DNA from: Nothopassalora personata
Lineage: Eukaryota > Ascomycota > Dothideomycetes > Mycosphaerellales > Mycosphaerellaceae
DNA length: 64,000 nt
Assembly: GCA_033816765.1 (NCBI GenBank)
Contig: CM066287.1
Location: 7,688,001-7,752,000, forward strand
Reading direction: 5' to 3'
Positions 1-64,000 of the stretch are shown here, piece by piece. Below the pieces are notes generated by a model that did no database searches, was not told where the DNA came from, and saw nothing but the letters and a program-made list of their open reading frames with translations. Positions within the stretch are counted from its first letter, which is position 1; each line of letters begins with the position of its first letter. A program made the translations under genes and the position numbers.

Positions 1-1528
1 GGTCACGGTCGAGAAGAAGAGGAGCACTATGAGTAGTGTTCCAAGCACTATGGTGGCCGCATATGAGCCAGTTGCCCGCTGAATGACTGCAATGATGGGG
101 AAGTCTCCCCCTTCGGTGATCTCGGTGATGTCGTGGATGCAGAAGCTGAGACATGAAGTTAGAGAGGCTCGGGCAGATCTTGGAGTCCACTGACCAAAAG
201 GTGATGAGCATGGTAATACCAAGTACACCATTGAGAACCGTTGCCCACATCATGGCGCGGGGAAGCTGTACAGACGCGTCTTTCAGTTCTTCTGACATGT
301 GTGCTCCAGCGTCCTGCACAACAAGTGAGCATCCAGCCGTGAGCAGCAAAGAGCACTGCTTACTGGACCAATGAAGCACCAGACAGGCGTCGAAAGACCA
401 ATCAGGCAGGAAAGACCAACGCTACCCCATCCGCCTCCGTCACTGCTTGCTATCAGTTCGATGCCGATGATGCACTTGGAGGTGACTCACTGGAATTCAG
501 TGAAAACCCTTGACGCCGGAGCTACTGTTCCATCAGCATTGAAGTTATGCAAATGCGAGGCGACTGCATGTCGCTCTTAATGCACTTACCGTGTTCGCCG
601 AGAATCCAGAAAGCGAGCAGGAAGACGAAGAAGCCGAAAATGTGGACGAAAAGGACGATGCCCTCAGCCAGCGGCAGATGCTGAGCAAAGAAGATGTTGA
701 AGGCAGCTGCCATGATGACGAAGCAAAAGAGCAGCAGTGTAGCTTGCCACAGTTCATTTACGTTTGCATTTGGGTGGACGAGAAGGACCATCTAGAGCTG
801 TTTAGCGTGATGAAGAACGGCTCTTGCGGGATGACTTACTGTCTGGACCATACCCGCGAGTTGCACGCAGCATGAAGGCACACCAGCAATCCAGCCCAAA
901 CAACAACACCAACCGACGACATAGCTGAGAGGCTTCTGTAGCGATGGAGGCGCAAACTCGCTCACCCAGTGGTATTGCCCACCAGAAGTTGGTGCCATTG
1001 ATGCCATTTCCGCCCTGCACAATGTCAGCACTCCTCGTGATGAGAGCTCTTGCAGGGTGGTGCGGAGAACAAACAGGGAGGCGATCATGCAAAGCATTAG
1101 CAGCCACACCGCGATGGTACACCTATCGAGAGTCAGGACCACACGCGGCAGCGAATCATCCCGGGGACTACCATATAACGCCCGCTGTGCCACCATTGTA
1201 GAGGCCGAAGAAATTCGCCAGCAGCACGTTCTCCCACGTGGCCTGCAAGATGGTGACAAAGCCCACGATGCCGACGAACTTGACTGGAAGCAAAGGGTTC
1301 GAGGTCAGTTGATGGCCCAGACATGAAGCGCGAAGGAGCGTAGAACCCAGTACTCTGCTTACAATTTCGGCGGAGTTCTTGTGACTTGCCCATGCGAGTC
1401 ATGTCGGCGCCATCGATGGATGTGCTGCCCTTCTTCTCATGGATGATGGCATCGTGTTCGTGCTGGAGTCCCTCGAGCGAGATGTCGTCCGCGGGCTTGT
1501 AGTCGGGCGATGCGGTTGGGTGTCCCAT
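1..1528 (-). CDS. APC-family permease (choline/GABA permease-like), 3' end outside window
   Basis: Plasma-membrane transporter of the amino acid/choline permease family, cut by the left edge of the window. The ATG at 1528 opens a soluble N-terminus ending in a MGKSQELRR motif, common just before TM1 in these permeases. Exons read in minus frames carry family signatures: ATWENVLLANFFGLYNGGTA near 1200-1280, EMASMAPTSGGQYHWVSEFA near 960-1010, NIFFAQHLPLAEGIVLFVHI near 650-710, and DAGAHMSEELKDASVQLPRA near 255-320. Introns I can place are 1284-1362 (GTAAGC..CAG), one whose donor is at 589, and short ones near 310-345 and 150-190; others are needed between 1010 and 1200. The terminal part reads GGDFPIIAVIQRATGSYAAT. 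The substrate cannot be told from sequence; choline, GABA and other amino acids are all transported in this family. Confidence 0.85.
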
Positions 1529-2782
1529 TCTGGCGGCGTGCGAAAATAGAAAAGAAGGCCCAAGCAGCGAGCAGAGCGGTGAGTTCGAATGTTGTGCACA
1601 GGGCGAGTGCGAGGGCGACGAACTTGAAGGCGAGGGAGGTGTTGAAGGAGCAGATTCGTGATGGGACGCCGAGCAAGGTTTTTGCGCCACTACAGCCGTT
1701 GGACGTTGCACACGAAGCGTGGCAGTCACGTCCAGCAGCAAAATCGACGAGACGCGCCAAACGGCTTGCTGCCGAGCCTGCCGAGAAGGACTGTCACTTT
1801 TACATTTGCACTGCTAGCATCTTGATGTCCGCCGGCCGGCTATCGTGCTTGGGCGTGTGCAACGTTCGACGCATGGAACTACGTACAAGGGCAATTGGCT
1901 GAGGGTCGTGATGCGCACCGTCGCCCAACGGGTTAATGCAGCGGACACAACCACCAGGAAATCTCGTCGCCGCTGACAGGTATCACTGCAATGTGCCACG
2001 ATCCGGGTTTCAGTGACGCCATGTCCATCGACGTGCGTAGGGCAGCGCCATTGGAGTTGATTGCATGCCAGCAGCCCTCCCGCGCGCCCCCTTGCTTAAA
2101 TGTCCGAGAGGGCAAGCCAGGCTCTCGGCTCCATGTTACACAGCGCTCGTCAAACTCGCGGGAGTACGCATCCGTAGCGTTACACAAACCTCGAATGCGA
2201 CCAAGAGCCGAGGAAGAGCGACGCACCGTGCACCGCGTCACGGGCGTACGAAACGCTCGCAAATCCCCGTTCTGCGGTGGCCAAGCGCCGTTGCAACAAC
2301 TCCAACCCTGGAGGTCGTGTAACCAGAATTCGATGGGGTGATGCATGAAGCTGCATATCTGCCGCGATCACTCGAGTGTCATCATGTCAGGGACACGATG
2401 AAGAGGCGGATCTATCGGATGCTGTCTCTGAAAGCAAACGATGCAAGGTGAAGCCGCTTCCCCTTCACTCAACTGCAGACTGCCGCCTTCTTTGTCGTGA
2501 ACTCGATCACGCTCGATCTTGCGTCTGCACACCCATCGTGTGGTTGCACACAATGTGCGCTGATACCGCCCGTGTCACCAGTTCCCCCCCCCCCCCCCCC
2601 GCCGCATGTAGACTCTGCTTCATACGCTACAAGTAAGTGAATGCATTCATCGCGGCTCCCTGGTGGCGGTCCTAGCCGAACCCGCGTTTGCGTCGAGCTC
2701 AAAAAACTCAAAGGAGGTTTCAACATCATATTCACTCCGCTGAAGCGACACCAGGCGCCTTGAGGACCCACAGCACCTCAAG
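1529..2782. other. Intergenic region with a 17-base poly-C run
   Basis: This is the shared 5' region of the leftward permease and the rightward membrane-protein gene. ORFs here (largest 137 codons, minus, 1933-2346) have no recognisable domain and low-complexity composition. An uninterrupted run of 17 C lies at 2584-2600. I see no RNA gene or repeat otherwise. Confidence 0.6.
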
Positions 2783-4177
2783 ATGCCTCGAAGAGAAGGT
2801 CACGAGAATGCTGCCTTGTTCACGATCAGTATTTGCCTGGTCTTCGTCGCTTGCGCTGGTTTGCTGCGTTCATGGATCAGACGAAGTGCGTACGGTCGAG
2901 ATGATGCAGTCATCGCCGCCGCAACCTTGCTCTCCCTTGGTCAATTCGGATCGTCTTATGCTGCTGTCGAGGAAGGATTAGGGAAGCCATGGTCGAGGCT
3001 CAACCGTCTGTCTGTTGACGGCAACCTGACGAAGCTCAACGAGGTGAACTCAAGCAATATTGCAGATTCGTATGTTGGTTCTGACGAGGTTCTAGGCATC
3101 GGTAGCGAGTATCGTCTTGTTCTTCATCGCCCTTTACCTTTCGAAATGCGCCATGCTGGCTTTCCTTAGCCGAATCACCAAGACACCCACCCAGATTTTG
3201 CTATATCACACCCTCAACGGCATCGTCGCGCTCATCGGCGTGCTATCAATCGTCGTTGTCTTGGCCGGATGCCCTTCAGACTCTGGATACTATTGGGCCT
3301 TTGTCCGGAATGCTGTCACCTGTCCATCGCAGGTACGGTCAATCTGGTATAAGAGCAGAGGACTTCGCTAATGCAGATCCAGGGAGCGCGATGGCAAGCA
3401 GTGACGGCCCTGGATCTTCTGACCGAGCTCCTGCTACTCATCTTACCTGTTCACCTGGTCTGGAACCTACAAATGCCCATGAAAAAGAAAGCCATGATTC
3501 TGGTGGCGTTCTGGGTGCGCTTACCGTAAGTCGTGATCTGCAGCGTGGGTTGAGCGGACGCTGACATACTTCACAGAGCACTTTGTTTCTGTCTCGCTCG
3601 TACCTGGTACACTCTGCAACTGAAAAAGTCGGATGATGTAGGACTCGACAGTGCTTTCGTACTCATCTGGATGGAGGTTGAGATGGCGTACGCAATCGGA
3701 TCGAGTACACTCTCTGCCATGAAGAGCTACACAGACAGCTACAATACGCGCTTCGGAATGGGGTTCGCTCGAGGGAAGGTCGAGGACAGCTATGGGCTCT
3801 CAAATGTTTCAGGTTCCTCTGGCCAGTCATCCAGAGCAGAGAAAGCCAAATCCACGTCGCCGACCACAGGTCGTACAGATCGAAGCGCGAAGTCGACGCC
3901 AGACGGCGATAGAGATCCTCAGCCATCTCTACCAGCAATACATGGACGCAACGTCGCAGACACGGCACCCTTGAAGCTTCGCCCAGATACTGGCGTGACA
4001 TCGTACACCAGCGTATCTGCTGAACCGTACAGCGATGTTTCGCAGTGGCGTACTGCGGGCGGCAGCAGCATCGGAAGCGATAGCACGGGTGACGAGATGG
4101 TCATCCGGCGGCAGACTGATTACGATGTCCAACACGATGAGGCACCAATGTTACCAATCGCAGCGAGGCGCGCATGA
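2783..4177 (+). CDS. Rhodopsin-domain integral membrane protein (fungal PTH11/SAT-like family)
   Basis: Predicted multi-pass membrane protein of 415 residues in four exons: 2783-3043, 3096-3332, 3377-3525 and 3577-4177. The introns are 52, 44 and 51 bp, with GTGAAC/GTACGG/GTAAGT donors, CTGAC-type branch sites and YAG acceptors, and splicing keeps one frame throughout. Exon 1 has TM1 followed by a loop beginning RRSAYGRDD. Exon 2 has FFIALYLSKCAMLAFLSRI and a second strong TM ending in a Cys (VVVLAGC). Exon 3 has the W.A.TALDLLTELLLLILPV helix and MPMKKKAMILVAFWVRLP, both typical of the fungal rhodopsin-like domain. The C-terminal ~170 residues after the last TM are Ser/Thr-rich and probably cytosolic. 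Members are diverse and mostly uncharacterised; a receptor role is only a possibility. Confidence 0.8.
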
Positions 4178-4853
4178 TCCAATTTGTGCAAGACCCATCT
4201 ATCGGTGGCGTCGGATTGCAGCCGGGAGGCGTTGGACATGATGGGATGAGGCCAGCAAAGGCTGACGACGATGCAATGACAGCTTTGGAGAGGAAAGCAA
4301 AGCAAAGGTTGTGTAGCAATGTCGATGTCCGTAGCAGAGCACAGTATGCTTGACGATCCTTCGAATTCATCCTATAGCGCGAGTTTCACATCATGTGACC
4401 GCGCGTTCAGCCCATCCATAGATGCGACTTGCACTTCTCGGCTTTCTATCTCTTCGTCGACCTCGCAACATTCTTGAGAGGCTTCCACCGTCCGACACGA
4501 CACTCACGTTCATTCACTCGACGGCCACAGCAAAGACTGAGCTGCGATTTGAACTCTGCGCGCAAGCAGATTGCACACATTCTTCAAAGCGAAGCACTTC
4601 ATTGTCCTCATTCAAGGCTCGACTTGCGCAGTGAACAAAAGCAAGTAGCAGCAACATCACCCTCTAGCCGCAGACGAAAACTTCCTCCCGGCCTCCGATC
4701 AACTCCGCTCGAAAACGGCCTAGTCACCATCCAAAATTTTAGCTCGTTTCGAGAGAGCATTAGTGATAGACTTGCGAATCGCACCTATCCCTCTCAACGT
4801 CGTGTAGGTCGCATTCAGTCGCTGGAAAGCGGAAAACGCGCGACACCGACGCC
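4178..4853. other. Intergenic region upstream of RPB7
   Basis: 3' region of the membrane-protein gene and promoter of RPB7. A 184-codon plus ORF (4429-4983) runs into RPB7 in another frame; it is Ser/Arg-rich, matches nothing I know and is probably a chance ORF. No other feature seen. Confidence 0.5.
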
Positions 4854-5481
4854 ATGTTCTTCATTGCACATCGCGAGCGCGAGCTCACCATGCATCCTTC
4901 CTTCTTCGACAGCGGCGCAAGCGAGAAGATCAAGGAGCAGCTACACAGCGACCTGGAAGGCACAATCGAGGGGACTCTCATGATCATACAAATCATCGAA
5001 ATTGACGAGGTGAGTGAACCAATGTTGGTTCCGGGCACAGGCATGGCGAAGTACACAGTATCATATCGCGCGCTAGTATGGCGGCCGTTCAGAGGAGAGG
5101 TGGTGGACGGGCTGGTCACGAGCGTGGTGAGCAATGGCTTCTTCGTGGAGGTCGGTGGCATGAGCGTCTTCGTCGCGAGAGCGGTAAGTACTCGCGCAGA
5201 AGCCTCGAGGCAGTGGTTCATGGCAGCTCACGCTTTCTGGCCAGATGATACCCTCCAATCTGAAGTATACAGTGGAAGGCTCGACTCCGTCTTTCACTGA
5301 CAACTCGGAGCAAAACATCGAGAAGGACACACAGGTGCGAGTACGCATCAAGGGTATTCGTGGTGAGATCGGGCAGATGTTCGCCATTGGCAGCATCCGC
5401 GAAGATTACCTAGGGTGAGTCGGGATGATTCTCGTAATGTATAGAAGACTGACCAAGTTCTGCAGTCCACTACTCCAATGA
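4854..5481 (+). CDS. RPB7: DNA-directed RNA polymerase II subunit Rpb7
   Basis: Subunit of the Rpb4/Rpb7 stalk of RNA polymerase II, acting in the nucleus in initiation and RNA binding. Three exons (4854-5183, 5245-5414, 5466-5481) give 171 residues, the usual length of the family. The N-terminal half reads MFFIAHRERELTMHPSFF, as in the Rpb7 ribonucleoprotein-like tip. The middle has PGTGMAKYTVSYRALVWRPF followed by GEVVDGLVTSV, the start of the S1/OB domain, and the end is DYLGPLLQ, typical of Rpb7. The introns are 61 and 51 bp (GTAAGT..CCAG and GTGAGT..GCAG). The last exon encodes only PLLQ plus the stop. The related Pol I and Pol III stalk subunits are longer, which supports Rpb7. Confidence 0.95.
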
Positions 5482-6743
5482 TTGGGGTCTACCCATTCGT
5501 GACGATACTCGGCAGCATCACACTTCGCGCGATTGCTGCGCACCAAGCACTCTTAGTGGCCTACCACAGAAGCAGGTCGCTCCTCGAGTAGTGCGGTCAT
5601 TTTGAATTTTCAGCGAGCTTTGAATCGCAAGTCGAGGGTTTGAGCGTGGCGTTGGATGAAGCGATGAGAAGTGAAAAGCATTTGGCATACAAAAGATACC
5701 CAAGAAAGATCCCGCATGTGACTGTGTCGTTTCAGGAATACGCCGGAAATGATATCGTGCCCACCTTCACCTGCCTTCGAGGGCGCACGAGAGGATTGAC
5801 CGCTCACGAGCTGCACACAGCCGCGATTGCATATTCTAAGCAACATATGCAGAGTGCCGCTGTCTACTCCTGGTACAGCGTTTCGGATGACAGATCATGA
5901 TCGGGTGCTACACGAGCTCCTGCCACACCTATGTGTTATCTTTCGATGGGAAATCTGCCGACTAAATCCGGGATGCATCCAATATAATGACACCCTTACG
6001 ATCTGCACAATGTTATGTTAAGGATTTCAGGACATCAGTCATTGAGCACCTGTCAGCCCCAGACTGTTCCAGGCGGAGCCATGACACGCCTTGATCATCT
6101 GTTCGCTTCACCGAGCTCTCGACACTTGGCAAAACAGATGGGCGCTTTACACAGGCATGACTACCTCCTGATCGCTAGGATGGCCATACTTTAGCGTCGA
6201 GGCAGCCTGTCGAAGCGAAGGGCTAACGTGCGGTTCGCTTCAACTACACTTGACGTGTCACAGGTACTCGGAGCACTTTACATAGCTTAAATTTACTACC
6301 GCGGTTTCGGCGCAGTGGTGGCCGCCTCTTTTGTTATGAGCTCTCGTACGCGACTGCCGTAAAGATACTTGATCACTGCATGGGCAAGGAAGCTTATGAT
6401 GAGTGTAGTGACCAAGCTTTTCTGTCGATCCCAGAAAGCACAGTCGTAGGTACATTTAGTGTCTTGCAACTCACGGTAAGGTTCGGTTGTGCCTTCAGGA
6501 TGTGGTTCTTAGTGCTAAGTTAAACAGGAATCGGACTAGAGAGGGAGAGAGAGAAAGTCATGATCGTTCAGAGCTTTTGGCCGGGCAAGTTGGCTTCATT
6601 GCGCGGAGATTATCTGCATGTCCTTCATCCAGCATCTGGATCGTCTAGCGCAACCACAGTCGGTGCGTGGCATGTAGTTCATCCGTAGCATCGTTCCTTG
6701 CCTCCAGCCGGGCTCCAGATCATCCTTATTGAGTGCGAGACGC
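5482..6743. other. Convergent intergenic region
   Basis: Lies between the 3' ends of RPB7 (+) and the P2 gene (-). Small ORFs (up to 86 codons) show no family features. A short purine-rich GA repeat occurs at about 6539-6556. No RNA gene seen. Confidence 0.5.
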
Positions 6744-7142
6744 TTAGTCGAAGAGACCGAAGCCCATGTCCTCATCAGACTCCTCCTTCTCCTCTTCCTT
6801 GGCGGCAGCCGGAGCCTCCTCAGCAGCGGCACCACCAGCAGCGGCACCACCAGCAGCTGGGGCAGCAGCACCACCGGCGCCACCAGATGGGACGGATGCA
6901 AGCTTGCTGGAGCCCTCGGAGATGAGCTGGTAAAGACCTTAGCACATATCTTGCCAAGAGTATTCCATATCATGATCGCATACCTCGTTGATGTCCTTGC
7001 CCTCGAGCTCAGAGAGGAGCTGGGAGAGACGCTCCTCCTCAGCCTCGATGCCGACGGCGCTGAGAACGCCCTTGATGTCCTCGGCGGATGGGGAGGCGTT
7101 GCCGCCGAGCTGGAGGAGGAGGTATGCTGCTAGGTGCTTCAT
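6744..7142 (-). CDS. RPP2: 60S acidic ribosomal protein P2
   Basis: P-stalk protein of the large ribosomal subunit that recruits and activates translational GTPases. Two exons (6984-7142 and 6744-6926) flank a 57-bp intron and give 113 residues. The N-terminal dimerisation helices begin [14 protein letters not shown] and contain [17 protein letters not shown]. After the splice come [16 protein letters not shown], an Ala/Gly-rich hinge, an acidic stretch and the near-universal P-protein tail [12 protein letters not shown]. The start [10 protein letters not shown] favours P2 over P1. It is divergent from SPT2, sharing a 464-bp promoter region. Confidence 0.96.
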
Positions 7143-7606
7143 TTTGATTGTGTCTCGAGCGTGTGTTAGCAGTCGTCCTGGAGTGTGTTTGTGGTATGAT
7201 GGCGCTCACTGTGTGGTTTGTGGTAGGTGAACGCGAGACTCAATCGATTTAAGCCGAAGCAGACTGAGACTTAGGTTCGTTTGATATGTCGCGAAGTCGT
7301 GAGGTAAAGTCAGCCAGTGGTCGGCGAGAGCAATTTCGACACCGCGAGGAAGGAGCCAAGATTTTTCGGTGGAGGGTGCTACCGGAGCTATGCCCAATGC
7401 GGCGAAGGGCAACTCGAGCCTTCGACTGCTCTCGTTCACTGAACACACGACACATATAAAGACGACTGCATTCCCTTTCGTACTTTCCACACATTCTTCC
7501 ACCTGCGACAGCATCTACAGACAGCACGTCTGTCGCGTTGGATATGCCCATTCGGTAACAGTTCATCCTCTCAAGACAGCGACACGCCCGGCTTCTGGAA
7601 CCTACC
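7143..7606. promoter_or_regulatory. Divergent promoter region between P2 and SPT2
   Basis: 464 bp separate the two divergent start codons. One TATA-like stretch (acatataaag, around 7450) lies on the SPT2 side. No binding-site cluster is certain. The assignment rests on gene orientation. Confidence 0.5.
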
Positions 7607-8743
7607 ATGACGGTATGCGACTCTGACTCTTCGATGCCGCTTGCGCAAGACATACTGACTCACAGACAGTCCTTCACTTCTCTTCTTAACTCGATCGGCG
7701 GCAAGAAGCCAGATGCGCCTCAATCACAGCCAGCCTCAGGCACTTCCAGCACAACGCAACCACCGGCCCTGACAAACGGATCACGACCCGCCACTGGCAA
7801 TGTTTTAGCAGGAGTGAAGCGCAAGCCTGAGGAGCAGGCGACAGCTGCAAATATGAAGGTCGCGAAGGCCGATGTCAAGGTGCCTGTGCGGTCTGTAACA
7901 CAGAGCAATGGCCAACCATCTGCGCCGAAGCCAGTCCCGAGCACAAACGCCTCAGCGGCTCCTTATCGCGGTACAGCGAGACCGGCTGCTGGAGTATCGA
8001 ACCCCCCAAAGCCAGTTCCGAAGCCAGTTCCACGGACTGGGACCACTGCCGGCGCCTCTGCACCTCCAGCAGCAGACGGAGCACCCAAGCCGAAGAAAGG
8101 CTTCGCCGCGATTCTCGAGAGGGCCAAGGCTGCACAAGAGGCAGCCAAAGCTACTGGTTCTAGTACGATCAAGCACAAACCTGTCGAGAAGCTTACGAAG
8201 CGTGACCGAATGCGACTGGAAGAGGCAGCCAAGCAGCAAAAGGCAGGCCCTGAAAGGGCGGGCAAGCCTGGCGTGGCAGATCGTAGCAGGAGTGGCACGC
8301 CAGTCGATGCAAAGGGAGGGCTGTCGAAGAAGCCAGAGTCTACGTACAAGGGTACGATGAAGAAGCCGGAGAAGAAGCCGATCGAGAGGCAGGAGTTCAC
8401 ATACAAAGGCACCATGCGAAAGAACGAGCCAGGAGCACAACGGGTCAAGCCGGTGGCGAAGAAGGGCATGGCTCAGGACAAGTACGGCGGCTATGCCAGC
8501 TGGGACGACCTCGACGACGCAGAGGACGAAGAAGAGGAATACGAATCTGATGCATCGTCAGACATGATGGACGCAGGCTTCGACGACATGGAGAAGGAAG
8601 ACCGCATGGCGTTGGCCGCCGCTAAGAAGGAGGACCAAGAAGCCCTGGCGGAGGAAGAGCGCCACAAGCGCGAGAAGCTCGAACGCAGAAAGAAGCTTGA
8701 GGCTCTTAGTAAGAACGCTGCTGCGGCGAAGAAGAAGTATTGA
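7607..8743 (+). CDS. SPT2: Spt2 chromatin protein (histone H3-H4 chaperone)
   Basis: Nuclear histone chaperone that helps retain H3-H4 during transcription. Unspliced it would be 378 residues. A 57-bp stretch at 7613-7669 (GTATGC..CTGAC..ACAG) is a good intron; removing it gives MTSFTSLLNSIGGKKPD, a more family-like N-terminus, and about 359 residues. The middle is basic and low-complexity, with repeated STYKGTM/FTYKGTM motifs near residues 248 and 269. The C-terminal Spt2 domain has KYGGYASWDDLDDAEDEEEE, then an acidic stretch, then a highly charged helix rich in EERHKREKLERRKKLE. The domain order (charged linker, acidic patch, basic helix at the very end) is typical of fungal Spt2. Confidence 0.92.
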   Translation: MTVCDSDSSMPLAQDILTHRQSFTSLLNSIGGKKPDAPQSQPASGTSSTTQPPALTNGSRPATGNVLAGVKRKPEEQATAANMKVAKADVKVPVRSVTQSNGQPSAPKPVPSTNASAAPYRGTARPAAGVSNPPKPVPKPVPRTGTTAGASAPPAADGAPKPKKGFAAILERAKAAQEAAKATGSSTIKHKPVEKLTKRDRMRLEEAAKQQKAGPERAGKPGVADRSRSGTPVDAKGGLSKKPESTYKGTMKKPEKKPIERQEFTYKGTMRKNEPGAQRVKPVAKKGMAQDKYGGYASWDDLDDAEDEEEEYESDASSDMMDAGFDDMEKEDRMALAAAKKEDQEALAEEERHKREKLERRKKLEALSKNAAAAKKKY

Positions 8744-9549
8744 TTGAGGTGCATGCTCTGCGCTTATCGCTTGTACAGCATCGACTTGACGCCATGATGG
8801 GAGACACGAAGATAACCTACCCGGTTGTGACATGAGCATTTGCATAGACTGGAGTTCTTTTGCTTGCGTTAACTTAGCGAATGGAGTTGGGAGGAGTAGA
8901 GCGAGAGCTGATAAAGCTCGCTGTGTATATTAGGTACTTGTGCAGCATTACCTCTATTTTGACGACTTCGCATGAACAGTCCTATCGGGACGAACGATTC
9001 GTTGTAATACGCATGGCTCTCTTTGCTCAGATGAATGTGCGCAAATGTTTTGCAAGGAGCGAGGTAATGCGTGTGAACCGCGACGAATCACGAGATCGCT
9101 TTTGTGGCCGTCGCTTGTACTGTTCACCAGATCTCAAATGCGCAATACGCTCTGCTATCGTCTCTTGAAGCTAGAACCGTAGCGAGGGCCTTAGAGCACG
9201 AGAGGTAGACAATCGTCCAGCAGCGCTCATTAGCTGAACATGTGCGAGAGCAGATGGTATTTTGATGAAGTCCTATCCTCCTGTCAAAGTCCATTCAATC
9301 TTGCTTTATCATTTCGACAGATGATTCCGTGTACACTGCAACATGTGATGCAGGTCCCTGTGCTCGACACGGCTCGGTTCAGAGCGATTCGCTTAATGCA
9401 TGAATGCCTGAAGACTGCAAACTGGCCTGTGCTTGCATGCCAAGGCGTCGAAATCCGCACCTGCCCAAATCCTCCGCTACACCTCGTCGTCCCTTCCTGA
9501 AATCAGCGACAGCCAAGTCAACACAACGCCATCGCCCAACACCGCAACC
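8744..9549. other. Intergenic region upstream of RPS15
   Basis: 3' region of SPT2 and promoter of the ribosomal protein gene. Short ORFs (95 and 86 codons) show no protein-like features. Nothing else seen. Confidence 0.5.
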
Positions 9550-10307
9550 ATGGCCGACAGCGAATACGTGAGTCTAACACACCTCCACCACATCACCTAC
9601 GCATGCGCTGACATCCTCTAGAACGCCGAGGAGGCCGCCGGTACGCGCTCCCCCCAAATCTTCTGAAGAAGCCAAAACCCTGTGGACAGGCCACAAAAGG
9701 GCGGATGGAAGAAGGAACAACAAGCTGATTACAACGGGTCACAACAGAGCTGAAGAAGAAGAGAGCATTCCGCAAGTTCTCCTACCGCGGCATTGACCTC
9801 GACGAGTGAGTCCTTCAGGCCAAACCCAGACACCAGACCACGCGCGCCACACCATCTGCCAGAAATGCTGACAACGCGTCCAACACAGGCTCCTCGACCT
9901 CTCCTCCGAGCAGCTCCGCGATGTCGTCCACGCCCGCGCCCGCAGACGCTTCAACCGCGGTCTCAAGCGCAAGCCCATGGGTCTGATCAAGAAGCTCCGC
10001 AAGGCCAAGCAGGAGGCCAAGCCCAATGAGAAGCCAGATCTCGTCAAGACCCACCTCCGTGACATGATCATCGTCCCAGAGATGATTGGTTCCGTCGTCG
10101 GCGTGTACTCTGGCAAGGAGTTCAACCAGGTCGAGATCAAGCCAGAGATGGTCGGTCACTACCTCGGTGAATTCTCCATCTCTTAGTAAGTTGGATCACG
10201 GTAGGTATGCTGAGTGCATATGCTGACGATTTGATAGCAAGCCAGTCAAGCACGGTCGTCCAGGTATCGGTGCTACCCACTCTTCGCGTTTCATCCCATT
10301 GAAGTAG
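9550..10307 (+). CDS. RPS15: 40S ribosomal protein S15 (uS19)
   Basis: Small-subunit ribosomal protein near the decoding centre. Five exons: 9550-9567, 9622-9640, 9748-9805, 9889-10185 and 10238-10307. The first two are tiny (MADSEY and NAEEAA), a common layout for fungal ribosomal protein genes. Conserved sequence includes [38 protein letters not shown], then [41 protein letters not shown] and the C-terminus [20 protein letters not shown]. All introns have GTRNGN donors and YAG acceptors, and splicing keeps the frame. Early introns in ribosomal protein genes often carry control elements, but none is identifiable here. Confidence 0.97.
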
Positions 10308-10700
10308 ATTTGGGTTTGGAGGAGTCTGGGGTTCTGCATGATGGCTGCGGCAATGGTCGCGTTTCAGATAGACGACCACGAGATCATGATAGGCGAACAA
10401 TGAAAAGCATTTCGTCACCTCGTGACATGTGTCAGACTTTCATGTGTGGCACTTTGGTATTATCTTTGAGATCGACTAGAGGTCGTCGACGATCTTTCGT
10501 CATTGTGACTAGCTGCCGTTACTTCTCTACTGCGTGAAGGACCACGACTCCACTCGAGATTGTCTGCGCCCACGAGGAGATCAAGAATACCGCACCCAAC
10601 CATGCTATACTCCGCCGGCGCTCGAAGCATTCATCACGCCCTTTCCTCGTTATCTCTTCTGTATCCATTCTGTTGTACTACGCTCGCGGTTGACAGCGTC
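10308..10700. other. Convergent intergenic region
   Basis: Lies between the 3' end of RPS15 and the end of the F-box-like ORF. No gene or repeat seen. Confidence 0.4.
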
Positions 10701-11466
10701 TCATGCAATTGGTGCTGCAGCTCTCACCATGAGAAACTGGCCGGGGTCCTTCAGCGGTGGGTGCTTTCGGCGCCGACCACAAGGTAGAACAAAGTATGAT
10801 GGTAAAGTCGGCGGTCGGACCTCTTGGCTCAGTATCTCATCGATCTTGTCCAGGACATCCCCGTACGTAATGCCATCAGTGTTCGAGCATGTGTATTGCT
10901 GGTCATCATATCGAGCATACATGCTGAGTTACCCCACAGACGGCGCAAAGAACAACACAACACCTTTCTGATTTGACTGCTTGCGAGGGGCGCCTTGAAG
11001 TCCTGCGTGAATCTGATTCTGCAATAAAGTGGACGCTTCGAAGGGCTGGTGGTAAGGATGCTCAATGGCATGAACTGAATCTCTAGTCCCGAGACCTCCA
11101 CCAGCATCGTCCTGGCCGGAAGTGAAGTATCTGTAGTTCGGAATGCAGCCAGATCGAGAGCTCTAGAGTCGATGGTGTCGTGTAACGCTCTGAACGTCGA
11201 ACGTACTTCCATGGAAGACTGCTGACGGCAAGGTGGCCGAGGATCATGTCGAGGAGATCTTGGCTGCCGAAGACTTGTGCTGCAGTAGACGGCTTCGATG
11301 CATTGGCGTCTGATGCCGCCGCTGCAACGTCTGTGTTGCCGCTGGGGCCTTGCTGTATTTCGATTTCCGGGGACTCAAATTTGAAGTCCTCGGTATGAGA
11401 TGTCTGGCTCGCGTCAGTCGCGCTCGTAGTCTGAGTTTCTCGTGCATCGTGGTAACCTGGTGGCAT
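10701..11466 (-). pseudogene. F-box-like gene, probably frameshifted
   Basis: From the ATG at 11466 the protein begins MPPGYHDARETQ, then an Ala/Ser-rich stretch, then AAQVFGSQDLLDMILGHLAV near residues 68-87, which resembles the F-box start in many Mycosphaerella-type proteins (VF.IPELLEMIL..L). The continuation MEVRSTFRALHDTIDSRALD lies in a different frame about 10 codons on, with no plausible intron at the switch. A C-terminal segment with GITYGDVLDKIDEILSQE, also typical of that group, lies in a third frame (10701-10922). I see no splice pattern that joins all three cleanly, so a decayed gene is the simplest reading; sequence errors or a complex gene model are alternatives. F-box proteins act as substrate adaptors of SCF ubiquitin ligases. 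Confidence 0.42.
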
Positions 11467-11718
11467 GCTGCTGTCTGAGCTCGCTGCTGCTTAGTGGTTG
11501 CTTCATTCATGGTGCTTCAAGTGGTCGATGTGTAGGTGCCAAGGTACTGCGGCGGTGGTGACTGCTGGTGCTTCTGGCCCTGGCGGCATGTGGACCACAA
11601 CAGATACACAAGCGCTTGATCAGAAGGCTCCTTCAGATTCCTCAGCAAGATCATTTCGATTCTCTGCCACGGCGAGACGGTGTAGCGCTCGTATCTGTAG
11701 CACGTAGAGCCGCGAAAG

Positions 11719-14436
11719 TCAAGGAAGTCCCTCATACGCACCCAGCGGACTAGGATCCGCTATTCTCAACCACTCTCCATTAAAGGCATTGACCAGCCAG
11801 TCCCTCAGCTTTCCGTACACAACAGCATTGGCATTGTGGAAGTAGATGCTGTGGTCGCTATCTGGGAAGACATGCACATCATAGTTGTGCACATTCGCCA
11901 GGTCTAGCTTGTCGAGCAGCGCAAGCGTATTCTGAAAGTGAACATTGTCGTCGCTAAAACCATGCATGACGAGGAAGCGCACATTAGCCGCGAGGCCTGC
12001 GGTGTCCGTGATGGTGGCGTTTTCGTAGCCTCCTGGGTTGTTTTGAGGAGTATGCATGTAACGCTCGGTATAGATCGAGTCGTAGTAGCGCCAGTCTGTG
12101 ACGGGTGCGACGGCCATTCCGTACTTGAAGGTGTTACCGGCATCCATCTCGATGGCCTTGAGGGTCAAGAAACCACCATAACTCCAGCCCCAAATGGCCA
12201 TACGCTCTCCATCAACGTATTTCTTCTGCTTCCACATCTTCGCGGCCTCGATTTGAGAGTAAGCCTCCCAGTATCCGATGTTGTCTCGCACAATAGTTTT
12301 CTGCTTGCGTCCTTGGTAGCCAGTTCCGAGACCGTCAAGGGTGACAACGATGTAGCCTAGATTGCTTGCTACGTATGACTGAAAGTCCACAGAGAACTTG
12401 CGATTCACGTTTTGGTAGCCAGGGCCGTTGTACAGCTGGAAGAGGACAGGGTACTTCTTCTTCTCGTTGAAATGTGGTGGGCGCCGTTCGAGGATGTTGA
12501 GATCAAAGCCCTCCACGTTGATTGTCGAATAGATCTCAATCGGCAGCTCGGTCTTCTTGGCCAGTTCGCTGAGAGCTTTATTGTCTTCAATTGTAATCTC
12601 GGCCAGTCCTTGCCTGTTCGTTGGAGTAGCCTGAATCTTCTGCCATGGAATGCCAGGGCCCTGGTACGACAGTAGCATGAATTGGCTCCCTATAGAGAAG
12701 GACGCAGAGTAGTAGCCGATCTCCTCGGTGTTAGTGACGTGCTTGACGCTGTTCGGCCCGTCTTTCAGTGTGCATGTGTAGACGTGTCTTTGCGTACTGC
12801 CAGCCTTGGTGCCGATAAAGTAGACCACATTCTGGATTATGTCAACAGCGGAAGGGCCCTCCACCACTTCCCACTCTCCACCGGTCAGCATCTTGGGCTC
12901 TGGGTTGTCCAAAGGCGTGAAATATGCCAAATGGTCGAAGTTCTCGTGAACGATAGTGTCGATGTAGCCATCGTGTAAGCGACCATTGCTACGATCAGCC
13001 GGAACGAACTTGGTGGTGTGGGAGATCTCAACCCAGCCGCCGTCCAGCTTGCGAACATCTCTCTCGCGTACAGTCTTGCCTGTGCGCTCAACAGCGTCCA
13101 CTAAAATCACTTTGAGGATGTCACTCTCTCTGTTGGTAGATCGGATGAGTACCTTTCCGGTGTCGCCTGCCCAGACAACTTCAGTGATGAGGCGATCGTT
13201 GTTTGCGAAGTCGTTCTCAATAGGCACTGTGAAAACTTCGACTCTTTCAACATCGTAGAACATTAAGCTAACAGTCGACATTGGAGCTCCAGCCTTCGGA
13301 TATTTGATATGTCGAACGTCGGGATAATTTTCTTCGCCAGCCTTCTTCTTCTTCCCCGTAGGACTGCTGAAGAAGTATTGGACTGGAAATGTTGGCACAT
13401 TGCTCTCGTCCGTCCGGAAGAACGCCACGAACTTTCCATCGCCGCTCCACCAGGTAGCACCTCCCTCAGCGAGCACTTCCTCTTCATAGACCCAATCAGG
13501 AATACCGTAGAAGAGATCAGTACCGCCGTCTGATGTGATGGGATCAACAGTGTTGCGGTCAAGATGCCTGATGAACATGTTGTTGTCTCGGGTAAAGACT
13601 ACAGTTTTGCTGTCTGGACTCCAAGTTGCCAGTTGAACACGACCGTCAGGCTTCGCGGGATCCAGCGGCTCTCCAGTCTGCGTATCCACGTCGAAGATCC
13701 AATACAAGCCAGTATTGCTGTGCCTCCAATTGCTCTGGTAGTCGCTCTGCACGAGCACATGCCTGTGATCAGGACTTGGCCATGCATTGTGCACAGTCAC
13801 CGACACGCCATTGACGACGAAGAAACCAGCCTTCATCAAAGTGATGCTGTGCTCTCTCTGCACCGAGATATCCTGGCCCCGATATCGCACGTCCTCGACA
13901 ACCAAGTAGTCGCGGCCATTACCACCTCCTCGCTCTAGGAGCAATCCATCCTCGCCATCCGGACCAGCTACCCAGTTCAAGGAGTGGCTTGTCGGCGACC
14001 ATGCGCCATGTAACACTTGGTCTAAAGTAATCTTCTTGCCATTTCCGGTGGTACTCGTAGCGTGAGGATCGTGCGGGCGAGACGAGTGCGGCACATGCCT
14101 GTCCTGACCAAGGAACAGGAACAGAGCAGCTACCCAGCCCACCAAGCCAATGGCAACCAGAATGTACAAGACTCGTCGAAAAGTCCTGTCCGCTGGCTTC
14201 ACTGGTCGCTGCCATGCCAGGTGCTCTTCCATGTCCATATCGTCTGCCCCTTCATGTGATTTGTCTGAGTATCGGGCCTCTGTAGCCCGGATCGCTGCCG
14301 TGTCTGATGCGTGTTCCAGCACGAAGGACGTGGTCGACGCGGATGACACTGAAGGGCGACCCATTCCTTCGTGTGATTCTCGCAGGTCGCCTGATGTTGT
14401 CAGCGGTATCGCCTCGTCCGTGTCGCTGCGAGCCAT
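11719..14436 (-). CDS. Dipeptidyl aminopeptidase, type IV family, membrane-anchored
   Basis: Serine exopeptidase (MEROPS S9B) releasing X-Pro or X-Ala dipeptides; fungal members sit in the vacuolar membrane (DAP2/dapB) or Golgi (STE13). Single exon, 905 residues from the ATG at 14436 (an in-frame TTG upstream is not a normal start). There is a cytosolic N-terminus of ~88 residues and a signal anchor at about 89-110 ([20 protein letters not shown]). A beta-propeller domain follows and contains the DWVYEEEV motif of the DPP4 family. The C-terminal alpha/beta-hydrolase has the nucleophile elbow GWSYGG (Ser ~752), Asp ~830 in FSDDNVHF and His ~862 in DSDHSIYF, so the triad is complete. The length and anchor fit DapB/Dap2 rather than secreted DPP IV. 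A 16-bp minisatellite lies ~170 bp upstream of the start. Confidence 0.95.
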
Positions 14437-14604
14437 GACGGATACTCCAACGGTGGACAACGGGTTGCCGTCAATTGCGCTGCGCCAACAATGAAACGAT
14501 GTAATAAAGCAGTAGCGGTCTCCTCTATCAAATCGCGGCGAGGTCGCTTCCTCTGGTCACCACAGCAATGCACCCCACCCCGTAAACAGCACACCAGCCT
14601 CCTG

Positions 14605-14734
14605 CCAGTGTAGTTGAATGCCAGTAAAGTCGAATGCCAGTGTAGTTGAATGCAAGTGTAGTTGAATGCAAGTGTAGTTGAATGCCAGTGTAGTTGAATG
14701 CCAGTGTAGTTGAATGCCAGTGTGGTAGTTGAAG
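14605..14734. repeat. 16-bp minisatellite, seven units plus one imperfect unit
   Basis: Tandem array of the unit CCAGTGTAGTTGAATG. Units begin at 14605, 14621, 14637, 14653, 14669, 14685 and 14701; the last unit at 14717 is altered. Units 4 and 5 share CAAG in place of CCAG, and unit 2 has three changes. The array lies in the 593-bp space between the dipeptidyl peptidase start and the epimerase stop, where the peptidase promoter should be. It has no coding sense. Confidence 0.95.
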
Positions 14735-15029
14735 TGCAGGTCACACGAGACAAAGAAGTTCGCGTCTGGTTCGGCATCGCCGCAGATCATCAATGCCGCT
14801 CCATTGACAACCCGACCCGATGCTGCCGACTTCGTGAGACAATGACTCGAGCACCAATGTTTGAAATTGTAGGGCAAAGGCCGGATGCTGCTCTCTACTA
14901 ATCTATCTGAAGAGTGCCCGTCATAAGAAACGTCCATGGACATTTACACTGGACTCTTCCTGCATTCACTTCATCATATACTGCAGCTATCCATTTGGCC
15001 TGCAACACCTACAGCCTGCTGTCCGATAG

Positions 15030-15887
15030 TCATCGACGCTTCTCAACAGCCTGCCTGAGCGCTTCGATGACCTGACTTGGGTCCTGTGCGCCAAACACTG
15101 CACTGCCAGCCACAATCACATTGGCGCCTGCATCTGCCGCTGTGTCGATCGTCTTCTCACTGAGACCCCCGTCCACCTCAATGTTCAGATTGGGGTACCG
15201 CTTCCTCAGTGCTTCAACCTTCGGCATCATATCGTGCATGAACTTCTGGCCGCCAAATCCAGGCTCTACTGTCATGACGAGTGCCATCTAGGAAGTAGTC
15301 AGTAAGGAACGACTTGACTTCCGTGCCACACTTACATCCGGCACCTCATCCTTGTTCGGGTTGTCCAAGATGTCGTATAACACATCCACCTCCGTCTTCG
15401 GCTTGATGGCGATGCCAGCCCTCATGCCTTGATCGTGGATGAACTTGATCATCTCTTTCGGGTTGGTCTTGCTCTCACTTTGCTCCTGCGGCGACTCTGC
15501 CGCAGTCGATGCTACAGCAGCCTCGTAGTGGAAACAGTACAGATCGCAACCAGCCTTCTTGAACTCTTTCACCCATTTCTTCGGCTACTGCGCCCGTCAG
15601 CATGACGCCCTTGCTCTTCAATGCTGCTCCTGTTCCCTTCGTACCTCAGCGATCATCATGTGGCAGTCAAAGGTTCCCTTGCCGAAGGCTTCCTTCGGTC
15701 GGTCTACATGCGAGCGGATCATGGTCACCACGGGAGGGCCAAATGTCATGTTTGGCACAAAGTGGCCGTCCATAATGTCCACATGCAGCCAATCTGCGCC
15801 CTGGTCGACGGTATCTGAGCATGCCTTGCCGAGAGCGCCAAAGTCCGCACTGAGGATGGAAGGCGCAATGATTGCTACGGGCGCCAT
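15030..15887 (-). CDS. RPE1: Ribulose-phosphate 3-epimerase
   Basis: Cytosolic pentose phosphate pathway enzyme interconverting D-ribulose 5-phosphate and D-xylulose 5-phosphate. Three exons (15645-15887, 15336-15584, 15030-15287) with introns of 60 and 48 bp give 249 residues, normal for the family. The TIM-barrel begins [32 protein letters not shown] carries the metal/acid residues of the active site, FDCHMM the next metal-binding His, [12 protein letters not shown] the phosphate/catalytic loop, and [12 protein letters not shown] the second catalytic Asp. The C-terminal phosphate-binding segment is [15 protein letters not shown]. All catalytic motifs are present. Both introns have GTANG donors and TAG acceptors. 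Confidence 0.96.
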
Positions 15888-16842
15888 GGTCGAGATGGCT
15901 GTGGCAGAGGACAGGCGGATGTGCGTGTCGCTGGACGTTCTGGGGGTTGAATGACGATCACCAAGACTTCTCAACGGAGGAGAGAACAGTGTCAATGGAC
16001 GACAGTCCACGCACACGCCTGACTGCTTCGACAATCTTTTCCACAAGGTCTTGAGGTTGTTGATGCCGTAGGAAGATGGTCATGGCAGCGGGCCGACGTC
16101 ACGCGCCATCATCGTCACTTCCTTCTCTACACTTCGGGAAATTGCACCTCGTTTCTGGCAGTGGCTAGCATGCCGACTACAGTATTAATTAAATACATGT
16201 CGCAGCTCCCTGTAGTTCTACGCTTGTAAGTTGTTTCATTGGCGCCCAATTTAGAATCTAATAAGCGCCCTCTCAAAGCCGCAGCAATTCTTCTTCAGCG
16301 CTTCCTCTTGTTAGCCACGTGGCACCCATCCCCCATTCGTCAGGCAGCATTTTTGGCCAGGGCTGCAAGATGCCCGCCGTCCGTGGAGAATTGATCTGCT
16401 GAACACCAACCAACCAGACAGACAGTCGGATCACGATGCGGCTCAACTTTAGCGCCGGCGTGGACCACGACGTGGTCGCATGAGGATGGGAGGGAATCCT
16501 GCTAATAACCGCCCGGCTGCGCGCTCAGTTTGCTGGCACACTGGGCGCGACATTGACTGGCGCTACCATGCTGGTGAGACGTGCACGTCTCGGCCTGTAT
16601 AAGGAAGGGCCTCTGCTGCAAAAAACAGTCTGCTGGCTCTTCCTCGTTGGTCTACTGTACTGCTTCTCTGATCGTGCTGTTCGGCCGATTCCGCTCTCTT
16701 TTCGCTTTGCTTTCTTCTTTTGGCGTACATACTCACTGCTTCGTTAATCGAAGTCTATACATGATCCTTGCCGCAGGTCGGCATACAGTCGTTCAAATAT
16801 CAGAAAAACAAAAGGAGTCGTCATTGAGCCTGGCAGACCGAC
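15888..16842. promoter_or_regulatory. Divergent promoter region
   Basis: 955 bp between the divergent starts of the epimerase and methyltransferase genes. A TATA-like tgtataagg occurs at about 16597 on the methyltransferase side, followed by pyrimidine-rich leader sequence (16630-16740). Assignment is by orientation. Confidence 0.5.
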
Positions 16843-19539
16843 ATGGCTAACATCACTTTGCAACCCACCGCATATCCATCCTCCGCGCTGGTCCGCACTA
16901 ATGGAGGCCCACGTAATACAGTAATAGAAGATGCACCTCAAGTCTCGCTCCGGAGAGCACCACCTCAACGACTACAGCCACGGACACTCGTGATTTCCCC
17001 AGTAAGCGACGACTCTCCACCAACTCCCAAGGCCGACATCTCGAACACTCGGGCGATGACGATGGAGAGCAGCCCGAGTCTTAGCGTCTCTGACTCCGAA
17101 TCAGACCAGAGCTCGCTCTGGAGCAAGCGAAGCTCAAAGAGTTTCGACGAGCTTTACGACATATCAGAAAGTGACTCGGAGGAGGTGCCCATCAAGCTCT
17201 CCACATCAGTCAAGAAGCGCGTGGGTAGCAAGGACCCAAAGGCCAGATGCCCGTCCTTGGTAATCCCGTCGCCAGGTCAATGGCCAACGATTGAGAAGCT
17301 CAGATCCGCATCAGCACTTTCTCCACCAATTCAAGTGAGCTTGTCGCCGGCGATCCTCTCGAGACTACAGGACCGTAGCCTACGCATTCCCAGCAACTCA
17401 TCTGCTCCTTCACTTGACGGCAGCTTAACCTCTGAGGAACCTGCAAACTCAAGCTGTCCTTCGACACCAGACATCCAAGGCCCCATCGACGACGACAATT
17501 CATGGGAACCCAACGTACGCCTCAGCAGGTCCGCAATCGACCTCTTGCAGCACATCCATGGAGAAGACCAACAGGACTCACAGCAGACCGTGATCGAGAT
17601 TCCCGATGAGGCAATGGAGGAGATGAGGGAGATTGTAGACTCGCCGCCGATCACAGGAAGGTTTAAGATAAACACTTCGAGCTTGGTACCTCGAGACCCG
17701 AATGAGGCTGACGACGAGCTGTCGGCACTGTCAGTACCTTCACCAGGTGGCTTTTTCGCCTCACTCGATTCCACCCTCGCTCGCGAGGCCTGGGCAGCAG
17801 CCGACACTGGTCCGAACACAAGCACTGCCACTGAATTCTATGGCGTGCCTTTCCGACAAAGCGAGACTGCGCCACTGCCGACTAGCACTGCACTGTCGTT
17901 CTACAAACTGCCGTGGCACTCACGCCCCGAGAACACAGTTGAGCATGTCGTGGCACTTGCCTCCCCAGCAAGCACACAAGACCCGATCACTGCAAGAAAG
18001 GTCCTCTTCTCGCCCACCCATTTCATTGAAGAAGTCGAAGAAATTGATGAGACGTACGATGACGCGCTGAAGCAGAATGCATCTGCCAACCTTGACCGCA
18101 CAGCTTCATGGCTGACTGCTCAAGATGCATACATGCAGGCCATTTGCGAAGAAGATCACGTAGCGCAGAGCTTCCAAGATGTCGAGGGTGCTGTCCCAAG
18201 CACTCCCATCGGCCAAGCTTTCACCTTGGAAGATACCTCACCAGGCAAGAAGTCCGTGCGATTCGCGGATGTGCAGGCTGAGTCGCCAGCGGCATTGTCG
18301 GCTTCGAGCCCAGCTGACAAGAAGCGCGTCTCGCCTATCCACGATGGCACATTCTGGGAGGCGTGGCGACACACCAAGCGGTCGCAGCGCGCTCGCGATG
18401 CGTTTGCGCACCGTCAAGCGAGAGCCGAAGCTGACCATGTCAACCGTGTCAGCTTGCAGAAGCAACACGCAGACCAGCTGAATGGCAGGTACGAGATCAC
18501 CTATGCCGATCGACCCGCGCCTCAACGTCCTGTCTCATCGTTTCTACCAGTCGCCGCAGAAGACGAGAGGAAGGAGCTCATTGCCAAAGCCGATCGCGAG
18601 AGACAAGCTCTTGAGCAATTGCGGTCTTCGTCGTGGCACCTCGCTGCACAGAGGGAAGTCAACGGGGGCAGACTATTGACCAGCCCGATCGTGCAGAGCT
18701 TCAAGGGTCGCAAGGACGTCTCAATCCTCGATCTGGCAGGTCAAGTACACTGCAGCTGGGCATGGACCGTTGCTCACGACCACCCAGAGGCAGCTGTCTA
18801 CACCACTGTCTCCTCCGATGCTGAAGCTCACGTCGCCTCCCTCGATGGTCCACCGAACCACTTCGTCGTCACGTCTTCAAAGTTGTGGGAGCTACCATTC
18901 GAAGACAATCTATTCGATGTTGTCTCGGCGCGCAACCTCTACACACACCTCAAAACAACCTGGCCAAAGGGATCCGCCGCTGATGAGTGGGATCTTACTC
19001 TTCGTGAATGCTTGCGAGTTCTGAAGCCTGGAGGTTATCTCGAGTTCGACTTGCTTGATGCTGAGCTGGTCCACGCCGAGGCAGTCAGCCAAGCAATTGG
19101 GGTTGAGTTCGCCTTCAATCTGAAGACTCGCGGCTACGAGCCATGCTCCGGCAAGAGCTTCCTGCCACGCCTGAAGCGAGCTGGATTTTGCGAAATCAAG
19201 CGTGCCTGGATGGTGCTCCCAGTGGCCGATGCCTTGCCGCAATGGAGCGATTCTGGCGAAGGTGCTGTAGCCAACGTCGAGCTGTCAATTGCTACGGATG
19301 GTACCGTCACCGAGTACGCCCCGCCACTCACTGGCAGCACCAAGGACGTTCGCGCCGTGACTGGTCTTGTGGGGGCCAGAATGTGGGAGCAGTGGATGCT
19401 CAAGCTCAATAGTGAGATGGGACGCAGTGAGAAGCTTGTTCTTGATAATGTTGCAAAGTCGTTGGAGGAGGGTGGAAAGGGCAATGCTGGGTGGAGATTG
19501 CTGGTTGGCTGGGCGAGGAAGGCCTCGAGAGAGGTGTAA
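16843..19539 (+). CDS. SAM-dependent methyltransferase-domain protein with long disordered N-terminus
   Basis: Single-exon protein of 898 residues. The first ~600 residues are Ser/Pro/Asp-rich and look disordered. The C-terminal ~280 residues form a class I methyltransferase fold. Motif I is SILDLAGQVHCSWAW (about 627-641), in which the usual G-x-G-x-G loop is replaced by LAGQ..SWAW, as I recall for a filamentous-fungal subgroup. LPFEDNLFDVVSARN (about 683-697) is the post-II region, and CLRVLKPGGYLEFDLLD (about 723-739) is motif III. The C-terminus includes GARMWEQWMLKLN. Substrate unknown. It is not LaeA on length or motif. Clusters of acidic and SP/TP sites in the N-terminus suggest phosphorylation. 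Confidence 0.78.
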   Translation: MANITLQPTAYPSSALVRTNGGPRNTVIEDAPQVSLRRAPPQRLQPRTLVISPVSDDSPPTPKADISNTRAMTMESSPSLSVSDSESDQSSLWSKRSSKSFDELYDISESDSEEVPIKLSTSVKKRVGSKDPKARCPSLVIPSPGQWPTIEKLRSASALSPPIQVSLSPAILSRLQDRSLRIPSNSSAPSLDGSLTSEEPANSSCPSTPDIQGPIDDDNSWEPNVRLSRSAIDLLQHIHGEDQQDSQQTVIEIPDEAMEEMREIVDSPPITGRFKINTSSLVPRDPNEADDELSALSVPSPGGFFASLDSTLAREAWAAADTGPNTSTATEFYGVPFRQSETAPLPTSTALSFYKLPWHSRPENTVEHVVALASPASTQDPITARKVLFSPTHFIEEVEEIDETYDDALKQNASANLDRTASWLTAQDAYMQAICEEDHVAQSFQDVEGAVPSTPIGQAFTLEDTSPGKKSVRFADVQAESPAALSASSPADKKRVSPIHDGTFWEAWRHTKRSQRARDAFAHRQARAEADHVNRVSLQKQHADQLNGRYEITYADRPAPQRPVSSFLPVAAEDERKELIAKADRERQALEQLRSSSWHLAAQREVNGGRLLTSPIVQSFKGRKDVSILDLAGQVHCSWAWTVAHDHPEAAVYTTVSSDAEAHVASLDGPPNHFVVTSSKLWELPFEDNLFDVVSARNLYTHLKTTWPKGSAADEWDLTLRECLRVLKPGGYLEFDLLDAELVHAEAVSQAIGVEFAFNLKTRGYEPCSGKSFLPRLKRAGFCEIKRAWMVLPVADALPQWSDSGEGAVANVELSIATDGTVTEYAPPLTGSTKDVRAVTGLVGARMWEQWMLKLNSEMGRSEKLVLDNVAKSLEEGGKGNAGWRLLVGWARKASREV

Positions 19540-19819
19540 GGTGCACCTTTGGAGATGAAGTCTCATGAAAACACACGTTATCAGAGAACCTAATAATGGC
19601 CGTAATTCTCACTCGTATCCGACCTGCTACCTACTGTCTTCACACTTTTTGCATGCCTTTTTTCCCACCAGTTTTTGACACCTCAGGCTCAGATCTAAGG
19701 ACCGTGCGCAAGTGACGATCCCAAGCATTAGTTAAGGTACCGTGCACTTCAACTTCCTGCCTTGCAAACAATGCGGCCACCACCACGATAATCCCGCGAC
19801 TGACACGAACCTCGCAACC

Positions 19820-20310
19820 ATGCTGTTCTTCAGCTTCTTCAAGACTCTGGTCAACCACGAAGTCACCGTCGAGCTCAAGAACGACATTTCAATCCGAGGT
19901 ACATTGAAGAGCGTGGATCAATATTTGAACATCAAGCTGGATGACATTTCGGTAGTGGAGGAGTTGAAATACCCCCATTTGGTGAGTTGGAGACATGGTT
20001 GAAGAGCATGGACCGGAGATCGAGGAGGTGGGGGGCAACCGCGGGAAAAAGAGGCCATGTGTTTAGGCGGGACATGGACTGACGAGATATGCACACAGAG
20101 CTCGGTCAAGAACGTCTTTATTCGAGGCAGCGTGGTGCGATATGTCCATCTGCCTGCTGCGGCGGTAGATACACCGCTGCTGGAAGATGCTACTCGGAGG
20201 GGTATGTCACAAAATCGGTGCTGGGTCACTGCTGGTGCGCTACATCCAAGGAGCTGACACGGGTTAAAGAGGCATCACAAACGGCCGCGAAAGCCAAGCA
20301 GGGAGCTTGA
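19820..20310 (+). CDS. LSM2: U6 snRNA-associated Sm-like protein LSm2
   Basis: Component of the LSm2-8 ring (U6 snRNP, nucleus) and the LSm1-7 ring (mRNA decay, cytoplasm). Three exons (19820-19981, 20099-20201, 20270-20310) encode 101 residues. The start [20 protein letters not shown] is almost invariant in LSm2. The Sm1 motif continues through [20 protein letters not shown], and Sm2 is [14 protein letters not shown] after the first splice. Intron 1 is 117 bp and intron 2 is 68 bp; both have GTGAGT/GTATGT donors. The length fits the family (about 95 residues). Confidence 0.96.
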
Positions 20311-21316
20311 AGGGCATGATCGTATGCGAAGTAATTTCGAGATACTACACACCACACCGAAGGGCACGGCTCCCGCTGACTCTGCGGAGAAGCGGCGGAA
20401 AGAGAAGCAGCACAAAGAAAGCAGCCGGCAGCATCGAAAACCAGTGCCACCAGAGATGCATGACGGGGTATCTGGTTAATATCGGACGCGGCTGGAATAG
20501 CTGAGGAATGCTGCTGTACACACTCTTGAGAGTGAATGCACAGCGAGAGCATATATTTCAATCAAGTTCTGGTTTCCTACCAATGATCCGCTCACAGCCG
20601 TACTGTCTATGCGATGCCGATACGGCCATCCTTGCCTTGGCCCACATGTTTCCACTTGAACACCTGATTCTTCAACTACAGACCAAGATGAAGGTACACG
20701 GCGTACAAGCGGGCATAAAGCAGATCGAGGCGTGTTACACAGCAGCAATCCTCCCAATTCCACACATCCCGCCACAATACCGGGCAAAGCCGCCGCGCCT
20801 TGCCATGGCCCATCTTAGCTTTCAATCATGACCATGCAGCATATATCTATGATGAAGCCAACGTCCATACTTACGGATATACGCGAACGATCCCTCTGAC
20901 GGCCGACGCAACCGGCCTGGCAGGACCGCGGCACAAGTCGTACTTGATATGAGATGAGAAGCAACAAAATGGTGTAATTCCTGTCTACTCAACGACTTTT
21001 ATCGATCTTCGCATAATACGGCCGCTGAGGATTACGCAGTACAAGGCCTGGTCTCCGGGTAGACGAGACGGTGTTCGTGACCAGACCTGTCATTAAGGCT
21101 TCGACTAGTTGCCGCAGATGAAGTATGGTTTTCAGCGGTCATGAGAGGTTTGGGCTCACGGCAGTGCATGCCATGGTCGATACAAAAACAAGAGCCCAGC
21201 TTTCCAAGTGACGGGACTGGGTTCGAGCATGTGTGAAACTCGTGGTTCACGACGAAAAAGAAGCGAGCAATAGCGCTCTATATTTCTCTGAAGAGTAGTA
21301 GGACCGCAAGAAAAGC
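20311..21316. other. Intergenic region
   Basis: Between the 3' end of LSM2 and the 3' end of the leftward tRNA gene. ORFs of up to 111 codons overlap on opposite strands and have no recognisable features. Nothing else seen. Confidence 0.5.
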
Positions 21317-21321
21317 AAAAA
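21317..21321 (-). terminator. RNA polymerase III terminator (T5)
   Basis: Five T on the minus strand begin two bases past the tRNA discriminator, with a second T4 run at 21311-21314. This is the standard Pol III stop and argues that the gene is expressed. Confidence 0.8.
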
Positions 21322-21323
21322 GT

Positions 21324-21462
21324 TGACCGACGCAGGGATCGAACTGTGACATTGTTAGGGCGTGCACTTCATAGAATTGCCGTGATGTAATGATGCTTAC
21401 CCTGCAATCTCTTGATACCAGCGAGGTCGTAGTCAAGCGCCTTGCCATTGGGCCAGCCGGCC
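21324..21462 (-). tRNA. tRNA-Arg(ACG) with two introns, one of mRNA type in the T arm
   Basis: Read on the minus strand, removal of two insertions gives a perfect 72-nt cloverleaf. The acceptor GGCCGGC pairs with GTCGGTC (two G-T pairs), and the discriminator is A. The D stem is GCC/GGC with A14, G18-G19 and A21. The anticodon stem is CTTGA/TCAAG with loop CTACGA+A (anticodon ACG), the variable loop is AGATT, and the T stem is GCAGG/CCTGC with loop TTCGATC. The first insertion is the usual 10-nt tRNA intron after position 37 (21417-21426). The second is 57 nt between positions 53 and 54 (21344-21400), with mRNA-intron signals. The A box TGGCCCAATGG matches consensus. The insertion splits the B box, but the intron's last bases leave AGTTCGATCCC. 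A Pol III terminator (TTTTT) starts two bases after the discriminator. CCA is not encoded, as expected. Confidence 0.88.
21344..21400 (-). other. Spliceosomal-type intron inside tRNA-Arg
   Basis: 57 bp beginning GTAAGC and ending ACAG, with the branch-site consensus CCCTAAC about 11 nt before the 3' end. Length, donor, branch site and acceptor all match the mRNA introns of neighbouring genes. Its precise removal restores the T stem and T loop. No bulge-helix-bulge expected by tRNA endonuclease is evident at its borders. The same intron type is known in U6 snRNA genes of some yeasts, another Pol III product. That it is spliced by the spliceosome is inference. Confidence 0.75.
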
Positions 21463-21854
21463 TAAATCAATCGAAGTGATGAGGTAAACCGGGTGCTAGT
21501 TAGATCATAAGCTAGAAGAAACACAGCTCATGTGAGTGGAGCTTTGCTGAAAATTTCTGATGCCGAGGTCGAGCCACTCCTGGAGCTTCCAAATGCAATC
21601 ACCAGAAAGCTTTTGGAAAGGCACGACTTCAGTAGACAGATTCCATGATAGCGATAGTTCGCTCATGCAATAGGTTCGAAAGTTGGCCAACTTGACCCAG
21701 CGTTAAGCCTGTGGTACATGATCACGTGCTGTCTAGCAGTTCGAGGATGTTTACCGCTGTCAGAATGTCCAGCGATTCTCAATTGCATTGAGAAGATTTC
21801 AGAAAAAGAAAGCCTAGACTACAGGAAACTGTGGAAGGCCTGAAAGAAGGCGTT
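21463..21854. other. Intergenic region
   Basis: Upstream of the tRNA and downstream of the coiled-coil gene. A 61-codon minus ORF (21505-21690) has no recognisable feature. Nothing else seen. Confidence 0.4.
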
Positions 21855-22877
21855 TCACAGCCCATCAAACAGTTCTCTCAAATATGGATCCTCGGCCGGA
21901 GTGGGCGTTGGCCGCAATGCTGCAATCGTACTTCCGACAGTACTTCGATTCTTGGCTGCAATCACTGCAAACATGAATACGATCAAACCAATGACCGATG
22001 CCCAGATAATGCCCCAGTTCTTCCGGCGCTTCTTCTGATGCTCGTTCCAGCGATGCTCGTAGGCCTCGATCCGATTTCGAGCGGCTTCCAGACGTTCGTT
22101 GAGCTTCCCGGTCCTGTCTTTCGAGGCCTTGAGTTGACCCACCAGGTCGTTGATCGTCTCCTCCTGGCCGTCGAAGTTGTTGAAGCCGTCCAAGTTCTGC
22201 TTTGTCTCTTGCTCCAGCTTCGTCGTATTTTCCTTGAAGGTCGAGTGCATCCTCTTGCTTTCTTCTGCAAGCTGTTGTAGGCTGGCCACGGTTGAGCGAA
22301 GTATCGACGCCTTCTCCAAGATGCTGTAGTATGTGTCGTCCAGCTGCCTAGTACTGCTCATGGCCACCTCCTCGACATTCTTGAGACGTTCACGAAGGTG
22401 CTCCTCGCGTCGTGCATTCTCCTTGCGTGCTTTGACGACATCCCGTGGCCGCACTGTTCGTCGCGCCGCCCTTCTGGCCTCTTCAGCATTGGTCCCGCTG
22501 ATGCCCTCCTGGCGTTGCTGCTGGTGCTGATTTTGCTGGTGCTGATTTTGCTGGTGCTGAAGATGGCTGCCTCTCCAGCTGAGATCAGGACTCTTCTTGT
22601 CTCGTCGTAGTAAGCTGTCGAAGCTGATGGGGGGTTTCAGATCAATGGCGGACTGGACGATCTCCTTGGCGCTTTCGCGGTGGGAGTGCTCCTTCGAGCT
22701 CGTAAATGCTCTGTGTCGGAGGCTTTTGGAATGCAGACGTTGTTGCAGATGCGACTTCTCATGCTGTTGTTTCTGAGGCGCTGGAGGATCCGTCCGCGAT
22801 CGTGAGGGAGAGAATTGGGTGGGGAGGAGGTCGGTGCGAAGTGCAGGCAGCTGCTTGTGCGACTGACGTTCGTCCAT
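21855..22877 (-). CDS. Coiled-coil protein with C-terminal membrane anchor, unknown function
   Basis: Single-exon ORF of 340 residues from the ATG at 22877. Residues 1-~125 are basic and low-complexity with a His/Gln repeat (HQQNQHQQNQHQQQ). Residues ~135-285 are strongly helical and charged, predicted coiled coil, with a conserved-looking segment VEEVAMSSTRQLDDTYYSIL. A single hydrophobic segment at ~287-308 (NWGIIWASVIGLIVFMFAVI) is followed by a ~32-residue tail. The layout suggests a tail-anchored or nuclear-envelope/ER protein, or a tether like those in trafficking, but I cannot name a family. I believe similar proteins occur in other Pezizomycotina; a homology search would be needed to confirm that. 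Confidence 0.7.
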   Translation of the reverse strand: MDERQSHKQLPALRTDLLPTQFSPSRSRTDPPAPQKQQHEKSHLQQRLHSKSLRHRAFTSSKEHSHRESAKEIVQSAIDLKPPISFDSLLRRDKKSPDLSWRGSHLQHQQNQHQQNQHQQQRQEGISGTNAEEARRAARRTVRPRDVVKARKENARREEHLRERLKNVEEVAMSSTRQLDDTYYSILEKASILRSTVASLQQLAEESKRMHSTFKENTTKLEQETKQNLDGFNNFDGQEETINDLVGQLKASKDRTGKLNERLEAARNRIEAYEHRWNEHQKKRRKNWGIIWASVIGLIVFMFAVIAAKNRSTVGSTIAALRPTPTPAEDPYLRELFDGL

Positions 22878-23520
22878 TGAAGTTATGACGTTGGCATCTA
22901 CAAGACCTATGATGTTGGCATTTTGTCTGCCGAAAGCGTGCGTTGTTCACGATTGCGGTACGTCAGCGAGGGTGACATCGAGACATGGCCAATGCGGCCT
23001 CTTATCACAGTTATTATAATATGCCTGAGTCAAGCACAGCTCAGAGCTCAGGTACAGTTGAGACTCGACTGTAATTTTGTGAATCGATTGCAGGGCTATA
23101 TAAGATATCCGATGGCGACCGAATGGCCAAAGACTCGTAGTCACACCTTACGTTGGTGAGCCAATGCGATGCCAGACTGAAGGATACATATCCAGCAAAA
23201 CAACCGCCCTTGGTCGAATCGTAACGAGCAGCCTCGACCACGCGCCAAATAGTTAATCCTGTGAATTAGCATGGAGCCTGACTAACTCGTGATTCCGGAG
23301 ATGGTACTGCCGCTCCAGGTGAGCCACTCCACCAAGAGCCGTCGTCGAAAGATAGCACTGTACGTGAGAGTCATCTAGCTTCGACATTGATGGCGGAACT
23401 GGAGCTGTGGTGGCGACATGTGATATCGGGACGGTGAAATTGTGTGGCCTTCCAGGAGGCGGCGTCCCATGATCAAATCATAAAGTAACCTCATCACTCC
23501 TCAAGCTGACACTCCTACCA
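22878..23520. other. Intergenic region, promoter of the coiled-coil gene
   Basis: Between the coiled-coil gene start and the NUP120 stop. Short ORFs only. A plus-strand ctatataag occurs at 23096 with no gene downstream of it. Nothing else seen. Confidence 0.4.
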
Positions 23521-26500
23521 CTACAACAAATCCATCTCCTCCCCACCACCGCCACCACCCATCACAGGGAACCGTCCATGCATAATCTCATTTCTGCGAT
23601 CCAACTCAGCCGTATACTCCCTCCTAATATCATCAATCGTAACAAGCTTCCTTTTCCTCTCGGGCCCATGCACATTCGGTATAGGATCCGCAAGAAGCCA
23701 TCCCTCTCCCTCCCCACAACACGCCAAAGTATTGACAAGCAAGACGTACACCTGCACAAGAGTCTCATCATCCGGATCCTGGATGGCGAGCTTGTTCGAC
23801 TTCCGCAGGCGTTCAAGGTGTTCGTACAAGATGGCGGCTGCACCGCGGTAGTTGTTGTTCTGAGTGCGGAAGGCAAAGAGGATTTTGTGGTAGGCGGGAC
23901 CTGAGGGGAGGCCAGATGCCATGCTTTTCTTAGCGAGGTCGAGTAGGATATTATCTGCTTGTTTTGCGAGGTCTCCGGCGATTGGGAGCTCAAGCAGAGT
24001 AGAGACTGCGTCACGCTTGATACATGTGTCGAGGACGGTCCTCAGGCTTGACTTCTGCAGTTGGTAGTTGTCGATCTCGAGCAGGATCTTGTACGCGTGA
24101 TGGAATCGTCCTATGGAGCTTAGGGAGTTGAAGAGGCGGAGGCGAAGTTCATCTTTTTGCTCCTTGTTTCTGATCAAGTGCAGTTCTTCCATGGCATCGT
24201 CGATGCGCTGTGGAACTGGGCTGTTCTGGCCGCCGTGCTTCCTCTTATCGATGGTTCGAAGGGACCGATGAAGTTCGTTGTCAGGCGGTAGCTCGTCGAG
24301 GGCCAGCTGCGCAAACTCCGCCGTGAAGGAAAAGACCTTGAGCTTGTCAAAAACTGACGAGATGTGATGGTAGTAAGATCCAAGGCCCCTGGCGAAGTAT
24401 GGCTTTTCCTCCATGGTCAAAAGAGGATTGTCGTCTGGCGCAACACTTGCCATCTCGGTAGCAGCTTCGTGGAAGGCGAGACCAGCGAGTTCGTACTCCC
24501 CGCTGACGATATACAACCGACCTTTGAGGTATGAGATCCAAGCTGTGTCCGGTGCAATCTTCAAGAAGTCCAGCGCCAGATCAACATCGTGGTGCTCGAC
24601 TAGGTCAGCAAGAATGTGACCACAGAGACGATCATAGACTTGGCTTATATTGATTCCAAAGATCCAGCTTTTGCTCCATGCGGTGAGCAGCTCCGTCAGA
24701 CCATACGCCACATTCTCCCTGTCTGGTTTCGCCTTCCAGTCTTGAGCGAACATGTGCTCATAAAGAGTCAGCTGCTCGCTACGCCGACCGCCAGCCTGCT
24801 TTTTCTCGACGCGAACGTGACTGACCAGCCAGAGGCGTAGCTCGACGTGTTTGAGGTGCATGATGAGATTCTCATACACTTGTGCAGGCCGCAGCTCTTC
24901 GCTCAACTCGTCTTCCTGCAGATCGCAGTGCAGGAACACCAACAACGCAAGCATGTCAAGCAAGATAGCTTGGCTGCGCTGTAGGGTCTCCTGGGCCACT
25001 GCAACGCTGAATGGCCTTCCGAGTCGTCCGAGCACTTCGCGATCTACACCACGGTCATTCGAAGGCAGATCTTCGATTCGTTCTGTAATGGCCAGGAAGT
25101 GGTCATCGTTCAAGCCGCCAAGACCATTGAGTTCATCAGAGAGGTCGTTCAAGATGTTGTACTCCAGTTCTCCGATCTCTTCCTGGAAGTTGCATCGATC
25201 ATATATCGACTGCATACCCTCTTCCGCGCTCTCGTCTGCAGTCTGGGCCATCGCATTTGCGATAGCAATGCTTCGTAGCTTGCTCTGAGGTACAGCAGAG
25301 AAGCAACTTCTGCATCGTCGAGCAAGTGCAAGGAACTGGCTCCTAGCGATGTCTTCATCAGTCTCAATGATACGGCTGCGGACGTGATCGTGAGTCTCGT
25401 TGATTTCACCGCTCATGATGAGGTCTGCGTTGAGCGCCAAATTCTCAAAACCGCTATTTGCACGCATTGGCGCAACGAAGTCGGCGCAGATTGTCCAGGG
25501 AAGGCATTCTTCCGAGTCGAAGGCAAAGCCGATAGTCTCGTGACGACGGTTATGGAGGTGCGTGAGCAAAGTGTAGAAAGTCTCCCACTGGGTCTGTAGG
25601 TCGCGTTGATAGGCTTCGTAGTTCGGCTGATCGTTGTTGGGCAGCCGCCTCAACAGGATCTTCGCAGCGACTGCGCCAGTGATTCGTTCTTTAAGTGGCT
25701 GCTCGTTGGTACGGATTCCTCGTGATGTAGATGTTGGCAAGTTGCGACCTTTGCAGTAGAGGTATAACGCGCTTTCAAGTGACGCCTGACTGAAGCGACC
25801 AGGGAAGAGAAGAAAGTCAAGCCACTTCTCGCTGGGTGTCATGGCCATGTCCTGGCTGCCTGTGGCCGCAATGAAGTCGTCCGAGCTCTTCAGCTTATCG
25901 ACAGTCAGCGAAGAAGAATCGACCGCACTCCAGCCATTTGCGAAGACATTCTCAATATCGATGGCGGCGTCATCTTGATCCAGCAAGTCGTATTCGAGCA
26001 TGAAGGTCCTGCAAACAGCTCCACTCCTGACTCGAAGCCAAAGCTGTGCACCAGAGAAATTCTCGCCTGGGCTGAATGCGAAGTGCTCCATCTGCCAGAT
26101 GTTGGTGTTCATCAGATCATCGATTGGTGGTACGAGCTTGTCTCCATGATGCATGTCGTTCAGGTGCACCTCCTCAGTTCCGCCCTCATCGCGTGCAGAT
26201 CGGACACCAAAGAACTTGAACTGGTGATCCTTGGGCGAGTAGGTGATCAGATAGTATGGAATCTCTGTGTCCAACGTGGCAAGTGCCTGACTGTCGATTG
26301 CGTCAGGCGCAGAGACAATTTGTAGAAGCGTACCCTGCTCAGCATTCATGACGTAGCGAACATTCTTGTTATTCTCTTCCTCATCGGGTCCGCCAACGAT
26401 ATTCCGCGTAATAACTACCTTACCAGTCTCCACGTCCCATGCCTTCAGCGTATGATCCAGGCCCAGCGTCCATATGAATTTCCCATTCGGGCTCTTGGCC

Positions 26501-27282
26501 ATGGCCGCTACCGTATCTGCATGGAGGTCGTGGTCGTCGTAGCGAACAGTCTGCGTCTTGGTGAACGTGAGACCTCGCTTCAGAGTGCCTTTCCAACCAC
26601 CCTCGCTGTAGTGCGTCTCTCGCCACTGCGCGGCATTCTGGTTCGGCTGTCGGGTCAGGCGAAGTATGCTTCCATCGCTTAGGGAGACCAATAGCTCTAG
26701 ACTGCCAACCGCCTGCAAACGGTAAGGTCGTCTGTAGCTGACCAGATTGAGCCCAAATCGCCTGACGCACGTCGCCGGATCGAAGTCGGTCGGAACAGTC
26801 TCACGAACCAGCAGGTCTCGCCTCAGCGTGATTGTGTATAGCTCCTTGTCATTCGTCATCACAAACACCTCCAACGCATCCTTCTCCTCTGCATCCGCCA
26901 GCGCAACACCACCAGGAATTATCGGCGCAGGAAGTGCAACATGGAACGTCAACCAGGACTCGGCTTGGGCATGCTTCTTCGTATCTCGCACCAGATCCAC
27001 ACATTGAATCTCCAGCAATTGTCGGTCGTTCAGCACGCGCCAGAGGAAACTTCGCGGTGCTTTGCTCTTCGGGCGGAAGAAGACGGAGCCTTCGGTGGCG
27101 AGGTGTTTACGGGCATAGCTCTCTTCGTCCAGTCCACTGATCTCGTCGAATGTCCGCTTTCTGCCAGCGTTGAAGGATGCACTGAAGGTGTTTGTTGCGG
27201 CGTTGATGTTGAGGACCGAGGAGGACGCGGCGCTGTCGAGGGATAAGCGCGTTTCCTGGTACAGCACAGGCGCGGTGGACAT
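23521..27282 (-). CDS. NUP120: Nucleoporin Nup120/Nup160 of the Y-complex
   Basis: Scaffold nucleoporin of the Nup84/Nup107 Y-complex in the nuclear pore. Single exon of 1253 residues from the ATG at 27282; the frame is open further upstream but MSTAPVLYQETRLSLDS is the natural start. The N-terminal ~500 residues form the beta-propeller of the Nup120/160 family: SFLWRVLNDRQLLEIQCVDL, then an APIIPGGVALADAEEKDALE segment and LVSLSDGSILRLTR. The propeller contains WTLGLDHTLKAWDVETGKVV. The rest is alpha-helical, with long leucine-rich helices and repeats such as YHHISSVFDKLKVFSFTAEF. The length is typical of fungal and animal members. A Gly run sits near the C-terminus. Confidence 0.88.
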   Translation of the reverse strand: MSTAPVLYQETRLSLDSAASSSVLNINAATNTFSASFNAGRKRTFDEISGLDEESYARKHLATEGSVFFRPKSKAPRSFLWRVLNDRQLLEIQCVDLVRDTKKHAQAESWLTFHVALPAPIIPGGVALADAEEKDALEVFVMTNDKELYTITLRRDLLVRETVPTDFDPATCVRRFGLNLVSYRRPYRLQAVGSLELLVSLSDGSILRLTRQPNQNAAQWRETHYSEGGWKGTLKRGLTFTKTQTVRYDDHDLHADTVAAMAKSPNGKFIWTLGLDHTLKAWDVETGKVVITRNIVGGPDEEENNKNVRYVMNAEQGTLLQIVSAPDAIDSQALATLDTEIPYYLITYSPKDHQFKFFGVRSARDEGGTEEVHLNDMHHGDKLVPPIDDLMNTNIWQMEHFAFSPGENFSGAQLWLRVRSGAVCRTFMLEYDLLDQDDAAIDIENVFANGWSAVDSSSLTVDKLKSSDDFIAATGSQDMAMTPSEKWLDFLLFPGRFSQASLESALYLYCKGRNLPTSTSRGIRTNEQPLKERITGAVAAKILLRRLPNNDQPNYEAYQRDLQTQWETFYTLLTHLHNRRHETIGFAFDSEECLPWTICADFVAPMRANSGFENLALNADLIMSGEINETHDHVRSRIIETDEDIARSQFLALARRCRSCFSAVPQSKLRSIAIANAMAQTADESAEEGMQSIYDRCNFQEEIGELEYNILNDLSDELNGLGGLNDDHFLAITERIEDLPSNDRGVDREVLGRLGRPFSVAVAQETLQRSQAILLDMLALLVFLHCDLQEDELSEELRPAQVYENLIMHLKHVELRLWLVSHVRVEKKQAGGRRSEQLTLYEHMFAQDWKAKPDRENVAYGLTELLTAWSKSWIFGINISQVYDRLCGHILADLVEHHDVDLALDFLKIAPDTAWISYLKGRLYIVSGEYELAGLAFHEAATEMASVAPDDNPLLTMEEKPYFARGLGSYYHHISSVFDKLKVFSFTAEFAQLALDELPPDNELHRSLRTIDKRKHGGQNSPVPQRIDDAMEELHLIRNKEQKDELRLRLFNSLSSIGRFHHAYKILLEIDNYQLQKSSLRTVLDTCIKRDAVSTLLELPIAGDLAKQADNILLDLAKKSMASGLPSGPAYHKILFAFRTQNNNYRGAAAILYEHLERLRKSNKLAIQDPDDETLVQVYVLLVNTLACCGEGEGWLLADPIPNVHGPERKRKLVTIDDIRREYTAELDRRNEIMHGRFPVMGGGGGGEEMDLL

Positions 27283-27608
27283 CGTGGCTGATGTCTTGCG
27301 CACGCTAATGTGTGCAGTGAAGGTGAGGTGCAGGAGAGCGATTGTATGTGAGCTTGTTGCTTCAAGAGAAAGTTGAAGTCGCGCGGCACGCGTCGTTAGC
27401 ACACACATTCCACAAACCAAGTCCACAATGGCACACACCAGATGGCAATAGGAAACGCACATTCACCTACCATGAGACGAGAGCCAATGAGCGACACGTT
27501 TGTCAACGTATATGGACAACCGTTCACACAGTACTATCTTGGGGTATTTCGACTAAACACAGATCCGCCGTTACATCGTGCACATCATATGATACAGCGG
27601 TAGCAGGC
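27283..27608. promoter_or_regulatory. Upstream region of NUP120
   Basis: 326 bp between the NUP120 start and the 3' end of the permease gene, so it holds the NUP120 promoter and the permease 3' end. No distinct element seen. Confidence 0.4.
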
Positions 27609-29575
27609 TCATGCAGAAACACTGCCCCGCCGCTTATCATTGCCTCCCTTTTGCCTCTTGATGCCAATCATCTGCATCATCTCCGTCCAGAAGCCAACCG
27701 GAGGATCGATGAAGGTATCTTCGTATGCATCCACAATCGGCCGTTCCCACACAAGATCTGCCTCGAAAGGCTTCACGATCGATGTCCTCTGAACGAGCTT
27801 CCAGCCCAGGTAAAGGATAGGCGCCAAAATGACCATCGTGTAGTATGTGAAGAAACTCTCAACGGACCAGGGCGTGAACGAACTGTATCCGTAGGTCATG
27901 ACGATGCACACCATGAAGACAAGGCCGAGGTAGGCAGAGTATGGCTGGAACCAACCAGTGTATGGGAGAGTCCTGCGGTCGAGACCTTGTGCCTTGCAGG
28001 CGTTGTAGAAGAAGATGTAGGTCATGGTCATCACAATGTAGTTGATGACTCCGCCAGCAGTAATCAAGTTGATCAACCAGGTAAGGACCTTGGCAGACCC
28101 GGAGCCCAGCTGCAGGAATGCGAGACAGGGAAAGCACATAGTGACCAAGAAGCAAGCCAGTGGAACACCACCCTTTGTGCAGTATCGCAAGAATCCCGGT
28201 GCACGACCCTCAAGCGCTAGACCGTAGAGCGAACGCGTGGCGCAGTAGGTGTATGTGTTGCCGGCGGAGAAGATCGACGTGACCAACAAGGCGTTGACGA
28301 AGTGTGGTAGACCTGTAACGCCCAGATTCTGCATAGCGATGACATATGGAGATGCAGCTGCAGTGCCTGAACCCCCGCTCGTGCCGTCCAGGATCGCGAT
28401 CAAAGTAGGGTCGTTGTATGGGATCAAAACACCGACGGCCAAGGACCCGAGGATGAAGAAAAGACCGAAACGCCAGTATACCGTCTTGAACGCATTCTTG
28501 ATGTAGATGCGTGGGCGTCTTGCCTCAGCAGCGACCATGGAGATGTACTCGGGCCCGACCACGCAGAAGGAGGCTGACCACATACCAGCGAGGAACCCTT
28601 CGAAGCGTCCGAGATCGCCAGTTGAGAGGTAGGTTGCGAAAGCGCCTGAAGTGTTCCAATAGCGGAATCCGTAGGCATCGTTTCGAGGGTTTCCTCCGCA
28701 CATTGTCACGAACGTGAACGAGAAGAGGAGGAAGATCAAGAGGACCTTGCCACCAGACAGCCAGAATTCTGCTTCCCCGTAGGCCTTGACAGCCAAGCAG
28801 TTGAGTATCCTGTGATCACTTTTAGCTTTCATTCTTTCCATTGCAATGCAATTGTGACATCGGAGGATTCGTTGCCGATGTCATGATAGCAGAAATCACA
28901 TTGGCAGTGTTGTGTTTGGCGTGTATGTCGCCGCCTCTTTCTTTCTTGTGGTGCTCTGGGAGGTGGTGCTTCTGGGAGGGACAGTCGCATTGGGCAGAAA
29001 GAAAGTCGCACGGGGAGGCTCACGCATAGAGGACGATGGCGACGGCGATGACAGCGCCTGCTGGGATATCGTCTCGCCAAAATTCAAGGACTGTGCATAG
29101 TGCCGTAATCTCGAAGGGAATCAGAAGTGCTTCATAGAGGAAGAAGTTCCATCCAGCCATGAAACCTGCCCATCGTTAGCGGAATTACGTTCTAGCTCAC
29201 GTCTTGCCTCTCTTCCTTACCGAAAGCATCATCGACCCATTCACCAGCAAGACGAATGAAACCACCAGACACGGGCATCATAGTTGTCATTTCAGCTATA
29301 CAGTTGTTGACTAAGCCGAGAAAGCAGCTGTAGATGGTGTACGCGAGAAACAGGCCCGCCGGTCCGGCATGGTGAAGTCCACTACCGATGCTCACGAACA
29401 GAGCCGTACCAATGGAACCACCAATAGCCAGCAGCTGGATTTGTCTGTTGCCCAGTCTCCTCTGCAGGTCATCCTTATTCTCAGAGACGATGCCCTGCTG
29501 CAAATCCATGCCATTATCGGAGTAGACCTCGACCCCGCCAGATGGTTTCTCGTTGAACTTGTCGACGACGCCCAT
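27609..29575 (-). CDS. Amino-acid permease of the fungal AAT/YAT family
   Basis: Plasma-membrane proton/amino-acid symporter. Exons 29221-29575, 29024-29165 and 27609-28809, with introns of 55 and 214 bp, give 565 residues. The first helix carries the family signature IGGSIGTALFVSIGSGL at about 51-67. Other hallmarks are NNCIAEMTTMMPVSGGFIRL, the splice-joined AFG/FMAGWNFFLYEALLIPFE, FCVVGPEYISMVAAEARRPR and FSAGNTYTYCATRSLYGLAL. About 12 hydrophobic segments can be seen. The C-terminal tail is cytosolic and ends KRRGSVSA. The second intron is long for this region but has a GTGAGC donor and an ATCACAG acceptor. Which amino acids are carried cannot be decided from sequence. It is a different subfamily from the permease at 1-1528. 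Confidence 0.93.
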
Positions 29576-31638
29576 CGCGGCGGTGGCACGTCGTGGTGGT
29601 TGTGGGCGTTTGTGAGAGATCCAACCCGTCCGTACGTGTGGTAGTCGGGTCGTGAAGCTGCAATCACCTGAGAAACAAGGCTGGGCTGCGCAAGCCGCTG
29701 CCTTATACTTCGCGCAGACACCAGACGCAAATTGTCCGGTGGCGCTGTGAGGTGCAGCCCTCCCGCGTTGCTGCTAGTCTGCCCGCGCCTGCTGGGTCCA
29801 AGAGCACGGCGGCCACGCGACAAACGAGTTAGCGGGCAGTACAGTACGATGCACCAGGACGGCAGCCAGGTATGGCTGCAGGGCTAGCGCAATCTGCAGC
29901 GACCTCGCTGGTGTCTACGCAGCGCTGTGGCCCAGCGGAAATCCTCGAGGCAGGGTGGCAGGGTACATGGCAGTGTGTTCATGCATAATCATTTGTGGAG
30001 GCGCTGCGGCGCTCGCAGGTACTGTACACAAGTTTCGTGTACCACCCCATCACCACTCGAGGAATGGGTTATCGTGCGAAGGCAGAAACACATGTCGTTG
30101 CCAGCGACGTCTCAGCAGACGGCAAGGTTGCAACTGTGGGTGGTGTCGGGTACAAGAGCGAAAGTCGCACGCACATGTCGGGTCCCAAGATCTCGAGCTC
30201 TCCGCTTCTAGCTAGTGTTATCATATCCCTGCGAGCGTCCGCCCTCGCAGACGTTCTATTTCGATTCGTTGTTCAGCTCGGACTGACACGTTTCCGAGTG
30301 GTCGGCGCCATTTAGAGTTGACCTGGAGCGGTTCTTCCAGATGCACTTCGCTTCATCTTCTCGATTCGGGCAAGCACACGATCTTTTGGGTAAGCTAGAC
30401 AGCCAGCCCATGGCATTTTGTCCGATGTCGTCTCTCAAGTCTGGCAATCTGGGAGACGTGGTCTTCACGTGCCAAGTCGCTGTTCTGAGAAGTACTAACA
30501 AGATAATTACGGAGAGGTGAACATTCGCTCGATCGTGTTAAGAGAAACGACTGGCATACGATCTGCGACCTCAAGACCTCGGCCGCGGTTGCTGATGGTG
30601 TTGCGAAGTCCAGCTATCAAGCCATCTTGTTACACGCTTGGCTGCTGCGACCCATTTCTCAATACCAGAGTATTTCATAAAGTCCTCCGTCCGCTCTCGT
30701 CTCCGAAGCGCGAGAATTGCGCTGCTATGATACGGCTGACTGTGGATATGGTGTCTTGCACCTTCAAGTGTCCATACAGCCCATGATGAAGCTTTTTTGT
30801 CTCCTCGAAGATCCGCGGGACAAGACCCGGAGAGGTCAGACTGATGCGTTGTACAGAAATGATTGGCAGCGGCTGTGCGTTTAGCTGTGATGTGCAATGC
30901 ATCAAAACAAGTCAGCTGATTAGCCGAATTCCTTTTGCCAGCAAAATCTTTCCATGTCCGCTGGGATCGTGGCTGCGCTCGGCTTGCAGTTATGAAACCA
31001 GGAAACTATATACTTCTGAAAAGGCGCTCATGGCGTTCGCGACCACTTACCATCTCGTGTATTGCTATACAGGATTTGCTGCAATGCAGAATCTTGTTTT
31101 GCAACGAGTTCTCAGCCCCAGTGTCGAGCAGTTGAGAAAACCTTGATGTCGGGCTCTCATATTGGTGGATCAAGACGACCACAAGTCTCACAGACGGATA
31201 TTGTCCGTACGACCAGTGATAGCAAGAACAATTGCTGTGCTATTAGCACTGCCTCATTGGCAAGCAAGAGAACTTCGGATCCGGCGGTAGAGAATGACGT
31301 TCAAGTGCTTAAGCGATGCAGACACTTAGATCTGCGCTGCCCAAGCGACATGCGAGTGTTGCAGGTCTGAGGTGTATTCAGCTTGACAACTTGTCACTTT
31401 TCAGGTGACTTCTCTATGCCCCCACGGTCAGGTTGGTTCTTCCAACGTAGTGATCAAAGATCGCCTCGGCGCAGGGTAAATCTGTCGAAGAAGAACCGTG
31501 TAGGTCGCATGTGACGTACCAGAGTTGGTCTGAGGACATTTTTGTGCTCAGCAGCAGGCTTCTTACGCTGCTTTTCATAATGATGTCCGGTCGCGGTCAT
31601 GAGAGATTCGGTAAGATGTCTCAATCCGCTGGACAGCC
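29576..31638. other. Long intergenic region
   Basis: 2.06 kb between the permease start and the IPI1 stop. All ORFs are short (143 codons at most), overlap each other on both strands, and lack protein-like features. I see no tRNA, repeat or transposon remnant. It should contain the permease promoter. Confidence 0.5.
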
Positions 31639-32658
31639 TCATGTACCGTCTATAAGCCTCAGCGCCTTGGCAACCGCTGCTGCGGCTCGTCCAACTTCGC
31701 CGCCTACTTTCTTTACTTCGTTGACGCCTTCCGCAAAGGACGTCTTCATTCCGAGATCTTTGAAGACCTCTGCCCGCTCGTCGGGGTCATCGTAGACCTC
31801 GTTTTCGACATCACGAGGTGCTCCAAATAAATTCAGATAGCCGAAAGGATTGTCTTTACGAGAGATCATGTGAACATCAGTCTGCCACAGAGGGAAGAGC
31901 GCCGCAGCTCTTTGTGCTGCTGCCTGAGGATCTGGCTGCGCTTTCTTGAGGCCGGCTGTCAGAAAATGAGACAGAGTCGTCAGTTGGTGAACTAGCAGTT
32001 TATTGCTGCCAAGGTTATTGTTCGTAGATTTGTTGGCGGACCAAGTGCCATTGCTGCTCGTCGTCGGCTTGCTTTGATCACCATCCCATCCTAGTTGTCG
32101 TTGGAAAGTCCGCAGAGTCTTGGTCCAACCGCCAGCAATACTGACGAGACCTCCCCCTTTCCTCTCGATAAGCCAGTCCAATACATCCAGTGCGGTCGTC
32201 CGAATGTCAGTTGACAGGTGGTTCATGCCAGCCAAGATGTACAATAATGTGGACTCGAACGCACCAGCGTCTGTCCCAGGCAGGACTCTGAAGAGTTTGA
32301 GGAGTCGCTGCCTCACTGATGAACTTCCATCCAGGATGAGAGGCTGTGCTTTGGCCAGGATGACAGAGGCCGGCTGTGGCAAGTTGGCTGCGTTGGCAGC
32401 AATCGCGGCGATGAGGTTGGTCAAGGCATCTCTTCGTTGAGTGTCGTTCTTGCTACTGAGCAACCTCAAGTTGTGATTGAACAAGTCAGTGGCGTTTCTT
32501 CCCGTTTCGCTGAGGTTCTGTTGCTTGAGGACGATGGACTTGGCCGAGAAGCTGGTATCTGTGGCGTTGGGGTTCTTGGGTCGCGCCTTGCCGACTTTGA
32601 GCTTTGGCTTCTGAAAATCCTCCTTCTTCTCCTTTTTCTTTTTCGCTGAAGATCCCAT
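31639..32658 (-). CDS. IPI1: Pre-rRNA-processing protein Ipi1 (TEX10 family)
   Basis: Component of the Rix1/IPI complex needed for ITS2 processing and 60S subunit maturation in the nucleolus/nucleoplasm. Single exon of 339 residues from the ATG at 32658. It begins with a Lys-rich tail and KKKKEKKEDFQKPKLKVGKA, then RPKNPNATDTSFSAKSIVLK, very typical of Ipi1. HEAT-like helices follow (LTNLIAAIAANAANLP; GMNHLSTDIRTTALDVLDWL). The length is normal for fungal Ipi1. It is divergent from the roadblock gene with 255 bp between starts. Confidence 0.94.
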   Translation of the reverse strand: MGSSAKKKKEKKEDFQKPKLKVGKARPKNPNATDTSFSAKSIVLKQQNLSETGRNATDLFNHNLRLLSSKNDTQRRDALTNLIAAIAANAANLPQPASVILAKAQPLILDGSSSVRQRLLKLFRVLPGTDAGAFESTLLYILAGMNHLSTDIRTTALDVLDWLIERKGGGLVSIAGGWTKTLRTFQRQLGWDGDQSKPTTSSNGTWSANKSTNNNLGSNKLLVHQLTTLSHFLTAGLKKAQPDPQAAAQRAAALFPLWQTDVHMISRKDNPFGYLNLFGAPRDVENEVYDDPDERAEVFKDLGMKTSFAEGVNEVKKVGGEVGRAAAAVAKALRLIDGT

Positions 32659-32913
32659 CACCAAATACCTCTATTTCTGACTTGCCAGCAGCGAGGCTGT
32701 CAACTATTCTGCAAGAGTGAAGTGATGGTCGGGGCAGAGGATTGACGAAGTGCATCAAGTTTTCAGCAACTTGTGATCGGAGTTCAGGAGCGCCGATCAG
32801 CGGCTCGGCCCGAGGTCAAACACGTCTCCCAGTCGCAGCATGCGAAGCTCCATGGCCTGCCGTAGCACTGGTCCTCCTCTGTCTAGAGATGACTTCAGTA
32901 CTATAGTCACACG

Positions 32914-33367
32914 ATGCAGCAGCCCTCGCCGTCCGAAGAGACTGAGCACCTCCTCGCTCGTCTGACGAATCGTCCTGGCGTGCAAGGAACACTGATTCTG
33001 TCTCGCGACACAGGAGCCATTGTACGATCATCAGGCCTCGCAACTGACAAAGACGAAGGTGAAAGCGAATCGATGCAATCCACAGCCAATGGAACAGTCA
33101 ACGGCGAGGCAAAGAAGAGAGGTACAAGGAAGGAGGACGATGTCGCAAGGCTGGTCTGGAAGTTTCACCAGAGCGTTGGTGAGATGGTGGAAGAGCTGAA
33201 CGGGGAGAACGATGAGGCCAAGCTCTTGAGGATAAGGACGAAGAAGAACGAGCTTGTCATTGTTCCTGGTACATCAGATTTCATGCCATACACTGAACCA
33301 GCTGGCTAATACTTCCATAGATGCCAAGTTCCTCCTCGTCGTACTCCACGATACACCGCCAGCTTGA
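32914..33367 (+). CDS. Roadblock/LC7-domain protein (dynein light chain family)
   Basis: Small protein of 133 residues in two exons (32914-33268, 33321-33367). The 52-bp intron begins GTACATC and ends CCATAG; without splicing a different C-terminus ends at 33309. The domain reads HLLARLTNRPGVQGTLILSR, then GAIVRSSGLA, a ~25-residue low-complexity insert (about 45-70), VWKFHQSVGEMVEELN, LLRIRTKKNELVIVP and, after the splice, DAKFLLVVLHDTPPA. That final strand pattern is diagnostic of the cytoplasmic dynein LC7/roadblock fold. It probably acts in the dynein intermediate-chain complex. Other roadblock proteins (LAMTOR/MglB-like) are less similar at the C-terminus. Confidence 0.9.
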
Positions 33368-34284
33368 AGCATGTCACATGCCATACACCTTGACTTCCAA
33401 CTCCTGAGCGCAGCAATCAGCGCCGAAACTTGCGCATATTACAGTGGAAACCCGCCAGCCCAACAACGCAAATAAAAGTCACTGACCACCCTCGTCCAAG
33501 GTGACTGCAAATGCCACAACAAAGCCACAGGCCTCCAAGACGACGCCGCGACTGGATGGGCCTGTCGTCAGATTGGAGGATATGCCGCCTACTCAGTTGG
33601 TCCTCATCACCAATTCCATCTTGTCTGGTGACGGAATGGGTGAGTTCCACATGGCCTTTTTGGCTTGGCAGGGGTGCCAGTATGTGAACAGAGTGTACAG
33701 AGAACTGCAAGTGGGACGATAGATGCAAGACTTATGCTGTGAACCAGAACAATGAAAAGGATTATTATCAGTGGTGCTGGAATAAGCCGGAAAATGTTTG
33801 ATGATCAGGTGACAGGTTTCCGTGGACAAGAGAGATGTTACTTGAGCCTCTCTTGAGGATGTACTATTGATGAAGCAAGTTCTCGCGGTACAGTGCAAGG
33901 TTTCCTCCAGTGTACACTCCTTTATCATAAAGCGCCTTCATGCCATGCTTCTGCTGATATCTGCTGCCGTTTTCGGAATCCTCTAGGCACTTAAATTCAT
34001 TTCGCTGTGTAGCCATCCGTTCCGCTCAGCTGTGCGCTCCAGCCATGCTTCCTGCCATTTCGCGATCCCCGTCAAGTCAACGCCCTTGTCATCCTCGAAA
34101 TGTGCTCCCGTACTTCAGTAACTCTGTACATGATATGATGCTGCGATGCTTCGCGGTTAAGCAGTCGAATCATTGTCCTCATGCCATGCGCTTTGATGCG
34201 TGCCTATACAACTGTCCCAGTCGAATTGACCTCTTCCCTCAATGTAGAACGCGCCATGCATCAACACTGCCGGCGGCGCAGATC
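33368..34284. other. Convergent intergenic region
   Basis: Between the roadblock gene and the unknown minus-strand ORFs. ORFs of 60-138 codons without recognisable features. Nothing else seen. Confidence 0.4.
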
Positions 34285-35193
34285 TCAGAAATTGAACTTC
34301 TCACTGCACATGTGGTGCAGTCGCAGAACCTGCACGTAAAGCTTCTCAAGTGGCGAGTCCTTGGTAGTCTTCGGATGCTCATGCACTTTCCTCAAGTTCA
34401 TCCTCAATTTCTTCCACCAGTCGGACTTGATCCCCATCTTCTTTGCCTTGGAGACGGATAGCACGCAATACTTGTCCCACTCACCATTCTCGTCGCTCGC
34501 GAAGTCTCCAATGTAGCGTAGATAGCGTTCGGCACTCTCGCTGGAGTGAGACCACATGTCGCCTGGATTGTTGGTGTCTCGCTTTACTTGCTCGTAGGTA
34601 AAGTCTCCCAGCGTATCTTTGATGTTCTCGAGCCACTCCTCGACTCGATTACATTGGGCCTCGGGAACCCATAGTGTCACGAGTTCATTCTGGTTGGATT
34701 GTGTCTGAGAGGATGCGCCGGCGTCTCCACCAGCTTGAATGCTGGGAGAAGGTCCAGAGGCGCAGTCAGTGGGCTGCTTCAGGGGATCAGGAAAAAGTCG
34801 CGCGCCATTTCCGTTGCCAGTATTCTTTACACCTGGAGGTTCGCCGAAAAGGGTTTCCTTCGTGCCTGGAGGTGGTGCTGGACCTCCACGAAACACGCCA
34901 CCGACATTGGTATTGGATGTGTTCGTGCTGGTCGTTTGTGTTGGGGGTGCTCCAGGATCGGAGCCACCTTGGTTGTTCGTTGTGTTTGCGCCAGGACCAG
35001 TTGTGACAAAATAGGCCTCAAAAGGCCCCTTACAACCGTTGTTGTTATTTGAGCCAAAGGGACCGCTACCGACGCCGAAGCTGGATGTCTGCCCGTCGCC
35101 AAGGAACATATGGATAGGCCAGAGAGGGATATTGTTGCGGTAGTCCCACTCCCACATCTCATGGTATGTCCGCTTCCGAATATCGAGAAACAT
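34285..35193 (-). CDS. Unknown protein, in frame with the ORF upstream
   Basis: Open from a GTG at 35217; the first ATG is at 35193 (MFLDIRKRTYHEMWEWDY), giving ~302 residues. The N-terminus and the C-terminal ~130 residues (VPEAQCNRVEEWLENIKDTL; YLRYIGDFASDENGEWDKYC; SDWWKKLRMNLRKVHEHPKT) look like folded protein. The centre is Asn/Gly/Pro/Thr-rich. No family recognised. It lies in exactly the same frame as the 35236-36129 ORF, separated only by one TGA and six codons, so it may be the 3' part of one gene. A start without an upstream in-frame ATG before the TGA is unconvincing for an independent gene. Confidence 0.5.
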   Translation of the reverse strand: MFLDIRKRTYHEMWEWDYRNNIPLWPIHMFLGDGQTSSFGVGSGPFGSNNNNGCKGPFEAYFVTTGPGANTTNNQGGSDPGAPPTQTTSTNTSNTNVGGVFRGGPAPPPGTKETLFGEPPGVKNTGNGNGARLFPDPLKQPTDCASGPSPSIQAGGDAGASSQTQSNQNELVTLWVPEAQCNRVEEWLENIKDTLGDFTYEQVKRDTNNPGDMWSHSSESAERYLRYIGDFASDENGEWDKYCVLSVSKAKKMGIKSDWWKKLRMNLRKVHEHPKTTKDSPLEKLYVQVLRLHHMCSEKFNF

Positions 35194-35235
35194 GGCACGA
35201 TTGTCCGGCGGGTGCACTTCGAAGATGTAAGTTGC

Positions 35236-36129
35236 TCACTGCTTCGTGCAGTACGACCACAGGTTGAGTCTGTCACTCAGCAGAAGGTCCTTCATCTTGA
35301 TTTTCTCGCCGGGCGTGAGTGCGAATGTGTCCCAGCGTCTGTAGACCAGACCCGACGGTGGCTGCTTTGCGCGAGCCTCTTGCGCGAAGCATGCCTGGTA
35401 GATCGGGTCTGGTCCCCACACAATGTTGCCCCTCGAGTCGCGTGGCGCGAGTCCTCGGAGCGCCTTGAACTTTGGCGGTGGTTGCGGAGGCATATCCCTG
35501 ACGAGTGCCAGAGCGTGCGCGTGGGCGGAGCCTTGATACGGCTCGAGTAATCTCCCTGGGCGTGGATGGCTGTTGCACGTTGCGTCTTCCGCACTCTGCC
35601 ACTCCGTCGATTCCCGCTGCTCTGCCGCCTCGCGTTCTTCTCGCTTGCGTCTGACCCATTCTCTCATGGTCTCGGGGCGCGATGGTGCTACGTATACCGC
35701 CATCGCAGCCTGGTAGTTCTGTGCAAATATAGCGTCTTCCTCCTCGTGCTGCGAAGTCGCGCTGGGATGATTCAGAAAGGTGAGCTTCTGTGCGAAGCTG
35801 ATTCGCCCAGCATTGCATTGTGATTCATAAAATTCCTTCTTCAACTCGTGCCGGTATTCGTCGAGAATCTGTGTATCGAATGGATGTTCGCGCCCCAAGC
35901 TTGTCCCCAATACAAGTGGCGAGCCTGGGAAGGAGCCGTGGATGTCGCAATCCTGCGAGGCCCTTAGGTAGTCGAAGCAGGCGGAGAGGAGAGAGCGCAC
36001 CATACCAATGCTGGCCACATAGCGGCAGGTAAGGAGGAAGAAGTTGGAAAGATGCAGAATCTGGTTGATGGCGAGCAGGAGGATAAGAGGGATGAAGCAG
36101 ACTCCAATGAGTCTGTCGAGGAGCGACAT
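35236..36129 (-). CDS. Unknown protein with N-terminal membrane segments
   Basis: From the ATG at 36129 (MSLLDRLIG) it encodes 297 residues; the frame stays open upstream to an ATG at 36318. The first ~40 residues are hydrophobic (GVCFIPLILLLAINQILHLS, then NFFLLTC), likely a membrane anchor or hairpin. The rest is soluble: FDTQILDEYRHELKKEFYES, a charged helix MREWVRRKREEREAAEQRES, and a C-terminal part with IVWGPDPIYQACFAQEARAK, RRWDTFALTPGEKIKMKDLL and DRLNLWSYCTKQ. No family recognised. See the note on the single TGA at 35236-35238. Confidence 0.55.
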   Translation of the reverse strand: MSLLDRLIGVCFIPLILLLAINQILHLSNFFLLTCRYVASIGMVRSLLSACFDYLRASQDCDIHGSFPGSPLVLGTSLGREHPFDTQILDEYRHELKKEFYESQCNAGRISFAQKLTFLNHPSATSQHEEEDAIFAQNYQAAMAVYVAPSRPETMREWVRRKREEREAAEQRESTEWQSAEDATCNSHPRPGRLLEPYQGSAHAHALALVRDMPPQPPPKFKALRGLAPRDSRGNIVWGPDPIYQACFAQEARAKQPPSGLVYRRWDTFALTPGEKIKMKDLLLSDRLNLWSYCTKQ

Positions 36130-36895
36130 CGCGCGGTGATATGCTATGGTGAGTGTGGTCTGTGTGATCTTCGAGCGCGGTCGGATGCACTGTCTGTTAT
36201 TGTTGTGGCTGTAAATGGTGGTTATCTGGTGGTTGTAGAGTTCCGAAGTGATTGTGTGCGCGCATTTGCTGGTGATGTTCGAGGAAAGAGCGAAGGCGAA
36301 GGCGAAAGAAATGATCATATATCCCAGCGCGCCAGAAAACAATACAGCGGGTGAAGTCAATGCTTCGAGCGAATACACAGAGATGCGCGAAAATTAGTGA
36401 CCGGGTTTTGCAACAATGGTGGTCCGACCGTGTGAGTAAATCCGGGTAGACATGAGGCGACAAAGAGCAGCGAGCTCGACGCTTCCCATTGTCGTTTTGT
36501 GGTATGCCATATCGTCTGTGCGAAGCTGTCAGCCTTTGTTGACGATCGGTCGACCAATACACAGCCTATCGTGATTTGAGCGTCGCGCTCTTGGTTTCAC
36601 ATGGAACTTGCCATCTCACCTTATGTATCGGAGGATCCAAGAGCCTAGCATCAACGAGCAAACAGTTTCAAACGACGACAAGACATGCAGGAGACATCTG
36701 AGGATGACTTATCTCGTCGGGTGTGATTCTGCGCCCTTGTAAACAAGTTGTCTTCAAGACCATCTGCTAAGCGACCCAAACATCTAAGACTACGTCACTA
36801 TCACCCCTCGCTGGCACAATGGAATCACATCTGCTAGTTGGCGTTTCTAAGTACAAGAATGCCCGCATCATCCCCGAGTCCAGTCAATACCAAAT
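36130..36895. other. Intergenic region
   Basis: Between the unknown gene start and the BBP stop. It holds the promoter of the leftward unknown gene; short ORFs only. Nothing else seen. Confidence 0.4.
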
Positions 36896-38700
36896 CTATA
36901 CGGGAGGAGGGGGTGGCGGAATGTCGCTTGGTGGCGGTGGAGGGATATCGGCCGGCGGAGGTGGGGGAGGAGCATCGTAACCGCTATTGCCATAGCCTGG
37001 AGCACCATAGCCATAGCCCTGTGCTGGAGCTTGCTGCTGTTGCTGCCATGGCGCTGGTCCACCTGGGGCGCCTCCACCTCCACCTCTGGCCCACGGTGGT
37101 GGACCTCCTGCTGGCGGACCTGCATTGTAGCCTGCGCCGTTGCCTGGATCGCGATTCTGCCAAGGTGCAGCACCTCCCGTAGGACGTTGTTGCCATGGCG
37201 CAGGAGCACCAGTCGGACCACGCTGCCACGGAGCGGCCGGACGTGCGCCACCATTGGCATCGGGTGCAACGCCTTCGTCCCAACCAATCTGGCGGTTCGG
37301 GTTCGACGTCTCGCCAGCGCCGATCTCGTTCATCAGCTTCTCGTAGTCGTTGTCCAAGGCGTTCTCCGGTCCGCGACGTGGTGGGCCACGCCAGTCTGCA
37401 CCAGGGCGGCGGTCTGGACAGTCCCTAGCCATGTGACCAGCATTCCCGCAGACACGGCAGATGATGTTGGCCGTGAAATTGCGCTGCTGTGGGCAGTCGT
37501 ACTTCCTGTGACCAATTTCACCACAGTTCTGGCAGGCTTGATTCTCATCGTCACGGAGAGTACCGTTCAAGGCGGCGAGTTCACGAAGCTGATTGCGCTT
37601 CAGCTCGTTCTGGCCTTCTGGAATGGAAGCAGCCTGCGAGATGTTAGTATGTGTTGTCATCAAGGGTTGGGCGTATGTTCTTACCGTCTCGATGACGTTG
37701 TGGATCAGCTCCTTGGCTTTGTTGACCTTCTCTTCTGTGTCCGCCATGATCAGACAGTGCAGATCTTCGTCCTGGTTGCTGGCGTGAGCAGCGTCAGATT
37801 TCCCTTTGCCCTCTTTCACGGAGCCTTTGCCTCGAATGGCGATCTTGGCGCCAGAGTTCTTCTCCATAGTCTTGAGAGTGTTACCGCGAGGGCCGATGAG
37901 GAGGCCGACTGTTAGTAGAAAAAAGCTAAGTGTTAGTCATGGTTCATGTGCAGAGCGAGTGAGTTAGCAGGAAAGTGTTAGCTCGGCTTTTGATCGCCGT
38001 TAACAGGTAATGCAGAGCCGAAGCTCGCAGACAGCAAAAGAGTGAAGGGTTAGTGGGTTAGAGTGCATACTGAAGTTAATTTCCGGGTAATCGTTGACCG
38101 GCACGTAGACCTTCTCCTGGGTCTTGGTTGGACGGCGATAGTCGGAAGGCGGGTGGTAGCTGGGAATTATTTTCATCGCTTTCTCGATGAGCTTGTGGCG
38201 CTCATCTTCCAGCTTCTTGCGATAGCGGTACTCGCGCGTGTTGACCCGACGACCGAAGTTGTCATACTGCGGAGCCGGAGAAGGAGAGCTGGAAATGTGT
38301 TAGCATGTGGGTATTGAGACGGGACATGATGTACATACCGATCGCCGTCTGCTGGCACGACATCGTTGATGCGCAGCTTCTGGCTGATTTCCTCGATACG
38401 CAGGTGGGTCACATAAGCGTCGAGCTGCTCTGCCGTCATGGGCGCAGTAATAGCAGTCGGTAGGTTCATGAGACCAGCCGCCTTGTTGTCCGCCGCATCA
38501 CCCCAGCGGTTACGCTTGCGTCTCTTCTTGGTGCCGTCCGGATTGAGCTCTGGTGCCTTGCGCTCTGGGCTGCGACCACGCTTGACAGGCACTGGCTCGG
38601 GCTGGTCCATTCCAGGAGCGTCGTCCTCATCGCCAAATCGCCGCTTGCCCAGCGGAATGGTGTTCGCACCAGTCTGCCCGAGGTTCTGTCTCCACGACAT
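36896..38700 (-). CDS. MSL5: Branchpoint-bridging protein (SF1/Msl5)
   Basis: Splicing factor that recognises the intron branch site in the commitment complex. Four exons (38339-38700, 38071-38288, 37685-37908, 36896-37633) with introns of 50, 162 and 51 bp. The N-terminus [18 protein letters not shown] leads to [20 protein letters not shown], which holds the U2AF-binding RWG/W motif. The helix-hairpin and KH-QUA2 region follow ([40 protein letters not shown], containing the KH GxxG loop as GPRG). Two CCHC zinc knuckles come next ([28 protein letters not shown]), then a long Pro/Gly/Gln-rich tail with PPPPPP runs. All functional motifs are present. Intron 2 is much longer than the others and packed with CTAAC motifs. 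Confidence 0.96.
37909..38070 (-). promoter_or_regulatory. BBP intron 2 with six branch-site-like CTAAC motifs
   Basis: 162-bp intron with donor GTATGC and acceptor AACAG. On the transcript strand CTAAC occurs at 38057-38061, 38049-38053, 37977-37981, 37963-37967, 37932-37936 and 37911-37915; the last, CTACTAAC, is nearly abutting the acceptor. Chance would give about 0.2 such pentamers. Because the gene encodes the protein that binds this motif, a feedback role is suggested (inference). Confidence 0.6.
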
Positions 38701-39100
38701 GATGGGCGATGATGGTTGTTGTTGGTTAGAAAACGAAGTTCGAGTTGGGGAAAGCGGAGGTCGTGTCAAGCAGGAGAAGGGCGGGAGAGCGGCCCGTCCC
38801 CGTGCCATGTGCACATCCCGGTCACATGCAGTTCGATTCAACACACAATTCACCCCCTCTGGGCGTGGATTGTGCTAAGCGCATTGGGGACCACGTCCTT
38901 GTAGATGGCATCTCGTAGCTCTCCCGACAGGCTCAATAGAGTCGCTTCTGCTGTCATGCCGATGTTCTCTGCAGGGATTCAACCGAGTGAGCGTGGGTGA
39001 AGCACCTTGTTCAAGTGGAAATATTGGTTACCTCAGCAAGCTCAGTCGCTTCTTTCTCGGCTCGGCACCGTTTAGCTCCGATCATCACGGGTCAGCACGG
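38701..39100. other. BBP promoter and gene-to-transposon transition
   Basis: The BBP 5' region, ending at the left inverted repeat of a Tc1-like element. No gene seen. Confidence 0.4.
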
Positions 39101-40443
39101 CAACCTGCGGACAGCAAAATAGAAACTAGCCCCCACTCCCGCTCCCTCCGCAGCCTTGTCGCAATCTCGTAAGTTTTACTCCCTCTTCGAGATAACAATA
39201 CTAGTAACGATGCCCGAACATTGGAATACTCCTACGAAGAGCGAAGTCCGCGGCGCGAAGAAAATGCTCGACTTTTTAGCCGCCGAGGGAAAATATAACG
39301 AGCCGCAAAAACTCGAAACCGTAGGAAAGCTATTCGGTACCCGTAAAGGACAAGTTTCGAAGACGCTTTCTTCGAAAGAACGACGTACTTTCGCGCCGAA
39401 CGAAGAGCCTCGCGGCGGTTACCGCGGCGACGACGTATTACGTCTAGGACAAGAACAAATAGACGACGCCGTCGACGCTATCGAGAAGAACGAGTACGAA
39501 GGACACGACCTCGATTACGGCTCTCTACGCTACGAAGCGAATCTCCCGGACGTCGACGATAGGACTATAAGACGCGCGCTACGGAAAGAGAATATAGGGC
39601 GATATATAGCGCGTACGGAGGAAGAACTCGACGACGGACACGCCGTAGCGCGAGTAGCCTTCGCAAAAAAACTACTCGCCGAACGCCCGAATAAAGAAGA
39701 CTATCGAAATATACTCTTTACGGACGAGTTCTATTTCGGACAAGGCTACGAAGAGAATAGACATTATATCTTTCGACGCGTAGGGAGTCGTAACCGTCGA
39801 GAATGTATTCGCCGTATTTCGAAGCGAGCGAAAGGCGTAAAAGGACGAAGGAAAGGCCCGAAAAGAGACCCGATACCGCGAAACGACGAAGAATCGAAGG
39901 ACGTACATTTTTTCGTTATAACCGGCTATAATCTAGGCGTCCGATACTACGAGTATACGCCGCGGAATATAAACGGTAAAATGTCTAGCGAGCAATATAT
40001 CGAAGAATTCCTTAAACCGATTATTCTACCGCTTCTTAAAGAGCGTCCGGGATCTATTATCGAAGAGGACGTCGATAGTTCGCATACTTCGGCGAAGACT
40101 ACGGCGTTTAAAAAGGCAAACGGTATACCGTATTATATAAACGCTCGTACTTCGCCGGACTTCTCGGTCGTCGAAACAATAGCGGGTATAACGAAGAATA
40201 AGTTTCGAAAGTACGCGCGGTTTACGAGAGAGGACGTACGGGCGGAGGCGATACGGAGTTTCGAGGAAATTACGGATAAACAAGTAAACAATAGCGTAGA
40301 TAGTATGCCCGGACGTCTAAAAGCGTGTTTAGATAACGAAGGTCAAAAGACGCAATACTAAACGTTGTTTGTTGTCGTATTGTCGTTGTTTAAAGTGCGG
40401 AGTGTCTAAAAATCTTAGTTTCCATTTTGCTGTCCGTAGGTTG
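39101..40443 (+). mobile_element. Tc1/mariner-type DNA transposon with intact transposase
   Basis: Terminal inverted repeats of 29 bp at 39101-39129 and 40415-40443 match at 26 positions and bracket a single transposase ORF. Outer sequence may extend the inverted repeats imperfectly (to about 39070 and 40470), so the exact ends and TA target duplications are not certain. Two of the three TIR mismatches are A/G, as RIP would leave. Confidence 0.85.
39210..40361 (+). CDS. Tc1-like DDE transposase (DD34E)
   Basis: 383 residues from the ATG at 39210 (the frame is open from a TTG at 39156). The N-terminal ~110 residues are a helix-turn-helix DNA-binding region (KMLDFLAAEGKYNEPQKLET). The catalytic domain has the first Asp in ILFTDEFYFG, the second Asp in IIEEDVDSSH and the Glu in SPDFSVVE; 34 residues separate the last two, the DD34E spacing of the Tc1 group. 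It ends near LKACLDNEGQKTQY without an internal stop. Codon use is unlike the flanking genes: CpA and TpG are very rare (for example none in 40021-40080) and codons such as CGA, ATA and GTA dominate, which suggests past RIP while the frame stayed open. Confidence 0.88.
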   Translation: MPEHWNTPTKSEVRGAKKMLDFLAAEGKYNEPQKLETVGKLFGTRKGQVSKTLSSKERRTFAPNEEPRGGYRGDDVLRLGQEQIDDAVDAIEKNEYEGHDLDYGSLRYEANLPDVDDRTIRRALRKENIGRYIARTEEELDDGHAVARVAFAKKLLAERPNKEDYRNILFTDEFYFGQGYEENRHYIFRRVGSRNRRECIRRISKRAKGVKGRRKGPKRDPIPRNDEESKDVHFFVITGYNLGVRYYEYTPRNINGKMSSEQYIEEFLKPIILPLLKERPGSIIEEDVDSSHTSAKTTAFKKANGIPYYINARTSPDFSVVETIAGITKNKFRKYARFTREDVRAEAIRSFEEITDKQVNNSVDSMPGRLKACLDNEGQKTQY

Positions 40444-41485
40444 CACGGTTCAGCACCGTTCAGCCAATCGGGTGATTCCGCAGCAGCGAGCCTTTGCGAA
40501 GCGTCTAAGATCGAATGGGGCTTGTTTTGGTGCAGCTCAAAGCTGTGCAGCACCACCACCATATTTCAGTACGCGATAGCAACCGATTACCACGCCCGGC
40601 CGAGCTCCTGCAGATTCAAATGATAGCGCCGATAGCAGAGATTACGACGGCGTCGAGAACGTAACGATCCGATAGCGCGTTATGTACGAAGTACATCCTC
40701 GAATGCAAAACCGACTTTGTGCAGTTTAAACCAATATTAGCCAGCGAGCCACCAACGCCTCTCACGAGTACACTACCACCCCTATTCGATTCCTTAGGCT
40801 AAATAAGTAAGAGTTGTCAATATCAAAGGCAGTGCATTGTGTTCGGTGGGCGCGCTGAGACGCGAAGCTGGGTGGATACACAACTATTGAGTCCATTGTA
40901 TAGCGCGCAATTGTCTATCGTGCCGTATGCTATACGTACACCTTCCTAGTTGATCGTACGCTTCGCAGTCGTGCTAGTGTAGTTATGTCGCTATAGCAGA
41001 ACATTAGTGCGCAACAAGAGCGTGGTTTGCGTAGTGTTTTAAACACTCTATTCACCCCTATTTGCACGGGTCTTAACGGGTCGTGGCATAACCGGAGGGA
41101 ATCCAATGTAGTCCTCCTCTTCGTCGCTATTAGGGGCGTTGTTGTCGGTATCGGAGTACTCGTCTAACGATTCTTCTAACTCTACATCTTCGAAGGCGTG
41201 TAGCAAGGACTCGTGTCGCGCGGACGGCGATTGTAGGTGATTATAACAAGCAGACGACGCCATTGTTAATTCAATTGAAAGCGCCGAGCGTACGCTGTCG
41301 AATGCAGTAGTTATTAAGGCGATAGAGCAACGTAGTAATGGAGATGTATGCCTTCGAATGTAATAGTGCTTGTTTGTATACAGGGCTGAATTCGTATACA
41401 CCAAAACAGCCCCATTTGGTCTCAGACTCGCTGCGCGAATTGGCGCTCCTGGCCCTCTAATTGGCTGAACGGTGTAGAACCGTGC
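40443..41485. mobile_element. Possible second TIR element abutting the Tc1 element
   Basis: A 26-bp sequence at 40443-40468 recurs inverted at 41460-41485 with 24 matches. The ~1.04-kb interior has only a 118-codon minus ORF (41048-41404), whose acidic C-terminus (HAFEDVELEESLDEYSDTDN) I do not recognise. It could be a non-autonomous DNA element or one whose transposase is lost. It is also possible that the shared termini simply belong to related Tc1 elements. Confidence 0.45.
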
Positions 41486-41566
41486 TTAACGGAGCTGAAG
41501 CGAGCTTAAGCGAGCCTAGCGCGTGCGCTAGGCGAAGCCAAAGCCAATTCCTGCGGCGAGTCTGAG
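41421..41566. repeat. Short inverted-repeat element (MITE-like), 146 bp
   Basis: 24-bp ends at 41421-41444 and 41543-41566 are inverted copies with 21 matches (outer CTCAGACTCGC, inner GAATTGGC). The interior contains further palindromic GC-rich sequence (gcgcgtgcgc-like, about 41520). It has no ORF. Size and structure fit a miniature inverted-repeat element overlapping the right end of the preceding segment. Confidence 0.55.
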
Positions 41567-42660
41567 TTTACTGAGGTAAAATATTGGCGAAGTTCTGTGT
41601 CGGCACGTGTCGTGCTCTAGCTACAAAATAAGTGAATTCCCAGGAGTGAGTCAACCTACGTTCTACCCGTGTGGTACGAGCGCTCACCTCCAGACTACGT
41701 TCACTGCCTCCTTCCAGGACAATCACTAGTTGAATATTCTCCTACGTGTATCCAAGACCTCCAGATTCCTCTGACTGTCACATGTCTTATCCTAGTGAGA
41801 CTCGCGGAAGAAGCTGGCTAAATCTACGTAATCTTGAGCCAATCGTCGAAAAAAGCCCTTGCCATAGTCCTATTGTAGATCTGAAATCTTGATACTGCTC
41901 GCATCTTGTCATGACAGGCTGAGAAGTTGTATCGTGATGGTGCAGAGCTTTGACTGCGTGCATGGGCAAAGTTCTGCGTTCGCTCTCGGCGGCAGGTTAT
42001 GTCCGGCACAGTGGTCTCGTGGGTGACATGGTGCTGCTCCAGTCTCTTACAGTTATCTCCTCTTTCAAATCGCCGGGAGCCGTTTAGAGAAACGAACTGG
42101 GCATGCTTGATGTTTCTGGCCAGCTTTATATTGACGACCACCATTACATTTCCAATGACAAGCAGCAGCAGTGCTACTGCTTCGATTTTCACGGAACGCG
42201 CTTCACATGATGGCACGAAGGTCGCACAGCATCTGCTTAGTTCTTCCGGGCTCTACAAGAAGATGTGCATCCTGATGTGCCCACGTACATCCACGCATCC
42301 CCAAGCATACGTCGAATGCATCGATCGGTCTCTTCGGGACTTCTCATTCCCACTCGCTCAGTTGTACAAATTTCGTATTGACCGTGCCCTGGATCACAGA
42401 GAGTAAAGTTCTCGTACACATGACGTTTACCACGAGGGCCTGTGCAACTCTATAGAGGCAAAGCTGCCAACACAGGACCCAGATCGAGGGCAAAGTAATT
42501 TCGCATAGCGTCTGCTCGGCGTTGTTCTCCGGGCTCAGACACACGCCCGAAGTGCGTCCGTTGGCCAGTGATAGTGCAGCTGATGAGCATCTGTTGTGAA
42601 TCAGGTGACTAATGGCTGTGTTAGTCAGGACTTGGCACACACACACTATATTACACTGTT
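41567..42660. other. Low-information region before the RIP block
   Basis: ORFs of up to 135 codons on both strands, one (minus 41824-42216) with a single hydrophobic stretch VALLLLVIGNVMVVVNI; none is convincing. Base composition is still normal and changes abruptly after about 42660. Confidence 0.4.
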
Positions 42661-43057
42661 TCTGTAGCTAGATAGTCTTATACCCTGTAGCAATTTATAA
42701 GGGTTACTAATCCGCCCTATTATTTTAATCTAGAAGCTTATACTCGTTAAATACCTATTTATAATAGGTTATAAGCCCGGGTGCTCCTCTGCCTATTTAA
42801 TTTAAAACCTGAATTGTTATCGAAGCTCTATTAAGGATTAGCTTACCTTACTAGTAGACCCGACCCTATATTTGTTTTATAGATAACTATCTAATCGATT
42901 TAAGAACTACTATAGGATATCGGTACTAAGTATTATTACCGTAGTATAGTATCTAAAAGAGCTAGACTAGATATAGAGTTTAGAAATAATACCTTTAGTA
43001 ACCTAGTAAGGTCTACTAAGGATAACTAGGTACTTAGAAAAGGCGTATAGTTTTAGG
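42661..43057. repeat. RIP-mutated AT-rich sequence, unassigned
   Basis: TpA-rich, stop-rich sequence without coding potential; the start of the repeat block. No family recognised. Confidence 0.6.
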
Positions 43058-43198
43058 TTATAACGGCCTATAGCCGCACGACGAGTGAACGTGGCGCGCT
43101 ACGTAACCGGGCCCGGGCCGACCCGCGTGCCTCGGCTTATATATCTATTTCGCGCACCTCGCGCTCCTCTTAGATACCTTGTCTAATAACTTCGTACT
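43058..43198 (+). repeat. GC-rich repeat R1, copy 1
   Basis: 141-bp sequence with a very GC-rich core (ccgggcccgggccgaccc) and a TATA-like ttatatatct. It recurs inverted and almost identical at 57989-58128, and as a divergent direct copy at about 58672-58805. It is probably part of an LTR of a retroelement family in this block. Confidence 0.8.
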
Positions 43199-44149
43199 GT
43201 TACGGTCTAAGCGCGATAGGGTCGTCCTATAGAGAGCGCCTTCACGCGGCGGACGACGTAAGTATCTTCGTTACGACGAAGAGAAACTAAGACTCTCTCT
43301 CTCGAAAAATACAAGCCTACTCGACTCGAAACAAGAAAAGACAGGTCGGACGAACCGAACGAACGAGATACGCTCAAAATCTACAAACAAGAACTCCGGA
43401 ACTGCGAGAAGGGAAAGCGACGTACATAGCGTACACGTCGCTCGAACAACGAAGGCGCTGTCTACCTGTCGTCCCGGCAAACCACGTAAACTGCCGGCTG
43501 GAACCAAGAGAGGCGTTTAGGGGCGCAAACCACGTATACTGCACGGCTGGAACCAAGAGAGGCCGAGGGGGGGACGACAGCGAGGCCACTGCGACCGAGG
43601 AGCTACACTCGAGACCGGAGAACGCGACTGGATTGAAACAGAGGCAACGGGTGTTTCTTGGGATTTTGCTCGGTGCGTACGGGTACGGCCGGCTTGGCTT
43701 TTTAAAACAAGAACGAGACACGGGCGCAAAACTTGTCTCGCCCGGGGCAAGGCGACAAACCGCAATTCTCGACAAGACACGACTACCGGGTACGCGCGTA
43801 CTACGCCGCAATATATTCGATTTACGGTTCGAATAGCGAGCGTTGCTCGCATCTTTTAAGGAGTTTTTACGTCCGGGGTACGACGGGGCTTTTCTCCTTC
43901 TCTCAAATTTTGGTCTCGTTCTCGAGACCCGTGTTGCATAGTCTTTGACTCAAATAGCACGTTAATGGAATAATCAATCAATAAGCGCGATAGGCCTAAG
44001 GCTCCCCCGCACTAGCACGTAACGACATTAGAATCCGTGTCTGGTAACACAGATCCCCTATGCGGAGGATCTGTCGCTCTCTCGATAGACACTATAGACC
44101 CTTTAGATCTATAGGATCTGTAGATAGACACTATAGATCTAGATAATAT
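43199..44149. other. Less-mutated spacer with a 38-bp direct duplication
   Basis: This ~0.9-kb stretch is less TpA-rich than its surroundings. A 38-bp sequence at 43477-43514 is repeated at 43525-43563 with small changes. ORFs on both strands (145 codons at most) have no recognisable product. Origin unknown. Confidence 0.5.
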
Positions 44150-44348
44150 ATTCCTTTGTATTTAGGAACGCTAAGAAACCCTTATAGTTCTAATGCGTTC
44201 AACTTATGTTACTATCTCACTAATTGGAATACAACTCTTATTCTAATTATTTATCTTCGCTTAGCTTACTTTAGCCTCTCTAAAGAATACCGCTACGTGA
44301 CTTAACTTATCTCTCCTTTGAGACTAGCCCTAGAACGAGACAATAACA
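44150..44348 (+). repeat. 5' LTR (matched part) of gypsy element A
   Basis: Closely matches, inverted, the LTRs at 51491-51690 and 62315-62515. It ends ...ACAATAACA, the CA end of the LTR. The U3 side upstream of 44150 is divergent and its start cannot be fixed. Confidence 0.75.
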
Positions 44349-45485
44349 CTTTAAACGCCCTTAGGATAAGCGCTACTTAAGCAGCTAGTAGGGGAACACC
44401 CGCCCCTAGCGAAGTAGGAAGCATCCGCCGTGCGCTACTACAATAGACTACTACTACGAAGGACGATAAGTCTAATAACGATAACGAGCCTACTCTAAGG
44501 AAGAACGACGTTAAGGCTACTAAGCTAGACCTCTTCTATAGAGATAGAGCTAAGTTTGACGACTAGGTTAACTAGATAGATATGTACCTCATGTTTAACC
44601 TAGTCGATGCCGATAAGAGAACTATCTTCGCTATTACGTACCTTCGTAGAAGTGCGCAGAACTGGATTAAACCTTACCTTAAGGAATACCTTAAAGGTAT
44701 AGGACGATTAGACCCTACTAGAATGTTTAGGAGCTACACCCTCTTTAAAGATAAGATAAAATTAATCTTTAGAACCTCGAACGAAGTCTAATAGGCTATA
44801 CGAATCATTCAACACCTAAAACAGAAGACGTCTACTTTAGAGTATGCCGCTAAATTCGAAGAATACGGACAAATCACTAGATAGGACTAGACGGCGTTAA
44901 TAACTATATTCCGACGTAGACTTAAGGACTCCGTTAAGGACGAGTTAATAAGACACGGGGGACAGATTACTAACCTCGAAGAGCTAATAAAGGCGTCGAT
45001 TAATATCGATAACTAGCTCTAGGAACGACACTAGGAAAAGAAATACGACTCTAAAGTAGGAGGTATAGTAGGATACGCTCCGGATCGTAGACCCTTAGGA
45101 GGATACGTTACGAAGGGAGAATTCTTACGATAAAGCTAGCCCTACTATAGACTATAACTAATAGAACTAGACGTTACCTAACGAGGACGGAGGATCGATA
45201 AGAGTAGGGGCTACGGAAAGCCCTTTAAAGGAAAAGGAAAACTTATATACTATACCTATAGTAAGGAAGGTTACATAGCACGAGATTGCCGCGGTAAGAA
45301 TATAGTACGCCGCGAGCAATTTAATATAATGCAACCCCAAACTAGTAAATCTAAGAGTAGCGTTAGATCTCGAGGAGATACCGACTATACTCGGAGAGTA
45401 GGGGAGAGAGCTAGTAATAGAAGCACGACGCCTCTCCTAGACCCCTTAGAAGGACGAGGAGGATACTATAGGTAGTAAATAGTGG
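44349..45485 (+). pseudogene. RIP-damaged gag of gypsy element A
   Basis: Conceptual translation in one frame gives a Ty3/gypsy capsid: MYLMFNLVDADKRTIFAITY in the longest open piece (44582-44791), then NWIKPYLKEYLKGIGRLDPT. A zinc knuckle near 45245-45300 has lost conserved residues (YTYSKEGYIARDC, Cys and His changed to Tyr). Interruptions are TAG codons, as expected from CAG and TGG after RIP. It is not functional. Confidence 0.85.
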
Positions 45486-48400
45486 TTATTCCATTTAATG
45501 CGAAGAACCAACTACGACAGTTTAACATAATAACACGAAGAGTCGACTACGAGATCGAATCCGAGTCTCGAAATGGTTATAGAAGCCTTCATTAGCGATT
45601 CTATTACTAAGACTCGTGTTAAGTTTACTACGCCGCGAAGTTAGGCGTAGGGTATTAGCCTTAGTAACTACGAGGAACCCTAGGAGCGACGTATAGGTAA
45701 AACGCTACGCTCCGAGAAGTAGATACCGACGAATCCTACTTCGACGAAGATAGAAGCGATAAAGAAAATCAGGACCTAGGATAGAACGGATTATAGTTAC
45801 TAGAACCATAGGAAGAAAGTTAAGAAACTACCGGGCTAAATACTATTAAGGAAGACTAGGATCCGGAAGAATTAAGCGAAGAAGATTCCTCCGAAGGAGA
45901 AGAGAGCGACACTAACGACGACAATAAACAACTTACCTTCACGGTAGATGCACCTCAGAAACTGTACGACATAATTATCTACCTATAAAGAAGGCACGAG
46001 GAATTCCTACCTAAGATAGGCGGACAAAGGAGGCTACACTCTATTAAGTTTAACAAGACACTCGACACTCTACGAGGCATAGCCTAGGGATACCCACTTA
46101 TAGAAACAACTGAGAATCTAGTAACCGCCGTTATAGAACGACTACCGATAGGAAGCCGAATAATAGGAACCGGATATCTTATACCGTTAGGAACATTTAT
46201 ATCGAATGAATTACGTAATATAGTGTAACACGCACGCGTACTCTACTTAGAAACGTAGAAGATCTAGGAACGTAATAGACTATACGTATAGACATAGGGC
46301 AACGGGCTATAGGTTCTAGCCGAAGCCTCTAGGTACGAAGCATAGCGAACTATATACTATTCGGGAAAAGGATTAGCTCCCTAGGAATAAGCGACCGGAG
46401 GGAGTTATATAATACTTAGGCTCACGTATCAACATTAAATACAGTTTTCTAGACATAAGCAATCGTTAACGGACATAAGACTAGTGTTATAATCGACTTA
46501 GGAGTAGCGGGGAATTTTATCTCCGAGTCTTTCGTAAGAAGAAACGGGTTAGCTACCCTAAAGAAAAAATAGGGTTACGAGTTAATCGCGGTAAACGGAT
46601 TATCGTTACCTAGCGTAGAATAGGAGACGACACTATTGCCACTAGCTATCTAATAGCACTACGAGAACATTACCTTAGATGTTACTAATATAGCTAGTTA
46701 TAATATAGTATTAGGTATGTCTTAGTTAAGAAAGCACAATCTAGTAATCGACTAGAGAAGAGGAGTACTTACATTTAAGGAATACGACTACGTTATCGAC
46801 ATTTAGCCTACGTATCGATAGCGGACAATAGTAGATAAGGTAAGGAAACAGCTTAATACATTCGAGCTTACGCCGAATAGAAGGATAGAAGAACCACCTT
46901 CGACCGGGATAGACACTAGCGTAGGGCCGCCGGGTTACGAAGTTACTAGAAGTAATAGAAGTAACGTACTATCGAAGAATACTAACATCTTAGAGTTGAG
47001 TATTCCTAAGGAGTATCGTAAGTGGTCGCGACTCTTTAAAGAGGAGAGAGGTAGAACCGCCTTACCTAAGTACCGCCTATAGGATCATAAGATTAACATT
47101 TAGCTAGGGAAAGAGCCTCTATAGGGAACCCTATATTAAATGTCTAAGAAAGAGCTACAGACCCTACGAGAATAGCTAAAGGAGAAGCTAGCTAAAGGAT
47201 AGATAAGAAGATCTACCTTAAGTGTAGGAACTCTATGTATGTTCGTTCTAAAAGCAAACGGGAAGTTACGACTCGTATAAGACTATAGGAAGTTAAACGA
47301 GATCACAATTAAGAACCGATACTCGCTACCTAATATCGAAGAAGCATAAGATAGATTAACCGGATTAGACTAGTACACGAAGATTAACCTACGAGATGCC
47401 TTCTACGCTATACGGATAGTAGAAGGAGAAGAATGGAAAACCGCTTTTAGAATAAGATACGGACTCTACGAATTCTTAGTTATGCTAATAGGACTAACTA
47501 ACGCACCCGCATCCTACTAGGACCTTGTTAACGAAACACTTAGAGACCTACTCGACGTATGCGTTATCGCCTATATAGACGACATACTAGTCTACACGAA
47601 AGGATTCCTATAGGAGTACATAAGACAAGTCTAGGACGTCTTCGAACGACTTACGCAATTAGGATTTAAGACGGCACCCGAGAAATGCGAATTCTATAAG
47701 AAAGAAGTTAAATTCTTAGGCTTTATTATTAGTACTATAGGGATAACGATCGACCCTACGAAGACACAGTTAATTAGAGAATAGCTAGAACTAAAGACAG
47801 TTAAGGATGTATAATTATTCCTTAGACTAGTGAACTATAACCGGAAATTCATTAAGGACTACGTAAGGACAGCAGTACTAATAACGATACTTACGAGGAA
47901 AGACGTTACTTAGAAATAGGGAAAGGAATAGATTAAAGCATTTAAGAAACTTAAGAAACAATGCGCTTTAGCCCCCACGCTTCGACTATTCGATAGTAGT
48001 AAGGAAGTCTACATCGAGACCGATACGTCTAATATAGCAATAGGCGTATATCTAACATAGACACACGATAGGTAGAGACACCTAGTAGCCTATTACTCCC
48101 GGAAAATGACTATAGCGGAACAGAACTACGACATCTATAATAAAGAGCTTCTAGCCATTATTGCTACTATACAACATTAGAGAGTATATATCGAGGGCCT
48201 ACCGAAGTTAACGATTCTTTCTAACTATAAGAATCTTACGTACTTTACGACGACGAAAGAACTTACCCGAAGGCAAGCCCGCTAGTGAGAGCTACTAGGA
48301 CAGTATAAGTTCGAAATTAAATATACTCCGGGACGAGAGAATAGCCGCGCCGACGCGCTAAGCCGAAGAAGCGACTATATAGAAGGAAGAGAACTAGTGT

Positions 48401-48674
48401 AGCATAAAGTACTAAAGACAAACCTCGACGGAAGTCTTAGCGCTAACATAAGAGAATTTAATAACATCGTACGGATATTAGGCGATAAGGACGAACAATT
48501 TCCTATATCGTAAGGAAAATACTAAGTACCAAAGGATCGAGAAGAAGAATGTATACGATAACATTACGACGGACTAACTTATAGACACCCTAGAACTTTA
48601 AAGACGATAGACCTAATATAACGCAGTTTCTCATTCCTATAGATAAGACTTAAGGTATTGCGCTACATTAAACG
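45486..48674 (+). pseudogene. RIP-damaged, truncated pol of gypsy element A
   Basis: The reverse transcriptase is recognisable around 47230-47800, with [40 protein letters not shown] and the YIDDILVY active-site box at about 47570-47595. RNase H follows (YIETDTSNIAIGVYL near 48010). It ends in the integrase zinc-binding region (LTYRHPRTLKTIDLI near 48590), where the LTR at 48675 begins. Many in-frame TAG codons occur. An aspartic protease should lie in 46400-46800, where GVVINGLA-like sequence is only weakly readable. Ty3/gypsy order (RT-RH-IN) is clear. Confidence 0.88.
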
Positions 48675-48990
48675 TGTTAGGAACCGCTGTACGTTATCAC
48701 AACTCGGGCTTGGATCTTTGCAGGGATGTCTCAATCAGTTATGAAGGTAGTGGTTCCAAACAGTATATGGTGTATACTTAAAATGAGTTGAGCACGAAGC
48801 TCCTATCTACTTGCAAAAGAGCGTCGTCTATATAGTGCCATGTCTTGGCGCGGTCTGTCCTGCTCTCTCGGTAGAGCACTAAGAGCGCTCTGCTATGAGT
48901 CACACAAGAGCGCCCGCTCATTGGCAGCGCGTGTCCCTATTACCAACGAATGAAGTTCTTCCACGTGCACGATCGTACCGGACCGTAACA
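48675..48990 (-). repeat. 3' LTR of element C
   Basis: 316 bp, TG...CA ends. It differs from the other LTR at one position, in the tccctattaccaacg/tccctattcccaacg region. The adjacent antisense gene begins 102 bp inside the LTR border, so this LTR could act as its promoter. Confidence 0.93.
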
Positions 48991-49092
48991 CCATCCCCCT
49001 CCCTAGGATCGATGCCCCAGCGATCACGTGTCGTTAGTCATAAGTAGTCCTGTCCTCCGAAATTCAAATTCCGCAACCACCCTTTTCTTACC

Positions 49093-49593
49093 ATGTCTTC
49101 GTCCTCCGCCCAGCGCAAAAAACGTCGTCTTGCTAAAATCTTTGCTGATCCCTTTGTTCCTTCTAAACCTTGCGACCACTGTTGCCGGAATCAGCGCCCC
49201 TGCGTTTACATTGCCGATTCTTCCATCATGTCTTGTGCCAACTGCACCCGCCTCGGGAAACCTTGTGTCACCTCCTCCCTCGAGAAACTCGACCGCGTCG
49301 TGGAAGAGTTGACAGAGAAGATCGAGTCAGACGAGCAGGAGATAGAGCGGCTCAAGATTTCCGCGGAAGACATTTTCCGAAAGATCGAGGCTCTCCGTCA
49401 GCGGATCCGTCGCAATCGCGAGGTTCGAAACATGAATAACTCCCGGGTCGACGAGGAAGTAGCCCACCTCGCCGCCAACACAGAGTTCGATCCGAACGAC
49501 CCCGAACTGTCGGACTTCCCTGGTCTCGAGAGCGATCTTCTTGGAGCCGGCCTCGCTTCTCCGTTCTCGTGGCCCGATGGCCATCCGTCGTAA
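49093..49593 (+). CDS. Zn2Cys6 zinc-cluster/coiled-coil protein encoded antisense in LTR element C
   Basis: Intact 166-residue ORF running against the gag of its host element. After a basic N-terminus (SAQRKKRRLAK) comes Cys27-x2-Cys30-x6-Cys37-x10-Cys48-x2-Cys51-x6-Cys58, exactly the spacing of the Gal4-type fungal Zn(II)2Cys6 cluster (CDHCCRNQRPC ... CANCTRLGKPC). One extra Cys is at 31. A predicted coiled coil follows at ~64-110 (EELTEKIESDEQEIERLKIS), as in the dimerisation linker of Gal4-class factors, then an acidic C-terminus (EFDPNDPELSDFPGLESDLL) that could activate transcription. Two basic residues usual between the 2nd and 3rd Cys of Gal4-type clusters are only partly present. A RIP-damaged homologue lies at 62807. 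DNA binding is inference; RNA or capsid binding is possible. Confidence 0.82.
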   Translation: MSSSSAQRKKRRLAKIFADPFVPSKPCDHCCRNQRPCVYIADSSIMSCANCTRLGKPCVTSSLEKLDRVVEELTEKIESDEQEIERLKISAEDIFRKIEALRQRIRRNREVRNMNNSRVDEEVAHLAANTEFDPNDPELSDFPGLESDLLGAGLASPFSWPDGHPS

Positions 49594-49705
49594 GTCGTGA
49601 TATCCAGTAGTCATTTGTCCCGTGTCGTTGTGTTGACTTCTGTGTCCTAGGTCATCAAATCAAGAAGCCGCTGTTTGATGCCTTGCTGTCCTCAGGTTGT
49701 TTCTG

Positions 49706-50698
49706 CTAGGCAGATTTCGAGAAGAAGTTCTCGCATTCCTGGTATGTATTCTCTTCGCGAATCATTGCGTTGAACTCGCGGCTAACCATGTTCTTTTTCT
49801 TGCAGTTCCTTGCAAAATGGCCTTGCTCGCCACATACGTAGCAGGTGGAACCTTTGCTCTTCAGCCCCCTTCCTGTCCTACGCTCCGTTACGTCCAATTC
49901 CATTGGGTCTCCGTAACCATTAGGGTCCTGACTTCTGGCCTTGAAGCCCCCTCTTCCGCCCGCGGCGGGTCTCTGGTATCCAGGCTGTACGTGTCGGTCG
50001 TACCTCAACTCCTGGAGCCTTTCGTCGATCTCCTTTGCTGCCTTGATCATCGCCCCTAGCGTAACGACGCTGGCGTTTCGGGATAGTTCGGCTTTGACGT
50101 TGTCTTTCAGCCCAAGGTAGAACTGCGATCGCAAAGCTGCGTCGTTCCATTCCAGGTCGGCGGCATATCCTTGGAATTCTGAGGCGTACAGCGCTACAGA
50201 AGTAGTCTGTCGAAGTTGTCGGATATGTCGGTCGGCGTATACCTCCTCATTTGGTATCCCGTATAGATCATCGAGTTTCGTCTCAAACTCGTCGTAGTCG
50301 TGGAAAATTTTTCGAGTTTCCGTTTTCGGTGTTTCTCCCTCGCCCTGGTTGTGTAGCCAGTCCTTGAGGTATGGTCGGAATCCTCTAGCTGCTTTTCCTC
50401 GTAGGAAGGATGCGGCGTACAAGACCTTAGAGGCCTCGCCTTGAAACTGGTGTGCGTTGAAGTGAAGGTACAACTGAACCTGCAGTTGAAAAGCCTCCAG
50501 TTTGTCCTTGGTCCCGTCGAACGTCTCCGGCGTAGACACCTTAGGTGCACGGTGGTGGTCCAATGGGTTCAGCATACCCATAGGAGTGTTGTTGTTCTTG
50601 CTGCTTCCTGTAATCGACATTTCGCTCATTCGTTCCGTGATGCCAGTTGACTGTGGCTGTTGTCGTGACGGACTCCGGGTAGCGTCTCTCCCAGACAT
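49706..50698 (-). CDS. Gag polyprotein of LTR element C
   Basis: 330 residues from the ATG at 50698, intact. The capsid-like region contains KVSTPETFDGTKDKLEAFQL, then FRPYLKDWL, LRQTTSVALYASEFQGYAAD and DAALRSQFYLGLKDNVKAEL, typical of the Ty3/gypsy retrotransposon Gag domain. A CCHC zinc knuckle (CYVCGEQGHFARNC, residues ~286-299) lies near the C-terminus. The gene ends without any protease or polymerase downstream. Codon use is normal and there is no RIP. The stop lies 112 bp from the stop of the convergent zinc-cluster gene. Confidence 0.92.
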   Translation of the reverse strand: MSGRDATRSPSRQQPQSTGITERMSEMSITGSSKNNNTPMGMLNPLDHHRAPKVSTPETFDGTKDKLEAFQLQVQLYLHFNAHQFQGEASKVLYAASFLRGKAARGFRPYLKDWLHNQGEGETPKTETRKIFHDYDEFETKLDDLYGIPNEEVYADRHIRQLRQTTSVALYASEFQGYAADLEWNDAALRSQFYLGLKDNVKAELSRNASVVTLGAMIKAAKEIDERLQELRYDRHVQPGYQRPAAGGRGGFKARSQDPNGYGDPMELDVTERRTGRGLKSKGSTCYVCGEQGHFARNCKKKNMVSREFNAMIREENTYQECENFFSKSA

Positions 50699-50730
50699 AT
50701 GCAAAGGGCCCTGGTGGTGGTGCTCAAAGT

Positions 50731-51046
50731 TGTTAGGAACCGCTGTACGTTATCACAACTCGGGCTTGGATCTTTGCAGGGATGTCTCAATCAGTTATGA
50801 AGGTAGTGGTTCCAAACAGTATATGGTGTATACTTAAAATGAGTTGAGCACGAAGCTCCTATCTACTTGCAAAAGAGCGTCGTCTATATAGTGCCATGTC
50901 TTGGCGCGGTCTGTCCTGCTCTCTCGGTAGAGCACTAAGAGCGCTCTGCTATGAGTCACACAAGAGCGCCCGCTCATTGGCAGCGCGTGTCCCTATTCCC
51001 AACGAATGAAGTTCTTCCACGTGCACGATCGTACCGGACCGTAACA
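50731..51046 (-). repeat. 5' LTR of element C
   Basis: 316 bp, directly repeated copy of 48675-48990 with one mismatch. On the minus strand it lies upstream of gag. Confidence 0.93.
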
Positions 51047-51490
51047 CCTATTAGACTTCGTTCGAGGTTCTAAAGATCGATTTCATCTTTTCTTTAAAGA
51101 GGGTATAGCTCCTAAACATTCTAGTAGGGTCTATTCGTCCTATACCTTTAAGGTATTCCTTAAGGTAAGGTTTAATCTAGTTCTACGCACTTCCGCGAAG
51201 GTACGTAATGGCGAAGATAGTTCTTTTATCGGCATCGACTAGGTTAAACATAAGGTACATATCTATCTAATTGATCCAGTCGTCGAACTTAGCTCTATCT
51301 CTATAGAAGAGGTCTAGCTTAGCAGCCTTAACGTCGTTCTTCCTTAGAGTAGGCTCGTTATCGTCATTAGACTCATCGTCCTTCGTAGTAGTCTATTGTA
51401 GTAGCGTACGGCGGATGCTTCCTACTTTGCTAGGGGCGGGTATTCCCCTACTAGCTGCTTAAGTAGCGCTTATCCTAAGGGCGTTTAAAG
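51047..51490 (-). pseudogene. 5' part of RIP-damaged gag of gypsy element B
   Basis: Inverted copy of the 44349-44790 region of element A (leader and first part of gag), cut at 51046 by the LTR of element C. Not coding. Confidence 0.85.
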
Positions 51491-51899
51491 TGTTATTATC
51501 TCGTTCCAGGGCTAATCTCAAAGGAGAGATAAGTTAAGTCACGTAGCGGTATGATTCTTTAGAGAGGCTAGAGTAAGCTAAGCGAAGATAAATAATAGGA
51601 ATAAGAGTTATATTCTAATTAGTGAGATAGTAACATAAGTTAAACGCATTCGAACTATAAGGGTTTCTCAGCGTTCCTAAATACAAAGGAGATAGAGCGT
51701 TGCTCTCCGTGCTCTCTATGCTCTCTATGCTCTCTCGAGATTACCGAGATTAACGAGGTTAAGGAGATCACTTCAGTTGCTCTCTCGGTCCCTTAGTTTC
51801 ATTCCTACGGGTAAGAGAGCACTTCTCGGGCGAAAGCGCCCGCCAATTGTAGAGGTCTAATTGGTTAGCTTCCTTTAGCCCTAGATTAGAACCGTAACA
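51491..51899 (-). repeat. 5' LTR of gypsy element B
   Basis: 409 bp. On the plus strand it begins TGTTATTATC and ends ACCGTAACA. The inner half matches the LTRs of elements A and F; the outer half (51690-51860) has CTCTCTATGCT repeats of its own. Confidence 0.82.
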
Positions 51900-54800
51900 C
51901 CTATATTCTTAAGGAACTTAATAGCACGCTAATAAAGGGAGTTTAGGTACGAGAAAACCTTAAGCTAGTTCTAAAGCTTCGCCCGGATAGTATAGGAGTA
52001 CTAGGCCTAGATAATAGGCTCGATCTCGTAATAGGGGAGGGAGAAGTCGCTAATAGCGTCGCTAATAGCGAAGATAGTAGTAATTCGAACGAGACCGAGC
52101 CTATCGCCGACGAAGACGTGCTACCTGTAGGAGTTAACGAAAGGGGATCGTATCCTAAACCGGAATCTAAGAAGCTATGGGTTAGGCCTTATAACCTTTC
52201 TACAGCCGAAATTTTACAGTTTAGTAGGATCGAGGCTAAGAACTAATTAGTTAGTAATAGCGTACGGAGTTCACTTCCCTTAGGCATGTGTTACGCATGC
52301 CCTTTAGTTTATTAAGCCGATTCGGTTATCTAGACTTCACTTTATAGGGTGTTCTTACTTTAGTTAGACCTTAGTTAGTAGAGTTACATTTACCGGTCCC
52401 GGGACCGGTAAATCGGATTACGTAATAGCGTAGCATGCCCCCTACCGAATGCTTACCTAGGTAGTCACTAGCACTGGTTTTCGGTTACATGTAGGGTCAT
52501 CGGACCTTTAGTTTAACCTTAATAGTACTACTCTTACTACTTATAAGACCGGTCTCGGCGCTACTACCTTATAACGATTATAGGGACATACGCTAAGAGG
52601 CATACTTAAGCGTAGCTCTCTACCTGCTACTTCCTCTCTTTTTCTTTAAACACTAACATATTAGACGGTTCTTTAGCCTCTCTCTCTTCACGACCTTAAC
52701 CTTTAAAGCCCCTACCCCGACACTAAGCTTTTAAAGCTTACTAATACTCTAGAGTAGTACTACGAGATAGCTAGCTCTTACGATCTTACTAATAGCGAAT
52801 CCTAGTTATTATAGCTTTAGCTAGTCTATCGTTACGCCCGGCTAGCTCGAGCACAGCGCTTACTAGTACTGTTACTAGGCTCACCCGCCTACCTTAGACC
52901 TTATTCGAGTCCCTTCGCCTACCGGATAACGTTAAGCATGTCCTTACTAACACGAACACGCCGAAGTCCGCCGCTAATGTTATGTTCCGAGAGCTTAGTC
53001 CTTAGAAGCGGGTTGAGGTATTAAAGGACTTCTATAAGGGCTTCGAGAAGGTATTCGAAGACTACTCCGTCTAGGTTAACTTGTTTTTCGAGGAAGTTAA
53101 GAGCGGCATAGGTAAGAGCTACTAGGATGAATTCCTTAGTAATAAGAAGCTCGATGTCTTATTTCCCATCGTCGGCAAGATTCGTAAGACCGGTTTAGAG
53201 ATTCGTAACCGAGAGAAGACTCTTCGAGCTACGCTTACCCGCTACTAGCTATAGTAGATAGACAATAAGATTCTTAATCGACGCGTTATCTCCGAGCTTT
53301 ATAGTACTAATAGCGGGCGCCGCCAGTTCACGGCCTTTATTAATAAGTACCTAGATTATAGTAGGGCTATTAGTAGAATTTAAAGGGTACTAATCTAGCG
53401 TATAAGGATCGGCCGTAAGGGCATAGATCGTAAGCGAATTCTAGAGCCTAGCAATCTTACCCGGTGCGATAGGGAGGCTAAAGTACGTAGCATTGATCCG
53501 TAGTTAGCTAAGAGTAGGGAGATTATTAGAAGACACCGCCTAGCCGTCTATAAGGATAGCCTTCTATACTTTATAGAGGGTACTATTACTAAGAAGTCCG
53601 CGTCCCTAGAGGACAGTATAGATTAACCTAGACTATCTAGCTAGTAATAGCCTTAGCTACGTTAGCTACTACCGGGTAGTAAAGGTAAAGGACGTATAAA
53701 GAGTACTACGCTAACTCTACTAGCCTCTACCTAGCCTACAGTCCTATCGAGAGGCGGTCGTAAGTCGAGTCGACTTAAGTAGCTCCGCATAGGCGAGAGT
53801 ATAGGTAAGGGCATAACTACGCCTACTTAATCCTCGCCTAACCGAACGCTAGACGGCGCACCTATACGCGAAGGCAGTCCGCTAGGTACACCGGTTAGTA
53901 CCCTACGATCTACTCCGGCCCTAACTAAGAATAGTAATCCGATACTTACTATGTTACCTTCGGCTATAATTAGGGATGTATTAGTCTTTAAGGATTAGAT
54001 CCTATAAGAAGACGAGGCCCTCCGGATTAAATACGCTAACTGCACCTATAATAAGCGGTACTATAGGATTAAGTTTAGAAACTTAATTAATGTAGATAGT
54101 ATTAACTAGCTACCTAACTACCGGATAGCGGGCCTTAAGATGCTCGAATATGCTATCTCGTAGGTTCTTAAGAGGGATAGTAAGGTTAGCGCTGTAATGT
54201 GCGATTAGTATGTTCGAGATTTCTACTATAAGGCCCTCTACTTCGTTACGAATCCCGGTATTACCGCTAATACCCTATGTAAGCGTACGCTTAAGGTCTA
54301 AGACTAGCTTTTTAAAGGTAAGAGTTTTTCAGCTATTAAGGTGAAGAATAGGTCGTGGTTTCGCCCTAATAAGCGTAGTTAGAAGACTATTAACCCGCTT
54401 AGCTACCTCCGTGCTCGAGGTAAAGTCGGTACTACGAGTAGCATCGTTACGCATGCTAACTATAACTAGATCCTCGATAAATTTAGCATTAATGAAGCTA
54501 ACTAAGCCGATCTTAATAGTACCGGTACCTACATTAATAGTAACATGCTATACTAGTATAATAACGCTAAACTAGCGCCGCGGGTTAAAACAGTTAGAGA
54601 GATAATAAGTCGAGAATTCGACGTGTACCGATAGCACCTACGAGAATTGAATAAGGTTAGTAACGGCGGCGTCTACTAGAACATATGGTATTCTCTAAGC
54701 TAATAGATTATGCGATAAGACCCTAGGCTATAGCTCTTATAAGTAGCACTATACCCTTAACACTATACTCGGTTTATCTCCTTCCCTAGGCCTACGATTT

Positions 54801-55792
54801 TTAGCTTTAATAGGGCTCATTAGGGGGGTAACGCGAACACTATAGTGTAGTATACTAGGGTCAACTTAAACCTCGAAATTGAAAACTACTAGACTAGTAA
54901 CCGGCTCAACATACTTATACTCTCTTAACTTAGAGGGCACTAGTAGGCCGGAGTTTTTACACGGTTTTCATAAGTAAGGGAATACTAGAGAGTTTATCTA
55001 GTAGTACTAGATTAACGACTGTATAGAAGACGGCCGATTTAAGCGTTTCTTCTCGGTTAGGGTCTAGAATTACCTAAGTAAGAACAGCATCAGCTAGTTT
55101 AGAGAGGACCTAAGCGCTAGGTAAATGCGGGTAACTACTATAGGCGTTCTAATAAGGTAGGCCGTATATAAGAAGACGCTACGTTAGATTAACCCTTACT
55201 TTATCGAGATCCGCGACAATAACTATCTTAAACTCTAGAGAAGCTAGAGCATGCACTAGGTAATAGACCTCTATCGTAACTTTAAGACGCTAAGTAAGAG
55301 CGCTGTAGGGTTTAAGTATCGACGCCTAGTACCCGGCTATCCTTTTCCTACGGCCGTACACCTTAGTAGCATTAGCCCTCTATCCAATGCCCTAGCGGGT
55401 TTAAAGTCTTAGAACGATAACGAAGTTATCCTTAATACTAGAAGGTAGCTTAATGCTACGGTCCGCCTAGACTCGGAGCTCTTTAATAAGAAAATGCATA
55501 ATTAGCGCGTCCGAGCTATGAAATTAATAGACAAGTAGCTTAGCTTAGTTACTACTCTCGAGCAGATGTGCTTTATAAGCGAAGGGCGTAATAAGAGCTT
55601 CTTCCGCAACTACTATAGGAACTTCACTAGCTAGCTACTTAGGGACGCGTCTAGTAAGACTAGTATTAGCTACGATAACGAGTAGGTCTAGATAAACGAG
55701 TTGTGTAAGAATGAGTAGAACTAAGTAGTTAGTGCGGGTTTATAGGCTCCTAGTTTCTAGTTGATTTCCGGCTATAGCTGTAGCCTATGGGT

Positions 55793-55860
55793 TTCTAGTT
55801 CTAATTCTAGTTCTAATTCTAGTTCTAATTCTAGTTCTAATTCTAGTTCTAATTCTAGTT
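55793..55860. repeat. 12-bp tandem repeat
   Basis: About 5.7 perfect copies of TTCTAGTTCTAA. Confidence 0.95.
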
Positions 55861-56367
55861 AATGCTTCGGGTACGGGTGCTTCTACTCCTTATATCTTAC
55901 TTGTTTCTTATAGTTACTTATCTTCCCTTAACTTACTTTCTAGCTACGCGATAGACTCGTCTTTAGATTTATTAGGTTACTAGTACTAACACTCACTTGT
56001 CTTATGAATAGCGTTTACATTATTCGACTATCTAGCCCGTTCGGTTAATGCTAACATAGCTACCTAATCCCTCGCTAGTTTCGTAGTATACGTTAACGTA
56101 GCGTAACGGGCGCGAGTCGCGGACTATTAACGTTACCGTCACGGTCTCTATTAAAGAAATCCTTTCGACCTTTATAAACTGTCGCTAGTAGGCCCTAGGA
56201 TTGCCTAACATCTTGTATATTAAGCTAAATAGTAGGATAAGCTACTATGCTGCTATAAGACTACCTTAGCTTATAGCGACTAACTAAGCTACCTATAGTG
56301 CCCGGGCTTACTGCTTTAGAGCCTAAGGACAGGTTCATAATAGGGGAGGATATATTAACGACTAATA

Positions 56368-56454
56368 GGTTATGTTAACCTTAGGTTTAGGTTGTGTTAA
56401 CCTTAGGTCTAGTTATGTCGACCTTAGGTCTAGTTGTGTTAACCTTAGGTCTAG
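56368..56454. repeat. ~22-bp tandem repeat, four copies
   Basis: Units of the form GTTGTGTTAACCTTAGGTCTA with small changes, followed by a short G run. Confidence 0.85.
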
Positions 56455-56800
56455 AGGGGGGGGGTCCCTTAGGTCCAACTTGCCCTAATTTCATTTAGGT
56501 TTAATTAGACCTTTAGGTAAGCTAGTAGGACCTAGTATAGCTATTAAGATATATATACTACGTAGCTAACTGTTGTAAGCGTAGCATTAAGGCAACAATT
56601 CAATTTATACCTCTCGAGTAGAGGGTATAGGGGTTTAGGTCCGCTAATCCTCTTATTTTATCTAGCTACTACGCTACTCGTTACGTAACCTTATTTCACG
56701 GTCCCGGGACCGGCAAATACCTCTACTTACATAAGCGCCGCTCTATACCACCACAACTCGGACAGGCCTACATAGGGTAGTTAGTAGACATTACTATATA

Positions 56801-57520
56801 TAGGACTTCTCGGCGTCTATAGGGACCGGCAGTACCTTAAGCGTAGCTAGTTTAATCTAAGCTATATTAAGATCTTAGACGGCGGAGTTACGTTTAGTAA
56901 CGGCGGTATTACGCTCAGTAACGGCTATATCGCGTTCTAACGAAGCCGTATTACGTACTTAGGTAACCGGGTCGAGGTTCTTAATAGTAGTGTCGTGTTC
57001 TACTATAACCTTAGCTAAGTCCTTACGGAGGTCGTTCTACTAGGCGTTTAATGTCTTTAGTAGCTTATCTAGATCCGCTATCCTATACTTTACGTCGTCG
57101 AGCTACTTACGCGTGTCTCTAAGTTCCCTCTACAACTTATCTCTATAAGCTTAGTTCTCGTAATAGCTCTTATATAACATCTCGGCGAGGTTAGAGACAT
57201 TACGGTACTCCTCTTTACCGCGGCGTAGGATAAAGTAGATAGCGGGAGGTACGGACACATCGCTACCGTATAGCTTCTCGAAAGCGGCAATATCGAGCTA
57301 GGTAAGCGACTTAAGTATTACCCGGTAGGTCTTCGCAACTTGTACCTCTTTAGCTCCTACTTCTTTACCTTTATCTATCGCTACGTCGTCTATGTAGTCT
57401 ACTGCTACTATAGTCTCCTTACCCTCCTCCTCGATAATCTCGTCGTCGTATAGGAAGTCGCTAAGGTTAAGGTATACCTATAGTTCGGTAACTAGTTTAC
57501 CGAGGTTAATTATCTTTTAC
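56801..57520 (-). pseudogene. RIP-damaged coiled-coil ORF of a retroelement (element D)
   Basis: The minus-strand translation gives DVSVPPAIYFILRRGKEEYR, then a heptad-rich helix (YRIADLDKLLKTLNA) with TAG interruptions. The style is like the N-terminal coiled-coil region of element E in opposite orientation. Assignment to a gag leader is inference. Confidence 0.5.
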
Positions 57521-57660
57521 TAAAGGCGTTCTTATTCTTACTCTTACGTCGTATCGCAACCTTAAGTCTATGTATTAAGTACCGACTCGCGTTAGACTAC
57601 TAGTCGTAGCGCTAGTAGCGACTAGCGGCCGCCGTTACCGCGTACTATCTTATTAACTTA

Positions 57661-57843
57661 ACTTAAGTACGATAGGGTGTCGCGCTTATTAACTTAGGGT
57701 TTAGTAACTTAACTTAGGTACGATAGGTATCGTACGTGTTAACTTAACTTAAGTACGATAGGGTGTCGCGCTTATTAACTTAGGGTTTAGTAACTTAACT
57801 TAGGTACGATAGGTATCGTACGTGTTAACTTAACTTAAGTACG
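57661..57843. repeat. 86-bp tandem repeat, two copies plus a partial third
   Basis: Units start at 57661, 57747 and 57833, essentially identical, each with the palindrome-like cgataggtatcgtacg. Confidence 0.95.
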
Positions 57844-57988
57844 TTTACTATCGCACTTTCTTAGAGTCGCACTTAGCCTATAGACTTAACGCGCTTATCG
57901 CGTTACTTAATCTACCCTTCGTAGATCCCTCGTAGCTTATCTACGGAAAAGAAAGGTCTAATAAAGTATAAGGGCACTTACTTAGGTA

Positions 57989-58128
57989 GTACGAAGTTAT
58001 TAGATAAGGTATCTAAGAGGAGCGCGAGGTGCGCGAAGTAGATATATAAGCCGAGGCACGCGGGTCGGCCCGGGCCCGGTTACGTAACGCGCCACGTTTA
58101 CTCGTCGTACGGCTATAGGCCGTTATAA
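57989..58128 (-). repeat. GC-rich repeat R1, copy 2 (inverted)
   Basis: Inverted near-identical copy of 43058-43198; differences are mostly C/T or G/A. Confidence 0.88.
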
Positions 58129-58440
58129 AGGTGTCGCGTTCCGAGTTCGATCGCCTAATTAGTAAAAAGAAGAAGCTATAGCGGTAGATAAAGGAAGCCC
58201 GCGAGGCTTAAGAGCGTACTCGCGAAGCCTTAAATACCGCGTATATAAGGGAAGAACGGTTACGTAGGTAGATAGAGCTCGTAGATTAGAGAGCCGATAA
58301 GGCTATCGCCGTAGAGTTAGTAAACCTATTAGAGCTAGAGCGAAAAGAGTCGGTAGACTTCTATCTTACTCTTAATACTTAGGAACTTCTAGTCGACTAA
58401 GGTTATAATGTCTCCTCTAATTTCTAGTTATATAGTCCTC
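58129..58440 (+). pseudogene. Fragment with charged helical coding remnant
   Basis: Plus-strand translation gives a Glu/Arg-rich helix (AVELVNLLELERKESVDFYL) with TAG stops. Source unknown. Confidence 0.4.
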
Positions 58441-58665
58441 CTTCGCTTTGGGGTTCCTCCGGCGCTAGAAATACTCTATTAGGAGTAGCCGGCAGTTCTT
58501 AAGGTTTCTCTCTAGTTCCTAGGTATTTTCTAATTCGTCGTATCCTTTCTATTTAATAAGGTATCGCTAACCCTTTCTATCTAGGATTTTTTCGACTTCG
58601 AATTTGTTTTCTACTTCCGGCTCGAAATAGAAGCTTTCTATTACCGTACCGGCGCCTATTATTTA
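58441..58665 (-). pseudogene. Chromodomain fragment of a chromovirus integrase
   Basis: The minus strand reads FEVEKILDRKG then RYLIK, KGYDELENT, a chromodomain broken by TAG. The same segment, better kept, is at 63550-63710. It is the C-terminal end of a Ty3/gypsy chromovirus Pol, isolated from its element. Confidence 0.75.
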
Positions 58666-58671
58666 CTTGGA

Positions 58672-58805
58672 CCCGCGCGTACGTACGTAGACCCCGCGCG
58701 CGCCGCTAACTAAGCCGGCCCGAGGGCCTAGCGCTTATATATCTACCTCGCGCCCTCCGCGCCTCTCTTAGATAGACCGTCTATTTGACTTATACCTTAT
58801 CCGAC
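58672..58805 (+). repeat. GC-rich repeat R1, divergent copy 3
   Basis: Same order of motifs as copy 1 (GC-rich core, gcttatatatctac, cgcgcc-rich stretch, cttagata) but with many changes. It lies upstream of element E, so it may be part of that element's 5' LTR. Confidence 0.65.
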
Positions 58806-59099
58806 TACGTACTTACACCTACTTATAACACTTCGAATAGACTATTACTAACGTATAGAGAGATACGAGAAGCTACGATCGGGAGATCGCATAAGTAAAC
58901 GCGATAGTACCTAGGAGTACTAAGATATTAGGTGCTAGACTTAAATTAAGTCGCACCTTAAGTAAGTCTAAGGCTAACACGACAGCTAATAGCGAGAAAG
59001 AATAACAATAACGACGACGACATAGCGACTACTAACCGCCGCGTACATCGCGCGAACATTACTAGATCCTCCCTCTTCGTCCTACCGCCCGACTGCGAT

Positions 59100-61060
59100 A
59101 CGACAAATAGCAACACGAGTGCGATATAGACTTATAGTAGAGAAGAGGAGGTTCTAAAGTAGCTAACGGCTAAAGACAATACCTACTATAAGTAGCATAA
59201 GAAGGTCTTCGACCGACTCTAGGAGATCGAGGAGGAGGGTATAGAGACCGAGCTTAACTTAGCTAACCTATATAGGGATAGATATATCGAGGACATTACT
59301 AAGGATGAGAGCGATGCTCTTGCCCTAGGTACGAAGAAGAGGAGGGTCACGGTTAACTAGTTTTAAGACGCCTTCGAGTCCCTTAATAGGCTAAGCTCGG
59401 AGAAGCTTAAGAAGCGAGTTAACGACTATCCTAAGGAGGTCTATAAGATCCTTGTCGACATCGAGTCCGACTATCGACGAGCACATAAGACTATTAAGGC
59501 TCTTTAACTCGCTAACCGCATTAACATCCGTAAGGCTAAGGATGTAAAGGAGTAAATAGATCGACTCGAGGACGAAGTTAGTACTACGTAAGCATAAGTA
59601 GACTAGAGGTAGATTAAGGTAGATAAGCTAAAGGTAGAGCTTACTAAGTATACCGATAATATAGTCGTTATTAACCCTAACGAACTAGACAAGGTTAAAG
59701 CCGAGTTAGCTACGACTAAGGAAGTAAGAAAGCTATATCGTACCTAGTGTAAGGTAGCTAAGTCTAAGCTCGCTAATACCGAGAAGCGCATTAAGGAGCT
59801 TAAGAAGGAGAAGCGCGAGAAGCGTAGCCGCTCGAAGTAACGTAAGGAGTCGCGTAAGGAATTACTACTACCAAGAACTAAGTCCGAAGAGTTACTCGAG
59901 CGTCGATAGAATAGCGGTAAACTAAAGCCGACTAGAGAGGACGATAACCTATTATTAGACTCTTCCGATTCCGACTCCTCTAATAGCGACGACGAGTATA
60001 GTTACCGCCGTAGTAAGAAGCGCAAGGGCTCTAAGTCTAAGAAGGGTAGTAAGAGTAAGGAACCGAAGTCCCGCTACACTACGTACGACTCTAAGATAAC
60101 TACTAGTATTAAGTCGTCTAGCAAGCCGAAGGTACTAAAGGAGCTCGACCTACTAGATAATAAGGGTATTAAGTTCGAAGAGTAGTAGCGTACCGCCGAA
60201 GCTAAGCTAGTAGCGTCTAAGTACCGTACTGTTATAGCTTTACTATAGAACGTCTAAAGCTAGCTTAAGAACTTAGCCTAGAAGTATGTCGACTCTAAGA
60301 TCCCGAGTCTTGATAAGGTTACGAACGGCACGACACCGTCTTACGCTTTAGTTAATAACATAATAGACGACCTAGTAGCCCGCTACGGCACCCGCAATAC
60401 GTATGCTACTGCTATAACTAAGCTTACTACATTAGATTAGGGCGAGAAGCAGAAGTTTAGCGAGTTCTACCCTATCTTCCGCGAGAATATAGACATTGTT
60501 AACCTAGACGCTAGTACTGCCGATAAGAAGCTTAAGAAGGACTTCCTACTACGTAAGCTAAATGCGAGATATAATAACCGCATTATAAGTAAGAACATAG
60601 CCGACATAACCCTCGAGTAAGTCGTGTCTACGCTATATACTTACGAGGACAAGTTTGAGTAGTATAACCTTAAGCATAAGAAGCAGTCCACTAATAAGCC
60701 TACTAGTAAGAACAAGGGTAACGACGATAAGAAGGACGGAGCCATAGGTAGAGGTAGAAACGGTAACATACCTACTAACCCTAACTCTAAGACTAAGTAG
60801 GCCGATCGTCCGTAGAAGTACTAGTACCTATAGCTATTAGATGCTACTAAGGCATAGGAATGCATCGACTAGAACAAGTGCATAAAGTGCGAGGAAGTAG
60901 GTTACCGTCGTGTCGATTACGACTAGTACCTACTAAAGGATGTTAGCCGTCGCCTATATACGCTAGGCTATAACCTAAGTAATAACCGACGTAACGGTAA
61001 CAACACCGGCGGCGGTTCGGAAAACGCATAGTCCACTCCGTAAGCGTAACACGTAGTAGA
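59100..61060 (+). pseudogene. RIP-damaged gag of gypsy element E
   Basis: An N-terminal coiled-coil region (59150-59840, very Lys/Glu-rich) is followed by a Ser/Lys-rich linker, then a capsid-like part (NIVNLDASTADKKLKKDFLL-like, near 60500) and a zinc knuckle CIKCEEVGYRRVDYD near 60880, with His and Cys changed to Tyr as RIP would do. Stops are TAG/TAA. Confidence 0.75.
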
Positions 61061-62314
61061 CGAGAGTTAGAGTTACGAGAGTTACGAGATTACGAAAAGG
61101 AGCCTCCGGATAGAGGTAAGGTTTTAAGTATATTAGTACACTCCCTACTAGCGGCGAACTATTCTATAGATGAACATAACCTAGTAATAGCTTCTTATCT
61201 AGTTATACTATGTACAGTAAATAGAAAGATCCCTACTTAATCCTTTTATAACGATAGTACTAACTCTACGTACTTTAACATCGACTTTACGTATAGAAAC
61301 AACCTTAATCTAGTACAGTTACCTAACCCTATAGGGCTAATGTGAGTAGATAGCTAACCTACTAGTAAGCTAATTACCTATAAAATAACGGTATAGATCT
61401 AAATCGGTAATTACGTTAAGACGCGAGTTAGTTACTACACATTACTAGAATATAATGTTATCCTCGGCCGTCTATAGCACGACGAGCATTAGCCTATATT
61501 CTACTATACGTTAGGAACTATAACCCTATTCTTACAGTACTACCGAGAGAACTGCATACTCGGCGACGAGCCTATGTACGTGTAGTCGATTAACGATAAG
61601 GGCGTTACGCTAGTAGGTATCCTATAGATAGAGATACCCGTGCCCAAATCGTTAATAACTTCGATAGGGTACGTTAAGCCCTATATCAAAGATAAAGAAC
61701 TAGCTATAATATAGGAGACACATTCGACGAAAGTAGTAATAAGGCACGTACTACCTCCTCCGGTTTGAATAGAAGAAGGAGTAGAACAACCATAGCATGT
61801 TCGGTACCCGTTACTAGCTAATAGGCCTAATACCCTAAAACGTCCGGTACGACGCACTAAGAAGAAGGCCTTAGCGCTAGAGCCTTAACTAGAAATCGAC
61901 ATCTAGCCTATTACTATAGAAACCCTTAGACGCATAAGTAGACGTAAGGGTTTTAAGGGATGTGAAATCTATATAATGTAGATGTTTAATCCGAAGGAAG
62001 ATCTCGATAGGTAAGTTATAAGAGATCCACTCTCCGTATATACGTTAAAGGCATTCGGTATACGCGCGAAGCTAGTGTAAGGCGGAAACGCAGTAATGCT
62101 TATAGATAATAATACCTAAGCATTTATAGATAGCGAGAAGTAGTAGAATACCTAGGGTAAGTACACCTAGCGTAAGCTAAACGCTTCTACTATATTAGTA
62201 GACGACTACTAACGCTTTATAAATCCTAAGGACAAGGATCAAGACCCAATTCCACTGCTACTACCCGAGTTCCGGGAAATGGCGAGACTATTTAGTCGTA
62301 AAGAGGTAGATAAG
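61061..62314 (+). pseudogene. RIP-damaged protease region of gypsy element E, truncated
   Basis: Translation gives a retropepsin-like region (VSYYTLLEYNVILGRL near 61430, TLGTITLFLQYYRENCILGD near 61510). It is cut at 62315 by the LTR of another element before any reverse transcriptase. Confidence 0.65.
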
Positions 62315-62729
62315 TGTTATTGTCTCGTTCTAGGGCTAGTCTTAAAGGAGAGATAAGTCAAGTCACGTGGCGGTATTCTTTAGAGAGGCTAAAGTAAGCT
62401 AAGCGAAGATAAATCATAGAAATAAGAGTTGTATTCCAATTAGTGAGATAGTAACATAAGTTAAACGCATTAGAACTATAAGGGTTTCTAGCGTTCCTAA
62501 ATATAAAGGAGACATTACTAGTCTTAGTCTTAATTACTTAATCGCTAGTGAGCGAGTAATCTCGAATTACCAGTCGCTAGTAAGCGAGTAATCTCGAATC
62601 ACTAAGTCGCTAGTAAGCGAGTAATCTCGAATTACTAAGTCGCTAGTGAGCGAGTGATCTCGTGCGGCGTACGTGGTTTCCGTAGCCAATAGTTAGGCGT
62701 GCCGTCGTAGCTTAACCCGGACCGTAACA
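62315..62729 (-). repeat. 3' LTR of chromovirus element F, with an internal 33-bp tandem repeat
   Basis: 415 bp. On the plus strand it begins TGTTATTGTC and ends ACCGTAACA, with the inner half matching the LTRs of A and B. Four units of 32-33 bp at 62543-62663 each start CGCTAGTRAGCG, a short palindrome. A degenerate polypurine tract (minus strand) follows the LTR at 62731-62745. Confidence 0.85.
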
Positions 62730-62806
62730 CTATCCCCCTTCTAGCCTAGCTTCGTCCTAAAGCTTATATAAGATGATACGATGTCCCCTCTTCGCGGCCT
62801 ATAACG

Positions 62807-63380
62807 ATGTCTTCTTCTTCTTCTAAAAACCGTCTCCGGCTTACTAAGGAAATTAACGAATACGGTCGTCTAGTAGATCTCGCGTGTAACTATTGCTTCT
62901 TTAACGGTTTATCTTACGTTGCTATAGAAGGCAACTTTCGGCTTCGGTGTTCGGAGTATGTTCGCCGCGGGCGCAAGTGTATAAACCTATCCTAGGAGTC
63001 TCTTAACAAGACCCGGGAGGAGTACCGGAAAAAGGTCGAAAAGGATAAGGAAGAGCTTACGGAGATCTTAGTACGGTTAATGCGGGACAAGGCAATACTT
63101 TGCTAAGCTAAGGAGCGCGCGCGTAAGAAGGCGTAGTGTCTAGAGGCCGAAATGGAGGCCTCTAGAGAGATTAAGGACGTCGATTATCCTACTACCGATG
63201 CGACTGTTAGCCTTTCTCCTACTATATAGTCCTCGATCGACTTTATTAATAGCGCGATCGATTTCTCTATCTCTTCCAGTTCTACTAGATAGCCCGTAAA
63301 TAACTAGGCGGCGCTTTCCGGAGTAGAGCCTTAGGGCGAGTCCCTAGGGGTAGAGACTCATTAGGGTACTTATTTGTAAG
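62807..63380 (+). pseudogene. RIP-damaged Zn2Cys6 antisense gene in element F
   Basis: Begins MSSSSSKNRLRLTK, like the intact copy at 49093. The cluster is readable as Cys-x2-Cys-x6-Tyr-x10-Cys-x2-Tyr-x6-Cys: the third and fifth Cys are now Tyr (TAC/TAT), the change RIP makes from TGC/TGT. The open part ends at a TAG (62995), after which the same frame continues as a Lys/Glu-rich coiled coil (EEYRKKVEKDKEELTEILVR) with more TAG codons. It starts 78 bp inside the LTR and runs against the pol of its element, the same arrangement as in element C. Confidence 0.8.
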
Positions 63381-63403
63381 TTGTGTCCCTGTTCTTATTA
63401 ATC

Positions 63404-63477
63404 GGCTAGGTAGCTCAGTGGTAGAGCGTAAGCTATTTATACTCTTAAGGTCGTAGGTTCGATTCCTACCCTAGTCG
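63404..63477 (+). tRNA. tRNA-like sequence with abnormal anticodon loop
   Basis: The acceptor GGCTAGG pairs with CCTAGTC, the D arm is GCTC-AGTGGTA-GAGC, and the T arm is GTAGG-TTCGATT-CCTAC, all complete. The A box (TAGCTCAGTGG) and B box (GGTTCGATTCC) match Pol III consensus. The anticodon arm is TAAG...CTTA with a C-T mismatch and a 9-nt loop TATTTATAC, so no anticodon can be assigned. It is probably a tRNA pseudogene or tRNA-derived insertion. It lies between the convergent ends of pol and the antisense gene of element F. Confidence 0.6.
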
Positions 63478-63529
63478 CTCGTTAGCCGTAAGATCGATTG
63501 TCATTAGTTATCTCGGCGGACCCATTTTT

Positions 63530-64000
63530 AGTATTGTCGGATCTTTTGCTAACAGTTGTGTAGATTTTCTTTTAGTTCCTAGGTATTTTCTAATTCGTCG
63601 TATTCTTTCCATTTAACAAGGTATCGCTAACCTTTCTTATCTAGGATTCTTTCGACCTCGAATTCGTTTTCTACTTCCGGCTCGAAATGGAAGCTCTCCT
63701 AGTAAGGTGTTTTAGCGTCCACTGGTTCTAGCTTAGAGATGTAGAAGACTAGGTGGATTTTAGCGTCGGGTAGTAGTCGTAGGCAGTAGTTAACTAGTCC
63801 TATAACTTTGTCGATAAAAAATAGTCCGACCTTAACGTAATCCAGTTTCTTGGTCTATCTTCTTATTCTTAGGTTTTTCGTAAGGAGATAGACCTTGTCC
63901 CCCTTTTTTAGTAGAGGTGCCATTTTTCTCGTATCCTGCCGTTATTAAGACAGTTTTCGTTATGCATCTTCGATCGCCTTACGTGTTTCTTTATGCACTT
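63530..64000 (-). pseudogene. C-terminal integrase and chromodomain of chromovirus F, RIP-damaged
   Basis: The minus strand gives the integrase C-terminal beta-barrel (LLKKGDKVYLLTKNLR; YVKVGLFFIDKVIGLVNYCL; IHLVFYISKLEPVDAKTP), then a chromodomain at about 63550-63710 (FEVERILDKKG; RYLVKWKEYDELENT). TAG codons interrupt it. The element continues beyond the window. Chromodomains of this type target integration to heterochromatin. Confidence 0.88.

Follow-up and report, generated by a model that had tools for sequence, protein, structure and literature searches.

Can one tRNA family depend on both of the splicing systems of a eukaryotic nucleus? Spliceosomal splicing and tRNA splicing are regarded as independent, each with substrates of its own, and an interrupted tRNA-Arg(ACG) gene in the fungus Nothopassalora personata raises the question of whether a single transcript could be a substrate for both. 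The gene lies in the 64,000-nucleotide stretch of DNA analyzed here (the window), and the original prediction had read it as an otherwise flawless tRNA broken by two inserts, one of the tRNA type and one resembling an mRNA intron.

Architecture of the interrupted tRNA-Arg(ACG) gene

Inserts of 10 and 57 nt, the signals GTAAGC...CCCTAAC...ACAG in the longer one and a T5 run behind the gene had all been predicted, and all are present on the minus strand. The features of this gene, copy A, are as follows.

21324..21462, minus strand: whole interrupted tRNA-Arg(ACG) gene (cmscan RF00005; ARAGORN without the T-arm piece)
21427..21462, minus strand: exon 1, tRNA positions 1-37 (sequence)
21445-21455, minus strand: A box TGGCCCAATGG, inside exon 1 (sequence)
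21417..21426, minus strand: 10-nt tRNA-type intron at 37/38 (ARAGORN i(37,10); C32-G pair, 3' side)
21401..21416, minus strand: exon 2, position 38 to G53, its 3' end forming the T-stem strand GCAGG (Rfam alignment, sequence)
21344..21400, minus strand: 57-nt GT-AG intron of the spliceosome type at 53/54 (splice signals, shuffle test)
21395-21400, minus strand: donor GTAAGC of the T-arm intron (sequence)
21354..21359, minus strand: branch motif CCTAAC of the T-arm intron, with 11 nt after the branch A (motif scan)
21344-21347, minus strand: acceptor ACAG (within CACAG) of the T-arm intron (sequence)
21335..21345, minus strand: B box, AG joined to TTCGATCCC, rebuilt over the 3' splice junction (sequence)
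21324..21343, minus strand: exon 3, T loop (position 54) through the discriminator base (Rfam alignment, sequence)
21317..21321, minus strand: T5 run, probable Pol III terminator, beginning 3 nt downstream of the gene (sequence)

The acceptor stem, paired by eye, reads GGCCGGC/GTCGGTC with two G-U pairs, the anticodon stem CTTGA/TCAAG with the loop CTACGA..A, and the T stem GCAGG/CCTGC with the T loop TTCGATC. The word flawless is justified for these three stems, which are complete, but not for the D stem, one pair of which is unpaired in the Rfam alignment. Rfam RF00005 aligns with copy A from end to end (21462-21324, model positions 1-71) at 26.7 bits against a cut-off of 29. ARAGORN misses the gene as it stands; without the 57-nt piece it reports Arg(acg) and places a 10-nt intron at 37. 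Single-strand folding of the pre-tRNA was uninformative (z of 0.48).

All tRNA-Arg(ACG) genes found are interrupted at the same position

The assembly (54.5 Mb in 40 contigs) was searched with copy A as query, with a loose Arg(ACG) pattern (GGCG-N5-CTACGA...AGATTG) and with the joined exons. The gene query and the loose pattern returned the same three tRNA-Arg(ACG)-like loci (three pattern matches; none in the reversed control), and all three carry a GT-AG insert at exactly 53/54, measuring 57 nt in copy A, 74 nt in copy B and 35 nt in copy C. The two further copies are:

C1:3561439-3561594: copy B, with 10 nt at 37/38 and 74 nt at 53/54 (GTAAGC...GACTAAT...CATAG)
C6, 5' part at 4752719-4752786 (L011 1450-1568): copy C, with 10 nt at 37/38 and 35 nt at 53/54 (GTGAGT...ACTGAC...ACCAG)

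The joined-exon query gave seven matches, all of them parts of copies A to C or of the tRNA-Gly gene described below, and none spans the 53/54 junction. Many intact tRNA-Arg(ACG) genes elsewhere had been named in advance as a result that would speak against the original prediction; no uninterrupted one was found in the assembly by gene query, loose pattern or joined exons, and all three copies are interrupted. It could be argued that a divergent or unassembled uninterrupted gene does the work and that the interrupted genes contribute little. The assembly may have gaps, and our tRNA family search scored 63 of 2063 candidates, so that its list of nuclear tRNAs is partial; the loose pattern and the joined-exon search, however, gave nothing further, and we consider a hidden intact gene very unlikely. 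A tRNA-Arg with A34 (inosine) decodes CGU, CGC and CGA. These codons are in use in five open reading frames of the window (CGT 30, CGC 59 and CGA 46 of 3344), and a tRNA-Arg(ACG) is therefore needed.

Copies A and B differ by a compensatory change in the acceptor stem (G5-C68 to U5-A68), the halves of which flank both introns, as would be expected of a folded product. Beyond the genes and at most 13 adjoining nucleotides, the flanks of copies A, B and C share weak, short matches only (E 0.028 or worse). Rfam scored copy B at 25.1 bits, under the cut-off, and copy C had no listed match. In copy C the D loop is one base longer, the T stem is bulged and the T-run is limited to T4; ARAGORN still does not call this copy after removal of its T-arm insert. 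It may be partly decayed, perhaps a gene on its way to loss, and by its stems it could qualify as a tRNA pseudogene.

A second isotype carries the same kind of insert

A motif search for GTAAG...CTRAY...AGTTCRANNC uncovered an interrupted tRNA gene of another isotype:

C4:945495-945644: tRNA read as Gly(TCC), with 26 nt at 37/38 and 52 nt at 53/54 (GTAAGT...GACTAAC...TGTAG)

Its acceptor stem is GCATCTA...TGGATGC and its T stem TCGGG/CCCGA. The Gly(TCC) identity was assigned by eye; ARAGORN called the gene Asn and set the first intron elsewhere. With both inserts included, it scored 29.7 bits against Rfam, over the cut-off of 29. A genome search with this gene matched only the gene itself, and its MAFFT alignment to the Arg genes did not carry across the two introns. 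Cloverleaf, A box, B box and T-run are complete in copies A and B and in the Gly gene and partial in copy C. The usual marks of a tRNA pseudogene are lacking in the first three, whose stems are intact and for which an intact paralogue was not found. A stretch 5' of the Gly gene (L036 1-1430, C4), TA-rich by eye, resembles a mutated transposon beside a tRNA gene.

Further interrupted genes were sought in five pattern scans of the assembly. The motif search itself gave six matches (seven in the reversed control), of which copy A and the Gly gene are genuine; of the other four, two lie on C17 and two elsewhere, the latter pair being no tRNAs when inspected with their flanks. Scanning for GGTAAG...AGTTCRANNC gave 43 matches (control 61), and among the 30 that were stem-tested only copies A and B and the Gly gene had 5/5 T-stem and 7/7 acceptor pairs. 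The corresponding GGTGAG scan gave 32 matches (control 60), 30 of them stem-tested, and copy C was the only tRNA; its low count of ungapped T-stem pairs (2/5) is due to its bulge. One further match (L095) had 5/5 T-stem pairs including G-U and at best 6/7 acceptor pairs in a free search, and was not taken for a tRNA. Scans built on CTAAC and CTGAC branches gave 22 and 29 matches (control 57 and 54), three of which are the known copy A, Gly gene and copy C; on inspection another four were not tRNAs, and most of the other 44 fell outside the stem test. Because the reversed control exceeded the pattern in all five scans, the number of matches is meaningless and only the stem test counts. Coverage was limited to the donors GTAAG and GTGAG and the branch motifs CTAAC and CTGAC beside a standard T loop, and did not extend to GTATG and GTACG donors or to other tRNA positions, so that the four genes are a lower bound. 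Pattern scans of IMG/VR gave no match in one case and, in another, two that run into coding-like sequence and are not tRNAs; six uninterrupted tRNA-like IMG/VR matches were taken for phage-type tRNAs. A pattern scan of a prokaryote genome collection gave no matches.

The T-arm inserts have the signals of spliceosomal introns

All four T-arm inserts have a GTRNGY donor, a CTRAY branch motif 10-12 nt before the end and a YAG acceptor. They match the fungal intron consensus of a published survey, which has a RCTRAY branch 6-36 nt from the end and a YAG acceptor in the part cited here (PMC5832005); the CCTAAC branch of copy A departs from RCTRAY. When each insert was shuffled 300,000 times, donor, branch and acceptor were kept together 3 times for copy A, twice for copy B, never for copy C and 6 times for the Gly gene. 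The ends and branch motifs are conserved although the interiors and the lengths (57, 74, 35 and 52 nt) differ, and even the inserts of copies A and B are not significantly alike in their interiors (0.105 of 2000 shuffles score as well).

The 57-nt piece had been likened to the introns of neighboring mRNAs, and its donor, branch and acceptor signals do match theirs. We compared four such introns, from LSM2 and from a gene that we take to encode ribulose-phosphate epimerase. Their donors are GTGAGT, GTATGT, GTACGA and GTAAGT, their branch motif is RCTGAC at 11-16 nt and their lengths are 48-117 nt; in the frame that was chosen, one of them has GAG as its last three bases. Group I and group II introns were rejected for the T-arm pieces, which are far too short for those classes. 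The best reading of these signals is that the T-arm inserts are U2-type spliceosomal introns in Pol III tRNA genes, and it is from the signals that we infer splicing. The presence of the insert in all three Arg copies and in a second tRNA species likewise lends support to the dual-splicing interpretation first proposed for copy A.

The same observations bear on whether these are dead tRNA copies, redundant genes broken by insertions. In the passages cited of a review of tRNA introns, an insertion in the D or T arm of a eukaryotic tRNA gene mostly affects a single one among many synonymous copies, and such genes are regarded as pseudogenes (PMC4090602); the state of copy C would suit such an origin. 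Here, in contrast, the insertion is in every copy found and no uninterrupted Arg(ACG) copy turned up; moreover, the stems of copies A and B and of the Gly gene are intact, A and B show a compensatory change, and splice signals have been kept while the insert interiors differ. We regard death of the genes as very unlikely.

The T-arm junctions lack a bulge-helix-bulge

The T-arm piece might instead be an ectopic tRNA-endonuclease intron of the type known from archaea, Cyanidioschyzon and nucleomorphs, with GT-AG ends that are incidental. T-arm examples exist, with excision confirmed in the Guillardia nucleomorph, and many are described without a defined bulge-helix-bulge in the parts of the two sources used here (PMC4090602, PMC3978253). 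Among the T-arm junctions of our four genes no bulge-helix-bulge was found: the central helix has 1/4 pairs in copies A and C and the Gly gene and 0/4 in copy B, and the outer helix 0/4 in copies A, B and C and 2/4 in the Gly gene. This yardstick is soft, since the 37/38 sites themselves reach just 2/4 central pairs in copies A, B and C and 1/4 in the Gly gene, with 5/5 in the outer stem. The missing structure makes a tRNA-endonuclease intron in the T arm unlikely, and the full spliceosomal signals in all four inserts argue against it as well; overall, we give this explanation a very small chance.

The inserts at 37/38 are of a different kind. Those of copies A to C are at the canonical position and have the C32-G pair, like canonical eukaryotic tRNA introns, which do not account for the second insert in the T arm. 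In the Gly gene the position is canonical and the C32-G pair is absent under the placement that was chosen.

An intron at 53/54 restores the B box

The B box of Pol III genes spans tRNA positions 52-62 in the passage cited (PMC3978253), and an insert at 53/54 splits it. A GT-AG intron at this site always puts AG in front of TTCRANNC and thereby restores the core of the box at the junction; each of the four genes indeed shows the core GTTCRANNC re-formed there. The position would thus be tolerated because the obligatory terminal AG of the intron supplies G53 of the B box. That the terminal intron bases rebuild most of the split box was already noted in the original prediction; the remark was right, and it also explains the position. 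The A and B boxes are 110 nt apart in copy A, 127 nt in copy B and 121 nt in the Gly gene. These distances come close to the longest usual in yeast tRNA genes.

Inserts in a Pol III template must be free of T4 runs. None of the T-arm inserts (218 nt in total) contains a run of four T, and neither do the four neighboring mRNA introns; the absence says little, given 218 nt and mRNA introns that are equally free. At least two U6 snRNA genes are present, both intronless (C3:3902167-3902266, 61.4 bits; C6:4370284-4370383, 55.3 bits; 47 of 2821 candidates scored), which argues against a general invasion of Pol III genes.

A proposed maturation pathway

Taken as sequences, the four loci are probably nuclear tRNA genes of the Pol III type, each with two unlike introns, one for the spliceosome and one for the tRNA endonuclease and ligase. 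Pol III would be drawn to the gene by the A box together with the B box re-formed over the 3' splice junction. Removal of the T-arm intron by the U2-type spliceosome would follow inside the nucleus, probably at an early stage, since end processing and export require a folded T arm. Once the T arm had folded, the ends would be processed and the RNA exported, after which tRNA endonuclease and ligase would excise the 37/38 intron. The defects of copy C, the long distance between A and B boxes, and the missing C32-G pair and Asn call of the Gly gene count against this reading.

Since no uninterrupted gene was found, decoding of CGU, CGC and probably CGA would depend on the spliceosome. With moderate confidence, we propose that in this lineage all CGU, CGC and CGA decoding and part of glycine decoding may pass through both the spliceosome and tRNA endonuclease, and that introns may sit at 53/54 of unrelated tRNA genes because their AG rebuilds the promoter. 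If true, translation would be coupled to spliceosome capacity, and a tRNA family that needs both systems would represent a new maturation pathway and a direct link between spliceosome and translation. Such a family would also serve as a naturally occurring test of whether the spliceosome acts on Pol III products besides U6. The four genes suggest a simple rule, namely that an intron is allowed wherever its AG restores the B box, and any fungal genome can serve to test it. ARAGORN recovers none of the four interrupted genes as they stand; tRNA finders can miss such genes, and tRNAs that appear to be missing from other genomes may share this cause.

Relation to known systems

One parallel is the U6 snRNA intron of Schizosaccharomyces pombe, likewise spliceosomal and likewise in an RNA made by Pol III. 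The splicing of S. pombe U6 shows that transcription by Pol III does not bar an RNA from the spliceosome; in the part of the work cited, Lsm2-8 binds mature U6 as well as the intron-bearing form, and 3' processing is placed before splicing (PMC10484740). U6, however, belongs to the spliceosome itself, and reverse splicing near the catalytic site is the proposed origin of its intron, whereas the host here is a tRNA that would also need the tRNA splicing pathway, and the U6 genes found are intronless. Introns of fungal U3 snoRNA genes, as far as the cited part of the survey goes, are also ordinary GT-AG introns at few positions in a structural RNA and are frequent in Pezizomycotina (PMC5832005). 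Unlike the present cases, they have a snoRNA host, no split B box to constrain their position and no second splicing system.

The ectopic introns of Guillardia theta nucleomorph and Cyanidioschyzon tRNA genes share with ours a location in the T or D arm of eukaryotic tRNA genes, and excision has been shown for some (cited passages of PMC4090602 and PMC3978253). The Guillardia introns, however, measure 3-24 nt in these passages and are discussed together with tRNA endonuclease, whereas the T-arm introns here measure 35-74 nt and have full mRNA splice signals. The available text of the review treats nucleomorph genes as the exception to the pseudogene view and contains no occurrence of the string 'spliceosom' (PMC4090602). 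Full-text searching of the PMC open library, which covers neither subscription papers nor preprints, listed nothing that describes a tRNA gene with a spliceosomal intron, judged by titles and the beginnings of abstracts. The parts seen of PMC8216456, PMC4494063 and PMC8450103 hold nothing on spliceosomal introns in tRNA genes.

Genomic surroundings

Copy A sits between an LSM-domain gene and an open frame at 21855-22877. The LSM-domain gene (19820-20310, plus strand; Pfam match on 19820-19987), about 1 kb from copy A, was read as LSM2, a U6-binding protein, and its place beside an interrupted tRNA gene is probably a coincidence. An 898-aa protein of the window is 88% identical to one from Dothistroma septosporum, the next named matches being Lecanosticta, Pseudocercospora and Zymoseptoria at 71-73%; all four genera belong to the Mycosphaerellaceae, and the host is a fungus of that type. 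Two records labeled Quercus suber (P0018, P0051) are close relatives of this window protein, at 62-63% identity, and probably reflect fungal contamination of a plant assembly.

Another tRNA-like sequence lies inside a repeat of the window (63404-63478, plus strand, anticodon TTA); four related loci (L005-L008) have the anticodon CTA. The five copies of this repeat share 1.6-2.1 kb at 90-93% identity, and the window copy is TA-rich and CA-poor, as after repeat-induced point mutation. Repeats derived from tRNAs have been noted in some fungal genomes in the cited part of PMC8450103.
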